A DNA stretch of 64,000 nt from Siphonodentalium dalli (taxonomy: Eukaryota; Mollusca; Scaphopoda; Gadilida; Siphonodentaliidae): positions 170,138,664 to 170,202,663 of the forward strand of contig CP136066.1 of NCBI GenBank assembly GCA_032622095.1, written 5' to 3'. The position numbers and the translations under genes were made by a program. Below, piece after piece: positions 1-64,000 of this stretch. Numbering within the stretch: the stretch's first letter is position 1; every line of letters starts with the position of its first letter. The notes under the pieces are model-generated. The model did not search any database. It was given only the letters and a program-made list of their open reading frames with translations, and had not been told where the DNA came from.

Positions 1-737
1 CATTCCTGCTATTGAGTCTTATTTTGATGTGTTTTGAACAGAAACGGGTCATATATAGTTAATAGTAATGCTATACTACATATAGAGGTTATCAGAAGTT
101 GGATCAGTTGCACAATGGCCAACAATAACTCAAATTCAACTTGATAGTACTAGAAACTGCGCTATTGGAAAAATAAAATTTAATCAGGATTCCATCTACT
201 GATACAACAAAATAAGAATAACTATGCAGAACTCAGCTGAAAATAAGTAATAAAATGAAAGCACACTTGACCATATGTGACATGGAAATAAAGATATAAT
301 AAATAATGGAATAAAATAGACTTTTGACAACGTAAAACATAAAATCTTAACAAATAAATTGAAGGCCAGCCAGGCCAGCTTGAACAATTTCACATTGTTT
401 TCCATGTTAATGTGGATCAGCTTGTAATGTTAATCACAGTAACGAAGATTTTATCGTCACTGATATCGTGAGCAAAAAAAGAAGTGAAATTGGGCTATCC
501 ATCCATATTATTCCCAATTATTACGAAGCCTATTACTTCAGACAGTGGCTACCAGCCTGCCATTACACGCTATAACATGTTTCCTCAGTTCTGGTTTCTG
601 AGATGCCCCAAGAAGAGTAGCGCGGTTATATCATGGTTATGTTTGGTATTAGCATTATTATTCAAACTTGGATGAACTGGGATGACCAGTTGTATTTCCA
701 CATGTTTTGATAAACAATTTGATTCCAGCAATACATG
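1..737. other. AT-rich spacer, nothing recognised
   Basis: Both strands were read. Only short, low-complexity open frames occur, with no domain motif, splice-flanked exon or clear repeat. Confidence 0.5.
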
Positions 738-950
738 CAGTAATGTCCTAATTAAACGACTCCATAACCACAGCAGAATAATGAGTAATTTTTCAGGATT
801 TAGTCGGAAATATGGCTTGTTGACATTCATCGGAAAGCTCTCACCGAGAGCTTTCCGATGAATGACAACAAGCCATATTTCCGACTAAATCCTGAAAAAT
901 TACCTATTATTCTGCTGTGCTTATGGAGTCGATTAATTAGGGCATTACTG
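738..950. repeat. Near-perfect foldback palindrome (about 105-bp arms)
   Basis: The sequence from 738 reads as the reverse complement of the sequence ending at 950. Only a few mismatches and small indels are seen, and the 3-base loop is centred at 844 between CTCTC and GAGAG. Outer ends are CAGTAATGTCC and GGGCATTACTG. It codes for nothing recognisable. Its form fits a foldback or MITE-type transposon remnant with almost no spacer, or a recent inverted duplication. No clear target-site duplication was found. Confidence 0.85.
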
Positions 951-1280
951 TATATCACATAGCAAATATCAAAATATCAAATAATCTGAAATTTGTTGTA
1001 CCGGTACCATGTATTATGTAGAATACTCAAATGTGATTATGTGACTAGATCATGTGACTATATATTATGAAAATGAATGTTAATAAAAACTTTGGCACTC
1101 TGTCTATATATCCCTTGAAATGTGATTATGTTGACACATTTCTTGATTAATGACACTTATATGATAAATTCAAATAGTATCGTTATCTCATTATGCACTG
1201 TTCTATTCAAATATCGCGCAATAAATTATGATAATGCAGGATAATCAGCTATTTGGTTGCTCAATTGATAATTTTCTCAA
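951..1280. other. AT-rich spacer, nothing recognised
   Basis: There is a short repeated motif (GTGATTATGTGAC/T, GTGACTA) near 1033-1125. No gene or other structure was seen. Confidence 0.4.
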
Positions 1281-1284
1281 ATTT

Positions 1285-1560
1285 AGGGGGGTGGGTGTCC
1301 AAAACTGACCGGAAAAAACTTCCTGAAACGGAAAAAAAAGGGTGGGTGTCCAAAATTGCCTGAAAAAAAAAGGCCGGAAACGGAAGAAATTGGGTGGGTG
1401 GGTGGTCCGAGGCCGGAAAAAAAAAATCATCATACGTGCCTGGAAATTTTTTCCGACCTCCCCCCCCTGCCGGAAACGGAAGAAATTGGGTGGGTGGGAG
1501 GTCCGAGGCCGGAAAAAAAATCATCCGACCCCCCCCCCCCCCTGGGAGAACAGGCTGAAT
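1285..1560 (+). repeat. G/C-tract dispersed repeat, copy 1
   Basis: The block is built from GGGTGGGTG..GTCC, GGCCGGAAAAAA, GGAAACGGAAGAAATTGGG and TCCGACCCCCCCC. An internal duplication of about 105 bp (1371-1440 versus 1471-1520) is visible. It ends in a poly-C run followed by GAATATTCAT. Related copies lie near 21.64, 24.65 and 31.75 kb. The overlapping open frames here are repeat translations. GGGTGGGTGGGTGG at about 1391 could form a G-quadruplex. Confidence 0.75.
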
Positions 1561-1649
1561 ATTCATACCTTAAATTGCATCCTGGACATCTCCTTGCGTT
1601 CTTCTGTGAATTCTGTGAACCTGACCTGATGTTATTTTCTTATCTGTAA

Positions 1650-1985
1650 GCTATTTACCAAATGGCAAGACATTTTGTTAAACATTGTTCAAATTATCAT
1701 CCGAACAACCAAAAATGAATTATTTCTGAGTCGAAAAAATGACATAGTTCTGTCAAAACTCATCGGGCCGTGACTATTTTCGCACTTCTCTTTTATCTTT
1801 CTCAAATGTGAACCACATACCAAATACCAAGATATTCTGTTAAAAATTAATGGCCCAAGTTATCATCTGGACAACCTAAAAATTAAGATTCGTAATTCGA
1901 AAGAGAGGTAAAACTTCATCAAAACTCATCGGACCATGACCAAACCAAGTACCAAATATCAAAACATTATGTTGAATATTGCGCC
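1650..1985. repeat. Imperfect tandem repeat, about 145-bp units
   Basis: Two to three diverged units share ACCAAAT, ATTATCATC(C/T)GAACAACC, AAAACTCATCGG and CCGTGAC/CCATGAC. The same family appears inverted at about 11.82-12.17 kb and 45.97-46.2 kb, in the first introns of the two lectin genes. Confidence 0.6.
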
Positions 1986-2095
1986 GAACATTTCAGGGGA
2001 GAAACAATACAGGTACATGTACATGTAGGTGCAAAACTGTGCAATGGCAATTTCGCCCCCCCCCCATTAATTTGCCTGTGGCGAAGTGTACGTAC

Positions 2096-2240
2096 CTTCT
2101 CTTTCCTCCTGATGACGACTGAACCTTCGTGGTCTTGCAAGCACCCCTGGGCGGATGAAGATGGGAAGCACCTGACCCCATTCGAATCGCCGCCCGACAT
2201 ATACGACCGATGCCCAGACGGAGGCGATCACAAAGAAATC
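2096..2240 (-). pseudogene. Decayed PAN-domain exon fragment
   Basis: On the minus strand, one frame reads GGDSNGVRCFPSS, GCLQDHEGSVVI and KEK, then AAG and a GTACGT donor. This matches GDQNGLKCF, GCLEDDAGSVVI and AAG|GTGAGC of the intact PAN exons at 6.3 and 45.0 kb. Further upstream a different frame (D..VIAS.W....Y) aligns to DWCLKNPWC...Y, so at least one frameshift separates the two parts. The signal peptide and N-terminal half are missing. The homology stops a few bases before a Helitron-like 3' terminus (2246-2276), which suggests capture or truncation by that element. The splice donor looks intact, but the exon cannot encode a PAN domain. Confidence 0.65.
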
Positions 2241-2245
2241 CATAA

Positions 2246-2277
2246 ATAGCCCGGACGCAGTCGGGCACATCGGCTAG
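2246..2277 (+). mobile_element. Helitron-like 3' terminus
   Basis: The stretch AGCCCGGAC..GTCGGGC can form a short stem-loop. It is followed by ACATCGG and CTAG, the CTRR terminal signature of Helitrons, and then T. The matching 5' end of this copy was not found. The decayed PAN exon lies immediately upstream. Confidence 0.6.
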
Positions 2278-2289
2278 TATATCTATCTA

Positions 2290-2925
2290 TCTCATATATA
2301 TTTTGAAGACCTCTGTCTGTCTGTCTGTCTGTCTGTTTGTTTGTATGTTTGTCATTAATACAAATCTACGATTCTCGACCGATCGGGACGAAACTTGGTA
2401 CGTGTGTGTAGTTTGACCAGGCGGTGGACGTTGTCGTATTGTCGAGCCCGTGCGGCGCCCGCTTCGCGCATGCGCAGACGAGATCTCGGAAACGGGTGGA
2501 GCTATCGACTTGAAATTTCCTATGTGAATGTATCTTGCCCCGGATACGAATTTTATCGGGTCGCCGAGCCCGTGCGACGCCAGCTTCGCGCATGCGCAGA
2601 CGAGATCTCGGAAACGGATGGAGCTATCGACTTGAAATTTGGTTTGTGAACGTATCTTGCCCCGGATACGAATTTGATCGGGTCATCGAGCCCGTGCGAC
2701 GCCAGCTTCGCGCATGCGCAGACGAGATCTCTGAAACGGGTTGAGCTATCGACTTGAAATTTGTTATGTGAATGTATCTTGCCCCGGATACGAATTTTAT
2801 CGGGTCGCCGAGCCCGTGCGACGTCAGCTTCGCGCATGCGCAGACCAGATCTCGGAAACGGGTGGGGCTGTCGACTTGAAATTTGGTTTTTGAATAGCCC
2901 GGACAACGTCGGGCTCATCGGCTAG
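2290..2925 (+). mobile_element. Helitron-like non-autonomous element H2
   Basis: It begins TCTCATATATATTTTGAAG, followed by a (CTGT)n stretch. The core consists of 122-bp tandem units: CGAGCCCGTGCG recurs at 2443, 2565, 2687 and 2809. Each unit has GCGCATGCGCAGACGAG, CTCGGAAACGG and ATCGACTTGAAATTT. It ends with the hairpin AGCCCGG..GTCGGGCT, CATCGG and CTAG. No Rep/helicase is encoded. The 5' TC, the hairpin and the CTRR end fit a Helitron. The tandem core resembles the bivalve 'pearl' type, which is known from the literature. The open frames over this block are repeat translations. Confidence 0.75.
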
Positions 2926-3800
2926 TCTATACTATATATTTTGAGACTTCGTATATATATGTGTGTGTATATATGTGTGTACTTCATAGAATCCAAAACG
3001 CGTGTACAGATTGAGATCAAATTTCGTATGTAAGTGTAAAATCCCACGGGTATCGTCGTAGTCGGGTTTCCGAAAAGCCCTGAGCACCCTTTATCCACTC
3101 CCAAATCACCGCAAAGGCACGGCGGGGGGGGGGTTAAGGCAACAACACTCTTTATCTATACCTTATACGGAGGTTTTAGTAATTAACGCTCTTTATTGAT
3201 ATGGTCGTTTCTAAACGACACACAACATGCGTTAGAAATACGGAAGTGGATTCCAATGGACGTGGCTAAACGACTGACCCCATGCGTCCGAAATATGGAT
3301 ACGGACGAAATGAAATTATCTCGACTAAAAAGGCAGAATTGATCTAAGAGCTCGAAATATTATGCAGAGGGATTTCACGACGGGATTAATTGACTGTCCG
3401 CTCTGAAGTTTAGGACGGGTACCATGAATTAACTCATTGGAAAACAAAGAATGCGTTATCTCGGAAACGGGTGGAGCTATCGACTATCGAAATTTGCTAT
3501 GTGAATGTATCTTTTACCGGTTCGCCGAGCCCGTGCGACGCCAGCTTCGCGCATGCGCAGACGAGATCTCGGAAACGGGTTGAGCTATCGACTTGAAATT
3601 TGGTATGTAAATGTATCTTGCCCCGGGTACGAATTTTATCGGATCGCCGAGCCCTTGCGACGCAAGCTTCGCGCATGCGCAGACCAGATCTCGGAAACGG
3701 GTGGAGCTATCGACTTGAAATTTTGTTAAATTAAAAAAATGTCATGTTTCTGAAACAAAGCCATGAGACGAATGCCGCCAGTGGCGGGCTAACCTGCTAG
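2926..3800 (+). mobile_element. Helitron-like element H3
   Basis: It starts TCTATACTATATATTTTGAG directly after the CTAG of H2, with no spacer. The middle holds a distinct segment (CGCGTGTACAG, AGCACCC, AACGCTCTTTAT) and about two 122-bp core units at 3475-3725. The end is a second type: hairpin CCGCCAGTGGCGG, then GCTAACCTG and CTAG (3797-3800). Confidence 0.7.
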
Positions 3801-4644
3801 TCTCTTCTATATATTTTGAGAACTCCTTGTATTCGAGAGATAGCCCACACCCTCCGGACCTCAATGATATGATCGTGAATGAGTATTGATATACCCCACT
3901 AAACTTTGACAAACACCAGTAATGGTGTGTAGATCATTTACATATCTCTCCTATATATTTTGATACAATCTATCTAATTTACATATCTCTCTTATATATT
4001 TATGTTTGTGTGTGTGTTGTACTTCATACAAATCTACGATTCTCGACCGATCGGGACGAAACTTGGTACGTGTGTGTAGTTTGACCAGGCGGTGGTCGTT
4101 GTCGTATTGGCGAGCCCGTGCGACGCCCGTGCAGCGCATGCGCAGACGAGATCTCGGAAACGGGTGGAGCTATCGACTTGAAATTTGCTATGTGAATGTA
4201 TCTTGCGCCGGGTACAAATTTTATCGGGTCGCCGAGCCCGTGCGACGCCCGTGCAGCGCATGCGCAGACGAGATCTCGGAAACGGGTGGAGCTATCGACT
4301 TGAAATTTGCTATGAGAATGTATTTTGCGCCGGGTACAAATTTTATCGGTTCGCCGAGCCCGTGCGACGCCCGTGCAGCGCATGCGCAGACGAGATCTCG
4401 GAAACGGGTGGAGCTATCGACTTGAAATTTGGCATGTGAATGTATCTTGCCCCGGGTACAAATTATATCGGGTCGCCGAGCCCGTGCGACGCCAGCTTCG
4501 CGCATGCGCAGACCAGATCTCGGAAACTTGTGGAGCTACCGGGTACTAATTTTCTTATGGAAACGCGTGGAGCTAAAAAATAAAAAAATATATATAAAAA
4601 TGTCATGTTTCGGACAAGCCGCCGGTGGCGGGCTAACCTGCTAG
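3801..4644 (+). mobile_element. Helitron-like element H4, possibly two nested copies
   Basis: A 5' end TCTCTTCTATATATTTTGAG is at 3801. Further 5'-like ends occur near 3946 and 3985 (TCTCTCCTATATATTTTG and a variant), so at least two copies are nested. Core units of about 122 bp run from 4090 to 4530; here CCCGTGCAGCGCATGCGC replaces the usual CCAGCTTCGCGCATGCGC. The 3' end is GGCGGGCTAACCTG and CTAG at 4641-4644. Confidence 0.65.
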
Positions 4645-5766
4645 TACTATATATTTTGAGACTTCGTATATATGTGTGTGTGTGTGTGTGTACTTCATAG
4701 AATCCAAAACGCGTGTACAGCTTGAGCTCAAACTTCCTATGTAAGTGTCAAATACCACCGACACGACCGTGGTCGCGGTTTAGAAAAGCTCAGAGCACCC
4801 GTTCTCCAATCTCAAATCACCACAAAGGCACGGCGTGGGTTAATCAAGTCATTATTTAATGAGCGTTTGTTTTTGACGCATCTCTATAAAGAGCGTCTGT
4901 TTGCCATTCAACGTTATTTGCATCTGCAGAGAGATATACGGAACATACATTAAATTTAAAAAACATTTGTTTCTGACCAACCCTGCGAGCACGGATGGCG
5001 CGCTTTGTTTTTACAGTATATAGTTATATACCGAAATCATCCCAGATAATCACGAATATAGCATCAGATTTCTCCCCAGATATACCCTTATAAAGCTACT
5101 GGAATCTGCCAATCTACGGGAAATTCCAGGGAATGCCGATTGAGCTCAAACCTGCTACCCACGGGAAGTGTCATATATATGAGTGTGTCCTTTATAGACT
5201 CGAACCGATTGAGCTCAAACTTGCTAAATAAGAAAATAGCCCCCAAGCCGTAAATATCAACAACAACGATATTACTAAATACACGTTTTCGGCAATGTGA
5301 GAGTTTTCGGGGAGCCGTGATGCCAACAACAACGACCCGAAGCCCTGAATGCCAACAACAGATTCAATGCAATGTTATCTATTATGCAGAGATATTTCAC
5401 GACATTACGACGGGTACGGCAGACTCAAAATATTATGCAGACAGATTTCCCGACGGGAAGCGTTTGTTTTAAATTCAATGCAATGTTATCGTAGAGAGAT
5501 TTCACGAAACAAAGAATGCGTTGTCTGTCGTTCCTAGGAAGGGGGGATTTCTACGGGTAAATTTTTCCGCCAGAAACAAAAAAATTTATTAAAACAATTC
5601 ACAATTTAATTAAAACAATTTAAAATTAAAAAAAATTAACAATAAAAAAACAATTCAGAAACAAAATATATTAAATTTAAAAAACATTAAATTCATATTC
5701 AAAAATGTCATGTTTCTGAAACAAAGCCATGGTACGAATGCCGCCAGTGGCGGGCTAACCTGCTAG
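4645..5766 (+). mobile_element. Helitron-like element H5
   Basis: It starts TACTATATATTTTGAGAC immediately after the H4 CTAG, without the leading TC. The body has CGCGTGTACAG, AGAGCACCC, GGCACGGCG and ATTATGCAGA segments shared with H3, and no 122-bp core. It ends GCCGCCAGTGGCGGGC, TAACCTG and CTAG at 5763-5766. Confidence 0.65.
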
Positions 5767-5985
5767 TACTATATATTTTGTAACTTCTGTCTGTACATGT
5801 ATGTGTTTGTGTGTATGTGTGTTATAGACTCGAAAACTGCTCGACGCTCCGACTCAAATTTAGTATGTAGGCCTACTTTGATTCCCGGGAACAATATAGG
5901 CGGGTCCAATTTCACGTGACCTTGCTCATATAGGCATGCTTCTGGACCGATAGTTTTCTAAATATCCCGGACGCTGTCGTAATTA
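5767..5985 (+). mobile_element. Truncated Helitron-like element H6
   Basis: It starts TACTATATATTTTG right after H5. Near 5963 it reads AATATCCCGGACGCTGTCG, resembling the AATAGCCCGGAC..GTCGGGC terminal hairpin. The CTAG end is absent, so the copy is eroded or truncated. Confidence 0.5.
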
Positions 5986-6086
5986 TCAATGTTCGCTGTC
6001 GATAGACCGCGTCTGTCCACATTTAGGCAAGTACGTTTAACTCGACAATATAGAGACATTACTTCTGCTAAACTATGAGTCGAACT

Positions 6087-6288
6087 GCTCGTAAAGCTTC
6101 AACATATAACAAGGATGTATAATAAACCCACGAGATATGTGTTCGATATTTTTTTCATATATCTGAATACATTAATCAATGCGTCATTAGTCATGTGATA
6201 TGTAGCGGCGCAGGTCTGTGAACAGGCACATCGTTGTGGGTTCTGATTCAGGCTGGACCAACGCTCTCCGTACTTTGTGCATTCAGTG
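6087..6288 (+). promoter_or_regulatory. Conserved 5' region of PAN-FReD gene A
   Basis: About 200 bp upstream of the ATG is nearly the same as the corresponding stretch of copy B (44783-44983). Shared features are AAGCTTCAACATATA, GATGTATAATAAAC, GAATACAT.AATCAATGCG and TAGCGGCGCAGGTCTGTG. The TATAATAA at about 6118 could be a TATA box, and the part after TAGCGGCGCAGG is probably 5' UTR. No transcription start can be fixed from sequence alone. Confidence 0.45.
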
Positions 6289-6588
6289 ATGGAAGTTGTC
6301 GTGTACTCACTGATCATAGCAGTCTGTCTCCACCTCGTCCGCGGTATCCGGACTGGAGATTTTATCACAATCAAAGGGAAAAGGGAGAGCAATCTGAACA
6401 TGTCCAGCTCAAGTGTGGCGTGTACCAGGAGTAGAATCGAGTGCGCCGATTGGTGTCTTAAGAATCCGTGGTGCGTCATGGCAACTTATATGAAAAACGG
6501 CGATCAAAATGGACTGAAATGTTTTCTATCGTCGGAAAACGATGGGTTGCTAGAGGACGATGACGGATCAATGGTTATCAAGCTGAAG
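6289..6588 (+). CDS. PAN-FReD gene A, exon 1: signal peptide + PAN domain
   Basis: These are the first 100 codons of a secreted two-domain protein. Residues 1-19 (MEVVVYSLIIAVCLHLVRG) are a hydrophobic signal peptide. Residues 20-100 form a PAN/apple-type module with Cys45, 52, 56, 62 and 78 in the pattern CTRSRIECADWCLKNPWC...KCF. PAN modules bind protein or carbohydrate. The ATG at 6289 was chosen over an upstream GTG because it gives the best signal peptide and is shared with copy B. The exon ends AAG|GTGAGA in phase 0. Position 87 is Leu where copy B and the decayed minus-strand copy have Cys, so the mature domain has an odd number of cysteines. It differs from copy B at 21 of 300 bases, 14 of them amino-acid changing. 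It joins in frame to the microexon at 12552 and the FReD exon at 38451. Partner exons are inferred from phase and homology, not from transcripts. Confidence 0.85.
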
Positions 6589-6599
6589 GTGAGATTATA

Positions 6600-6835
6600 T
6601 TTTCGGTTCAGCGTTTTGTGAGGCGTGGCTACAAATTCCTAAATGGTGCCCATTCTGAGGTGCATATAGATGTAGGTTTCCTTATTCGACAGCCCGACTA
6701 CATTATACATAATTAAAGATATAATAAGTGTTCAGACTTCCAGTTACAACAACATAAAATAACATTTTAACATCACTTTCTGCTTTATTCTGTTGACAAA
6801 ATGTTGAACACCTAATATCACATACGTGTATATAT
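6600..6835 (+). repeat. Intron 1 start conserved with copy B
   Basis: The stretch TTCCAGTTAC..AACAACATAAA, CATCACTTTC and AAAATGTTGAACACCTA aligns to 45290-45535 downstream of the copy B exon. The homology then breaks, and gene A gains about 5 kb of repeats that B lacks. Confidence 0.65.
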
Positions 6836-7376
6836 ACACTAGACCCATACATACCAACGCATATATATTTGTTATTGCAAAAGAAGAAAAAAACAGAACT
6901 AGTATATGTAACATGTTTGTATTGTCCCCACACATCAGTGTGCTTTAACAACGACACCTTTGAAATCGCACAAACAATAACACATTTTTGTGATATTGTG
7001 TTAATTAGATAACAGAAACACATAACTAATGAACTCAATATACAGAGCGTTTATATTCAACTCGCTTGGAACCCAATAACTGTTAGTATTTTATATATCA
7101 TGCACAAGTATACATAACTTTTTGCGCGAAATTAAATTAATTTTGACTTATGTATGGGACAACATCGATACAATTTGGGAAATTTATAACTTATCTAAAC
7201 ATGTGTGTACCTTTAATTCAGGTACGATATATATGGTAAACTCGGTAACTAATATACCGGAGGACGTGGGGCTTGTTGCTTATTTTAGTTCAACTTTCTG
7301 ACTGATTCTGAAACTGCCTATACAGCAGGGTGCTCTGCCTATTATTAGCTTATGTCAGCTTCCGGAGGGCAAGACA

Positions 7377-7718
7377 TTGTACCTCTTATCGTGGACTCAA
7401 ATGTCACTTCAGGCCTGGCTAGATCGCTATCAACTGGGCATCTCGCTTTCTCGGAAAAACATTCTTTTTGGGATTGGTGCTCACAATAAAAACAACAAAC
7501 TAAACTTTCTTATACTATCAATTCTGAAATATTATCTGTATAAAACAAAAATTAACCCCGACGAACTCTCTCTGAAATTACTCATTCGAGAATTTGAATT
7601 ACGATATAAGTCGTATCGATATATTGCACTCAACTCAGACGATCTGAACAATTTCCAACTCGAGTGGAGGGACCTAATGAAAGCCATGCAACAAACAACA
7701 GGGCATACACATAACTAA
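7377..7718 (+). pseudogene. LINE ORF2 C-terminal fragment (copy 1)
   Basis: The frame reads SLQAWLDRYQLGISL, RKNILFGIG, NKLNFLILSILKYYLYK and FQLEWRDLM. This resembles the extreme C-terminus of non-LTR retrotransposon ORF2 proteins, after the reverse transcriptase (pattern ILFG..N..LN.LIL..K.YIYK). It is carried in the 1.11-kb unit. No RT motifs precede it, so it is a fragment and not a gene. Confidence 0.55.
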
Positions 7719-8516
7719 CTTAGCAGGGAACATAATTATCTTGAATAGTAAATAGTCCGAGTTTACAATATGATAATCGGCAAACCAGTCCAAAGTTTCA
7801 TGAACAAATTTGAGACAGAATATAACTGGCATAAATATATATATGTCGACCTCCCCCACCATTCCCGTCTATATATTTATGCAATCGTTGTAATCAGATA
7901 TTGTTCTGTACATAACATAAATGTGTAATATAATGAAATAATAAAATATTTAAAAAAACAAAAAAAATACCAAAGCATATATATTTGTTATTGCAACAGA
8001 AAAAAAACAGTACTAGTATATGTAACATGTTTGTATTGTCCCACACATCAGTGTGCTTTAACAATGACACCTCTGAAATCGCACAAACAATAACACATTT
8101 TTGTGATAATGTGTTAATTAGATAACAGAAACACATAACTAATGAACTCAATATAAAGAGCGTTTATATTCAACTCGCTTGGAACCCAATAACTGTTAGT
8201 ATTTTATACATCATGCACAAGTATACATAACTTATTTGCGCGAAATTAAATTAATTTTGACTGTTATGTATGGGACAACATCAATACAATTTGGGAAATT
8301 TATAACTTATCTAAACATGTGTGTACCTTTAATTCAGGTACGATATATATGGTAAACTCGGTAACTAATATACCGGAGGACGTGGGGCTTGTTGCTTATT
8401 TTAGTTCAACTTTCTGACTGATTCTGAAACTGCCTATACAGCAGGGTGCTCTGCCTATTATTAGCTTATGTCAGCTTCCGTAGGGCAAGACATGGTATCT
8501 CTTATCGTGGACTCAA

Positions 8517-8835
8517 GTGTCACTTCAGGCCTGGCTAGAACGCTATCAACTGGGCATCTCGCTTTCTCGGAAAAACATTCTTTTTGGGATTGGTGCTCAC
8601 AATAAAAACAACAAACTAAACTTTCTTATACTATCAATTCTGAAATATTATCTGTATAAAACAAAATTTAACCCCGACGAACTCTCTGAAATTACTCATT
8701 CGAGAATTTGAATTACGATATAAGTCGTATCGATATATTGCACTCAACTCAGATGATCTGAACAATTTCCAACTCGAGTGGAGGGACCTAATGAAAGCCA
8801 TGCAACAAACAACAGGGCATACACATAACTAACTT
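8517..8835 (+). pseudogene. LINE ORF2 C-terminal fragment (copy 2)
   Basis: This is the second-unit counterpart of the 7377 fragment. A small deletion (LSLKLLIREF becomes LSEITHSRI) shifts the frame after about 64 codons, and it is otherwise nearly identical in DNA. The third unit stops before this segment. Confidence 0.55.
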
Positions 8836-9639
8836 AGCAGGGAACATAATTATCTTGAATAGTAAATAGTCCGAGTTTACAATATGATAATCGGCAAACC
8901 AGTCCAAAGTTTCATGAACAAATTTGAGACAGAATATAACTGGCATAAATATATATATGTCGACCTCCCCCACCATTCCCGTCTATATATTTATGCAATC
9001 GTTGTAATCAGATATTGTTCTGTACATAACATAAATGTGTAATATAATGAAAAAATAAAATATTTAAAAAATACCAAAAAAATACCAAAGCATATATATT
9101 TGTTATTGCAACAGAAAAAAAACAGTACTAGTATATGTAACATGTTTGTATTGTCCCACACATCAGTGTGCTTTAACAACGACACCTCTGAAATCGCACA
9201 AACAATAACACATTTTTGTGATAATGTGTTAATTAGATAACAGAAACACATAACTAATGAACTCAATATAAAGAGCGTTTATATTCAACTCGCTTGGAAC
9301 CCAATAACTGTTAGTATTTTATACATCATGCACAAGTATACATAACTTATTTGCGCGAAATTAAATTAATTTTGACTGTTATGAATGGGACAACATCAAT
9401 ACAATTTGGGAAATTTATAACTTATCTAAACATGCGTGTACCTTTAATTCAGGTACGATATATATGGTAAACTCGGTAACTAATATACCGGAGGACGTGG
9501 GGCTTGTTGCTTATTTTATTTCAACTTTCTGACTGATTCTGAAACTGCCTATACAGCAGGGTGCTCTGCCTATTATTAGCTTATGTCAGCTTCCGTAGGG
9601 CAAGACATGGTACCTCTTGTCGTGGACTCAAGTGTCACT

Positions 9640-10860
9640 GGGCACCCCCTTTACTCACATAATGTGGGTCATACAAAGCTACAAAAACAAACTGTGTTCT
9701 CTAAAACATTTAAATGATATGTCATATAACGTGGGTCTTTCGTGTGGCACTTCTCGTTTCAAGGACGTTATCTAATACACTATATATAATAAAAATGTAA
9801 AAAAATAAATTGTGTAAAAAATAGCCTGAAACCCTGAATACATCTTTAAAGATTTCATTCACTTCATTATCAAATTAGTAACGTTCTACATTGACACTTT
9901 CTATACAAATGAGTAGTTATCTCTTGATATAGAAAACGTATACGTAATCATCTCCATGCTATTAGGAGTCTAATGGGCTAGAGTTGTCAAGAGTGGCGTC
10001 ATTCGATTCAGAGGTACACTGAAGGGGAGAGGGGCACCACAATTGATACAATTATTTTTAGCAGCGATCTCTACCAAATTGATACACATTCTTCTACATG
10101 ATACGAATATTCTAACATGTGATTTAAAGACGACACATTGTACCGATTGGGTGAGAGATGGGGGGCACTAAATTTGATAATAATTTATATCTGGAATCTA
10201 ATGGTGTGGAGTCAGTGTTCATGGAAGGGCCCGGGAGAGGGACGCTAAATTTGATTAAAAAAAATGTTCAGCGCCGATTTCCACTAAAATTATACATAAT
10301 AATCTCCACGATATAGCGTCGTTCGAGTAAGGTGTGCACGGAGGCGGAGATGGCATCACAATTGATAATAATAACATATTCTTAGCATCGATTTCAACCA
10401 AATTGATACATATTCTTCTCATGATACGAGGAAACTAAAGACGCCAATTTGGTGCCGTTTAAGGTAAGAGGGGGCACTACATGTCATAGAAATTTGGTTT
10501 GTTACCGATTGTCACCAAACTTATACATAATTATCTCCATGCTCCATGATTCTAATGGTGTCGTTTAAATGTGTCAAAAGTGGCGCCGATCGAGTCATGA
10601 ATGGGGAGGGGTACCAAAGCTGATACAAATATGTTTAAAACTAATTTCCACCAAATTCATACACGTTCTTCTCCTATGATATGAGGATTCAAATCATGTG
10701 GGTTAAAGACGCCACATTTGGTCCTGTTTGGGTCAGGGATGGAGAGAGGAGGGACATTGATAAGAATATTTTTGTTGCGGACATCCACCAAAATTATATA
10801 TAGTCATCTCCATAATTTGTTCTAAAGAGTTTTGGGCGTTACATTTCACAACCTCTACAT
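9640..10860 (+). repeat. Diverged minisatellite, about 140/280-bp units
   Basis: Recurrent phrases are ACCAAATTGATACA.ATTCTTCT, ATGATACGA, TTAAAGACGCCA, TACATAATNATCTCCA and GGG(G)AG.GG.CACC. They alternate about every 140 bp. Phrases starting CTCCATG recur near 9952, 10303, 10536 and 10810. No coding potential was seen. Confidence 0.6.
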
Positions 10861-11810
10861 TTGGTGACTTTATTAAGTCACTTGAACAATTATATCTTCT
10901 CAACTGTCATATTTATATGGGGACTGGGCATTCATATAGTGAGCAAGCAAAAACAAATAAACAGAAGAAAACATTAAAAGTATATTTATCGTTATATTTA
11001 ACAGATACATATATTCTTGCAAATGAGGGACATCGAACCACAATGTTAAAAAGGCGCATTTACTATAACACAATTGAGAGTCTCTTCCATTCATGACATT
11101 TTCCACAAAAAAAAGATACAATTTGTCAAGAGATGTGGAAATGTATAGAAGGCCTGTTCAAAAATATTGATCACAGTGTGTAATCAAATATAGTTTCTTC
11201 TGATATAAAATGCAACACATTCAGTAGCACATGACTTTTCAGGGTCCTCCAACACTGGAATCTGACAAGGGTGCATTTGCCCGTTACATGGGTTTCTTTT
11301 ATTGTATTAGAAAAGTCTAATAGCTTAACATACACAGCGTAAAATCTCGCTCTGTGTCTCGTGCGTTTAGCTGATATATTGCAAAATTTATTTTAAAATG
11401 AGAATAATTAGCCAGAATAGCACCATGGGCAGAGAGGAGCCCCTGGACGTTTCTTTAAAACGTCTGTATCTTCATGGAGGTATGTGATCCAGGTCACCTC
11501 AACATCTTAGTAAAACCCACTAGATTTATTTATACATCTCTACAAACAAACGTCAATTCAACAACGTCGACTGTACGATTTAAAAAAATATAACGTTTGA
11601 AGTACGAGCAGAACATTGTAAATAGATAAATACTTCTTTATTGGTGGGAATTAATGAAATGATTTGGGAGTAGAGAATATTCTTTTTCAAAGTAGTCATT
11701 TTCCCCATCCCCCGAAATAATTCGGAGGACTATTAGAATAAGCATGTGATAAGACACGTGTCAAGTTATATTTGGTGATGGTCTGCTGTTGTTGATATTT
11801 GACGGCATTA
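10861..11810. other. Intron 1 stretch, nothing recognised
   Basis: AT-rich sequence with short open frames only. No repeat family or exon was recognised. Confidence 0.4.
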
Positions 11811-11814
11811 TGCC

Positions 11815-12430
11815 TCTTTTCGACTTAGAGATCACATTTTTAGGTTGTCCGATTTGAAAGCTTGAACAATATTCAATATAATATCTTGATATGTTGTATG
11901 TCCTTCACATTTGAAAAAAGGCCTAACCGGTCAGAAAATGCTTGATCACGGTCCGATGATTTTTGACTCATTCTAGACTTAAAAATGATATTTGAGTTGT
12001 CTGGATGATAACTGGAAAAACTTGGTCTGAATGTCTCGATAGTTGGTACATAGTTTACAGTTCATAAAACATAGGTCAGGTTCAATGATTTTGATAATTT
12101 ATGCGCCTTTGTTTGACTTATAAATAATAATATTTGTGTGGTCTAGATGATAACATGAGCAAACTTCAAAGGAATCTTTTCATATTTAGGTGTATTCGAG
12201 AACACGCAGGTCATTGTCAAGCAGAATCGATATTTTTACCGGAATTTGACATCTTTGTTCTTAAAAGTAAACGCCTTTTTAAGCGACCTTTTTATTCTCA
12301 CAACTTGTATTTTTAGCTCCATCTTCGTGTAAATAAAATATAAGAAACGGGAAGCCATAATAATGCATGCAAATTCAAAATAGTTGCCCTAAGTTATCAA
12401 ATGGATGATTTCTTTTTATGTGCATCTTTG
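11815..12430 (-). repeat. 145-bp repeat family, intron 1 copy
   Basis: Reverse-complement relatives of the 1650-1985 units (TTGTC(T/C)GGATGATAAC, TCACGGTCCGATGATTTT, GACTTA.AAAT.ATATTTG). The right part (12000-12430) aligns nearly base for base to 45975-46424 in copy B, so it was present before the A/B duplication. Confidence 0.65.
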
Positions 12431-12435
12431 CAAGC

Positions 12436-12439
12436 TTAA
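12436..12439. other. Empty TTAA site matching the copy B insertion
   Basis: Gene A reads CAAGC-TTAA-CCAATT without interruption. In copy B the same point is split by 3.9 kb flanked by TTAA (46421-46424 and 50334-50337). This is the pre-insertion state. Confidence 0.8.
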
Positions 12440-12551
12440 CCAATTATTTTGTTCTCAACAAGTTCACAAATAATTGTCCACGAACCCTGATTAAACCGCT
12501 AAATGGCGCTTTTTCAAAATTATTAACATTTAATTCGATTCTATATTTCAG

Positions 12552-12573
12552 ATACCAGCAGCTGCAGCCAGAG
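12552..12573 (+). CDS. PAN-FReD gene A, exon 2: 22-nt microexon
   Basis: The sequence TATATTTCAG|ATACCAG...CCAGAG|GTAAGTG has a good acceptor with a T-rich tract and a near-consensus donor. It enters in phase 0 (as exon 1 ends) and leaves in phase 1 (as the FReD exon requires). It encodes IPAAAAR plus the first base of Asp108, forming a short Ala-rich hinge between the PAN domain and the FReD. The exon and its flanks are conserved in copy B, where it is nine bases shorter. The reading is strong because three independent constraints agree (phase, splice sites, paralogue), but no transcript was available. Confidence 0.8.
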
Positions 12574-12599
12574 GTAAGTGTATTGACGGTATATGTTAG

Positions 12600-13395
12600 T
12601 ATGTTATTAGGGCGGCTAAGATTCAAATAGTGACCAAATCGTTCACTTATTGACACAAGCATGAAATTTGGTATTTTCCGACAAACCAATGAGAATGGCT
12701 GACAGATTCAAAATGGCCGCCATTTTTGTTTCAAAATGGCTGCCGTTTTCAGCTTGTGCTCAACATACACGATATATCTAACTCATTTTGTTCGTCACAT
12801 GAGTTTAATAAACTATACAGTAATAAAGATAGGCAGTTATACATAATTTATGTAAAATAAGACGAGTTTGTTCAACATTTATCAAAGTTTTATACTTAAA
12901 TTTTGTTTCAAAAAGAGTATAATTTGGCAAAATCGCTCACTTTGTGATACCAGAATGAAACTTGGCTTGAATTATCAGTGTAAAGTACAGGACAATGTTT
13001 TCCGACCAATCAACCAGAATGATAGACATACTCAATGTGGCCGCCATTTTAAAAAATGGCCGCCATTTTCGACTTATATGCTCAACTTATAAATTATAAG
13101 ATATATCAGAACGTTTTTATATTTGTCACATGCATTTAGTAAATCAAAAACATGGATTTAATTAAGCAGTTAGTTATAAATATGCAATAATAACAACTCT
13201 TGACTTTAAAAAAAATCTTATTAAATAGATTCTCCCGTTCTGTTATTTGTGCTCCTTAAATATATATGTTAAATGTATGATATTTACATTGTATAGGTTT
13301 TTATATATTCATATTTTAAATCCAGGCCAATATATAGCAGAAAATAGAAGATTCGTCGTTGATACATGTAGGTCTATTTAAATATAAAGAAGCCA
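12600..13395 (+). repeat. Conserved intron 2 start with about 330-bp internal duplication
   Basis: Two diverged units (about 12600-12900 and 12930-13250) share CAAATCGTTCACTT..TGA, TTCCGACAAACCAAT, AAAATGGCCGCCATTTT, CAGCTTGTGCTCAACAT and TTGTCACATG. Almost all of this aligns to 50460-51210 in copy B, so the internal duplication predates the gene duplication. The ATGGCCGCCAT palindrome recurs elsewhere (31570, 39.8-40.4 kb). Confidence 0.7.
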
Positions 13396-13559
13396 TAATT
13401 ATAACGACGATAGTGTTTTGTGTGGGTGAAAGATCGCGTAGAGTTTTTATTGGAATAGCAAATAATATGCCTCCACTTTATACATATATGCATCAGAATC
13501 ATGGTAAGGGTGAATACACCCTTGTATATAATGCATGTTTGTAAATTACATGTATTTTA

Positions 13560-15985
13560 CATGGTCAACCAATCAGAATATACGACAAACAAAAAGCATT
13601 TCAACAAATATAGTGCTAGTAAATTGCAAACGAGGTTGAGACAATTTTTAGTGATGCTGTCAACACAACCTTTGGTCAGCGACCCATTACGCATAGTTCT
13701 CAAAAAGGCACAAAGCCCTGGTTTAATAATGCATGTAAGATAGCTCGAAACCGATACAACATTGTACGGAAAACTCATTCACAAAACTCAACGGCAGAAA
13801 ATAAGCGGCTAATGCAAGAAGAAAGTAAGACATACATGCGTAAACAGGAAGCGGAACACACGAATAAATTATCAGATAAAATTAAAAAGGCAAACTCTAA
13901 TAATCCAAAGGATTTCTGGAATCTTGTACGCACGGAGGGCATTACTCCCCCGGCGGTTGATATCGATGATATGTATAATTTCATGAAAAGTAATCAAAAA
14001 AAGGACGATCACGACCCATTTTCACATCATGTTTTCCAAGAGGATAATGATATTCTTGACATGCCCATTACACAGGACGAAATACTTCGAGCAATATCGG
14101 TTTTAAAAAACGGTCGTAGCAGCGGAATTGACAACATTCGTTATCATTGTATACCGAATGGATTAATTTGATTTTTAACACAGGCATAATTCCAGATGAG
14201 TGGTAGACAGAAATAGTTATACCAATTTATAAAAATAAAAGTGACAATACGTTACCAGAAAATCATAGACCTATTACAATCCTTAGCTGTCTGGGAAAAT
14301 TATTTACCAAAATAATTAATGCACGATTAACTGAATATTCAGAATCTATTGATCTTATCGACATCAATCAAGCAGGTTTTAGAAAAGGCTTCTCCACTAC
14401 GGATCATATACTAGCATTGCATTTCATAATTAGTATCTACAGAGAAGCCAATGTAAAGCTGTTTTGCACATTTGTTGACTTCAAACAGGCCTTTGACACC
14501 GTTTGGAGGAACGGTTTGTGGCAAAAAATGATTACTGCAGGTATTAATGGAAAGTGCTTTATACTTATTAAAACATGTATAACGAAGTAAAATCTAAGGT
14601 TAAAATCGGCGAATGTCTCTCAAATAGTTATCAAAGCTATTCTGGTGTTTTGCAAGGAGAAATTTATCTTCTTTCTTATTCTCACTCTACCTAAACGACC
14701 TTGAAAGTTTTTTATTGTCCAATAGAGTTCCAACTCTGAAATTAATTGAGAGTGACACATTAACAGAAGTTGGAATGTATATCAAGTTGTTAGTACTATT
14801 GTACGCAGATGACACAGTAATTTTGTGGAGACAGCCAAGGACATGCGTATAGCCCTGAAAGAATTCTCCGAATACTGTGATCTTTGGAAGCTCGCCGTCA
14901 ATGTTGACAAAACAAAATTAATGGTATTTGGCTGTAAAATAATCCCAAAATCACGAATATTTTTCAATGGCGAACTTTCACAAATTGTCCCTCAATTCAC
15001 ATATCTGGGTATTATTTTTACTAGGAATGGTTCTTTCTCAAAAGCCGTGAAGCAAAATATAGCAATAGGCAATCGGGCCATGTTTGGCCTACTGCATAAG
15101 ACGAAAGAACTAAATTTATCGATAGACATTCAAATAGAACTTTTTTCTAAGACTGTAAAACTATTATATGGATGTGAAGTCTGGGGTTATCAACACGTCG
15201 CAGATTTAGAAAAGATCCAATTAAAATTTCTCAAATATGTTTTAGGGTTAAAACCAAGCACACCAAGTATGATGGTATACGGAGAAACAGGAGGATATCC
15301 TTTAATTGTTGACATAAAATGTAGAATGTTAACAAACTGGGCTAATGTGGACAAACAAACCAGTTTAAACACGAAATTGACCCTAAGTCGGTTAAAAATA
15401 TCACACGACAAACTCTGGAAAATAAATTTCAAAACCAGTGGAGAAACGAGATTAACTCTATGAATAAGTGTCGAAATTATCGAATCATAAAATATAAATT
15501 CTCACAAGAAAAATATTTATCCGAACTCCACCAAAAACAAGCAGTTATTTTAGCTAAATTTAACCAAATGAGAAAGTGCACGCTGTGTGATAAGAGCGAA
15601 ATAGGGAATGAATATCACTACATAATGGACTCTAACAAATTGAACTCACTCCGAAGACGATTTTTACCCTTAAACTTGACAGAACAAAAAAATGTCCATT
15701 ATTTCAGAAATATAATGAACCCAACAAACAATGTATGCTTCTACAAGCTATGCGGATTCATCAAAAATCTTCGAAACTATTTTGGATCACCCCTGACCTT
15801 ATCAACCCCACCATCCCATTCGCACATTATGTGCGTATAGAATACGTTGCTATCATACCCATTTCTGTTGTTGTCGACTTTGAATATTGCACCAATGACA
15901 TACCATGCACTGTATAATTATAAATATGTCTCTTGTGTCACGTACTGTGATTTGAGCGAATAAACATTGAAACATTGAACATTGT
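13560..15985 (+). pseudogene. Decayed non-LTR retrotransposon (LINE)
   Basis: The left part matches the pre-RT region (KPWFNNACK..R, FWNLVR, ILRAISVLKNGRSSGIDNI). Reverse-transcriptase motifs follow in shifting frames from about 14160: PIYKNKSD..LPENHRPI, LGKLFTKIINARL, QAGFRKGFSTTDH, FVDFKQAFDTVWRN and YADDTVI. The post-RT part runs 14825-15463 (YLGIIFTRNGSFSKAVK, LLYGCEVWGY, MVYGETGGYPL) and 15460-15780 (CTLCDKSEIGNEYHYI). Stops and frameshifts break it at least at 14205, 14590, 14650-14830 and 15460. The 3' end is AATAAACATTGAAACATTGAAC, a short-repeat tail as in CR1/Jockey-like LINEs. There is no intact ORF, and it lies in intron 2 of gene A in the sense orientation. The clade is not certain. 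Confidence 0.85.
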
Positions 15986-16960
15986 TAACATTAATCACCT
16001 GCGCGTGAGAGGTTCGTCGTTTACATGCGAGACAAGTGCGTAGTTTTAAGCGATTGTCAAACTGACTGATATCAGGAAATTTTAGGCCAGTCATTAAGAT
16101 GTGTTCCCTCATAGATACTGAAATTAATCAAGTCTGTTTGATAACTGGCATTCTGTTAATGCATGAACACCAGAAGCGTTATTTGAACAGGATGTGGTAG
16201 AGTATACATGGAGCTCGAATAACTCATATACATGTCATGGTGAATCTCATTTTACGGGAACGCGCATGCATGGTTGCATGCGATTTGTATGTTATTTCTT
16301 GAGATCGCACGCCGACTGTCATGAACGTTCATTAGTCTAATCGACGCCAAGTCCAAGTCAGCATCATGACATTCGTTTTTTCGATTATGCATGATCTTAC
16401 CTCATTTATTTTGCAAACGGATCGTGTGCTCTCATGCCTTGAATAACAGACATTTGATATTTCAGAAAGAACAATACCGGAAGGTTGAAAATGCTCGGAT
16501 ATTTTGACGATGAACTCAAGTGGCAACATTCAAAATTACAATGCAGATACAACGTTGGAATTAAAAAGAGTTTGTTCGGCCAGCATTTACATACGAAATT
16601 TCGTTTTATCAAGCCAAAGGTTGAACACATTCCTATATATCAGAATTTTAGCATATGCAGGCTTGAATTAGAACATTTTCGACAATGGTGCATGAAAGCT
16701 TTCAATAGCTAAGGGAGTTATATATATCAGTCAGTCGGAATAATCTGGGCAATAATGTACAATATAAAATATGTTTTACTTAAATAGCCCAGAGTTAGCC
16801 CCACCCCCGGTGACGGAATTTGCAATGGTCAGCCCGATAGCTTCCGGTTTCAAATAGCCCCTATATGTCGGGGATCATATATAGCGTCGGAGAAATCCTG
16901 AGCCACCACACTACTTTTACTATCTATAGGCAACTGCTAATGATTTAAACAGACCGTCCA
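15986..16960 (+). repeat. Segment D1, diverged duplicate of 23.47-23.97 kb
   Basis: Shared phrases are TCACCTGCGC, AGAGGTTCG, GAAATTA.(C/T)CAAGTCT, GCAGGCTTGA, AATAGC(C/T).AGAGTTAGCC and CGTCCACCATAT. D1 carries an extra piece at about 16190-16640 that splits the matching exon-like part. It also has an 11-base difference (GGCATTCTGTT region) that shifts the frame relative to D2. Confidence 0.55.
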
Positions 16961-17535
16961 CCATATTGGTCATCGCGGCCCAGGCACAGTTGCTCGAAGG
17001 TTCGTAGTTACATACAATAGACTGATGCATTTTTCAAAAAGCACAAGTTTAAGTCATTAACTGCCACGAGACAGACGATGATGTATATCATTGAATTGCA
17101 TGCACCGAGTGCCTTCTGTGAATCTGTGTTCCCAACATTTACTGGTTTGTAAATAGAGTTTGGTGAACGTATGAGACCATCATTTCATAGATTTGTGTAT
17201 ATCACATAAAGCACAACCTTTCTCATCCGACTAGATATAGCTGCCCTAATGTTTGTTAACTATCTTTAGATATCGCTATAATTTAACGTACTTGTGTAAT
17301 CCCCAAGCTTTCATTCTGGGGTCAATTATATGAAGCGTTTTCTTTGTAATAATCTACAATTGTTTGTAAGAAATAACAATTTATCATTCCGCAAATACTA
17401 TAAACCTACGATTACAAACATAAATCACAAATAGTACGTGTTCTTGGTATTTACAAACATCTCCTGTTCGATTAATATGAAAGTTAATTGAAAGTTAAGG
17501 AACCTGATTAGAAGGTCTTCATATTGTGCGTTCAA
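16961..17535. other. Intron 2 stretch, nothing recognised
   Basis: AT-rich sequence. No exon, repeat family or element end was recognised. Confidence 0.4.
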
Positions 17536-18140
17536 CATAATTTTTCAGTTTTCGCACCCTTAACCCGGATAATATACCCATCTATGATACACAGGGACGT
17601 GGCGACAAGGGGTCGATTCACCCCCTTGTGAAAATGTTTTGTCAGCTGGAAATCTCAAGTACAACCCACAGGGACGTCGCGACAAGGGTTGTGTTATGTT
17701 TCTCGCCCCAAACATTTTATCAACATGTTCAATAGTTGGAAATTTGATACATGAAACAACATGAATTGGAAATTTTACAACAACAATAGGTTGAACTTGT
17801 TCTCTTATTTTGTTTTTCCAACAATTTATTAGAGGGTATGTGTTTGTTTTAGAGCAACATTTGCAAAAGTTTGGATTGAAATGGCCTATATCTACAAATT
17901 GTCAAACATTAGGGGGGGGGTTAGCTTGGATATGAGGTAGCAGTATGTGTTCCTTGTAACTACTAAAATTACCCAATTTATTGGAACTGTCTTGTCTAGA
18001 AAGTCTATATAGGGTGTCAAAGATAAATTGTTGATTTTCACACCCTTAAACCGGATCATACAACCATCTCTGATTCGCAGGTTCGTAGCCCCCCCCCCCC
18101 CCATTATGAAAATGTTTTATCAATGAAAATCTCATAAACA
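17536..18140 (+). repeat. GGGACGTGG-type repeat, two units
   Basis: TTTTC(G/A)CACCCTTAA(A/C)CCGGAT.ATA.(A)CCATCT at 17550 is repeated at 18037. Each is followed by a G/C run or a CAGGGACGTGGCGACAAGG phrase, GTGAAAATGTTTT and GGAAATCTCA. G and C homopolymers lie at 17911-17920 and 18089-18102. Confidence 0.55.
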
Positions 18141-18535
18141 GGGACATGGTGATTGTTGTCTTGATCAACTATAGTTTATAAATGACAAATCTATATAAAA
18201 AATTACGCGCGTTCCTAATGTGAGTATTGTTTATCGTTCTAGAATGCATAGGGGTAGATGGTGCTCATTTTCATGCGCGGATTATCCTTTGAGTTTCGAT
18301 CGTCGAAGCGAATGCATTTGGTCACGGTAAAGGACACGAATACGAAGACGCAATCACAGTTTTCACAAATGACTAAAACATAAATGCAGTGACGTGGCCA
18401 GATGCTATATTCGGTGCGCCAACGCCGATATCCAACTGTACCCCCACCCCTCAATCAGAAACTTCTATTTCTGTGAAATGTCATTGTTTACCCCGGTTGG
18501 CTTCTGATTTTCTAGCTGTAACATTAAGTGGTCCA
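18141..18535. other. Intron 2 stretch, nothing recognised
   Basis: Only short open frames, and no motif was recognised. Confidence 0.35.
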
Positions 18536-18549
18536 AGCGACCCCTTGGG

Positions 18550-18850
18550 TTGGACACTTTGACTAAATATGACTAACTTAGTGTTAGTCACAAACATTTT
18601 AAGTAACTTTGGTCAAGTATTGGAATTACTTACACATAATTCCGCAACTTACATTTTTGACTAAATCCTGGCCATTTTGACTAATTAGTCGTCTGGATCC
18701 CCATTTCTTAGTCGTTATTACTAGCATCACCCTAGTAATTTTGACTAATGTTGTGCGTCAGACACGTTGGCTGAACTACGTTAGTCATCCTGGGGGAAAC
18801 GTTTGACTAACATATGTTAGTCATATTGACTAACTTTTGTTATCAGCGTA
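18550..18850. repeat. Cluster of GACTAA / TTAGTC motifs
   Basis: Within 300 bp, TTTGACTAA, ATGACTAAC, GTTAGTCA, ATTAGTCG and ATTGACTAAC occur about a dozen times on both strands with irregular spacing. They sometimes form palindromes such as GACTAACATATGTTAGTC. There is no simple period and no coding frame. Confidence 0.6.
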
Positions 18851-18899
18851 GAAAAATATTATCCCCTTGATATACGATTCCATCGCTATGTGGAATTTA

Positions 18900-19180
18900 T
18901 AGGCAATTTTGTTTATTCAAATGTTGCATATTGAAATTATAGGATGGATACCCCCATCACCAAAACGGAGCCGAAATAGCCACGTCCCTATCTCGATATA
19001 TTATAGATATCGGATCAGTTTGAAATTATAAAATGACCACCTCTCCTATAACTGAGAGACTTAGCACGTCCCTGCTTCGATACTGTGATGGACACCCCCT
19101 GATAAAATGGAGCCACGTTCCTGCATCGATGTGTTATAATAAGAGTAGCGGATCAGTCTGAAATCATAGGATGGGCACAT
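18900..19180. repeat. CCACGTCCCT tandem units, about 100 bp
   Basis: Three imperfect units share GAAAT(T/C)ATA(G/A)GATG, CC(C/T)..TC.CC.A, GAGCC, CACGT(C/T)CCT and TCGATAT.TTATA. They resemble the reverse complement of the GGGACGTGG repeat at 17.6 kb. Confidence 0.45.
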
Positions 19181-19292
19181 TATATATAATGTTATGCCAT
19201 CAAAATAATATTTTGTTTTCACAAACTGAATGATTGTAATTTGTGAAAGCAATGATACCAAATTGGTTGTAGTACTCGATATTACACTGAGG

Positions 19293-21144
19293 CGTTATTT
19301 CGCTAAAATCCTGATTCAGAATCTGGATTCAGATTACAGATTGGTCCCCGTACGACTTGGTTCGGCAAAAGAACAGACCATAAATTGGCAGAATCAGTAA
19401 ACGAACAGACCGTAATCTCAATTTCGTGGTAATCCGAATCTGGTTCCGATTACGGACTCAAATGTTCGTAATGTAAACAGACCGAGATTTCGCCACCTCG
19501 GAGTTTAAAAACACAATAAAACATAAGAATCCGTCTCTTGTGTACAAATTATTGCAGAATATAAACGATCTATATCAAAGAATTTTAAATGCGGAGACAA
19601 ATTTGTTTTATTGAATGTAAACTGGGAGAATATTACTGAAATTAGCCAAATAATAACGCTATTGATAGTAACGCTGGGGGAGCACTTCGGTCGATGGCGA
19701 AGCAATTGCAAAACATTGTTGATTGTCACTTTCATATGTCCATTTCATAATTCCATCCATAAAATACCGCCCGAACGCATGTCGATTTCGAATTCGGCGG
19801 ATACGTCACCATTGACCGAATTCATATGAACCTGCGTGGATATGTCTTCTGCTGTGTTCGTTATTATAATGTTTCTTCTTATTCAAGAAATAGTAGGATT
19901 ATATGGTATCGATGGATTATCAGATACACGTATGTAGGCCTATACTATCATCTAGTCTTATAGCAATTTCATGTTTAAAATGTTTTGTTTCGTTAAATGC
20001 AGTCGTTTTGCACAATAGTCTCTGTATAGACAACAGACACATGTTATAGGGACGTGGCTAGAAGTTTCCTCAAATTTCCGGCCAACTGCCCCCCCCCCCC
20101 CCATTGAACCAAACATCAATCTCACAGGTTCGCAGAATTCTATTTGCTCCCCTTGGAAATATCCAACCTGACAAACACTAAGATTGGAAAATTACCAACT
20201 TTTACTGGTTGAAAAAAATCAAACAATGAGAACAATGCCAACCTATATATGGTGTCAAATTAATGTCCAACTAATGTTTTGTCATGCATGAAATTTCCGA
20301 CTGCTGGAATGTACATGTACCAAAGTTTAGTTTAGATATATTTATTTCAAATATATGTCAAATTTAGATAACACATTATATATAACACATACATTTGTTT
20401 ATACATACAAAGGAATTGGGGGACAAGTGCTGACACACTTAATGGTACCCCCCTCTCCCATATGTTATTACACTGGGGAAAAAAGTAATGGCAAAGCAAC
20501 ATGACTACCAAAACAAGGTGAACATATATACAGATCACTGGACACGCCCTCTCCCGAGTTAGTCATAAGTTTGTATATGTATTTATTTAAAATCGGGTTT
20601 GTTTGTTGCGTTTGCTGGCTTGTACGTATCATTATTTGGAACAGTTAGTGAAAAATAATCCTGATTTTCCTCACGTATGAATGACTGCACAGCTAAGCAA
20701 ATTGTACCAAAGTTCGGGGTGGGGGTCGAGACACCCAACCAACCCTGTCGTCACGTCCCTGTTCAACTGACAAGTTTCGTGTGTTCTTCCCAACATCTTC
20801 GGAATTTGGTTCAGGAGGCCTAGAGCTGTTAGAAATTCTTGCCCTCATCAATAAACACACTTTAACTTGGAAAAAAGATGCGATTAAGTCGGATTGGCAG
20901 CAAATTATGTGCCGTGTATATTCACATAGAAGAAACGCATGACTTTCACAACAAACATGAACTTTATAAATATAAGATACAAATGATACTTGTGTCAAAT
21001 ACATGAGCCATGTTTGACGCTGGGAGAACATTAAACATAGTTTCGGAGACCACGTGGATTTCAAAATCTGACCTAGAATCGGGAATTAGCCCCGCCCCCG
21101 TAATCGGCTTCGGATTCTGAATCCGGATTTTTAGCGAAATAACG
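19293..21144. mobile_element. 1.85-kb element with terminal inverted repeats
   Basis: The left end CGTTATTTCGCTAAAATCC, then GATTCAGAATC, is matched in reverse complement by GATTCTGAATCCGGATTTTT, then AGCGAAATAACG at the right end. The two ends differ by small indels. The interior holds short ORFs, a second CGTCCCT-type repeat and a C13 run (20090-20102), and no recognisable transposase. It is probably a non-autonomous DNA transposon with later insertions. The target-site duplication is unclear. Confidence 0.6.
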
Positions 21145-21600
21145 ACTCTGACTTGTACTTACATACACACTCTACAAATGAACAGTTTATTAATTAACTT
21201 AGCGCAGACAAGTGGTCACCAACTTAGCAATCTGTGTACCGATTGGATAGTCTGACTAGCGATCAACCTCTCAAGTTATGATTGGTTAATTCTTTTGTAA
21301 CTATGGCTTGCCGTGATTCAATATATTGTGAATCACTCACAGGTGACGGTTTACTTGTAATCAATCTACAATAATCAACAGTTTATCTTGGTGAAATTGG
21401 CGAGCTTTTGTTAGCTCACCGATTCATAGTACCGGCGATATCGCTAATAACAAAATAATAGCACGCATTGTAACTTTCCCATATAAATTGTTGTCAGTTA
21501 TTTTAGCTCTACATGTCCGTCTGAACTTGGTATTCAGGTAACACTGATAACGGGTGAATGGGAGCAGAGTGGTGAGTTAGTATTTTCTACGTTTTAGGGG
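21145..21600. other. Intron 2 stretch, nothing recognised
   Basis: AT-rich, without recognisable genes or repeats. Confidence 0.35.
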
Positions 21601-21624
21601 TTTCACCTCTCGCCCAGTATAATA

Positions 21625-21750
21625 TGTTTGTATATTCAGGGGGGGGGGGGTCATTCACTTTTTTTCCATACAGTAGGCCGGGGTGGGTGGGTGGTTCAGC
21701 CGCGAAAAAAGTCATTTTTTTCCAAGTGGTCACAGTTTTTTCCTCTTACA
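21625..21750 (-). repeat. G/C-tract dispersed repeat, copy 2
   Basis: TATATTCA followed by a G11 run, then GTCATTCAC, GGCCGGGGTGGGTGGGTGG and CGCGAAAAAAGTC. These are the same words as the 1285-1560 block but rearranged, with the G-run end on the left. Confidence 0.55.
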
Positions 21751-22064
21751 ACATTTCTGCAAAATAATTGCCTCGAAGTGTTCAGCATCATTGTTATGGT
21801 ATGTATGTCACTTAGGTCAGGGCTTGGGGTAGTTAGTGTGGATATAGGCATAATGCTTCTCAGAAATCCCGGTTACAAACCAACACTCACAATTTCGTCT
21901 TTTGCATCAGATCACATTGTCAAGTACCAACGCCACTGGTTCAAGATGAAAATGGACAGTTATGACACCCATGATTAAAGTAAATACAAATGAATAAAGC
22001 TATTCATTTATATCAGTAATGTTTACTAATTAGGCAAATAGGGTGGATACACATATGCATGTAA

Positions 22065-23434
22065 GGCCTAAACAAAAAATACGTTTGTTTCCGCTAACCC
22101 GACCGACCCTATTTTAAACCGCCGACCCTAAACTTTTTATTGCCATTGCCAAAAAAAAAAAAATTGGACCAAAAAAAAAACAAAAACAAAACAAATAAAT
22201 ATTTAAAAAAAAAAAAATTAATTTAGGTCCCAATTCATATCATAACAAGATGCAAAACATTTAATTATTTATATATATTGACATAAGAAATTTAAGTTTA
22301 CAAAAAGATTTAAGTTTAACAGTTGGAATCATACTGTAAAGTATGTTTGGCTTTATCTAGCTTTCATCTGTGAAAACTTCAAATAATTTGAGTTCAGGTA
22401 CGGTATGTTATCATTCAGCGTTCAGACTTCAGTATTTCAATCAATTACAGCACAGGAACATTAACAATTTGATCAAATCAACCTGGTTATCAAGTGGGAT
22501 CTCATAATACCAAATGAAAAATTAACATAGAGATTAGTACCATATATAGTCATTACTACCTTAATACGTGTACATTGTTTCTGTACTACATGTACATGTA
22601 CATGTAGTATATTATGTACGGTATGTGTCTCACTTGAATTTTATAAAATAGCCTATTTATGAATTAGAGTGATGATGGCAAGTCTAATTTCAAGCAGGAT
22701 AAGGCTTCCGATAATCATAATCCATAGAACCAAAAGATATCTGACAATAACTTATAAGCATTTCCAATCCATACATATATAAAAAGTTCCAAAGTTATGC
22801 TTGAGAAACTTGATAAAATTGACCTCTCTGTAAAATTCAAAATACTGACTCAAAGAGCCTTAGATTAGCTCTAAATGCAATGGATTTCCAAAAATTTCCA
22901 GGGGAAGAACCCACACCATCATCAGGGGGTCACCCTTCCCAAACATTCCTCCGATCAGGCCTTCAGGTTATGCCTTCGGCATATCAATGCCCAAAAACAG
23001 GTGTCCCCAAAAAATACCTAGATCCTTCACTGAATGCGGAGAAGGTGGTGTTGTGAAGCCATCCTTAAGAGATCGGTACAAGACGGTCACTCCAATATGT
23101 GAACAGTGCAGTGGTGCTGGACTGACTCCAGTTGTCGCCAGACCATATAGGAAATATTAGGATTATCAAAGACTATCTTAGTATATAGACTAGTATATAT
23201 GTAAATATTAAAGCATATGTAAGATTGAATTGGAGTTGCTAGGTCCTCTGTCATCTGGGTTAACCTGATTGGGGCTAAGAAGTGCATAGTTTGGGTTATT
23301 GACAAGTATTATACAGTTATTTTTAAAGATACTGAAAAAAAAAAAGTTAACAAAAAAAAAGAAGTTAAGCCTACCTACCTACCCTAATTTTTTTTAGCTC
23401 GTTAGCGGAAACAAAGGTATTATTTTTTTAGGCC
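22065..23434. mobile_element. PIF/Harbinger-like non-autonomous transposon
   Basis: The terminal inverted repeats of about 34 bp begin GGCCTAAA. The left end then reads TACGTTTGTTTCCGCTAAC, and the right end (23401-23434) carries the reverse complement GTTAGCGGAAACAAA, GGCC. A TAA lies on both outer sides (22062-22064 and 23435-23437), fitting the 3-bp TWA target duplication of PIF/Harbinger. The interior has A-rich tracts near both ends and no transposase. The length is about 1.37 kb. Confidence 0.65.
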
Positions 23435-23469
23435 TAATGTATGTATGTAAAATACATGTATTTTACATG

Positions 23470-24140
23470 ACCACACCAATAATTGACAACATTAGTCACC
23501 TGCGCTCAAGAGGTTCGATGTTAACAGGCCAGACAATTGAGTAGTGATAAGCGAAGTAAAACTGTCTGCAATCAGGACATTTAAGGCCAATCCAAAACGT
23601 GTCTTCTCTTACGGATGCGGAAATTAGCCAAGTCTATGTGATATCTAATGCACAAACAACAGAAGCGACACGTCTGGAATATACAGGCTTGATATTGAAC
23701 AATTTCGACCATGATGCTTGTTTGGCGTGGGGTCGCGTAAGCTTCAAATCGCTAAGGGACTTAATTGAATGCATCGGTCGGAATAAACCTGGAAAAAAGG
23801 TACACTATAATATGTTTTAGTTGAATAGCTAGAGTTAGCCACACCGCCTGGTAGCTTTCGGGATCACATATATCCCCAAGTTGGTGGAAATCCTGATCCA
23901 CCACTGCTATGAATATCAAGAGAGGATTGGTAATTATTTAAATAGAACGTCCACCATATGGGTTATCCCACGAACAAATATTTTAAGTGGCCTGTCGACT
24001 CGGTCTAAGATAGCGGTTTATCTATATTCCGACTTAATTGGAACTCGAACCAAGTGCGGTCAACACGCCGGCAATGATTGGGTTGTCAGTGGACACATAT
24101 TGCATTGTCTGTATGTATGTAAAACTCCAAATACACGATA
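23470..24140 (+). repeat. Segment D2 with exon-like open frame
   Basis: This is the duplicate of 15986-16960. From about 23563 to 23802 a frame stays open: CLQSGHLRPIQNVSSL, DAEISQVYVIS, HDACLAWGRV and LIECIGRNKPGKK. It ends at AAAAAG|GTACAC, a possible donor. There is an AG at 23574-23575 that could be an acceptor, but the pyrimidine tract is poor. The frame resembles D1 (PVIKMCSLIDTEINQVCLI) before D1 is broken. The domain was not recognised. It could be a cassette exon of gene A, a relic exon, or chance inside a repeat. Confidence 0.35.
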
Positions 24141-24640
24141 ATTACATAGATTACATGCATGTGTGTATCCACCCTTAGACCTGATCAGACAGCATAAGAG
24201 GTAAAACATGGAAATCCCATCATGCTAGAAAGTATTGAATGCTATTTAGATTTTTGTTTGATTTTTTAGTTTAATTTATTGTTTTGTTTTGTTTTTGGAC
24301 ACAATTTCACATCAAAGCCATATGAATGCTGATCAATCTGTTAAACACCATGTTGTCAGATGGTATAAGATCGTGTGGGTCCATTACTATTTAGCATAAA
24401 TGTTTTGCCTAAATTTGTATTTTATATTTTCGATACAGTTGTACTTAAAGTGATTACAGACAAGCATTGGAAATATGTTAAAATGTTCATATAACTTGTT
24501 TACAAGCCATGAATCAATTGATAAACAAAAACAAACAGGATAACAATGGGTGCTGCAGGTTTATACGATTCTTATCCGTTCTCAGACTTTATAACTGAAA
24601 CAAATACCAAGCCTAAATGGTGTGAGACTACAGATGTTTA
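24141..24640. other. Intron 2 stretch, nothing recognised
   Basis: Low-complexity T-rich and A-rich sequence without recognisable features. Confidence 0.35.
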
Positions 24641-24644
24641 GGTA

Positions 24645-24815
24645 AAACGTGGGTGGGTACCCTGCATGAAATTGGAAAAAAATCCTTCAAATAAGGGGTG
24701 ATTTGGCTGGATTTGGAAGTAAAAAGGGGGGTACCCAAGATGCGGGGGAAAAAATTCGGCCTACTGTCATGGCACTTTTTTCCGACCCCCCCCCCCGGTA
24801 TATTCATAATTTAGT
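24645..24815 (+). repeat. G/C-tract dispersed repeat, copy 3
   Basis: CGTGGGTGGGTACCC, GGAAAAAAATCC, GGGGGGTACCC, then CACTTTTTTCCGACCCCCCCC and TATATTCATAA. It matches the start and end words of copies 1 and 4. Confidence 0.6.
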
Positions 24816-25420
24816 GTACAAATAATACGGCTAAATTTTCCCTGTACTATGAAACCACTGTGATTGTTGACACAAATTTGTAATTACAAATTACTAAATA
24901 CTATTTGTATTTACAGGTATAAAATTGTTCATAGTATTGACCCCAGGACAGAACACCAGACGTGTTACCATTTTACACATAGGCAGAATGAGAGCTCATT
25001 ACACAGTGGAACCAATAATACAAACAGATGTTTAATGCTAAGGACAGTCTCTGGCCTTCTCGTGGTGTTTTCTCTTTGAAGCTGTTAATAAATAATTATA
25101 ATCTCTATCGTGGTTGTTCTGCGCATCCATTTAAAAGCACAAGCAAAGTCTGTCAAATTTAAACATCATTCACTTACCTACCTTATTAAACTGACAAGTG
25201 TAAACTTTAGTATACCCGGCCCATACGAAAAATTTGAATCGAGAGGTGTTCTGCCTTATAAACCATTCAACAGTTTTGCTAATGTATTACACCGGTATAG
25301 ACCAGTTTCGGCACCATCGGGTGAAACCACCACATTATCAAACAGTGATTCCATTCAAGGGTTTTCTTACAATTGTTTATCACTAAATAGTGTTTATCTC
25401 AGAAATATCAGCGTCGTCCC
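24816..25420. other. Intron 2 stretch with an unrecognised open frame
   Basis: A 115-codon open frame (25110-25457) has no recognisable domain and runs into the hairpin-bearing repeat at its end. No splice-flanked support was seen. Confidence 0.3.
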
Positions 25421-25605
25421 TAATAAAGCCAACGCTCTTTATATGTTCGACCCATAATCGCCTATGAATCGTCATCGGGTACAAGTCCAAACCATTCCGA
25501 TGTAATTTATCGGAATGGCAATCATAGCCGTTTGTACATTTCTATAAACTCGCTGAATCTAGGGCCTTATTATATCATTATTTGGTCATATTTCTTTCAT
25601 GATCT
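25421..25605 (+). repeat. Hairpin-bearing dispersed repeat, copy 1
   Basis: Key phrase TCCAAACCATTCCGAT, GTAATTT, ATCGGAATG forms a perfect 9-bp stem-loop (25492-25518). It is preceded by CCCTAATAAAGCCAACGCTCTTTATAT and followed by TTTGTACATTTCTATAAACTC. Copies 2 and 3 lie at 26445-26630 and 26795-27010. Confidence 0.7.
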
Positions 25606-25799
25606 AACCCAACGATGATCATAATCCAGCAAACGTCAGTATATATAATAGCATGGGTAGTGGGAGAGAGAGAGGCATTGGGAAAGAGAGAGAGAGCTAT
25701 AGTGACAGGCAGACTGACTGCATATAGCCTTACAGTATGTACGAGGTACATGCCGGGACACTGGACAGCAATGGGTACCTCATGAGGGGCCTATACCCA

Positions 25800-25935
25800 T
25801 GACGTTTTAGGATAGGATAGGATAGGATAGTTTATTTACAATACACACGAATGATACAGTGGCATTAATACATAATAAAGTATAGCAGTGTATTGTCGTG
25901 GGTAGCCTAGCCCTATCGGGCTGTCTTCCTGCTAC
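25800..25935 (-). repeat. LINE/SINE 3' end with (TATCC)n tail
   Basis: Read on the minus strand, GGGTAGCAGGAAGACAGCC runs to GTATTGTAAATAAA and then CTATCCTATCCTATCC. A 3' untranslated-like stretch ending in AAATAAA plus a pentanucleotide tail is typical of CR1-like LINEs or SINEs that use their tails. The body is missing. Confidence 0.5.
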
Positions 25936-26444
25936 CCCCTAAAACAAGTATAACTATAAGTAATAGCATTGATGATTATATTTCAGATCCACGCACATGT
26001 ACAGACTATAGTCATATATAAAACTTTCTAGAATCTAGTACTTAGGGCATATCACAAACAAGTATTGGCGTGGTTGTGAGCCAATCCAGACGATTTATCA
26101 TATCGAAAATGTATTATCTCTCCATATATAGGAACTGTTCAAATTATCTAAAACATATGAAAAGTTTCGGTTCCAGTTCCAGTTCCATGGGTATATTAGG
26201 AACAAAATATTTTGTTTTCTGTTGCTACGACGGTTTCAGGCGAGGGATACCGCCATCATTATTTAAGTAAACAAAATGAGAATCTATATTGATCGTCGGA
26301 AAGTCTCTTTGTTGAGTGAGGTTTCGGGATAATTCAAATTAATAATATTATACGTATATATAACGTTTATATGTATATCTGGCGGTATATGGTCATAGTC
26401 TCGTTTTAAAGTTATCCACATATATCGGGGCGCCCTTAATGGGT

Positions 26445-26630
26445 TATGCATCGCCATACGGGTCCGAATCCAAACCATTCCGAACCATTCCGATGTAATT
26501 TATCGGAATGCCAATCATAACCATTTGTACATTTCTACAAACTCATTGAATCCATGGCTTTATTGTATTATTAATGGGCCAATATTTCTTATTTTTCTTC
26601 GCCCATAGATCAAAGCATATTTCCACTAAC
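26445..26630 (+). repeat. Hairpin-bearing dispersed repeat, copy 2
   Basis: Carries the same CATTCCGAT..ATCGGAATG stem-loop near 26486-26511. It has an extra 10-bp direct duplication of ACCATTCCGA just before the stem. Confidence 0.65.
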
Positions 26631-26794
26631 AGTGTATACACAGACTTATGTTAGGACATCTTACTATGCAGAATCGTCCAAGTGTTTTCTTGCGGACATA
26701 GCACCACTTGCATATGGCACACCAAGGCATTGTTACACAAGGGCTAAAACGTGTACAATAAAACGTGTTTTATTGGAAATCAAGGCTAGTTTAT

Positions 26795-27010
26795 CAGCGT
26801 CTGCCCTAATAAAGTAAACGCTCTTTATATTTCCAAAAGCGTCGTCTCTTATAAGGAATTATCAATGGCATGCGGATCCGAGTCCAAACCATTCCGATGT
26901 AATTTATCGGAATGCCAAACATAACCATGTGTTTGTACATTTATATAAACTCTTTGAATCCACGGCCTTATTATATATAATTATTTGGGCACATTACTTT
27001 CGTGAATGGA
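26795..27010 (+). repeat. Hairpin-bearing dispersed repeat, copy 3
   Basis: CCCTAATAAAGTAAACGCTCTTTATAT leads to the CATTCCGAT..ATCGGAATG stem-loop near 26889-26915, then TTTGTACATTTATATAAACTC. Confidence 0.65.
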
Positions 27011-27384
27011 GAATGTAAATGAACACCCATACAGAGTACCACTATTACCCATCACATTGGCCTGGGATTAAGTAATGATTTTTCGTTATTTACTTTAAAA
27101 ATGGTTCCTATAGCATACTATATTACCCTGTTGGGTTACTTACCTTAAATGTGCACATCACGTTTACCTGTAAATTACATGTAAATAGACAACTCAATTA
27201 TCTGCATTACAATGTATTTCGAATGGAATTGGGCGTTTCTGTTAATAATATTAGTCCTGCAGCCAATAGCCGAAAAATGGGCCTGTCGGTACCAAACTGG
27301 CGGGCAAATTCTAACTACGCGTTTTAAGTAGTTTAATATTTCTTCAAATCGTATATCGTTCACGAGTGAAACTATAAAGCAGGC

Positions 27385-27500
27385 TTATCAACGGTATCAG
27401 TACCGGTCCCAGACCGTCGGTACTTGAACATGTTTACGGTACCGGTACTGAGTGATGAGTACCGCCGGTACACACTACTAGGCGGTACTCGGATTACTAG
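27385..27500. repeat. GGTACCGG-rich cluster
   Basis: CAGTACCGG, CGTCGGTAC, GGTACCGGTACTG, ACCGCCGGTAC and GGCGGTAC occur within 110 bp, many as local palindromes. A looser cluster lies at 29970-30050. Confidence 0.4.
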
Positions 27501-30290
27501 GCTGTTTGCGTGTGTATAATACAACATTAACACAATCTGGACCATTGCTGGTTATTGCTAAATATATATTTTATAAGTTTCAATATACTCGCATAGTAGC
27601 AGACCCGAGTTGCAACTTGCCCCGACCAAACGGTGTCACAACGAGTATACTTATTTCGTCACGAAGTTGGGTAATTTAAATGACACACATCGTCTATGTA
27701 TATCATCGGGTGCCACAATGGGTCACCTCTCAAAGTGTTCAGTAAGTAACGCTTATATGAAGTATGGAAACATATATATATAATACACCTAATGTAATCT
27801 AAACATAAAATACAGTTACAAACGACCAATCACTCGCTAAGCAACACGTCATGATGCACGCGGCTCTGACTGATGTCACGTGCAGTTGAAGCAATGTTGA
27901 GGGGAAATACAATATATATTTATATTCTTCAAAGACATCAAACGACCAATCGCCGACTGTTGTTTAAATCGGATGGCATAGCAGCAATTTGTTTTGTCAG
28001 TGAACCGGTGTGAATATATGCTGTTTATTATTAATCATATTCGATCGCTGTGGAAGCAACCGATGTGTTCGTTAAGTCTGCGACAAACATACCAAAGAAG
28101 AAAGCTTTGTGACCGACCCTCAACCAACTCGAAACTTCGCTACATATAAATCATACATAATTACGATTATGGCCGTGGCAGATACAGAGTCAATAATCAA
28201 TATTACATCGAAGTCACTATATGATTTCATACCTTTTACAACCATCCATTAATGGTCATGAAACAAACGTGTTCTCTCAGTTATATTTGTCCCACACTTA
28301 AATATCACGACAACCCTAATTACATTCTGTTATCTTTGCAATTTATCATTTTCAAAATGGATCAGGTAGCTTGGTTCAGTATCTGCACTATCATAAACAT
28401 TGAGTATTCTTTTCAAGCATATTTGATGTCCAGTCTGGGAATCGTCCCTGCTTCGCTGAGGTTATATCGTATCAGTCAATAAAGTACATGTGTATCTTAT
28501 TTTCAACAAAGTCTTTTATTCCTCATTCCTGTAGCGTCCCCTAGTCATGGGACGCTCGACTTGATTTAGACCCACATCATAAGAGTAACCATTCCCACAT
28601 GGCGCACGGCATTATGTATACGCATCTTTCCGACTGAGACAACTTCCCCCTTTGGTCACTAATAGTTAATATAGTGATCATTTGGATCATAGTATGAACT
28701 ATTGTGGTCGCTTGTACCCATATGGATAAGTGGCAAAATGATGTTCCATTTCGTTGGAAGATAACTCCGATATTAAAGAACCATCCCTTTAAATGGATTC
28801 AAATATTTTCGAAATGGGTTCATGTGTAATATACATGTAACATGTTAAGTTTCTAAAACAACTGCCATTAACATGCTCGTGTAAATCATATCAACTTTGT
28901 TCTTATTGATTTTCATTATTAATAACTCTCCAATGACGAGATATCGCATTTCAAAACACATTACTTTTACGGTGGCATTATCGATCAAAGTCGAATGTAG
29001 CAAATAAAACATCAAAGTAAAATCAGAACTTGACGGCAAACACTGGGAAAGGTCAATGCATTGTCAAATATTCTGACAAATCACACTTACACTAAACTAT
29101 TTGAATTTACTATGTGATTGGCGATGTTTTTGACAAATCGCTGAAAGAGTTTTGTTTACATAACATTTGTTTCAACATACGAATTGTTTTTATTGGTGAG
29201 CTATCAATTATTAATATTAGAACACAGTGTGTCTATTCTCCATGTTCTTCTTGGTGGTGATGTTTTACAGACTTTTATAATTTTATCACATTAATCACTG
29301 TGGGTGTCTTGGTTTCCTTTAATTGTTTATCTGTGTTCCATTTGAAACAACTTGCATTTGTTCAGGATACAGCAGGCGGAACATATATAGGAATGACGTT
29401 TCCTGTTATCAATTTGGTTATAAAATAAATTACATGTATGGCGACTTCATCATCTACGCCCCACTCGATCACCATATCTTTTAGAGTATTCCACGTCGTC
29501 TTTATTCAAGTCACGCAGATTAATTCTACATATGAAATGTATCATCGACTTCTTGGCTTTCATAGGTGATCTTACTAAAAACAAAGCGATCAGTTGGCTT
29601 AAACATATTTTATTAGCAAAAGCTAAAGGGGTAAAGACACAAGTTTAAAAACAACTTAAGCCATCAGTTAGCAATGCTTCGTTGCAAGATGGAAACTTAC
29701 AATCATTATTTAAACATGAAGGGCACGTTCGAACGACCAATTGCCGACTGCAATTTACGTTGTGTTATCCTCGTGAGTTCGTGTGAAATGATTGTTTTGA
29801 AGCGTTTGTTTTTATATGTAAATAAATGATTGGTCAATCAATTTGCGAAATTAATTATTTCAATTCTTCGAAATCCGAATTGTTATCTACATCCTGGCTT
29901 AAGACCATATTTCGTAACCGCCACATTGTGCGCACAAATCCGATCAGCCATACAATATTACCACTTGAATCTATCAGTACCGGCACCGGAGCCGCTATCG
30001 CGATACCACCCCCGGAACCGCCCCGGTGCCGATAGGTCTGTCATCGCCGGAACTTTGAGAAGCATGCTATAAAGTGTGAATTGAAATACCACAAAAATTT
30101 GGGCACTCGATGAATGTTCTTTGTTTAATTTGATGTCAGTAAAGTCGGTACTGTGACAAAATAGTATTAGTATAGTACTGAATTATACTGGTGACCATAG
30201 AGCAATGACTAATGGCTGTAATCTCAAGAAAACATGCATCATGTTCTGCGTAATAAGCCAGGATGTGTAAATCACATATTTATGAGTTAA
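27501..30290. other. Intron 2 stretch with few recognisable features
   Basis: A phrase ACGACCAATCGCCGACTG.T recurs at 27825, 27946 and 29735, so a dispersed repeat is present. The open frames at 28252-28482 and 29826-30072 show no known domain and no convincing splice signals. Nothing else was recognised. Confidence 0.35.
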
Positions 30291-30297
30291 ATTAGAT

Positions 30298-30380
30298 TTA
30301 ATCAGCTTGGTCCAGTCGGTAGAGTGCTCAGTGCATTAGGCCGCTGACGGAGTTGATTTTAACCCCTATGTGATCCATGC
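30298..30380 (+). repeat. SINE-like tRNA-related head
   Basis: TGGTCCAGTCGGTAGAGTGC fits a pol III A box and D-arm. It is followed at tRNA-like distance by a degraded B box (GGAGTTGATTTTAACCCC). The fold is not an intact tRNA. A longer body (to about 30470) follows, as in tRNA-derived SINEs. Confidence 0.45.
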
Positions 30381-30955
30381 CAAGGGCGGGTAATCAGTTC
30401 GTGTATCTGGGTAAGTTTGTCAGTTGCTTTCGGGGGGTCGGTGGTTTCTACGCGCAATGGCATTATTTCCATGTGAAATTTACTCTCTGCGTGGTCATTA
30501 TTCCACCCGTAATACTGAGAACGTCGTGATATGGCGCACATATATTACAAATGTATTGGATATAGACACCGTGGCTAAACGGGTATATGTAATAGCCTAT
30601 CTCAACGTCCGCATTGGAATTGGCTATATAACTGATTGCGGGACGCAACCAAAGAGGTGACACGATCGACTATGTGTATTAGATCACCACATAAGTTGCC
30701 CATGCAGCAATGGTGAAGCTGGTTCAAACATCAATGAATTTGATTATATTGATGTCTCATGGAGAGAGGGTATACCTGGATTCATGATTTTTTAGGTTCA
30801 ACAGTTGCTTGTCGGCACCAGCCGGTCAGTATATGTTGCTCCTAAACAGATATATAAGTACATTTTTAATGTAGTTATCCAAATTCAAAACAGTCGTCGT
30901 ATCAGGTAGCTCATTGTTTTTATTTTTTTAAATTGCCATATCTAAGAGAATACTT
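30381..30955. other. Intron 2 stretch, nothing recognised
   Basis: Two overlapping open frames on opposite strands (30424-30663) have no domain signature. Confidence 0.3.
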
Positions 30956-30989
30956 GTTTTGGCCTCCGGACACCCACCCACCCACCCGG

Positions 30990-31190
30990 GGGAACATTGT
31001 GTATCGCACTTTTATCCACACCCACTCCCTGGAATCGGTGAAAAACATCGAAGAAACTAAAGTATTATGTGAAAGACTTCACTGACAAAACAAGAACATT
31101 AACCCACTTCGAAAGTATCTGATATTAGAGTTCCTTCCCTTACTCCGACCCAATCACGATTGGATTAACTAATTTAGTAACCAAATCATG
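30990..31190 (+). pseudogene. L1/Tx1-like LINE fragment
   Basis: Encoded words include IEETKVLCERLH, QNKNI.PLRKYL and LEFLPLL. They resemble the linker between endonuclease and reverse transcriptase (consensus FY..LY.....). The DNA is homologous to 58840-58960, where the same element continues into the RT. Stops are present. Confidence 0.5.
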
Positions 31191-31364
31191 GGAGTTAACC
31201 CTATTCAACGCATATGCCATAACATAGAATGTAACATACGAAACTCTTTGGCGACAAAATAGTTATAAAAATATTTTAAAGCTTTGGTCGTGAGATCAAA
31301 CCGGTATTTCGATAATAGTATTAGGCTACGTGTACACATGTATTCAGATCGAAAAGTATCGAGG

Positions 31365-31450
31365 CATACCGGGTGGGGGGGGGGGGGGTTCCGGGCACGT
31401 ATGCCGGTGTGGGTGGTGGTCGATGGGACGCAACTCTAAACTTTTTTTCC
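31365..31450 (+). repeat. Partial G/C-tract repeat
   Basis: A G-run of about 16 bases (31374-31389) is followed by TTCCGGGCACGTATG, CCGGTGTGGGTGGTGG and CTTTTTTTCC. The words are related to the G/C-tract family. Confidence 0.4.
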
Positions 31451-31704
31451 TGCACGTTTTTTGACTGTTTTTGCAATGAGTTTGGCTTAAAATACCTTAG
31501 AATAAGAGAAATAATGTAATTCTAACTGCTAAACTGACTGCAGGCAGTTGTTGTGTTGTATTTTGTTGCAAATTTTGAAATCCAAGATGGCCGCTGGCAG
31601 CCATGTTTTTTGGCCGAATGACCCCAAAATGACTCGTTCCTATTTACAAGTTAATGTTAACATCCATGACAAATAGTATGCACAGAAATTCATATACAGC
31701 TGTT

Positions 31705-31905
31705 TACAATGAAACCCCCCCCGCAAATCTATGTGTTAGTGTTAAAGGGGGTGGGTGTCCAAAAATGGTCGGAAAAGAATGACGAAAACGGAAACAAATT
31801 TAGACGCGAGGGTGGGTGGGTCCCAACAAGGGTCGAAAGTAGAAAATCAGCATACGTGCCTGAAAATTCTTTCCGACCCCCCCCCCCCCCCACCCCTGGG
31901 CATAC
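31705..31905 (+). repeat. G/C-tract dispersed repeat, copy 4
   Basis: GGGGGTGGGTGTCCAAAA, GGTCGGAAAAGAATG, GGAAACAAATT, GGGTGGGTGGGTCCC, AAAATCAGCATACGTGCCTG, AAATTCTTTCCGA and a C15 run. It aligns closely to 1285-1460 (which has CATCATACGTGCCTGGAAATTTTTTCCGAC). Open frames on both strands are repeat translations. Confidence 0.7.
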
Positions 31906-32119
31906 GAGAAAATGAATAATAGCGAGACCACCACAATATACCGCCAATCAACTCCAAGTGTCATGAACATGGACCCCAGTCGCCATTTATTATTCGAGAA
32001 AAACTAGGATTCGTATCCGGAAACTCAATATTTGGGGTTTTGTGCACACGTTCCACATTCATCTCGGTATAGATAACTGTGTACTGGTAGCTAATATCGC
32101 ATTGCACAACCCGTGTTTT

Positions 32120-32345
32120 CTTCATCTTCATCATCATTATCATCATCATCGTCGTCGTCGTCATTATCATCATTTTAATCAACATCATCATCAATATCAT
32201 CATCTTCTCGCTTCCTCACTTTCAACATTAACATCGTCATCATCGATCATCGTCGTCGTTCTCAAAATCATCCCCATCATCATCGTACCATCATCATCGT
32301 CATCATCATCATCATCATCATTATGATCATCATCGTCATCATACC
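32120..32345. repeat. (ATC)n-type trinucleotide microsatellite
   Basis: A long imperfect run of TCATCA/TCATTA/TCGTCG. The His/Ser-rich and Met-rich frames over it are low-complexity artefacts. Confidence 0.95.
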
Positions 32346-32639
32346 CATCATTGTAGATAAGTGTAAATACGTCTTGCTCCTCTTATTTATTTGAGTTCCT
32401 TTTCAGTAAAATTTAAATATGATGTCTGTTCATTATGTTGTGCATAACAATGTTATATTCTTTATGAAATCTTCAATGTCTGGAGGAAATAAAGATATAA
32501 TAAAAATAAGAAATTCAATTAATTGAGGAAAAACACCCACTGTCCTGAGTGGTATTGATAAGCTATTGGAGGGTCATCAGGAATGACAGTATCACGAATG
32601 TCATGCATTTTGCAGACTGTCTAAATTTATTAGCACATT

Positions 32640-33400
32640 TTCTTGGATAAGAGTTTATTTAAATTATAAATTAATAAGTTAAACCGCTTAAATGTGTTAT
32701 ACCGAGTATCCATGAGTAAAACATTAACAGTACAAACTTCAATTCAATTAAATAATATAGTATATTTACCCCAGCTCGAAGTTCCTCAAGAATATACTAA
32801 TAGTATAGTATAATGAAAGGCATACTATCCACAACACACAGTGTGAGCTGAACGTTTGTTTATACACAGCACGTAAATAGTGAGCGATAAGCAAAACACT
32901 CAACACCGTGGCGATTTTTTGGAGAGTGATTTACGGTGATCCGTTCAACACCGAAATCTTGAGAGGTGAGGATTAGCACATGCTATATACCGGTATCGGT
33001 ATGTTGTAAACAACTTGGTGGCGTTTCTAACCAAAGTTCAATTAGTGGCGGGTCTCCTCAGTGTTGAGGGTTTTGCTTATTGCGTAATACTTCCGTACTG
33101 TTTGTTTACATAACATGTCGCGTGTTTACATAACACAAATTACTAGTACTAACATGACAATAAAACGTAATTTGCGCGATATTTATGATTGAATAAGAAA
33201 AAAATTGTCTATATAAATATAATATTATTTCTGTTTCTGGCGGTTTTAACAGATGTGACTATTTTAACAACAATACCCACTGCCAACACTTACTACTATT
33301 GTATATTTAATGTCAGAAGGTGGTACCATCGACATCTTAATGATAATAAATTACTAATAACATTTGCTAAACTATTTATATGTCAGAATTCGATGTGAGT
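32640..33400 (+). repeat. Intron 2 block conserved with copy B (61.33-61.73 kb)
   Basis: AGAATATACTAA.AGTATAGTATAATGA, CACAACACACAGTGTGA, CTCCTC.GTGTTGAG, GACAATAA, TTTATGATT, TTCTGTTT.TGGCGGT and ACACCCA.C align in order with 61360-61730. As this lies in intron 2 of A and downstream of the B microexon, it probably belongs to the duplicated gene body. Confidence 0.6.
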
Positions 33401-34190
33401 CCCAGTTAGAGAAGCTGTCTTACAAATGATTGATGAAATGACATCTACCTGTTATGCTTATTTGTTACATGACACGGACAACTGAATATTTATGCGATTG
33501 GTATCTGGTTTTACAGCTAATTAATTTTTTAATAGGGATAGATATGGATGTACATGTAGATATATGCCAAAATATAAACTGTTCAAAATATAGTTTTAGC
33601 ACGCAGTAAGTGCTGCCCCTTTAAGTGGCTCACTCATGAACACAGTGCGATACTAGAATAGTACCATTCTACTGGTTGCAGCAATCTGAAAATGCGGTGA
33701 ATGTCGGTCATGTTGATGTATATGTATGCCCTTTAACTTTTACGTAGCTTATTTCTCTGAAGTACATGTAGCTAACATATTTCGCTGAAAGTGAAATAAA
33801 TTTATATTTATATAATCATAAACGCTCTTTGTCAGGCTTTTTGAAGTCATTAATTTATGCTACCTGTATCCGGTCCTCATACACTTCAGTAATAAATGGT
33901 GTGTCATCACTGATATGAAAATAATGTGTCAAAGTTTAGATCCAAAAAAGTTGAATACCTGGAGTGAATTTATCTACCACAAGGTCTCTTCGCATGCAAA
34001 ATAGCAAAATAACATTGAATGTCTCAATGACAACAGCTTGAGGATGGGAACGACCCACCATATGGTAGATATTCAACCAGGCTCTCCTTAAGTTAAACTT
34101 TAAAGTTTAAAATAAATTCAGCACATTATAAAAATATCAGTTTTTTAATTGATGACCGATGTACAGTACAGTACACTAGTGATAACAATT
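33401..34190. other. Intron 2 stretch, nothing recognised
   Basis: AT-rich, with only short random open frames. Confidence 0.35.
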
Positions 34191-34331
34191 AACGTTATGC
34201 AGGGCCCTGCGAATCGATTCGATTTGGAATCTTATCTGATTCGATTCGAAATTGGTTGTCCCGATTCGAATTGTATCGAATCATTGGCACCAGTTTCATC
34301 CCCATTACTTCAGCTGACCATGTTGCTTTAT

Positions 34332-34408
34332 AGTCGACGACAATGTTATTTATGTGTTGGTATCATGATTCATGATACCAACACATATAAATAACATTGT
34401 CGTCGACT
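34332..34408. repeat. Perfect hairpin inside the hAT-like element
   Basis: AGTCGACGACAATGTTATTT pairs with its reverse complement, apart from a 2-base insertion, around the centre TCATGATTCATGA. Each arm is about 37 bp with a 1-base loop. Confidence 0.8.
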
Positions 34409-34461
34409 GAGCTAAACAATAGACCACTGACGCATTTGTAAGAATTATGTAACTGACCTAT

Positions 34462-34709
<248 letters not shown>

Positions 34710-34721
34710 CTATGTAGAGTA

Positions 34722-35405
34722 AGCATTAGGAGGACCATTGACCATCATTATGCAGACTGCGACATTATGCAGACGAAATCCGGTCTGCCTAATTTGTGTA
34801 TGCCAGTTACAACTAGTTAGCTTGCGCTTTAATTGTTAACACCTCTCCTTGTTCAACCGATTTAGGTTCTCTTTTGTCTATAAAATGATGGGATTGAAAA
34901 AATTGTTGTTAAGGGCATTTCCGCCCCGATAATTTTGAGACACGTATATTCGATCGATATATAGTTTCATCATTGTGCGGTCTTTTTTCAATCCTGAAAT
35001 TTGTACTCAATTTCGATGTATACACCAGATTTCTGGACGTTTTAATGACATTTGGCCTGTTATCTCCTTTTTTGCTACATCCTATACATAAAAAATGCAA
35101 AAACAGAAAAGTTGATTTTTTCGAGACCGCTGTGGATGTTTCGACTGAACAATGACGAAACTGTATATCGACAGAATATACATGTCTCAAAATTATCGGG
35201 GCTGAAATGGCCTTAACAAAAAAATTGTCAATCCCATCATTTCATAGACAGAAGACAACCTAAATCGGTTGAACAAGGAGAGATGTTAACAATTAAAGCA
35301 CCAGATAACTAGTTGTGACTGGTATGCAAAAAATAGGCAGACCGGATGTCGTCTGCATAATGTTGCAGTCCGCCTAATGATGGTCGATGGTCCTTCTAAC
35401 ATTAG
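34722..35405. repeat. Foldback element with about 245-bp arms
   Basis: The left arm (34722-34966) and right arm (35161-35405) are inverted and match well. Shared words include AGGACCAT.GACCATCATTA, ACATTATGCAGACGA, CCGGTCTGCCTA, CTTGTTCAACCGATTTAGGTT and AATTTTGAGACA. The spacer is about 195 bp. The repeated CTGCCTAAT.ATGG words also occur at 34570 and 36106. Confidence 0.75.
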
Positions 35406-36515
35406 GCAGACATAGACCACTAGTCTGTCGGTGATTGTTGAGTATATTTCACAATCAAAAATTCAAAATCTGACACTCAATGTGTCGACCCTAGAAAGCG
35501 CTGCCTAACAGGCAGGTCAAGCTGATCTAGGTTGCATATAATATGCAAATTATAAAATAACTAATACGTACATCACTGACTCAAAGTGCAAAACTTGGAA
35601 GTGATACGATCAACTGCTCTCGTAAAATTAGCAGCACAATGGAATCACTAAAATTCCGTGCTCAGAAATGCTAATTAAAGTGGCATATAATACGCTGAGA
35701 TATAAAATTATCACACACTGTGTACTACCACAGTAATGGCACTACCGGCCTCAACAAATTAGGCCAATCACATTTAAAATAGGCATATATTATGCCAAGA
35801 TATTTAACACGTGTTTCCTGACGAGATTCCACGTTATCGCTAGTATACTATAGTGAAAAAGTGAATCGAAACATATGCTCAATTTAAAATATGACCATCC
35901 GGGCAATGTAGGAACATGGGACATAGACCACTAGTCTGTCGGTGATTGTTGAGTATATTTCACAATCAAAAATTCAAAAGTGTATTCCATATTACTTGAG
36001 GAATCACAAATTCCCATTGATCATAGCTTGGTGGTCACATTTAGAACAAAACTAGAGAAAGAGCGTTTATAATTGAGCAGTTTTAAAGTTTTTTGTATAT
36101 GTCTGCCTAATGATGGTACTAGGGTCATGTATATATATATATATATGTTACAATTGTGAATGTGATTAAATTTGTGACCTCAATATTGCTTCTGATTCTG
36201 GCCCACTATTATATAACATAGGTGGCTCGATGAATACGCACTTAATTGGTATAATATATAAATTATGCATTTGATCTATTTGTAGATACCGGGTAATATT
36301 TATATTGTTCACTGATGATCACTTATCCGAGTTATCGTAATTACGAAGTGAGCAAATTGATATTGGTACGACCTCTCAGTCATCTTCATCTTCACAATTA
36401 GTATGTCTGCGATGATGCAATGTTTCGATTCGAGATTCGATGCGCTTCGGAATAAATAGACTGATTCGATTCGAGATTCGATTCGAAATGAAATTGCCCG
36501 ATTCGCAGGGCCCTA

Positions 36516-38450
36516 ACATTATGATATTGTAACTAATCATGTTAGAATATTTACAGTATTGTGGTACATGTATTAACTACTACCAGTATACTAGTAGTAC
36601 TAGTATATCATAATATATATGCACATGATGGAAGATGGGGGGTAAGGACAATAACAATAGTTACAATACATTATTAACAAATATTGTTATTTGTAATTCA
36701 AAATGTCAAAAATAACATTGAATGATTGACACTGCTGATCGTGATATCAGCATTAAACAGCAACGATGCCTATGGTCAACAGCTTTGAATACTTAATCAA
36801 AGGCTATTCGTCGAGAAACTATTTAACAAGATTTATGACTTCGCGTGACATGACACAAATTCACACGGAAATATTTAACAATGTTTTAATTTTCACGTGG
36901 CTCAAAAGGAATGCGATGTAAATAAATATTGACATGGGTCATGGCTGGGTTCATACCCACTGACATCATAATTCATATCAATTTGGCTAACGCCATACTA
37001 TAATATTTTTAGGATGAAACACAGAATTATATAAAACATATAGTAAACACATACCATAATAATATGCCTAATCCATAATTATTGACATTAATATGCAGAT
37101 TCGAGTCATTAATTTACCGGCTCCAGCCTCCATTCCACTGTCTCAAGTCCTCGGTCATGTAGTACTGGGCCTACACATCCAGTCACAAATTCTCGAGAAA
37201 TTTGCAGCTAATCACAATTGAATAAACATTGATGTGTGAAAAGACCCACTAAAACCAAACATGCTTTTGAACAGGCGGTCCATTCCGATTCTACTCGAGA
37301 ATGCCTGTCCTCGCTTGAACTCAGAGGCATCGGGACGGAAATTTCACTTCACTTCAATAAGAACAGAACGTCCAAGAATTCCTGCAAGTCTTCACAGAAT
37401 ATCACGTGGAAACAACGCAAAAGATGCATACGTGTAACTACGATCGGACTATTAAAATCCCACCACAAAGTAAAACGCTACCGAGCCGAATTCATCTTCA
37501 AGCGAGACATGTCCGATTTGAACTTGAAGGGTCGTCTTGTTTGCGATGACGTCATTTCGCGAGTCATTTCCAACTTAACCCTTTTGCGTTCCAACGGCGT
37601 TTCAATTGGTTGAAATTGAAAAGTTATCAAGTTTGAGCTCCACCTGAATCTAGTTGCTATAATTGGCAGAAATACCTTAGCAGAACTACTTACATGTAGT
37701 TTTATCAATTATAACTCTAATTTTGTTAACGATATTGGATCAACATCATTATATGAAACTGTTTATGACGGTGTTATCCAAGCGTGTGCTTTCGTAATGA
37801 TTATAATTGTATTTTGCGATCAAATGTCTGTGCAGTTCAGCAGAAAGCAAGATCAGTTCAGTTCAGTTCAGCAGAAACGCATGTTTCCTGCGATTGCAGT
37901 ACACCCACAGGACGCGTAAACAAAAATCTCCATCAACTGTGGCATCAATTGTCAGCAGTATATATATGCAACCTGTTCGATGTCAATGTGTGGTAATGCG
38001 AAAATGCAATGTAATAGTGATTTAATGCAATTTAAAAAAGAGGTTCGGATCCGGATCCGGAAATAGGGAAAAACGATCCGGAATCCGGGTTAAAGATAGT
38101 TCCATCAAACGCCTCGAGACCTCCAATGGCATACTTATTATAACGACCATTTGTCATTAAATTGCACCATCGTCAAACCACATAGTGAACATACATACTG
38201 TGCCATCGCTATTTTAGTACGTATGTCTCCAATCATGTCAAATTAATGGACAGGCAGTACCCCATTCCGTTTCCGACCGTTGAATGAACACGATGTACCG
38301 ACAATGAGCTCCTGTGATAGATGTAATAACCATTATCCCCTTCCCCCTTACATTTCGGCAATTGTATTAAATTATTTATGCGGCGTAACCGACAGGGGTC
38401 GCTGATTTTTATTACTCGTGGAAATATATCATTTCATTTCTTTCTTTCAG
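36516..38450. other. End of intron 2, no exon recognised
   Basis: A 125-codon frame (37236-37613) is open in a somewhat more GC-rich stretch but shows no domain, signal peptide or splice signals, and its family is not recognised. GGATCCGG repeats occur at 38045-38090. The last bases, TTTCATTTCTTTCTTTCAG, are a strong acceptor for the FReD exon. Confidence 0.4.
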
Positions 38451-39097
38451 ACTGCAGAGATCTGCTGATGGCTGGCCACGACACCGATGGTGTATATACA
38501 ATCGCACCAGATGGCGCCACCGAAAAGAAGGTCGTCTGCGACATGACGACCGATGGCGGCGGTTGGACGGTTTTCCTGCAAAGACTTAACGGAGTAACAA
38601 ACTTCAGAAGGGTGTGGGCAGATTATGCGCAGGGGTTCGGAGATCCGGCGAACAGTGAAGATCACTGGCTAGGACTCGACACCATTCACATTCTAACTGA
38701 ATACCCTGCTGAAGTTTATGCGAAACTGAGAACGGCGGATGGAATATATTACTACGCCAAATATACAAGTTTCAGCGTGGCCGATAGCTCGAACAAGTAC
38801 AGACTCAGCGTTAGTGGATACAGTGGCACTGCGGGCGATTCGTTCACCTATCATAACGGGGTGCCATTTAGTACACACGACAATAACAATCAACCCGGTT
38901 CATGTCCATGGAATTGCGTTTCTCTTCACGGTACCGAAGGGGGTTGGTGGTTTGAATGTTGCCTCTGGGTTTGTTTAAGTGGTCCTTACCTCAACAGCAC
39001 TGCGAGCGGTCTGGCGGACCAAGGAATGTTGTGGATAACGGACCTTGGGCAAGAGAATTCACTCATGCACACCACATTGATGATTCGGCACAGTTAA
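38451..39097 (+). CDS. PAN-FReD gene A, exon 3: fibrinogen-related domain
   Basis: This encodes residues 108-322, a full fibrinogen C-terminal domain of usual length (about 215 aa). Order of landmarks: DCRDLLMAGH..DGVYTI, CDMTTDGGGWTVFLQR, FRRVWADYAQGFGDP, WLGLDTIHILT, YAKYTSFSVADSSNKYRL, GDSF.YHNG.PFSTHDNNN, CPWNC, EGGWWFECC, and the C-terminal SLMHTTLMIRHS before TAA. The exon follows TTTCTTTCTTTCAG and starts in phase 1. FReDs in invertebrate lectins such as ficolins, tachylectins and FREPs bind acetylated sugars using Ca2+. Here the calcium loop reads DNNNQ where DNDND is usual, so one acidic ligand is replaced by Asn. With the PAN exon and microexon it makes a secreted recognition protein, probably immune. 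No AATAAA was seen in the first 400 bp downstream. The FReD call is firm, and the link to the PAN exon is inferred. Confidence 0.93.
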
Positions 39098-39489
39098 TAA
39101 GCGCAGGAAATTGTGGTTCAAGGCAGCCCATGCTGTACGGACAGTGAGATTGCTATCCAAACCTCAAAAACAATGGACGATATCGTTATTGGAAATCGGG
39201 ATTCATAATTCTAATAACTAGACGCCAGATAATTATAGTTGTCCATATCTTACCATATATCATATTATCGTATCTTACATTACCTTACTCAAAATGTCTA
39301 CGCTCGTCAGTCATGTTGCAGGGTCTCTCCCCCTGGTACGTGACTTTGAAGGCGGCAAGTGTGGTTTTTACGGTTATATTGGGCCTGCTTAGCCCCTTTT
39401 ATATCAACTTTACAACGTAAAGTTTGAGCTCTTGCCATGGGTTGGCATCCGACGTCCGTGCGTGCGTGCGTGTGCACGTGTGTGCGTCC

Positions 39490-40600
39490 GTCGGTGCGTC
39501 AACAATTTCCTTCGGCACGCCCTACATGCCGCATCCCTCATCCGATTTTCACCAAACTTCATATTTAGCTTCAGGGTGACCTATAGATGGGAATTTAATT
39601 GCATTGATTCCACCGGCACACACCACAGTCCGTATTTATGACCGGAACGTTTTTTAATTTTGCAGGCACGATTGTGATCCCTGTAGATGGGAGCAATCGA
39701 ATTTGATTGATTTTCGATTAAAAACATTTTAAAATTTTGCAGGACGATTGTGATCCCTGTAGATGGGAGCAATCGAATTTGATAGATTTTCGATTAAAAA
39801 CATGGCCGCTTGCAGCCGTCTTTGATTTTACTCTTTACATGACTAAATCCATTGGCACACCCTACTGACCATATCCCTGATCCGATCATCAACCCTTCAT
39901 ATATGGATCTTCGGGGTGATCTCTAGATGGGAGCCTCCCATTTTGACCGAAATTTGTTGAAAAACATGGCCACTAGCACCCATCATGGATTTCAAATTTG
40001 AATCCATCGGCACACCCCGCAGCCAGTATTTACTGGAGAATTTATTTGAAAATATACAGGCATGCTTAGAATCATCTCTAGATGGGAGCTATCAAATTTG
40101 AACAATTGTCGATGAAAAACATGGCCGCCGGCAGCCATCTTGGAATTGACTCTTTGCATGACTATATCATTCGGCACAACGTACAGACCACATTTTTAAT
40201 CTGATGATAACCAAACTTCATACTGATATTCGGGGTAAACTCTAGATGGGAGCATCCTATCTTAACTGAAATACGTTGAAAAACATGGCCACCAGCGGCC
40301 ATTTTGGAATATACTATATGACTAAATAATGTGGCGTACACTACATACCACATCCTTCATGCGTCATCACCAAACATCATAGCGATCTTCGGTGTGAAAT
40401 CTAGATGGGAGCCTCGATTTTGACCGAAATTCGTTGAAAAACATGGCCACCAGCGGTCATCTTGGGATTTACTCTTTGTATGACTAAATCCTTTGGCGCG
40501 CCCTACAGACCACATCCCTCATCCGATCATCACCAAACTGCATGTGGATATTCGTGGTGACCTCTAGATGGAGCCGAAATTGCCGTGTGTCGGAAATGGC
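39490..40600 (+). repeat. Satellite of about 160-bp units downstream of gene A
   Basis: Five to six diverged units. The phrase GAAAAACATGGCC recurs near 39797, 39961, 40116, 40279 and 40437. Other shared words are GGC(A/G)CACCCTAC, CATCCCTCATCCGAT, ACCAAACTTCAT, TTCGGGGTGA and CTCTAGATGGGAGC. The first unit at 39490-39650 is the most diverged. Confidence 0.8.
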
Positions 40601-40757
40601 AGATTATACTATTGGGGAAATTTAAATTTATGTCATCGTCACATACATGTAGGTTCAGTATTCCCCACTATGTTAAGTCATTAGGTATTCACCTCCTATG
40701 TTAACTGGTATTCAGTTCATTCATGAATTTAGTGATGCTTCCCCGCACATCGGGTTT

Positions 40758-41632
40758 ATTGATCAAGTCTTCTCGGTCTACACAAGCTGAGGATATTGGT
40801 TGGGTTGATGCTGTTTTGGACCGAGTCCCGTCCCGTTACTCGTCTATGACATACTTTCATTGAAAAGACGTACTACATTTACACGTGAAGTCCGGGCATT
40901 CACGCGAACACCTGAATGTCATTTATCATGTGACAGATCGGCGATTAATCGTGTCTTCAAAATGATATATCATGTACAACGTGATCAAAATGGTAAGGTG
41001 ATGATACGATCGTTTAATATATAGTTTACAACATTTTGTGATAGCGTGACAAACCGAAATTATCTGGAAAACAATTTGTTGTTCACTTATAAATCTCATT
41101 GCTTTGACATTTTTTATATCATCATGCTTGGGAAAGACTATCTTCATATATACGCATATATTATTTTCCATAGGCAACATCAGTGTTAACTAAAAGTCCC
41201 GCCGGTCATGGGTTAAGCCTATTTGAACTTCAAGTGGTCAATTTTCCCTTAGAACGTCATCCGCTGCACCAGTCTGTGACGTCAAACGGCCCTTTTCGGT
41301 ATTTTTTTCAAACGATAATCTTGCATTTCCACAACTACCCCATTTACTGCACAAAAATCAGCAGCATAAAAATACCCAGATCCCTTCCATAACTTCGGGA
41401 CCCCACCAGACTCTTCCTGCACATCTAAACATACATGATCGCCATATTTACGTAGGCTATGATTTTCTGTTCTCGCTTAGGGATATTTCCCTCAATGATA
41501 ATCAACCAATCAGCAGCCAGATTTTGTTTATGCTGACTCGAGTTTCCCTATAACGGGATGGGACTCGGTCCAAAACAGCATCAACCAAAGCGAAATCTCA
41601 AGCTGTACCGAGAAGACTTGGTCCATTGATCG
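40758..41632. mobile_element. Element with about 80-bp inverted ends
   Basis: The left end (GATCAAGTCTTCTCGGT..ACA..AGCT, then GGTTGATGCTGTTTTGG, then ACCGAGTCCC) is matched inverted at 41550-41632. The interior of about 700 bp has no recognisable gene. Just outside the right end, ACATCGGCTAGTAT (41673-41686) matches the Helitron 3' end seen at 2266-2279. Confidence 0.65.
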
Positions 41633-41730
41633 GGGGGTTGGGTGACACCCGCGCCTGGTACAGCCTCACATCGGCTAGTATCATCTCAACTCATCTCATA
41701 GAATAGATAATACAATTATGATGATATAAT

Positions 41731-41881
41731 CAAGCCTTGAAATAGTGTGCCTGTCATTTGCAGAATGAGGTCCCCAGAGGGTGAATTTGGTGATGCTAGC
41801 CCGCTATGCGGGGTAGCATCACTAAATTCACCCTCTGTGGACCTCATTCTGCAAATGACAGGCACACTATTTCAAGGCTTG
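41731..41881. repeat. Near-perfect 151-bp palindrome
   Basis: CAAGCCTTGAAATAGTGTGC at the left is the exact reverse complement of the right end. The arms are about 70 bp with a small loop around CCCGCTATGCGGGG. The words near its centre (GAATTTAGTGATGCT, CCCCGCA) also occur at 40726-40746, just outside the neighbouring TIR element. Confidence 0.85.
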
Positions 41882-42540
41882 GATATAATTATATAACCGT
41901 TCTAGACATTAAATGGATACTGTACCCAAATGTTGTTGTTGGTTTCTATAGTCTCTGAATCGTAGAATAAGGTAAGCAGATTTCCATTATTTGAAAGCAT
42001 GTTGAGAACGAACTAATGACACGGATGGCAGATTAGCCAGAATGCGAAAATACAAATGGTCGTTGCCGAGTAATTTCTGTACAGTTTTCAAGCAAATGTA
42101 TCAACTAAATTCTATATTATATGCACACTAGTCCCATATACTCATTTAAGTTATTGTATATTCACTAGTCGGTGAGTGGCTTCTTTTTACGCCCCGTATC
42201 AGCATATGTTTGTACACGATCATGTGTGCCACGCGTTGTCCAATGCACTACCCGTCAATTATTTTGATTACGTCTTGCACACGGAAATTCGTAATTTAAA
42301 TTTATATCAAATTAATAACTTCGATTTTAAAATAACCTATTAACCTGAACGTTTACATTATGCATCTTCGACTCAAATTTCTTATTTTTATATCTATTAT
42401 CGATATTAGATCATTGTTATTACCGGGAATTTATTTAAAATGGCGAACATGTACATTACCCCTTTAATGATTACTGAATAGGGCAGTGGCTATACCAGTA
42501 TAGATACATGCTTGAATGGCTGTATTTATGTAACGACCTC
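41882..42540. other. Spacer, nothing recognised
   Basis: No gene or repeat was recognised. Confidence 0.35.
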
Positions 42541-42579
42541 ACAGGCTCACCCCACCATATGTCATTGGGGAGGGGCCTA

Positions 42580-42955
42580 TCTCGCATCACCGACTATTTC
42601 ATTAGATGCTACAAACCACCATTATTTATATTTTACGTATACAACTATTCTCGGTGAATTTATCACAATACATATAAACAAATGTCCCCATCCCAAACTT
42701 ATCATTTGAAAATTAAACTTGGATACTTGTGCATGTACCACTGTGTGCATAAATAAAATTACCCAAAGTCAAAATGAATTACTATTAAGGGAGGGACATA
42801 TCGTTCGTCACAATTTATTACATTAGATGCCATAAACCGCCATTGTTTATATTTTACGTATACATGTATTCTCGTTATTTATCATAATACATGTATGTAT
42901 AAATATGTCTGCATCCAAAACTTATCAATTGAAAATTAATCTTGAAGATGGCACA
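42580..42955 (+). repeat. Two tandem units of about 240 bp
   Basis: CATTAGATGC.A.AAACC, CCATT.TTTATATTTTACG, TATACA..TATTCTCG, ATTTATCA.AATACAT and AACTTATCA.TTGAAAATTAA occur at 42598-42718 and again at 42831-42945. Confidence 0.6.
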
Positions 42956-43324
42956 ACCCATGCCATCCTAAACTGAGAGTCTGAGAATTGGGAAAATTCC
43001 GTCACAATATAATCCGGAAAAAGTCATGCACACTGGACTCCGAATGTGTCAAGAATATACAGGAGTCCCGAATGTTATATTGGCCTCGAATATAGAGTCC
43101 CATATGACTTTAATAAAAATTATAGGGACTCCGAGTGACGTCATTTTGGACAAACATAAAGATGGATATTCAAAATGTCATTATATAATGGTGTGTACAT
43201 AATATTTTCTTGTACTCGTCCAGGCTGTGATTAAAAGTCATATTGGACGAGACGCAACATTGTATAATAACTTTATAATATTTACATTAAATAAACGGAT
43301 AAAGTGTTCGATATTAATGACGCA

Positions 43325-43348
43325 CCCCCCCCCCCCCCCCCCCCCCCC
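43325..43348. repeat. Poly-C tract of 24 bases
   Basis: An uninterrupted C24 run between GCA and GGCGCCCC. It is the longest of many C or G homopolymers in the window and is prone to assembly error. Confidence 0.9.
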
Positions 43349-44782
43349 GGCGCCCCTGAAAATTCCATCTTTTGTTATCATGTCATCATCACTGCACCCC
43401 AATACTGGCAATCTTGCGGTTTTCTCCACTGACCCATTGATATGACGCTCAATACAACAACCCATTATATATGTAGTGCTACTAAATTGAACTAATGCTA
43501 TCTCCATTGAGGCTGTTTTGCATCTCCATTTCCGACACAACTTCTGGTGAAAAACTGAACAATTCCAGGAGAATAAATCGAATAAAGAAAAAAACATATA
43601 CCAACCAGAAAAATATAACACAGAAATTCACCGACCTGTCCTCGAAAAAATATTCTAGCAGTTCTTGGTACCAAATATTAAGTTATATTTTCAACCTCTC
43701 AAATGTATCAAAATCCATTCTATATACAATGAGGATAATGATATGTGAATTTCAAGATTTTTCGCCAGATAGATCCAGAGAAATTCGTTGTCGAAAATCT
43801 CTTGCCATTTTTGGCTGGATTCACGTCTTCACACACTGGCAAGTTTGCGCGGAATCAGCAGGCTTTTCGATACAGAAACCTGCATGATTGTGCCAAAAAA
43901 CAAACGCATACATGCTGATATACTGCAATCTGTACCACAGCTAACTGCATGAGAAGTAAACACTCTGTAGTTCGACCTCTTGTGATGCTACTGAATTTCG
44001 CCGATAAATAGAGGCAAATGTCAGTAGCGCCGTTACCCGTGGAACTACAGCAATTCTACTCCCCACATCGTTATCTTTGGTATCGATGCATTTTATACGG
44101 ATGTTGCCGTTCATATTTTAGGACCATATTGTTTTCCGCGACGAAATGCCTGCAAAGCATACCGCGTAGACTTGCCAGCGTATGAACGTCGGATGTAGCT
44201 AGATCAAACTGCCAAACATAGATGTTCACGTATAAACCAAGTGTAAACCTGGAGATGTCTAATCCGGCATTTTGTTCAATCTCCAACTATTTGGATAGCT
44301 CAAGATTTCGCCTATTTTTTCGGATCGATCTTGGTCGCCATGTCGACTCCATATTTTAGAAATGAAGAATGTTATTCCACACCCGTTGACGTGAGGCATA
44401 TGTATTGCACGGAATTATTGTATACATCTAGTGGAATACAAACCAGAACTATTTTTGTTGACGTTGTCGCCAAGACATATTCGTACATTACTTCAACGAA
44501 ACGCTTCGGGTGATGCCCCGACCATTACGAGTTATTCATCGCACTTAAATCGCAATAAAGGTAGCTATATTACCAATGCAGGTGACAGTCATTGATTGAA
44601 CTTATCTGACAGCGGTGTAGAATAAATACAGAACATAACTTGCATCATAATCTGGAACATTAATCGAACTCGAGCTACGTTCTCGCGAAATAAATCCTTG
44701 CGCCATCCGAAACTCATTCGATAAAAGATTCTCGATTAAGATGCGCGTTGTGTTCTGTCTATATATCAAGTTGAAGAAAAAT
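43349..44782. other. Intergenic spacer between genes A and B
   Basis: Open frames at 43495-43887 and 44331-44513 have no known domain or homologue elsewhere in the window. No exon was recognised. Confidence 0.4.
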
Positions 44783-44983
44783 AACGCAAAGCTTCAACAT
44801 ATAGAAACGATGTATAATAAACACACAGTATATTTGTTCGATATTCTTTTCATGTATCTGAATACATGAATCAATGCGTCATATGCCATGTGATATATAG
44901 CGGCGCAGGTCTGTGAACAGGCACATCGTTGTGGGTTCTGATTCATGCTGGATCAACGCTCTCCGTACTTTGTGCATTCAGTG
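44783..44983 (+). promoter_or_regulatory. Conserved 5' region of PAN-FReD gene B
   Basis: It aligns closely to 6087-6288 of gene A (AAGCTTCAACATATA, GATGTATAATAAAC, ATATAGCGGCGCAGGTCTG). Homology begins near 44785. Further upstream the two genes are unrelated, so this marks the edge of the duplication and the likely promoter/5' UTR. Confidence 0.45.
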
Positions 44984-45283
44984 ATGGAAGTTGTCGTGTT
45001 CTCATTGATCATAGCAGTCTATCTCCACCTCGTCCGCGGTATGCGGACTGGAGATTTTATCATAATCAAAGGGAAAAGAGAAAGCAATCTGAACATGTCC
45101 AGCTCAAATGTGGCATGTACCCGGAGTAGAATCGAGTGCGCCGATTGGTGTCTTAAGAATCCGTGGTGCGCCATGGCAACTTATATGAAAAACGGCGATC
45201 AAAATGGACTGAAATGTTTTATATCGTCAAAAAACCATGGGTGTCTGGAGGACGATGCCGGATCAGTGGTTATCAAGATGAAG
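44984..45283 (+). CDS. PAN-FReD gene B, exon 1: signal peptide + PAN domain
   Basis: This is the paralogue of 6289-6588, with the same 100-codon length and the same AAG|GTGAGC phase-0 donor. The signal peptide MEVVVFSLIIAVYLHLVRG lacks the Cys of copy A. The mature PAN part has six cysteines (45, 52, 56, 62, 78, 87), an even set as expected for disulphides. DNA identity to A is 93% (21 differences). Thirteen of the 100 residues differ, most of them in the last quarter. An in-frame upstream ATG (44945) would add 13 residues before the signal peptide and is not shared by A, so 44984 is preferred. The next exon is the 13-nt microexon at 50449. The FReD exon lies outside the window. Confidence 0.85.
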
Positions 45284-45289
45284 GTGAGC

Positions 45290-45535
45290 TTATATTTTCA
45301 GTTCAGCGTTTTGTGGAGCGCGGCTATAAATAAATAAATGGTGCCCACTCTGAGGTACATGTAGATGTAGATGTCCTTATTCGACTTTCCAATTACATTA
45401 TACATGCATAACTAAAGATACAATAAGTGTTCAGACTTCCAGTTACATGCAACAACATAAAAATCACATTTTCATCACTTTCGGCTTTTTTCTGTTAACA
45501 AAATGTTGAACACCTATATATATATATATATGTTT
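45290..45535 (+). repeat. Intron 1 start conserved with copy A
   Basis: Aligned to 6600-6835 (AAGTGTTCAGACTTCCAGTTAC, ACAAAATGTTGAACACCTA). It ends at a short (TA)n where the two copies diverge. Confidence 0.6.
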
Positions 45536-45970
45536 AGTATAGCATGTGCACAGTAATATATATGGTCCAAGATTGATATAAGACATGTCTATAGAAAATA
45601 ATTAATTTAATTAAAATGTCTATAGGCCTTTCGTGGCATTGCCACTTTTCAATAGACGACAATAATGATTATGACGTCATAGCGTCAAGGGAGATAACTC
45701 AATTTAGAGAGAACGTCATTTCCTGAGTGCATTAAGTTTACACTTGATGACTTGAAATGTTTCATATAAAAGTCTTCTCTTTGCTGTCTGAGTATTTTGC
45801 TGTCGGACTGTAGTTTTTGAAACGGGAAAATCGAAAAGTTCCTACCCCCGCATCCATCCAAGTGTGCACTGAGCGGAATTTTTCGATATTCTGGTTGTTT
45901 AATTTGCTGCTTGTGAATTCTCGTTCTTTCTCGCAGTGTATTGCCCGTTTCTCCGACGTAACTTTCTGAA
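45536..45970. other. Gene B intron 1, B-specific stretch
   Basis: There is no counterpart in gene A, where 5 kb of other repeats sits. No gene was recognised. Confidence 0.35.
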
Positions 45971-45974
45971 CATC

Positions 45975-46424
45975 CATAATATGGATGATAACTTGGACAA
46001 CTTTAACAGAATTTCTCGATAGTTGCATGGTACATAGTTTACAGTTCATAAAACATAGGTCAGGTTCAATGATTTTTATGATTTATGCGCCTTTGTTCGA
46101 CTTATAAATCATAATATTTGTCTAGTCCAGATGATAATATGAGCACACTTCAAAGGGATCTCTTGATATTTAGTGTACTTGAGAACACACAGGTCATCGT
46201 CAAGCGGAATCAATTTTTTTACCAGATTTGACATCTTTGTTCTTAAAAGTCAACGCCTTTTTAAGCGACCTTTTTATTCTCAAAACTGTATTTGAGCTCC
46301 ACCTTGCAAATACATAAATATAAGACACGGGAAACCATAATAATGCATGCAAACTTAAAATAGTTGCCCTAAATTATCAAATGGGTGATTGAAAGTTATT
46401 TTATGTGAATCTTTGCAAGCTTAA
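45975..46424 (-). repeat. 145-bp repeat family, gene B copy
   Basis: Nearly identical to 12000-12439 of gene A (GTACATAGTTTACAGTTC, AAACATAGGTCAGGTTC, ATTTATGCGCCTTTGTT, TTTTTAAGCGACC). It ends exactly at TTAA (46421-46424), where the insertion begins. Confidence 0.7.
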
Positions 46425-47409
46425 AGTCATTAGCTTCACTCCCGGTGGGTATATATTTCATGTCAGACAGAACTGTATCCGATATACCATAAGAAAGGTC
46501 ATAAAAAACTAGAAATAAAACCCCCAAGGTGCATATTATTGATGCGGTATTCGCCCCGTATTAAATTGTTGAAAACTGCGGTCAGAGTAAGAAATCTTCT
46601 CAGATACAACCACATTTTCGGCGCGAATCATCGTTGAGGTCATGGAATTATATTCGGAAGAAATCGGAACCGCCCGAAACGACGATCGGCTGGCACGCAC
46701 GGTTGACAGAACAGCCAAAACAATAGCCGGCATGTCGATAACCGAAAGTAGATTCAACAAAACACAAACTAGATAATGTCTTGATTTTTGCATGGATATC
46801 TCATGTTTTCTAATTGAAATATCGAGAATTAATTGGCAACTAACAAAGTGTACACACTGTGTATATGTTATATATGGATTGTTTGCAAATTTAGGCGTGA
46901 ATTGGTATTCACAGCATGCAAAATACGATTGGCACACATCCGAACTGATCCAGGTGGTCATGCTTCTCATCGATTGAAAATAAACAAATCGGGGAATTCC
47001 TGCGTTTCTTATCAAACGTCAACATATTTGGTCGAATTTAAGATGAAGTTATCTGCAATGGCATTATTGACTTCTGTAAATGGAAATTATTAGCAATATT
47101 TGAAATGCAGAGAGTGAACCACCGATCGATCTATAATTTATTATTACAATAGCCCAATCGGGCTGAACTAGATCGATTGGTCTTCCTATATAGTGGTCGC
47201 TGCTGTAAGAGAGGGAACTCTAAATTTCTTAAATATTAAAATTTGTTTGTTTTCAGATTTGTACAAGTTTATAATGAATAATACCAGTAAAAAATTATAC
47301 CGTTCTCTTTCATTAGTTTCAAAATAAATGAGAATTCTTTTTAATTGGTAGAAACAGCTGGTCGAAAGAACAATTTAGAGTACTCCCCTTATCCCAGATT
47401 CACTTTATA

Positions 47410-49525
47410 GTAGCTAATTACACTTAAGCGTAAATTATTTACGCTTAAGCCTAATTAATTACACTTAAGCGTAAATTATTTACGCTTAAGCATAATTAAC
47501 TTACGATAAGCGTAATACATTTGAATTACGTTTAAGTGTAATTGGGTTCATCAGCTATCTCACCTCTATGGGAGGAAGCCAAATTAACATTTAATATATA
47601 ATTGAGCTAAAGCCCCCCCCCCCCCCCCAATCAAGGAATCTCTAATTACACTTAAGTGCAACAAGAATATTTCTTATTGCGCTTAAGCGCAATAAGAATA
47701 TTCCTTATTGCGCTTAAGTGCAATATGATATTCCTTGTTGTGCTTAAGTGCAATAAGATATTCCTTATTTTGCTAAGCGCAATTAGATATTTCCTTATTG
47801 AACTTAATCGCAATTATATCTTCCCTTATTATATCGTTTAAGCTCAATTACGCTTAAACTCTATTATTTATTAAATGTTAATTTGGCTCCCCCATATACC
47901 TCCTGTATATTGGTATAACCTGATGTAGGTTACTGGCATTAGTAATGCGGTTGCATCCATTTCAGCGTGAGGGGAGTTCAATGAGAGTGTATATGAATTA
48001 CGTTTAAGCGTACTTCAGTTACGCTTAAGCGCGGAACTCATTTACACTTAAGCATAATTAAAATGAATAATGCTTAAGCAAATACCTATTTGAACTCCAA
48101 CTGATTTCCTCTGTCTGAATAATTGAGTCCATCTCATCCGGCGTATATGGGGGAGTCTAAACCGATGTTTGATTGATGTCTTATTGCCAGAGTAAATTTG
48201 AGTTTAGAGGGAATCGCATGGGAGACAGCCTTTTCAAATATATTATTTATTAGTGTAAATCAATTGCGCTGAAATGCAAAAAATATGTGTCTAATAATAT
48301 ATTTGCGCTTTAGCATAAAATTGCCATAAATGTGATCTATTTTATGGGAGGCCCTTTTCACATTTATTATTTATTTACGCTTAAGCGCAAATAACCTCTA
48401 TCATTTGCGCTTAAGCAAATAGATCATATTTGCGCTTAAGCGCAAATCATTTGCACTTAAGCGCAAATAAATATCAATATGCATTGATCCCCCCTGAATT
48501 AATTTTACACGGCACAGGCCTAAACACATCACTAAAGTTGATATAGCCCCACCATATGAAGGAAACAATCCCCCAGAAACCCCAAGATCTGTTTTATGAC
48601 CATGGAATGGAAATGATATAGATCTGTGTAGGATATGTCTCTTTTATAAAATATACTATATCTCTGGGATGGAGACACAAATTCTCGGGGACAGGGATGC
48701 TGATATTATGAAATTAGGGGTTTTCCCCTACTTCAAGTCAATGAGCACACCATATGAGGGAAGCAAACCCCAGTAACCCCTAATTCCCTATTTATGGCCA
48801 TGGAAATGGTATATATCTGTGCAGGAGATAATAAAATATAAATGAGCTCTGATAGTGAGGCACCAATTATTGGGACACCAGGGACAGAGATGCTGATATG
48901 CATATGCATTTCTTTTTTCAACTTTCCAGTATGTACGGGGCTACTACTATATATATATGGGCCCATGATAATATAATATGAGATGGACTCAATCATCACA
49001 TCAGAGGGATGTAAGGGAGTGTTAGGTAGACACATATTTGCGCTTAAGCGCAAATGATTTACACTTAAGCACACATATTTGCGCTTAAGCGCAAATAAAT
49101 TATAAATGTGAAAAGGGTCTCCCATACTATTTCCGCTAAAGCGCATATGATTTGGATTTAAGTATAAATGATTTTAATCTTCAGTGCAAATGATTTACAC
49201 TTAAGCGTAAATGATTTGCAATTAAGCAGAATCAGAATAAATGTGAAAACGGCTTCTCGTATAATCGCTTAAGCATAATTCATTTACGATTAAGTGTAAT
49301 TAATCTATCAATGAAAATGAATGACCAGTGAGCTTAAGCGTAAATCAATTACGCTTAAGCACACTTAAATCAATTACGCTTAAGCACACTAGTCATAATT
49401 CTATTACTCATTGGAGTAATCATTTATCTACATCATACGGTTAAGCGTTAGTGAATTACGCTTTATATGTGTGCATTACACCTGAGGCTGAGTGTAATAC
49501 ATTACGCTTACGTGTAATTCACTTA
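47410..49525. repeat. Array of CTTAAG-centred palindromes
   Basis: About 23 exact CTTAAG hexamers, plus many one-base variants, occur in 2.1 kb, against roughly one expected by chance at this base composition. Most sit in longer palindromes: TTACGCTTAAGCGTAA (47410-47545), TTGCGCTTAAGCGCAA (47640-47870) and TTTGCGCTTAAGCGCAAA (48375-48470 and 49035-49100). Neighbouring sites share the same variant, so blocks look locally homogenised. Spacers are also palindromic in places (GCGCAATAAG..CTTATTGCGC). Longer inverted pairs such as GAGTCCATCTCAT (48126) versus ATGAGATGGACTC (48982) join the blocks. No coding frame was recognised. Confidence 0.9.
48535..48850 (+). repeat. Direct duplicate inside the palindrome array
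   Basis: CACCATATGA.GGAA.CAA.CCCC, then CCATGGAA.TGG, AT.GATCTGTG.AGGA occurs at about 48548-48635 and again at 48747-48830. It interrupts the CTTAAG blocks. Confidence 0.55.
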
Positions 49526-50448
49526 TACGCTAAAGTGCAATTAGCTAATACATATGAAAAAGGCCTTCCATTATAGTTATCATCTATCAGAATGAATAGT
49601 GCTAACTAAAGCTTGACAACAGAATTTGCCCTTAAAAATATTTCATGGCCAATGAGCTAACAAATGGTCAGTATTGGCATATTGAATACCAATTATTGTA
49701 CTATTGTACAGGTATAATGTAATTAAACAGTTTTGAGTTACAAAAGTAAGACAACTCTTTCTGCACAGTACTGTGCTTGCGGCCAGATTGATGTAAAAAT
49801 TCGGTCAATGCGCTTACTATTTTCTATAAATAGTAACATTTTGGAATTATTACCTCTCGATCACTGTTCGATTATAATCTTTGCCACTAACTCGACCAAT
49901 GTTCTTCCGTTTGTGATTTCACGCAACAATTCACTTTCTATTCCTTCCCTGTCGAATTGACTACCGATTGCGATGTCAATTAGTTTTTCGCTTTAATATT
50001 CTGATGTGACGCTATTCCAGCGAACGGTCATCCTCCATAGAAGCCATTTCTGAGAAGTGAGAACGAAACCCGATTCAATCCCAATCGAGTCGGAAGTGCT
50101 CGGGCATTTCCGTGACTGCACAAGACAACGATTCGGTTTGTTTTTTCGTGTTATTATGGCGAGATTAATCGGGACGATTGATGAAATAGAAATAGTTAGC
50201 CGAATGGCCGTATAATGTGTACAAACGGACTTCAGGATGGGGGATTTCGTGTATCTGAGTTATTTTATTCACTCTTCCCACAGAATGACGCAGGGAACTC
50301 AATTGTGAGGTTCAATTTACGTTTCACATCACTTTAACCAATTATTTTGTTCTCAATAAGTTCACAAATAATTGTCCACGAACCCTGATTAAACCGCTTA
50401 ATGGCGCTTTTTGAAAATTATTAAATTAAATTCGATTCTATATTTCAG

Positions 50449-50461
50449 ATACCAGCCAGAG
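50449..50461 (+). CDS. PAN-FReD gene B, exon 2: 13-nt microexon
   Basis: CTATATTTCAG|ATACCAGCCAGAG|GTAAGTG matches the gene A microexon in both splice sites and flanks but lacks nine bases. It encodes IPAR-type linker IPA-R plus the first base of the next codon, so it also converts phase 0 to phase 1 and keeps the frame. At 13 nt it is extremely short for an exon. Conservation of both splice sites and of length modulo 3 argues that it is used. Confidence 0.72.
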
Positions 50462-50463
50462 GT

Positions 50464-51215
50464 AAGTGCATTTACAGTATATGTTAATGTATTATTAGGG
50501 CGGACAAGTGTCAGATAGTGACCAAATCGTTCACTTATTGACACAAGCATGCAATTTTGCATGGATAATAAGTGTAATTTTTTTCGACAAATCAATGAGA
50601 ATGGTTGACAGATTCAAAATGGCCGCCATTTTTTTTTAAATGGCTGCAGTTTTCAGCTTGTGCTCAACATACACGATATATCTAACTTATTTTGTTTTTA
50701 TTTGTCACATGAGTTTAACAAACTATACAATAATAAAAATAAGCACTTATACAAATGTAAAAATACGACGAGTTTAGTCAACATCTATAAAAAATTTGTA
50801 CTTAATTTTTATTTTCACGGAGTCAAAATTGGCGAAATTGCTCACCTTGTGATACCAGAATGAAACTTGAATTATCAGTCTAAAGTACTGGACAATGCTT
50901 TCCGACCAACCAGTCAGTATGACAGACAGATTCAAGATACCATAACGTTTTTATATCTGTCACATGTATTTAGTAAATCACAAACATGGATTTAATTAAG
51001 CAGTTAGTTATAAATATGCAATAAGAATTCTTGACTATTTAAGAATCCTTTACTAAATAGATTCTCCCATTCCGTCAAGTGTGCTCCTTAAATATATATG
51101 ATATTTGCATTTTATAGGTTTTTACATAATCATATTTTAAATCCAGGCAGAAAATAAAAAAATCGTTGTTGATACATGTAGGTCTATTTAAATTTAAAGA
51201 ACCAGTAATTCACAA
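50464..51215 (+). repeat. Intron 2 start conserved with gene A
   Basis: Aligned to 12600-13395 with internal deletions (CAAATCGTTCACTTATTGACAC, AAAATGGCCGCCATTTTT, GTTGATACATGTAGGTC). Homology ends near 51210. Confidence 0.7.
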
Positions 51216-51736
51216 GTATGTTCGATATATAGTTGTCTTTCATATTCATTGAACCGTACACTCTGTGGTTGGTCGACATCCAGGTATTACATTTTAATTT
51301 CCATGTACCCCGGATGTTGCCGGATAACTAATATTATTTTCAATCCGAGACATAATTGTAGACGCCATATATAAATGATATTAATGCCATCTGCTCTGCT
51401 TCTGTTGACAAATATGCCTAAACGCCTGTTAATTAATAAACTGCGTATGAACTTCGAAACTATGTACAGGGCTAAGTTTAACAACAATTTTGCATAGATG
51501 TTTTGATATAAACCAAAGCGACGACTTTTAGTAAAGAACGTTTATAATTAACAACCCGTGAATATATGGTTCATATTGATAATTATATGTTCTTACGCGG
51601 ATCCCGGTGACCCCGCGGTCCGTGTTCTATATATATGCGATTTTTGTATTATTTCATAGTTAAAGTGAAACACTCCGGTAGGGTTATCAAATATATATGG
51701 AGAAATCTTGCTCAAAGTAGTTATTTTTACAAATAT

Positions 51737-52194
51737 GTGACCCACCATATAAAATCCAGTCGTAAGTCGGGATTTTTTTTACCCTGTGCCAATCCATTCT
51801 CTTATATATGCGAGTCATCCATAGGTCGCCGCGCATATATAAGAGAATGCATTGGCCTAACAATTTTTATCATGTTTTTTAAATAAATGTTTCTTACAAT
51901 TTTTAGAACATAAAATAAAAAAAACATCCATTACCCTGCAGGGAGTCCCACACATATATAGAAGCATGTAGAAGAGTGTCGTCTGCTCATGTTTGTCTGG
52001 GGCTCTCTATGGGTGAAATTATAAAATTGTTAAAGAATACAGAAAATATTATTAAAATTGTAAAAAATTGTTAGGCCAATGCATTCTCTTATATATGCGA
52101 GGCGACCTATTGTCGACTCGCATATGTAAGAGAATGCATTGGCACAGGGTAAAAAAAATCCCGACTAACGACTGGATTTGATATGGCGGGTCAC
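51737..52194. mobile_element. Foldback element with palindromes inside each arm
   Basis: Outer arms of about 140 bp begin GTGACCC(A/G)CCATAT and match inverted (51737-51877 and 52062-52194). Each arm itself contains a palindrome, GCCAATGCATTCTCTTATA..TATAAGAGAATGCATTGGC (51788-51856 and 52075-52143). The central spacer of about 185 bp is AT-rich. No ORF was recognised. Flanks are AT-rich, so the target duplication is ambiguous. Confidence 0.8.
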
Positions 52195-52199
52195 ATATA

Positions 52200-52450
52200 T
52201 TAACTAAATAAAGTGACTTTCGATGGCGAAATCGTTTTCGATAGTTTGTCGCCGATAAATGCGTCCCGAATCAAGAAGTAAATAGTTACATTTGGGCGTA
52301 GTTCTGACGCTGTTTTCTAATGAGTGGTGTGTTAGATTTGCTTAAGATTTTCGGCGAAGTTAGTAAAATGCTACAATCATCTAGTTGGCATAGCAGCTGA
52401 ATACTAACTTATCATTTTCACGCACACGAACAAGTCCATAATATGTCTTT
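52200..52450 (+). repeat. Dispersed repeat R1, copy 1
   Basis: GCGTCCCGAATCAAGAAGTAAATA, GAGATTTTCGGCGA, AGTTGGCATAGCA.CTGAATACT.ACTTATCA and AACAAGTCCATAATAT recur at 60965-61185 and, inverted, at 63425-63640. Confidence 0.65.
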
Positions 52451-52554
52451 AATAAAACAGGTGATGCAAATGTAATAAATGTATGTATTATCTGAGATCA
52501 TGTGGGTGCATTATGATAATATACACGGGCATGTTAAATGTATTAGTATCCTGT

Positions 52555-52760
52555 CGATATACACTCTTAGAAAATACTTTCCGTTTGACGGTGTCGGACC
52601 GTCGTAATCCGACGGTCCCATACCGCTTCATCAGTTGTACGGTGAATTACCGTTGGTTTATGCGCCCCCTCAAAGTTAAAAATGTGCGTGTTTCCAAGTT
52701 CATGCGTCAAAATTCAACAATATATTTATCGGCGGCAAATTATATACGACAGTGACTCCA
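52555..52760. repeat. MITE-like end with GGACCGTCG hairpin
   Basis: CACTCTTAGAAAATA is followed by CGGTGTC and a perfect stem GGACCGTCG-TAATC-CGACGGTCC (52589-52611). A 90-codon frame here has no known domain. This may be the end of a DNA transposon, but its partner end was not found. Confidence 0.35.
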
Positions 52761-53915
52761 CACGGTATGACTTAATCTGATATTTATTATTTATTATTAA
52801 TTGTTTATATTCAGTGCAATTATGTGGGTCGTTTTGTGCAATGCACAGATCCATCTTGTCTTCCGTCCGTTATTACGTTATTTTCATGAGCGGTTACTTT
52901 TATCACTCACGAATTTCTTTCTCCGTGTCATCGCCACGCTGAAAACACAATTGTTGTTTGGGGGGATATGATCTATAAAGTTGTGGACTGATGTTAAAAC
53001 TGTCTGACTTCGGTTCCTATATATATGAACGGAAAAGTTCCAATTCTGCGAAAACCGGCTTAATCATTGATATTATCCACTAAATTGTGACAACTGGGTT
53101 GTCTTCGAGGTGCCATTTCGAGCTGTCGGCTATGACTTGTCTTCATTCGTCTCAGCCTTCATGTTGAAATTGACTGTACTGTGACTATCAAAACACAGAT
53201 ACATTCACTGACACAGCAGGACACAGGTACACCTGCAAGAGTAATTCACATGAGCTTTGATGTCAACAGTAACAACAACAACGTATTAGAATGTTGACAA
53301 TGTTGCCAGTTTTGAACTTGACCATTCAATCCAGTTGACATTGTTCTGATAGTTTTGAAGCACACACCTGTACGTCTACACGAGAGGATACACTATACGC
53401 ACCAGAGTAATTCACAATAGCTTCGATAACAACAACAATAATACGGTAAACAATAAACTGATGCCGCGCAGTGACGGATGATCACATTTCTATACAATTC
53501 CAACTTACTAGTACAACTATTACAATTACCAGGACCGATTCATCCCATGTTCGTCAATTTTCATTGAAACGTGTCGATATGAGACATTGTCGCCATTCGT
53601 CATGTTATCGCACAGTTATTACGACAATTTACGGACCGGGAGTCCACTATTGGTTGGATATTCTTGTCAACCTATCTTTGGCTGACTCACTGAGATGGAT
53701 ACCAAGTGTTGATACATGTACTAGTATACACAGTTTGATGTATCACGTTATCAAATTTCATCGCAAAATGTGGGACTATATAAAAGAACGTTGTCGCCAA
53801 ATCATCACGCATAGTTATTACGGGCTTTGCTGTTGTCTTGACGGTTTTAATCACAACTAGCTGTTTTAATATATTGTCGTGATGTACGCATGCACATGTT
53901 GAGAGAAAAAAAACT
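52761..53915. other. Gene B intron 2 stretch, nothing firm
   Basis: A 129-codon frame (53471-53860) has a faint internal duplication (TTGTCGCCA..CATCACGC.TAGTTATTACG) but no recognisable domain or splice context. Confidence 0.35.
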
Positions 53916-54049
53916 GTGTTTCCAAGTGACTGGACAATTTCATGCCTTAAATGTTACCAAAAAGTATGCCTTAAGACGTTTTACTTTTACAGGTACATCA
54001 ATTTGAGTTTTAACTGTGACACATGTAGCTTTCTTCCTTTATGTCTCAA

Positions 54050-54395
54050 ACGGGCATGCCCGATTCATATGTTAGAATGGTCGCAAATAGTATTACTCGT
54101 AACTGAAGAATGCATGGGATTTTCAGCTACATGTTATAATGTCGTTTTTTTATTTACAGCCATAGTTATACAGTAGTCAGTGAAAGGTGAACACATCACA
54201 CAGTCTTTTTATGGATTAAATTCCACCAGGCAGATAACAAGTTTGATCATCTTCAAATTTCAAAGTATCATAAGTATTGTCTATCACATTATTCATTTCA
54301 TCAAATCTATGATCAAATAGAATAACTAAGATGTATTTTTCAGTTACAAATAATACTAATTTCGACCATTCTAAAACATGAATCGCAATGCCTAT
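54050..54395. repeat. Inverted pair of related coding-like fragments
   Basis: On the + strand near 54058-54115 a frame reads IHMLEWSQIVLLVTEE. On the minus strand near 54385-54335 another reads IHVLEWSKLVLFVTEK. The DNA copies are inverted and diverged. The family was not recognised. They may be halves of a foldback of an old transposon gene. Confidence 0.5.
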
Positions 54396-55700
54396 GGGGA
54401 AAATCATATTGTCACCACGGGCTAATTCTACGGCAAATTATTGCAAACAATTTGTGGTGACCCGTCAAAAATACCATTCATCTGATTCGTCTGGCAGTTA
54501 TTAGTTACGGTCTTGATATTAATTAAATGGTCTGAATGTTACTGGTTACAGTCTGCCAGTTAATTAAACAGTTTTGTTCCGTGGAACATGCTACATCATG
54601 ACTGTATGTTGAACGGTCCAAGTTTGGCAGCGATGTTGCGCGGTATGACACCGTTAAAGCGACGGGAATTTTTCTAAAAGTGTATTCGGGGTACATATAC
54701 GTTATTAATACCAAAATATGGCACAGCATCGACACATTTAATATTCATATGTGTAATTGTACTACAAATAGTTATTTACATTTATGATAAACCATGGTGG
54801 ATTGAGCGCCATTTGCGACATATGGTTACAATCATAACAGCGATCATCCTCAAGTGTCGTGGTAATCAAGCAGTTTGTTTTTGTTTTTCGTACCATATAT
54901 CTTGGTTGGAAGATTAAACATATCTATCTAGTGGTAACACAATATTCCGTGCCATAATATGTTAACCGACATCAGTATTTATCAAACGGCTGAGTATAAA
55001 TCATGCACTACTATCCTAGATGTGAAAATGTTCGAACCAATTGTCATAACATGATTACTGTTTACAGTAAGAGTATGCATGTGATTCGACTCTTATATGC
55101 TGCATGTAGTTAAATCAAATGATGAAATGATGTCCAAGTCTATGGAAATATTTTAAGATCACCCGTGTTCGCAAGATGTTATTCAGTAAAATGTATTTAT
55201 AATATTAAGATTATCTTAAGACACCTCACACCAGACTTAAAGTTTAGACCAAAGTTAAGACCATCTTAAATTAGGACATTGTTCGTTTAACGCACTTATG
55301 ACTGAAGTTTGAACTGAAGACGATCTTAAGTCCCAACCATGTCATAAGTTGCTTTCATGAAACTGGGCCCAGAATGGTAAAATCTAATGATAATGGCTAT
55401 AAAAATGGAAGGACTTGGGAAATTGAGTTTTAGTATGAATACACAAGACCATAAGTGCACTATATAGACGATTTCAATCAAATGGTCAAATGACATTCAG
55501 ACGTGGGCGTTATTTTGTTAATTAATATGATGTGTATTAACTGAGTGTAATATTGTCACACATAATACGTTTGAAAGCATATTCTTTCAGTACTATTTTC
55601 TTGGGTTAAATATTGTAGTGCCAAAGATGTTGTGTTTAGTCGTATATTATTGTTGTATGGCAACCGCAACAGCCGGAACACAGCGAGCGTCCGTTCACCG
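54396..55700. other. Gene B intron 2 stretch, nothing recognised
   Basis: No repeat or gene was recognised apart from short TCTTAAG-containing motifs near 55210-55330. Confidence 0.35.
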
Positions 55701-55706
55701 TATAAA

Positions 55707-56311
55707 GGTCAATCCACACCGGACGCGAGCGCGCGATTATAACGGCCGTTTTTTTTCGTCCGTAGCATTTCAAAGCGCGCGATTTTTATATTCACACCGC
55801 AAGCGACTGAATCGCCGAACACGAGGCGATCACAGCAGTGATTTTATGCTTCGTCGATTTCTTGCTTTGTGGCAAACCAGCGGGATAATTTGGGTCGCTG
55901 TCAAATGGGAAATTTATACGCGCGTATTCCTCCTATTTCAAGGCGACAGATTAATTCGCCGTCGCGATAACACAGGTAGTAGAGGACTTTAAAAGTCATC
56001 TACCACCAAAAATAGCGAAATGCTGATAACTGAAGTGCAAGGAAAAAAGAGAAAATGCCTGGCAACAGCTCGACGTAATAACAGGATCGTCGGGTTAATT
56101 TTGGTCCCAATCCATTACAAGCTTCTGAAGTCACTTTGCCCACAATTTGCCCCCATCACCTATAAAAAAAACTCACAAACTGGAATTATAGAATGAAATT
56201 CAATTAAACGCATTCAGTCGCTTTCGGTGTGAATATAAAAATCGTGCGCTTTGAACCGCTACGGACGACAGAAAACGGCCGTAAAAATCGTGCGCTCGGT
56301 GTGGATTGACC
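55707..56311. mobile_element. MITE of about 605 bp with about 105-bp inverted ends
   Basis: The left end GGTCAATCCACACCG, GCGCGCGATT, AACGGCCGTTTT, CGTCCGTAGC, CGATTTTTATATTCACACCG matches in inverted orientation to 56215-56311. The arms are GC-rich compared with the surroundings. The 124-codon frame starting at 55618 runs through the left arm and is not a gene. No transposase and no clear target duplication. Confidence 0.75.
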
Positions 56312-57150
56312 CTTACAAGGACGTACCACCCGTGTGGCATTTTTGATCACCTGTTGGAGTGATTATTCTACCATACATGTTTCTCAATATGCATGCCGGG
56401 ACAAGGTTATTGTATATGCACCGCGAATGACACTATGCTGGTCTTGGTCCTCATCAATGTGAAGTTATAGTAGTGTAGGAACTTTGACGATTGTAATTTC
56501 AATAAGAATTTTTAGAAGAATAAGATTTTGATCCGGGAAGGTAAATCATTTTTACAATTTCATATTGATGGTACTTATTTAATTGGCAGTCACATCGATA
56601 TGTCCTTTACAACAATCAGGTCGTCTTATATCTCACTTTGTCTAGATATACCCATAACGAGATCAGGACAAATGAGTATATTCGATTCTACAATAACCTT
56701 TGACTTTTAAACCCCTGAGAAACTGCATGGATTCAATGTTCTTACTAATACCTCTGACTCTAAAATTTTAGGCCATAATTTTTTGCATAAAATGTTCAAC
56801 TTAAGTTATTGAAAATTCCAAATGTTGAAATGTTTTACCAAAATGTGGGGGGGGGGTCGTTCCACAAATCTCTACCATCTTTGGCTACGCCCGTGGAGAT
56901 CATATTCCAATTTCCACCAGTACATAACCTGGGAAATTTGTTGGTGTTGTGATCCATTCTGACATGCAGAGAACATTATAACATTTAAAAAACACGGCAG
57001 ATAATAGAGTGTTATGTTAATAATTGTTCCTCAATAACCTACTTCACAGTATGGGGTGGTCCCAACTCCAGATTACATGTTTTTTTTTTATCAGTGTTCG
57101 CGCTCGAAAAATCTTGTAGCCAAAGGTTTAGTCAAATAAAAATGCTATTA
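56312..57150. other. Gene B intron 2 stretch, nothing recognised
   Basis: A G10 run lies at about 56847. Nothing else was identified. Confidence 0.35.
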
Positions 57151-57208
57151 GCCAAATGGAGAAAAAAAACTTTGGAGAAATATAAATATATCGTCAGAGA
57201 TATCATAA

Positions 57209-57630
57209 ATGATATTTTTCAAAGATATAAACAAAAACGACATAGGCGGTTTGGCACCGAATAACTTTTCCATATCAGATTCGTTATTCCTAGATGCACT
57301 TTTGCTTGACATCAGAGGGAACACAATTAAATATTCTTCTCGCTTGAAAAGAAAGGAAGCTAGCGCCGAAGCTAACTTAATACAAAGAATTAATTTGTAT
57401 TAATTACTACAAAGATTTAATAGAACAAGAGCTATAACTTAATGATTTTTAAAGACATAGAAATTAAATTACAGGCTATAAGAATATCAAATAGAAGGTG
57501 GTATGACATGAACAAAAGCTAAATGTATTGAAGAAGGCAAAAACCTGACAAAATACTTCTTATATCTCGATAAACCACAACATATATCCAAATCTATAAA
57601 TAATGTAAGATATAGTAACAATAAGAAAAT
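57209..57630 (+). pseudogene. L1/Tx1-like LINE fragment (pre-RT region)
   Basis: Frame words DIRGNTIKYSSRLKRKEASA, then NKAKCIEEGKNLTKYFLYLD, match the conserved region just before the RT of L1-like ORF2 (consensus IRGKTI.Y...KKK and R.RAKWIEEGEKNTKYFLNLE). Stops and frameshifts break it. It is probably the same old insertion as 58820-59300. Confidence 0.6.
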
Positions 57631-58815
57631 CACGAATCGGCAGGGGCGGATAAAAAGTGCATACATAAGGTTATTTTGTTCCGTATTTTCAGACCCAACG
57701 ACCCCATTTCGTGTAAATCTTATTCATCAAATTGTTTACGCCCACCCCAATCCATCTCCAAATTCTATCCATTTGAGCATCCGCCTCCTTTCCAACCAGG
57801 TTTGTTTTATTAACAGCAATTATTGTCCTGTAATTATGCCTCAGTTAGTACAAAAGTTTCGTCGAGTTTCATTGCCACTATTGCCACTACTGCTTTCTTA
57901 ACTCTAATAGCTGCTTTGACACACAACTATGGCTGGTCTATTGTGTTCTTTTGATATGATTAACAATTTTGATCAGCCTAATTATTTCTTGTCCTAACAT
58001 AATCTTACATTAGCCCCGAATGTTGAAAGTTACTGATTCAAATTTCGAGAAAATGGGTTACCTTTGGGGTTTCGTTGCTTTTGACCGCTTAAGTTGAGGG
58101 GTATTGTCCAAACCCATCACCGCAATGCAGAGCCATTCCAAGTGTAATCCTTTCATCGCACGAATCGGTAACTGACAACTGGCTGTCTTGCTGTGCCATT
58201 GAAACATTACACCAGTGTCCTTACAGTTGCACCAGTCTGCATATAAGCACCGATGTATGCTGATATATGCATATTAAAGACAAAGTTTTCAGGGTTGACG
58301 TGTACTGAAACTGAATGCCATTGAATGTTACATGAAAGTGTTTGTCTAGTCTACCAGAATCTAGTCTTTATTAAAATATGATAAACCTGTGATAATTGAC
58401 ATTATTCTTCACAAATCTTAAATCATGTTGGCAGCTCAGAAGAGCTAGGTCACAATCACATCCCAACACCATTCATTCATACCAACAACACATCAATCAT
58501 CGTAGTAACATGTTTGCCAGCATAATGGCTGATAGTAATGGGAGAAATAACCAGAAAATAACCATAGTTTGTGTTCATATCTTGATCAAAGACAATTATT
58601 ACATATGCAATTTTTGTTCCGTTCACAGAAAGATACCTACCCCTTTTGACATTAGTTTTAGTGAATTTCACCAATGTTATCGCCTATCAGGGGGGTAAAA
58701 ACTACTTTAAGTGCTTCATGCAGAATCAACAGAGAAGACTAGAACATATGTAGGCTGTTTTAAACTAAAAAAGCAAAATTTTGTATTTGGATAAAAATTG
58801 CATAATCTAAGATAA
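57631..58815. other. Stretch between LINE pieces, nothing recognised
   Basis: The open frames at 58396-58698 on both strands have no known domain. It may be unrelated sequence inserted within the old LINE. Confidence 0.35.
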
Positions 58816-58819
58816 TTCT

Positions 58820-59300
58820 TGTTTTGTTCGGGACATTGTGTATAGCACTTTAAATCCGTCCTCAGTCCCTGGAATCAGTGAAAATTATCGAAGAAACCAA
58901 AGCTTCAAACGTATCTGATATTAGAGTTCCTCCCCTTACTCCGACACAATCCCGCCCCAATTAAGGCGAAATTATTGTATCCGAATTGACTGAAGCAATG
59001 AGGAAAATGAAAAACGGAAAGTTACCTCTCGTCTTAACGGGTACACAGTTGAGTCTTACAAAAAAAGTTCTGGGACGATCTAAGCAGCTTTGTCCTTAAT
59101 GCACTTAATCGGCGGGATTTTTTTATTTGCTCTCCACGACACAAAATACCTGGGTATTTATCACTTTAATCCAGAAATGTGACACACCAAGGAAGTCCTT
59201 TAAAACTGGAGTCCAATATCTCTGCTAAACTGCTAAATAGATCTTATAAATTGGCATCCTTGTGTATCGCTAACAGGATCAAATCAGTTCTACCTCCTAC
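58820..59300 (+). pseudogene. L1/Tx1-like LINE fragment (RT N-terminal region)
   Basis: In shifting frames it reads EAMRKMKNGKLP, FWDDLSSFVLNALN, then WSPISLLN and YKLASLCIANRIKSVLPP. These match the L1-type RT start (A...M.NGKSPG.DG, FW.DL, WRPISLLN.DYK..S..IANR.K..L). At least three frameshifts are present. The left part is homologous to 30990-31190. Confidence 0.7.
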
Positions 59301-59785
59301 CATGAGGATATCACCCCCCCCCCCCCCTTTCGGTACGCGGGATTCAGGGTGTTTTGAAGCCGTGCGCGGGATTCATACCCCCGAATTAACTGGTATTCTG
59401 GCTTCAACCAAAACATCTTGGATGCAGGTTTTGATGGCGCAAAATAATATTTTGTGCTAGTTATCTGTATGAATGAGTGGGTAGAATAGCTTCTTGGGCA
59501 TATTCGACCACCATGCCATCATAAAGTATCATTAATCGTATCATAACGGCCTCATAACGCCCATAACGCGACCGGCGTCCGGAAACTATATTTGATTTGT
59601 GTTCCAATTCCAAACTTTTAATTAACCGGTATATTATAACAGTCAATTTGTATGTCATTTATCGCATATTAGTTCTTAAAGGCACGGGAGGCCTTAGTTG
59701 TCGAAAATATTCATATTTGTTCCAATCACTGTAAACAGAAAAACATTAAAACGCGTAAAGTTTCGTTCATATATACAGTACAAAG
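59301..59785. other. Spacer with a C13 run
   Basis: A C-run at about 59312-59327 is followed by a GCGGGATTCA.. duplication. No gene was seen. Confidence 0.35.
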
Positions 59786-59789
59786 CCCG

Positions 59790-60150
59790 TGGTTTTTTCA
59801 AAACCACGCGTGGCCAACATTTTAACACGGAAAAAACACGGTAAAATCGCGCGTGGTCTTAGCGTGGTCAACTTCAGAAAAATGACCAGCGTGTTCAAAA
59901 ACAGTCTGAACACGGCGTGTACATGCCGTGGTCATCCGAGTTTACGCCGTGGTCATCCGTGTTGAAGTCGTGTTCTTAGCGTGATCAATTTCGGCAAAAT
60001 GGCCAGCGTGTTCAAAAAAGGTCTGAACACGGCGTGTACATGCCGTGGTCATCTGAGTGCACGCCGTGGTCATCCGTGTTGAAGTCGTGTTCATGCCGTG
60101 TTAATAGCGTGGTCAGCCGTGTTTACGGCGTGGTCTGCATCCCAGTCAGG
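59790..60150 (+). repeat. GTGGTCA minisatellite, about 117-bp units
   Basis: The phrase CCAGCGTGTTCAAAAA recurs at about 59887 and 60005, followed by GTCTGAACACGGCGTGTACA and TGCCGTGGTCATC. Inside each unit a short motif CGTG(G/T)TC(A/T)..CGTG is repeated many times. This is a GC-rich island in AT-rich DNA. Confidence 0.8.
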
Positions 60151-60480
60151 GACAGTGCGGGAGGTGTGAATAATCCGCGACATAAAGAGTTGCCGCAGTA
60201 TTACTTGAATGAATGATGCTTTAATCTCAGCCATTTTTACATGGAACATGAGCGATGGTTAACTATTTACACTATTTACACATACTTGCGGTAGGATTTT
60301 TTCGGGTATATTTGGCCAGGATTGATTTCGTCAATGAATAAAGAATTGTCAGATAAAATCTTTTATAATAAAAAACAATTTCATATATTGAATTATGTAT
60401 ATATATGCATATTTGTTAATCCGTGTCAATGGCCTTTATATCCGTGTCATGTTTTGTTGTCGCATTTTATTTTAGTTGGC

Positions 60481-60959
60481 ATTAATATTTTCTTGTGTTT
60501 CCCGGCCATAGCTAACAGACAGACAGACAAACAAACAGAAGTCCCAAACTATATATTAGATCATTTGTGGGTACCCTTTTCAAGGTGAAGGTCACCTCGG
60601 GCGGAAAAACTGACCCGATGAAAATCTCCCCCATTCCCAGGAACCCCTAAGTACGAACACAGACTTAATAATCACACAACACGCTCATGTCTGGACACAT
60701 ACACGCTCTTTATCAACGACACTACGGATACGAACGCTCTTTAACTATCACGCGATTAACCCATGAATTCCCATTGCGGTGGCGGGGGGTTGGAGAATGA
60801 GTGCTCTGACGTTCTCAGAAGCGGTCCGATGACCATTCCCGCGGTTTTTACCCTCAGATAGCAAGTTTGGGCTAAATCCGCCAGGCAGTTTTCCCGGCCA
60901 TAGCTAACAGACAAACAACAAACAAACAAACAAACAGAAGTCCCAAAATATAAAGTAGA
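60481..60959 (-). mobile_element. Helitron-like element(s) on the minus strand
   Basis: Reverse complement 5'-type ends TCTA(A/C)..TATA..TTTGGGACTTCTG with (TGTT/TGTC)n occur at 60560 and 60959. Both are followed by GTTAGCTATGGCCGGG. The body (AGAGCACTCATTCTCCAACC, GGGTTAATC, AAAGAGCGTT) matches the middle of H5 (4785-4875). No CTAG end was found, so the copies are incomplete. Confidence 0.55.
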
Positions 60960-60964
60960 TTAAA

Positions 60965-61190
60965 TGCAGTTATTCTCGAAAGTGAAACCGGTTTCGTTAG
61001 TTTACCGTAGACAGTTGCGTCCCGAATTGAGAAGTAAATAATTACAATTGAGCGTAGTTTAGACGGTACTTTTGATTTGTTTGAGATTTTCGGCGATGCT
61101 ACATTTCCCCAGTTGGCATAGCACCTGAATACTGACTTATCAGGTTATACGCAACAGAACAAGTCCATAATATAAGTTAGCCTGTGCCAG
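60965..61190 (+). repeat. Dispersed repeat R1, copy 2
   Basis: Same words as 52200-52450 (GCGTCCCGAATTGAGAAGTAAATA, AGTTGGCATAGCACCTGAATACTGACTTATCA), in the same orientation. Confidence 0.65.
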
Positions 61191-61329
61191 CGCTAACAAG
61201 ATATCATATTTGTAGTTTGAGATCGGTTATCATTGCTTTAACAGCGATCTAGAACAGTCTTAACCATGCTAAATGAACAATAACTCTTAAAATGACTTAA
61301 ATGTTCTGCAGTTTCGTCAAAAGTCACAA

Positions 61330-61730
61330 TATTGAAAATAAAATAAAAGTTACCTAATTATGAATTTTATCAAGAATATACTAAAAGTATAGTATAATGA
61401 TAATATGAATGTGATATTACCCACAAAACACTTTGTGTGAACCGAGAATTTTATTCAACGCAGAAGTCTTGTTAAAGTAAACTTATCGGGGACTCCTCTG
61501 TGTTGAGTGCTTTGCGTATAGCACACTTTACTCACTCTACTGTATCATAATATGGATTTTTTTTTATTAACAAACCGTACGGTCTTGACAATAACATGCT
61601 ATTTATGATTTTACACAATATGTCTATAAATTTATATTCTTTCTGTTTATGGCGGTCTTAACCGATGCCACATTTTAAAAGAGCAACACCCATCGTGATG
61701 ACAATACTTATATTTAAGTGTCAATTGTAT
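61330..61730 (+). repeat. Gene B intron 2 block conserved with gene A (32.64-33.40 kb)
   Basis: Collinear matches include AAGAATATACTAAAAGTATAG, CTCCTCTGTGTTGAG, CTATTTATGATT and TTCTGTTTATGGCGGTCTTAAC. This supports gene B extending past the right edge. Confidence 0.6.
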
Positions 61731-63420
61731 ATACCACACTATAACAGGTTGCTGAACGTTCTAGCATTCCATGAAGCAATCAAGAGTTGAGGTCGGTACA
61801 ACCAATCTAGATCTATATTAAGTTCATTCGTTGTGTGTTCTTAGTGTTTCAGCCATGTGTATTGACTACTATGCAAACTGAATCTATAGAAGGTGTTAAA
61901 GATAACGTACCGTTTGATGCGTTTCATTTCAGACTGAAGTGGCACCACGCCATTAAAAACCAATATCGATAAATATTTAATGCATGCACTGATCGAGACA
62001 AAAGGACGATCGGTTCTTAATTTCACGCTCGGAGTTCAGCCAGTGTTTTGTTGTCGCATATGACGTCGGTGATAGCCTATATTTTTGTAGTTCATCAATA
62101 GATGGATGGATCGATAAATGCCACTCAAAAAGACGACAATTTCCCCGTCAATTAAATAGACCCGATATATAAACCAGCAATTAACACGTTCTTCAAGTAA
62201 CCTTCAAGTAATGATTAGTGTCGATTAGTGAAATACCATTGTCTTTTAACATCTATCGGATTCGTTTTACCGTGAAAGAACTATAGTTTGAAAGGGAATA
62301 AAGGTAATCGAAATGATGATTCGGGATCGTTTTGCAGACAACTATTGTTTTCGGTATGTTGTGGTTCTATCTTACCACACAACAAAAAAAAACTCCTGGC
62401 ATGTGGTAGAGAACTAAGAGAAGTTATATTGAGCACTACAGCTACCCGGATATCGAATTAGTTCATCGCAAAAACAGTTGTATGAGGGTTAATTATTGCA
62501 AGCAGATACTGTCTATACGGTTTAAATATGATAAGGTGTCGGCTTCGAACATATATTACATCCATATTGTTCCATGTGGCAAGAAGACTTATATATATTT
62601 TACATGCTAAGACACAAGTCCACTTGATAATTTAATGAATAACCCATCGCAACAGCCATGATTGTTCTTACTAATGAAATTAATATAAGTAGATAAACAT
62701 GCATGCATTGAGATCATATAAAAAAAACTTACCACAATAATGATATGTGAGTCAATGAGGAATTACAACCAGGCCACGGTCAAACACAATTCTGGACGAT
62801 ATATCGTGCAATTATATATAGCGTCGTGAATACAATTTAGCAAAACTTAATGAGTAGATATCAACCTTTTCGAAAAGCAATGGTCAATTGGCCCAGTCGA
62901 CTCATTGTGAGGAAAATCAGCGGGTGACATGCATGGATAGCTATGACACAGAATTATGACGAACCAATTGTCACCAAATTCCACCATAATAAATTGTCAC
63001 ACCTGCTATGCCATCGCTACTGTGGTACGTGTGTCCGCAGCCAATACATCGACATCTGTAATGTTCTTTCTAATTATGGTCGATCGTTTTACTAAACATC
63101 GTTTCGATTGAACCGGATACATTCATCGGACTCTTTCTCGTGTTATATTGGACCGTGACATGTTTGTCATTGTCTTCAATGTATCTTATCACATATCAAT
63201 AGTATTGACGTGATCAGGCACTGAAAACTAAGGAATGGAAACAAAGGTTTTTTAATAACTTTGGTTATATGGATATTCGCATTTCAATTAACACGCTCTG
63301 AACACCCGCGTCTATAACAAAACGATGAAGGTTACTGAAGTGCGAACCGTTCATTTATGCCATAGCGCTCAAGTACTTCGTTAGTATGTCATATTTTTGA
63401 TGCCCCGAGACGATACCGTT
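61731..63420. other. Gene B intron 2 stretch, nothing recognised
   Basis: No exon, repeat family or RNA gene was recognised. Confidence 0.35.
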
Positions 63421-63424
63421 AAAG

Positions 63425-63640
63425 ACATATTATGGACAACTTTCGGGGGCGTTAAACTGATAAGTTAGCATTCAGGTGCTATGTCAAATGGATGAATGTA
63501 ACATTCTACTAACATCACCGAAAATCTGAATCAAATCGACCGTAACACTACATAGAAAACATCGTCTGAACTACGCTCAATTGTAAATATTTACATCTCG
63601 GTACCATATATTCGATTTATTTAGTATTAAGTTAGCACCC
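63425..63640 (-). repeat. Dispersed repeat R1, copy 3 (inverted)
   Basis: The reverse complement of 60965-61185 is recognisable (TAAGTTAGCATTCAGGTGCTA, ATCACCGAAAATC, CTACGCTCAATTGTAAA). Confidence 0.6.
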
Positions 63641-63899
63641 TTCTTGAAATAATGCACGTGTATCGGTACCATTCCGACTCCCATACATAAGTTATTTTTA
63701 TGAATAATCGCGGTGTGGTGGTGTCTTTACTTTTTCTGGGCCAATTTTCACAATCGACGGGTTGAAGTTCGATGAAATTTCCGTTAAATAAAATGGTGCT
63801 GCTCATTTGCCAATTTGAGCAGCAATTTCGAGAATATAATTTGGACTATGGAGGTGATAATTAATTACGTAACGCACACACCACGAGCTCCTCCTCCAA

Positions 63900-64000
63900 T
63901 CTCATATATATTTTGAAGACCTCTGTCTGTTTGTCTGTCTGTCTGTCTGTATGTTTGTTATTAATACAAATCTACGATTCTAAACCGATCGGGACGAAAC
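63900..64000 (+). mobile_element. 5' end of a Helitron-like element, cut by the window
   Basis: TCTCATATATATTTTGAAG, a (CTGT)n run and ACAAATCTACGATTCT match the start of H2 (2290-2390) almost base for base. The element runs off the right edge. Confidence 0.75.

Follow-up and report, generated by a model that had tools for sequence, protein, structure and literature searches.

The window (the whole 64,000-nt stretch of Siphonodentalium dalli DNA analysed here) contains a dense array of CTTAAG-centred palindromes at positions 47410-49525, within a series of repeats whose coordinates are collected in Table 1. Exactly 23 CTTAAG sites lie in this segment, in agreement with a preliminary description of the locus, against a mean of 0.64 and a maximum of 5 in 500 first-order Markov simulations; the entire window holds 35 against 12.6 expected. 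The tandem periods are ~20-21, 25, and 30-31 bp, and no copy of the array was detected elsewhere within the window at E 1e-3. The preliminary description overstated the perfection of the units in placing most of them in 14-18-bp palindromes. Only four of the 23 sites lie within a perfect palindrome of at least 14 bp (28, 20, 20, and 22 bp), and at 13 of them seven or all eight of the 8 position pairs across 16 bp are complementary. The array is thus far above chance, and its palindromes in the window are mostly imperfect. The background is itself enriched: positions 1-46000 contain 138 12-bp palindromes versus 17.3 in simulations, a large part of this excess stemming from a TA tract at 34.6 kb, and 86 remain in 45.7 kb once 34501-34800 is set aside, still above the simulated mean. 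Palindrome density alone is therefore a weaker sign than palindromes repeated with a 20-23-bp period. An Rfam mir-965 match at 47421-47492 on the minus strand (44.7 bits, cut-off 43) falls on a pair of CTTAAG palindrome units and is probably a chance hairpin match. Elsewhere, the window carries a reverse transcriptase fragment (14207-14590, RVT_1, E 1.5e-13), an open frame with a strong Fibrinogen_C match (38330-39097, E 3e-54), near-identical short frames at 6247-6621 and 44942-45337 with weak, below-cut-off PAN-domain matches (E 0.0006 and 0.001), and two separate arrays at 2443-2895 and 4111-4538 that seem to share one 122-bp tandem unit.

Table 1. Features of the window and of the related loci discussed in the text.
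Feature	Position or locus	Strand	Remarks
Analysed window	C6:170138664-170202663		2.23-Gb genome, 9 contigs
Outer carrier repeat, ~3.9 kb	46421..50337	.	TTAA at 46421-46424 and 50334-50337; inner termini AGTCATTAGC..CATCACT
Palindrome block, oldest element	47415..47545	.	TTAC..GTAA type, 20-21 bp spacing
E1	47567..47896	.	carries 31-bp-spaced palindromes; from inverted arms and junction alignment
E1 palindrome block	47642..47866	.	TTGC..GCAA type, ~31 bp spacing, near-palindromic spacer
Palindrome block between E1 and E3	47994..48080	.	
E3	48217..49263	.	tentative; worn, surrounds E2; ATCGC on either side, degraded ends; from sequence and junction alignment
E2	48343..49126	.	terminal inverted repeats; 6-bp duplication CTATTT at 48337-48342 and 49127-49132
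E2 left palindrome block	48371..48470	.	TTTGC..GCAAA type
E2 right palindrome block	49034..49097	.	
E3 right palindrome block	49139..49229	.	ownership by position, tentative
Right palindrome block, oldest element	49259..49551	.	tentative
6-bp duplication	L017 (C1)		GCCCTC
6-bp duplication	L018 (C1)		CATTTG
6-bp duplications, two elements	L020 (C1)		CAAAGC and TCATTG
6-bp duplication	L023 (C1)		TATTTC
C2 sister element, 6.7 kb	L035 3588 to L036 1262, C2:106821587-106828261		GAAGTC on both sides
rva_4-linked array	L042		CCTGATATATCAGG; palindromic, 21-22 bp spacing, just upstream of gene
rva_4-linked array	L044		TCCTAATTAGGA; palindromic
rva_4-linked array	L045		GGCGTTTAAACGCC; palindromic
rva_4-linked array	L046		CTCGTGGCCACGAG; palindromic
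rva_4-linked array	L051		TCGAGATCTCGA; palindromic
rva_4-linked arrays	L048, L055		TCTCCCTGGGAGA; palindromic arms around 1-base centre

The region consists of non-autonomous cut-and-paste transposons stacked by insertion of one into another; they have ends TATGGGAGG..CCTCCCATA and make 6-bp duplications, and the CTTAAG palindromes form the subterminal portion of their terminal inverted repeats. The longest clear inverted arms in the window measure ~50 nt. In E2, 48343-48393 pairs with 49076-49126 at 94% complementarity, and nine of the 11 aligned copies show the CTATTT duplication exactly, L013 and L031 having a one-base mismatch. The right end of the window copy of E2 reads TCTCCCATA; other copies retain both 9-bp ends intact. 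The arms of E1 (47567-47613 and 47852-47898) are 83% complementary, and its flanks, CACCTC at 47561-47566 and TACCTC at 47897-47902, agree at five of six bases. The first and last palindrome blocks seem to belong to the oldest element.

The whole stack is carried by a TTAA-flanked outer repeat that multiplied as a unit. Both ends of this repeat are present in the window, on C2 (L035/L036), and in L013, its right end also in L027, L028, L030, L031, and L032, and its left end in the diverged L023, each copy having different flanks. All nine E2 relatives fetched (L026-L034) align with the outer repeat beyond E2; these are the best-scoring relatives among the 40 of 3,680 first-look candidates that were scored, a sampling that leaves room for E2 placements outside the outer repeat as well. 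Kolobok elements make TTAA duplications and have 5'-RR..YY-3' termini, according to the available portion of PMC9587614. The outer repeat shares both properties, and its TTAA duplications and 5'-AG..CT-3' ends fit Kolobok rather than piggyBac. It differs from Kolobok in that its termini are weakly inverted (AGTCAT / AGTGAT) and no transposase was seen, with no Pfam match in the open frames at 46536-47018 and 48733-49173, two of its longer ones. An outer-repeat relative contains ~205-bp tandem repeats (L023, 2561-3200), two of which include the TATGGGAGGCC motif, and the C2 sister element encloses a copy of the outer repeat, a reversal of the nesting order. Beside the outer repeat, window 45685-46002 on the minus strand matches a GIY-YIG nuclease (E 1.6e-5) and could be a Penelope-like element.

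Genome-wide, the 16-bp palindrome TTGCGCTTAAGCGCAA occurs in 10,339 exact copies, a count for which the preliminary description had called, and the terminal motif TATGGGAGGCCNNNTTCACATTTA in 6,392 (3,246 + 3,146), with reversed-pattern controls for the two at 0 each. By the abundance of this terminal motif, the repeat, for which the preliminary description had found no fitting family, is a common one; on abundance, this outcome goes against that description, which had named a common, already classified repeat as its refutation. Viral contigs contain no exact TTTGCGCTTAAGCGCAAA. On C1, elements of 1.2-1.6 kb around the palindromes are bounded by the same ends and by exact 6-bp duplications. Such duplications flank seven of the eight independent insertions in which both 9-bp ends are intact, a count of elements with both ends found that leaves one-ended cases out. 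The eighth insertion, L022, lacks a duplication and shares its flanks with the two L020 elements, which makes recombination its probable origin. Among the 100 matches listed, neighbouring terminal motifs separated by under 10 kb form 25 convergent, 3 divergent, and 7 same-strand pairs. Likewise, among the 50 palindrome sites listed, an exact terminal motif within 400 bp points inward at 23, versus a random mean of 0.05, and away at none; the other 27 have no exact motif within that distance, which decayed ends would explain. Two terminal-motif pairs, at C1:31119699 and C1:33652549, span just 90 bp end to end and are nearly bare hairpins, whereas pairs at C1:39188737, C1:19341194, and C1:16413861 extend over 3.6, 4.4, and 7.7 kb.

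The CTTAAG elements are mostly 0.5-1.6 kb long, with no open frame of note in those read. They are nested MITEs, an ordinary kind of element: short and non-coding, with inverted ends, duplications, high copy number, and repeated sites near both ends. They differ from MITEs at large in that these sites are palindromes in phased arrays and that the elements are nested and carried by another repeat. Foldback elements such as Galileo and Tetris, a class marked by very long terminal inverted repeats, similarly have tandem repeats within them. These, however, belong to other superfamilies, and their repeats measure ~140 bp in Galileo of D. willistoni and 220 bp in Tetris, compared with 20-30 bp for the CTTAAG palindromes. 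Searches of the open-licence literature on CTTAAG palindromes, palindromic ends of transposons, and MITEs carrying subterminal palindromes returned nothing recognised as the same repeat, including in the accessible parts of PMC8268682, PMC4168063, and PMC4079207.

The C2 sister element bears on the significance of the palindrome centre. Its palindromes, TTGCGCTGAAGCGCAA and TTGCGCTTCAGCGCAA, keep the arms TTGCGCT and AGCGCAA, with the central TA changed to GA or TC in most units. The TTAA centre, to which the preliminary description had drawn attention as a transposon target, is weakened as the point of the palindromes by these GA/TC centres and does not explain them, the duplication of the sister element being GAAGTC; that the outer element does have TTAA duplications is a coincidence. 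In L010 (~4700-4725), another repeat, also present in L040, seems to stop where an array begins, at the TTAA in its first palindrome, and palindrome arrays may serve as landing sites for TTAA-specific elements.

The preliminary description also proposed that the two arms of each unit change together and that variants are homogenised by block. In genome-wide exact counts, the TTGC..GCAA (G/G) and TTAC..GTAA (A/A) forms number 10,339 and 1,477, respectively, and hybrids with mixed arms 2,803 (1,376 + 1,427) versus ~4,624 if the arms were independent (F ~0.39). Correlations were computed over 219 units in 19 stretches: the array in the window and the loci L005-L024, of which 18 of 20 were used and L013 and L015 omitted as copies. 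At the G/A position, the arms of one unit correlate with phi 0.34 (0.38 in units with a near neighbour), compared with 0.25 for facing arms and 0.35 for left arms of neighbouring units; at the C/T position, phi falls from 0.23 across all units to 0.01 where a near neighbour is present. Because the correlation within units is about that between neighbours, block homogeneity is the main cause. Joint change of the arms is thus real but moderate, block homogenisation accounts for most of it, and the check for compensatory change gives no support to stem selection beyond block homogeneity. Neighbour spacings in 245 units from 21 stretches concentrate at 20-21 bp (62), 25-26 bp (26), and 30-31 bp (36), with 5 at 22-24 bp and 8 at 27-29 bp, although these classes rest on few families, so shared descent could produce them too.

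Arrays of similar layout adjoin transposase genes in the same genome. The Pfam rva_4 domain, an integrase-like core, has at least 126 genome matches, from 150 of 241 candidates scored. All four aligned rva_4 sequences have the catalytic residues in both R-x-D-x-G and NQRIE, and three have the first aspartate, the fourth lacking that region. Upstream of the gene, arrays of ~20-23-bp period occur at 10 of the 18 rva_4 loci examined, seven of them palindromic with six different sequences; the other three (L038, L043, and L050) are non-palindromic, with the start alone in view. None was found in the stretches read at L037/L041, L039, L040, L047, L049, L052, L053, and L054, some of which are multi-exon genes or 181-201-bp probes, so these misses say little. 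Exact 12-bp palindromes number 34, 25, 26, 26, and 8 in L042, L044, L045, L046, and L051 versus simulated means of 1.7, 0.7, 1.7, 0.1, and 1.1, and 2 each in L048 and L055 versus 0.1. Control windows came from the window and L005-L024, stretches chosen for their CTTAAG sites and hence non-random; an 18-24-bp period at 50% match appeared in 1 of 426 600-bp windows, without five palindromes there, and the period was seen in 8 of 1,300 200-bp windows, with palindromes as well in one, the TA tract.

The rva_4-linked arrays are transposon ends, in inverted pairs for the three types examined. Among the matches listed, orientation switches within 20 kb have one sense in 12 of 12 cases for the L042 type, 21 of 21 for L045, and 16 of 17 for L046; single-orientation or unpaired loci make up 3 of 15, 13 of 34, and some of 28, respectively. 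One set of rva_4 matches (C1:234697771-234698668) sits within an L046-type array pair 18 kb apart. At the inner edge of L042-type arrays, the beginning of the L042 frame is matched at C1:24054845-24055120 and C1:257307492-257307767, over residues 1-84 at 52% identity, with stops. Because the array itself, more than 700 bp long in L042, supplies the first ~18 of these residues and the frame has its first Met at residue 49, the evidence for the gene comes down to ~36 residues of these matches. Intact frames of up to 229 aa that match only residues ~53-133 of the L042 frame occur at C3:144148377, C8:72941441, C4:129067245, and other sites; this segment is N-terminal and possibly a helix-turn-helix, and the frames are perhaps first exons or DNA-binding-only proteins. 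A 294-aa rva_4 family was not counted as TTAA-flanked, since TTAA insertions of later date may account for its two apparent borders.

The CTTAAG elements share the layout of the rva_4-linked arrays with another palindrome. Their ends are consistent with the IS3EU superfamily, in whose complete families, according to excerpts from PMC10045372, TA..TA termini are universal and 6-bp duplications usual, and fungal members of which end in TAYGG..CCRTA in the available text of PMC12730594. Like IS3EU / GingerRoot (same two excerpted sources), the CTTAAG elements have TA..TA termini, in their case TATGG..CCATA, and 6-bp duplications; TATGGGAGG..CCTCCCATA is found in eight element pairs, and the duplication is exact in the proportion given above. 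They differ in that the CTTAAG family has no linked transposase and in that palindrome-array ends are absent from those parts of the IS3EU descriptions. The open-licence literature searched yielded nothing for IS3EU with 'subterminal', and its matching passages for IS3EU with 'palindrom' contained no end arrays. No rva_4 gene was found between CTTAAG arrays in L005-L024, L037-L042, the C2 element, or window 46001-50400: tblastn with four rva_4 proteins gave nothing better than E 0.16 against L005-L024 and window 46001-50400, or E 0.025 against the C2 element, and an autonomous partner was not found in L037-L042. The identification of rva_4 with the IS3EU transposase is a supposition, and the attachment of the CTTAAG family to rva_4, suggested by analogy, is the weak step in the argument.

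The reading that we consider probable is that of nested non-autonomous transposons mobilised in trans by an IS3EU / rva_4-type transposase, with the palindromes as candidate sites for its dimers. The enzyme would most likely be of the integrase-like DDE type. Each palindrome would bind a symmetric dimer of the transposase DNA-binding domain, half-sites TTGCGCT and AGCGCAA flanking a variable 2-bp centre that may act as a spacer. Spacings of 20-21, 25-26, and 30-31 bp approximate 2, 2.5, and 3 helical turns and may reflect phasing in half-turn steps, by which a row of several dimers could assemble and draw the two ends together. Duplication of units within families, together with retention of symmetry in a symmetrically bound site, might keep the arms alike by block. 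The rva_4-linked arrays suggest, in addition, that binding arrays are specific to each transposase family. Additional transposase binding sites in the terminal inverted repeats of Galileo, cited in the accessible part of PMC4079207, provide a precedent. Against this mechanism stand the absence of arrays from the stretches read at 8 of 18 rva_4 loci and their non-palindromic sequence in 3 of 10. More tentatively, and with our judgement tilted slightly against it, the rva_4 / IS3EU-like class may as a whole build its ends from palindromes about two helical turns apart, each family having swapped its palindrome along with its transposase, and the window would then preserve the remains of one such family.

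The same nested elements might instead depend on the transposase of another superfamily, their likeness to the rva_4 arrays being convergence. An autonomous CTTAAG copy was not found in the loci searched, foldback structures are suggested to have evolved independently across lineages (excerpts from PMC4079207), and 6-bp duplications also occur in Polinton and in some hAT elements (available passages of PMC10045372 and PMC12730594, respectively). Because TATGG..CCATA ends combined with 6-bp duplications fit IS3EU, and because the identical layout adjoins rva_4 genes in this very genome, we regard such convergence as unlikely. Hardly more probable, at about one chance in four, is that the palindromes at the transposon ends serve a host factor, a promoter, or single-strand hairpins, or are by-products of replication slippage. 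The position of the rva_4-linked arrays close upstream of the coding part could be that of a promoter, and three arrays are non-palindromic; nevertheless, arrays stand at both ends in inverted orientation, even where no gene was matched, and their layout stays constant while the sequence varies by family.

The preliminary description suggested, among other readings, a satellite that grows through inverted amplification and a cluster of host binding sites of NK2 type; we have rejected both as highly improbable. Short tandem arrays do exist and (T/C)AAGTG half-sites are present in some units, but the palindromes are scattered over the genome in thousands of copies associated with terminal inverted repeats and duplications, and TTGCGCTTAAGCGCAA, by far the commonest of three 16-mers counted, has no AAGTG half-site. 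The long head-to-tail arrays free of transposon-end bounds that characterise a satellite were not found; the blocks are instead parts of elements that have terminal inverted repeats and are flanked by 6-bp duplications. What may survive of the binding-site proposal is a cluster of sites for a transposase, at transposon ends, rather than for an NK2 homeodomain.

What looked like an odd local array is, then, the way in which a very abundant transposon family builds its ends. Such ends, when nested and carried along by another repeat, can be mistaken for satellite DNA, for a regulatory cluster, or for a microRNA hairpin. Within one genome, several transposons with one type of transposase display different palindromes in a common layout. 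Should each of these transposases recognise its own palindrome, they would provide matched pairs from which to learn how the specificity of a DNA-recognition domain changes; if the palindrome-array class proves true, many dimers would load in register, and the families would form a natural series of matched sites and recognition domains.
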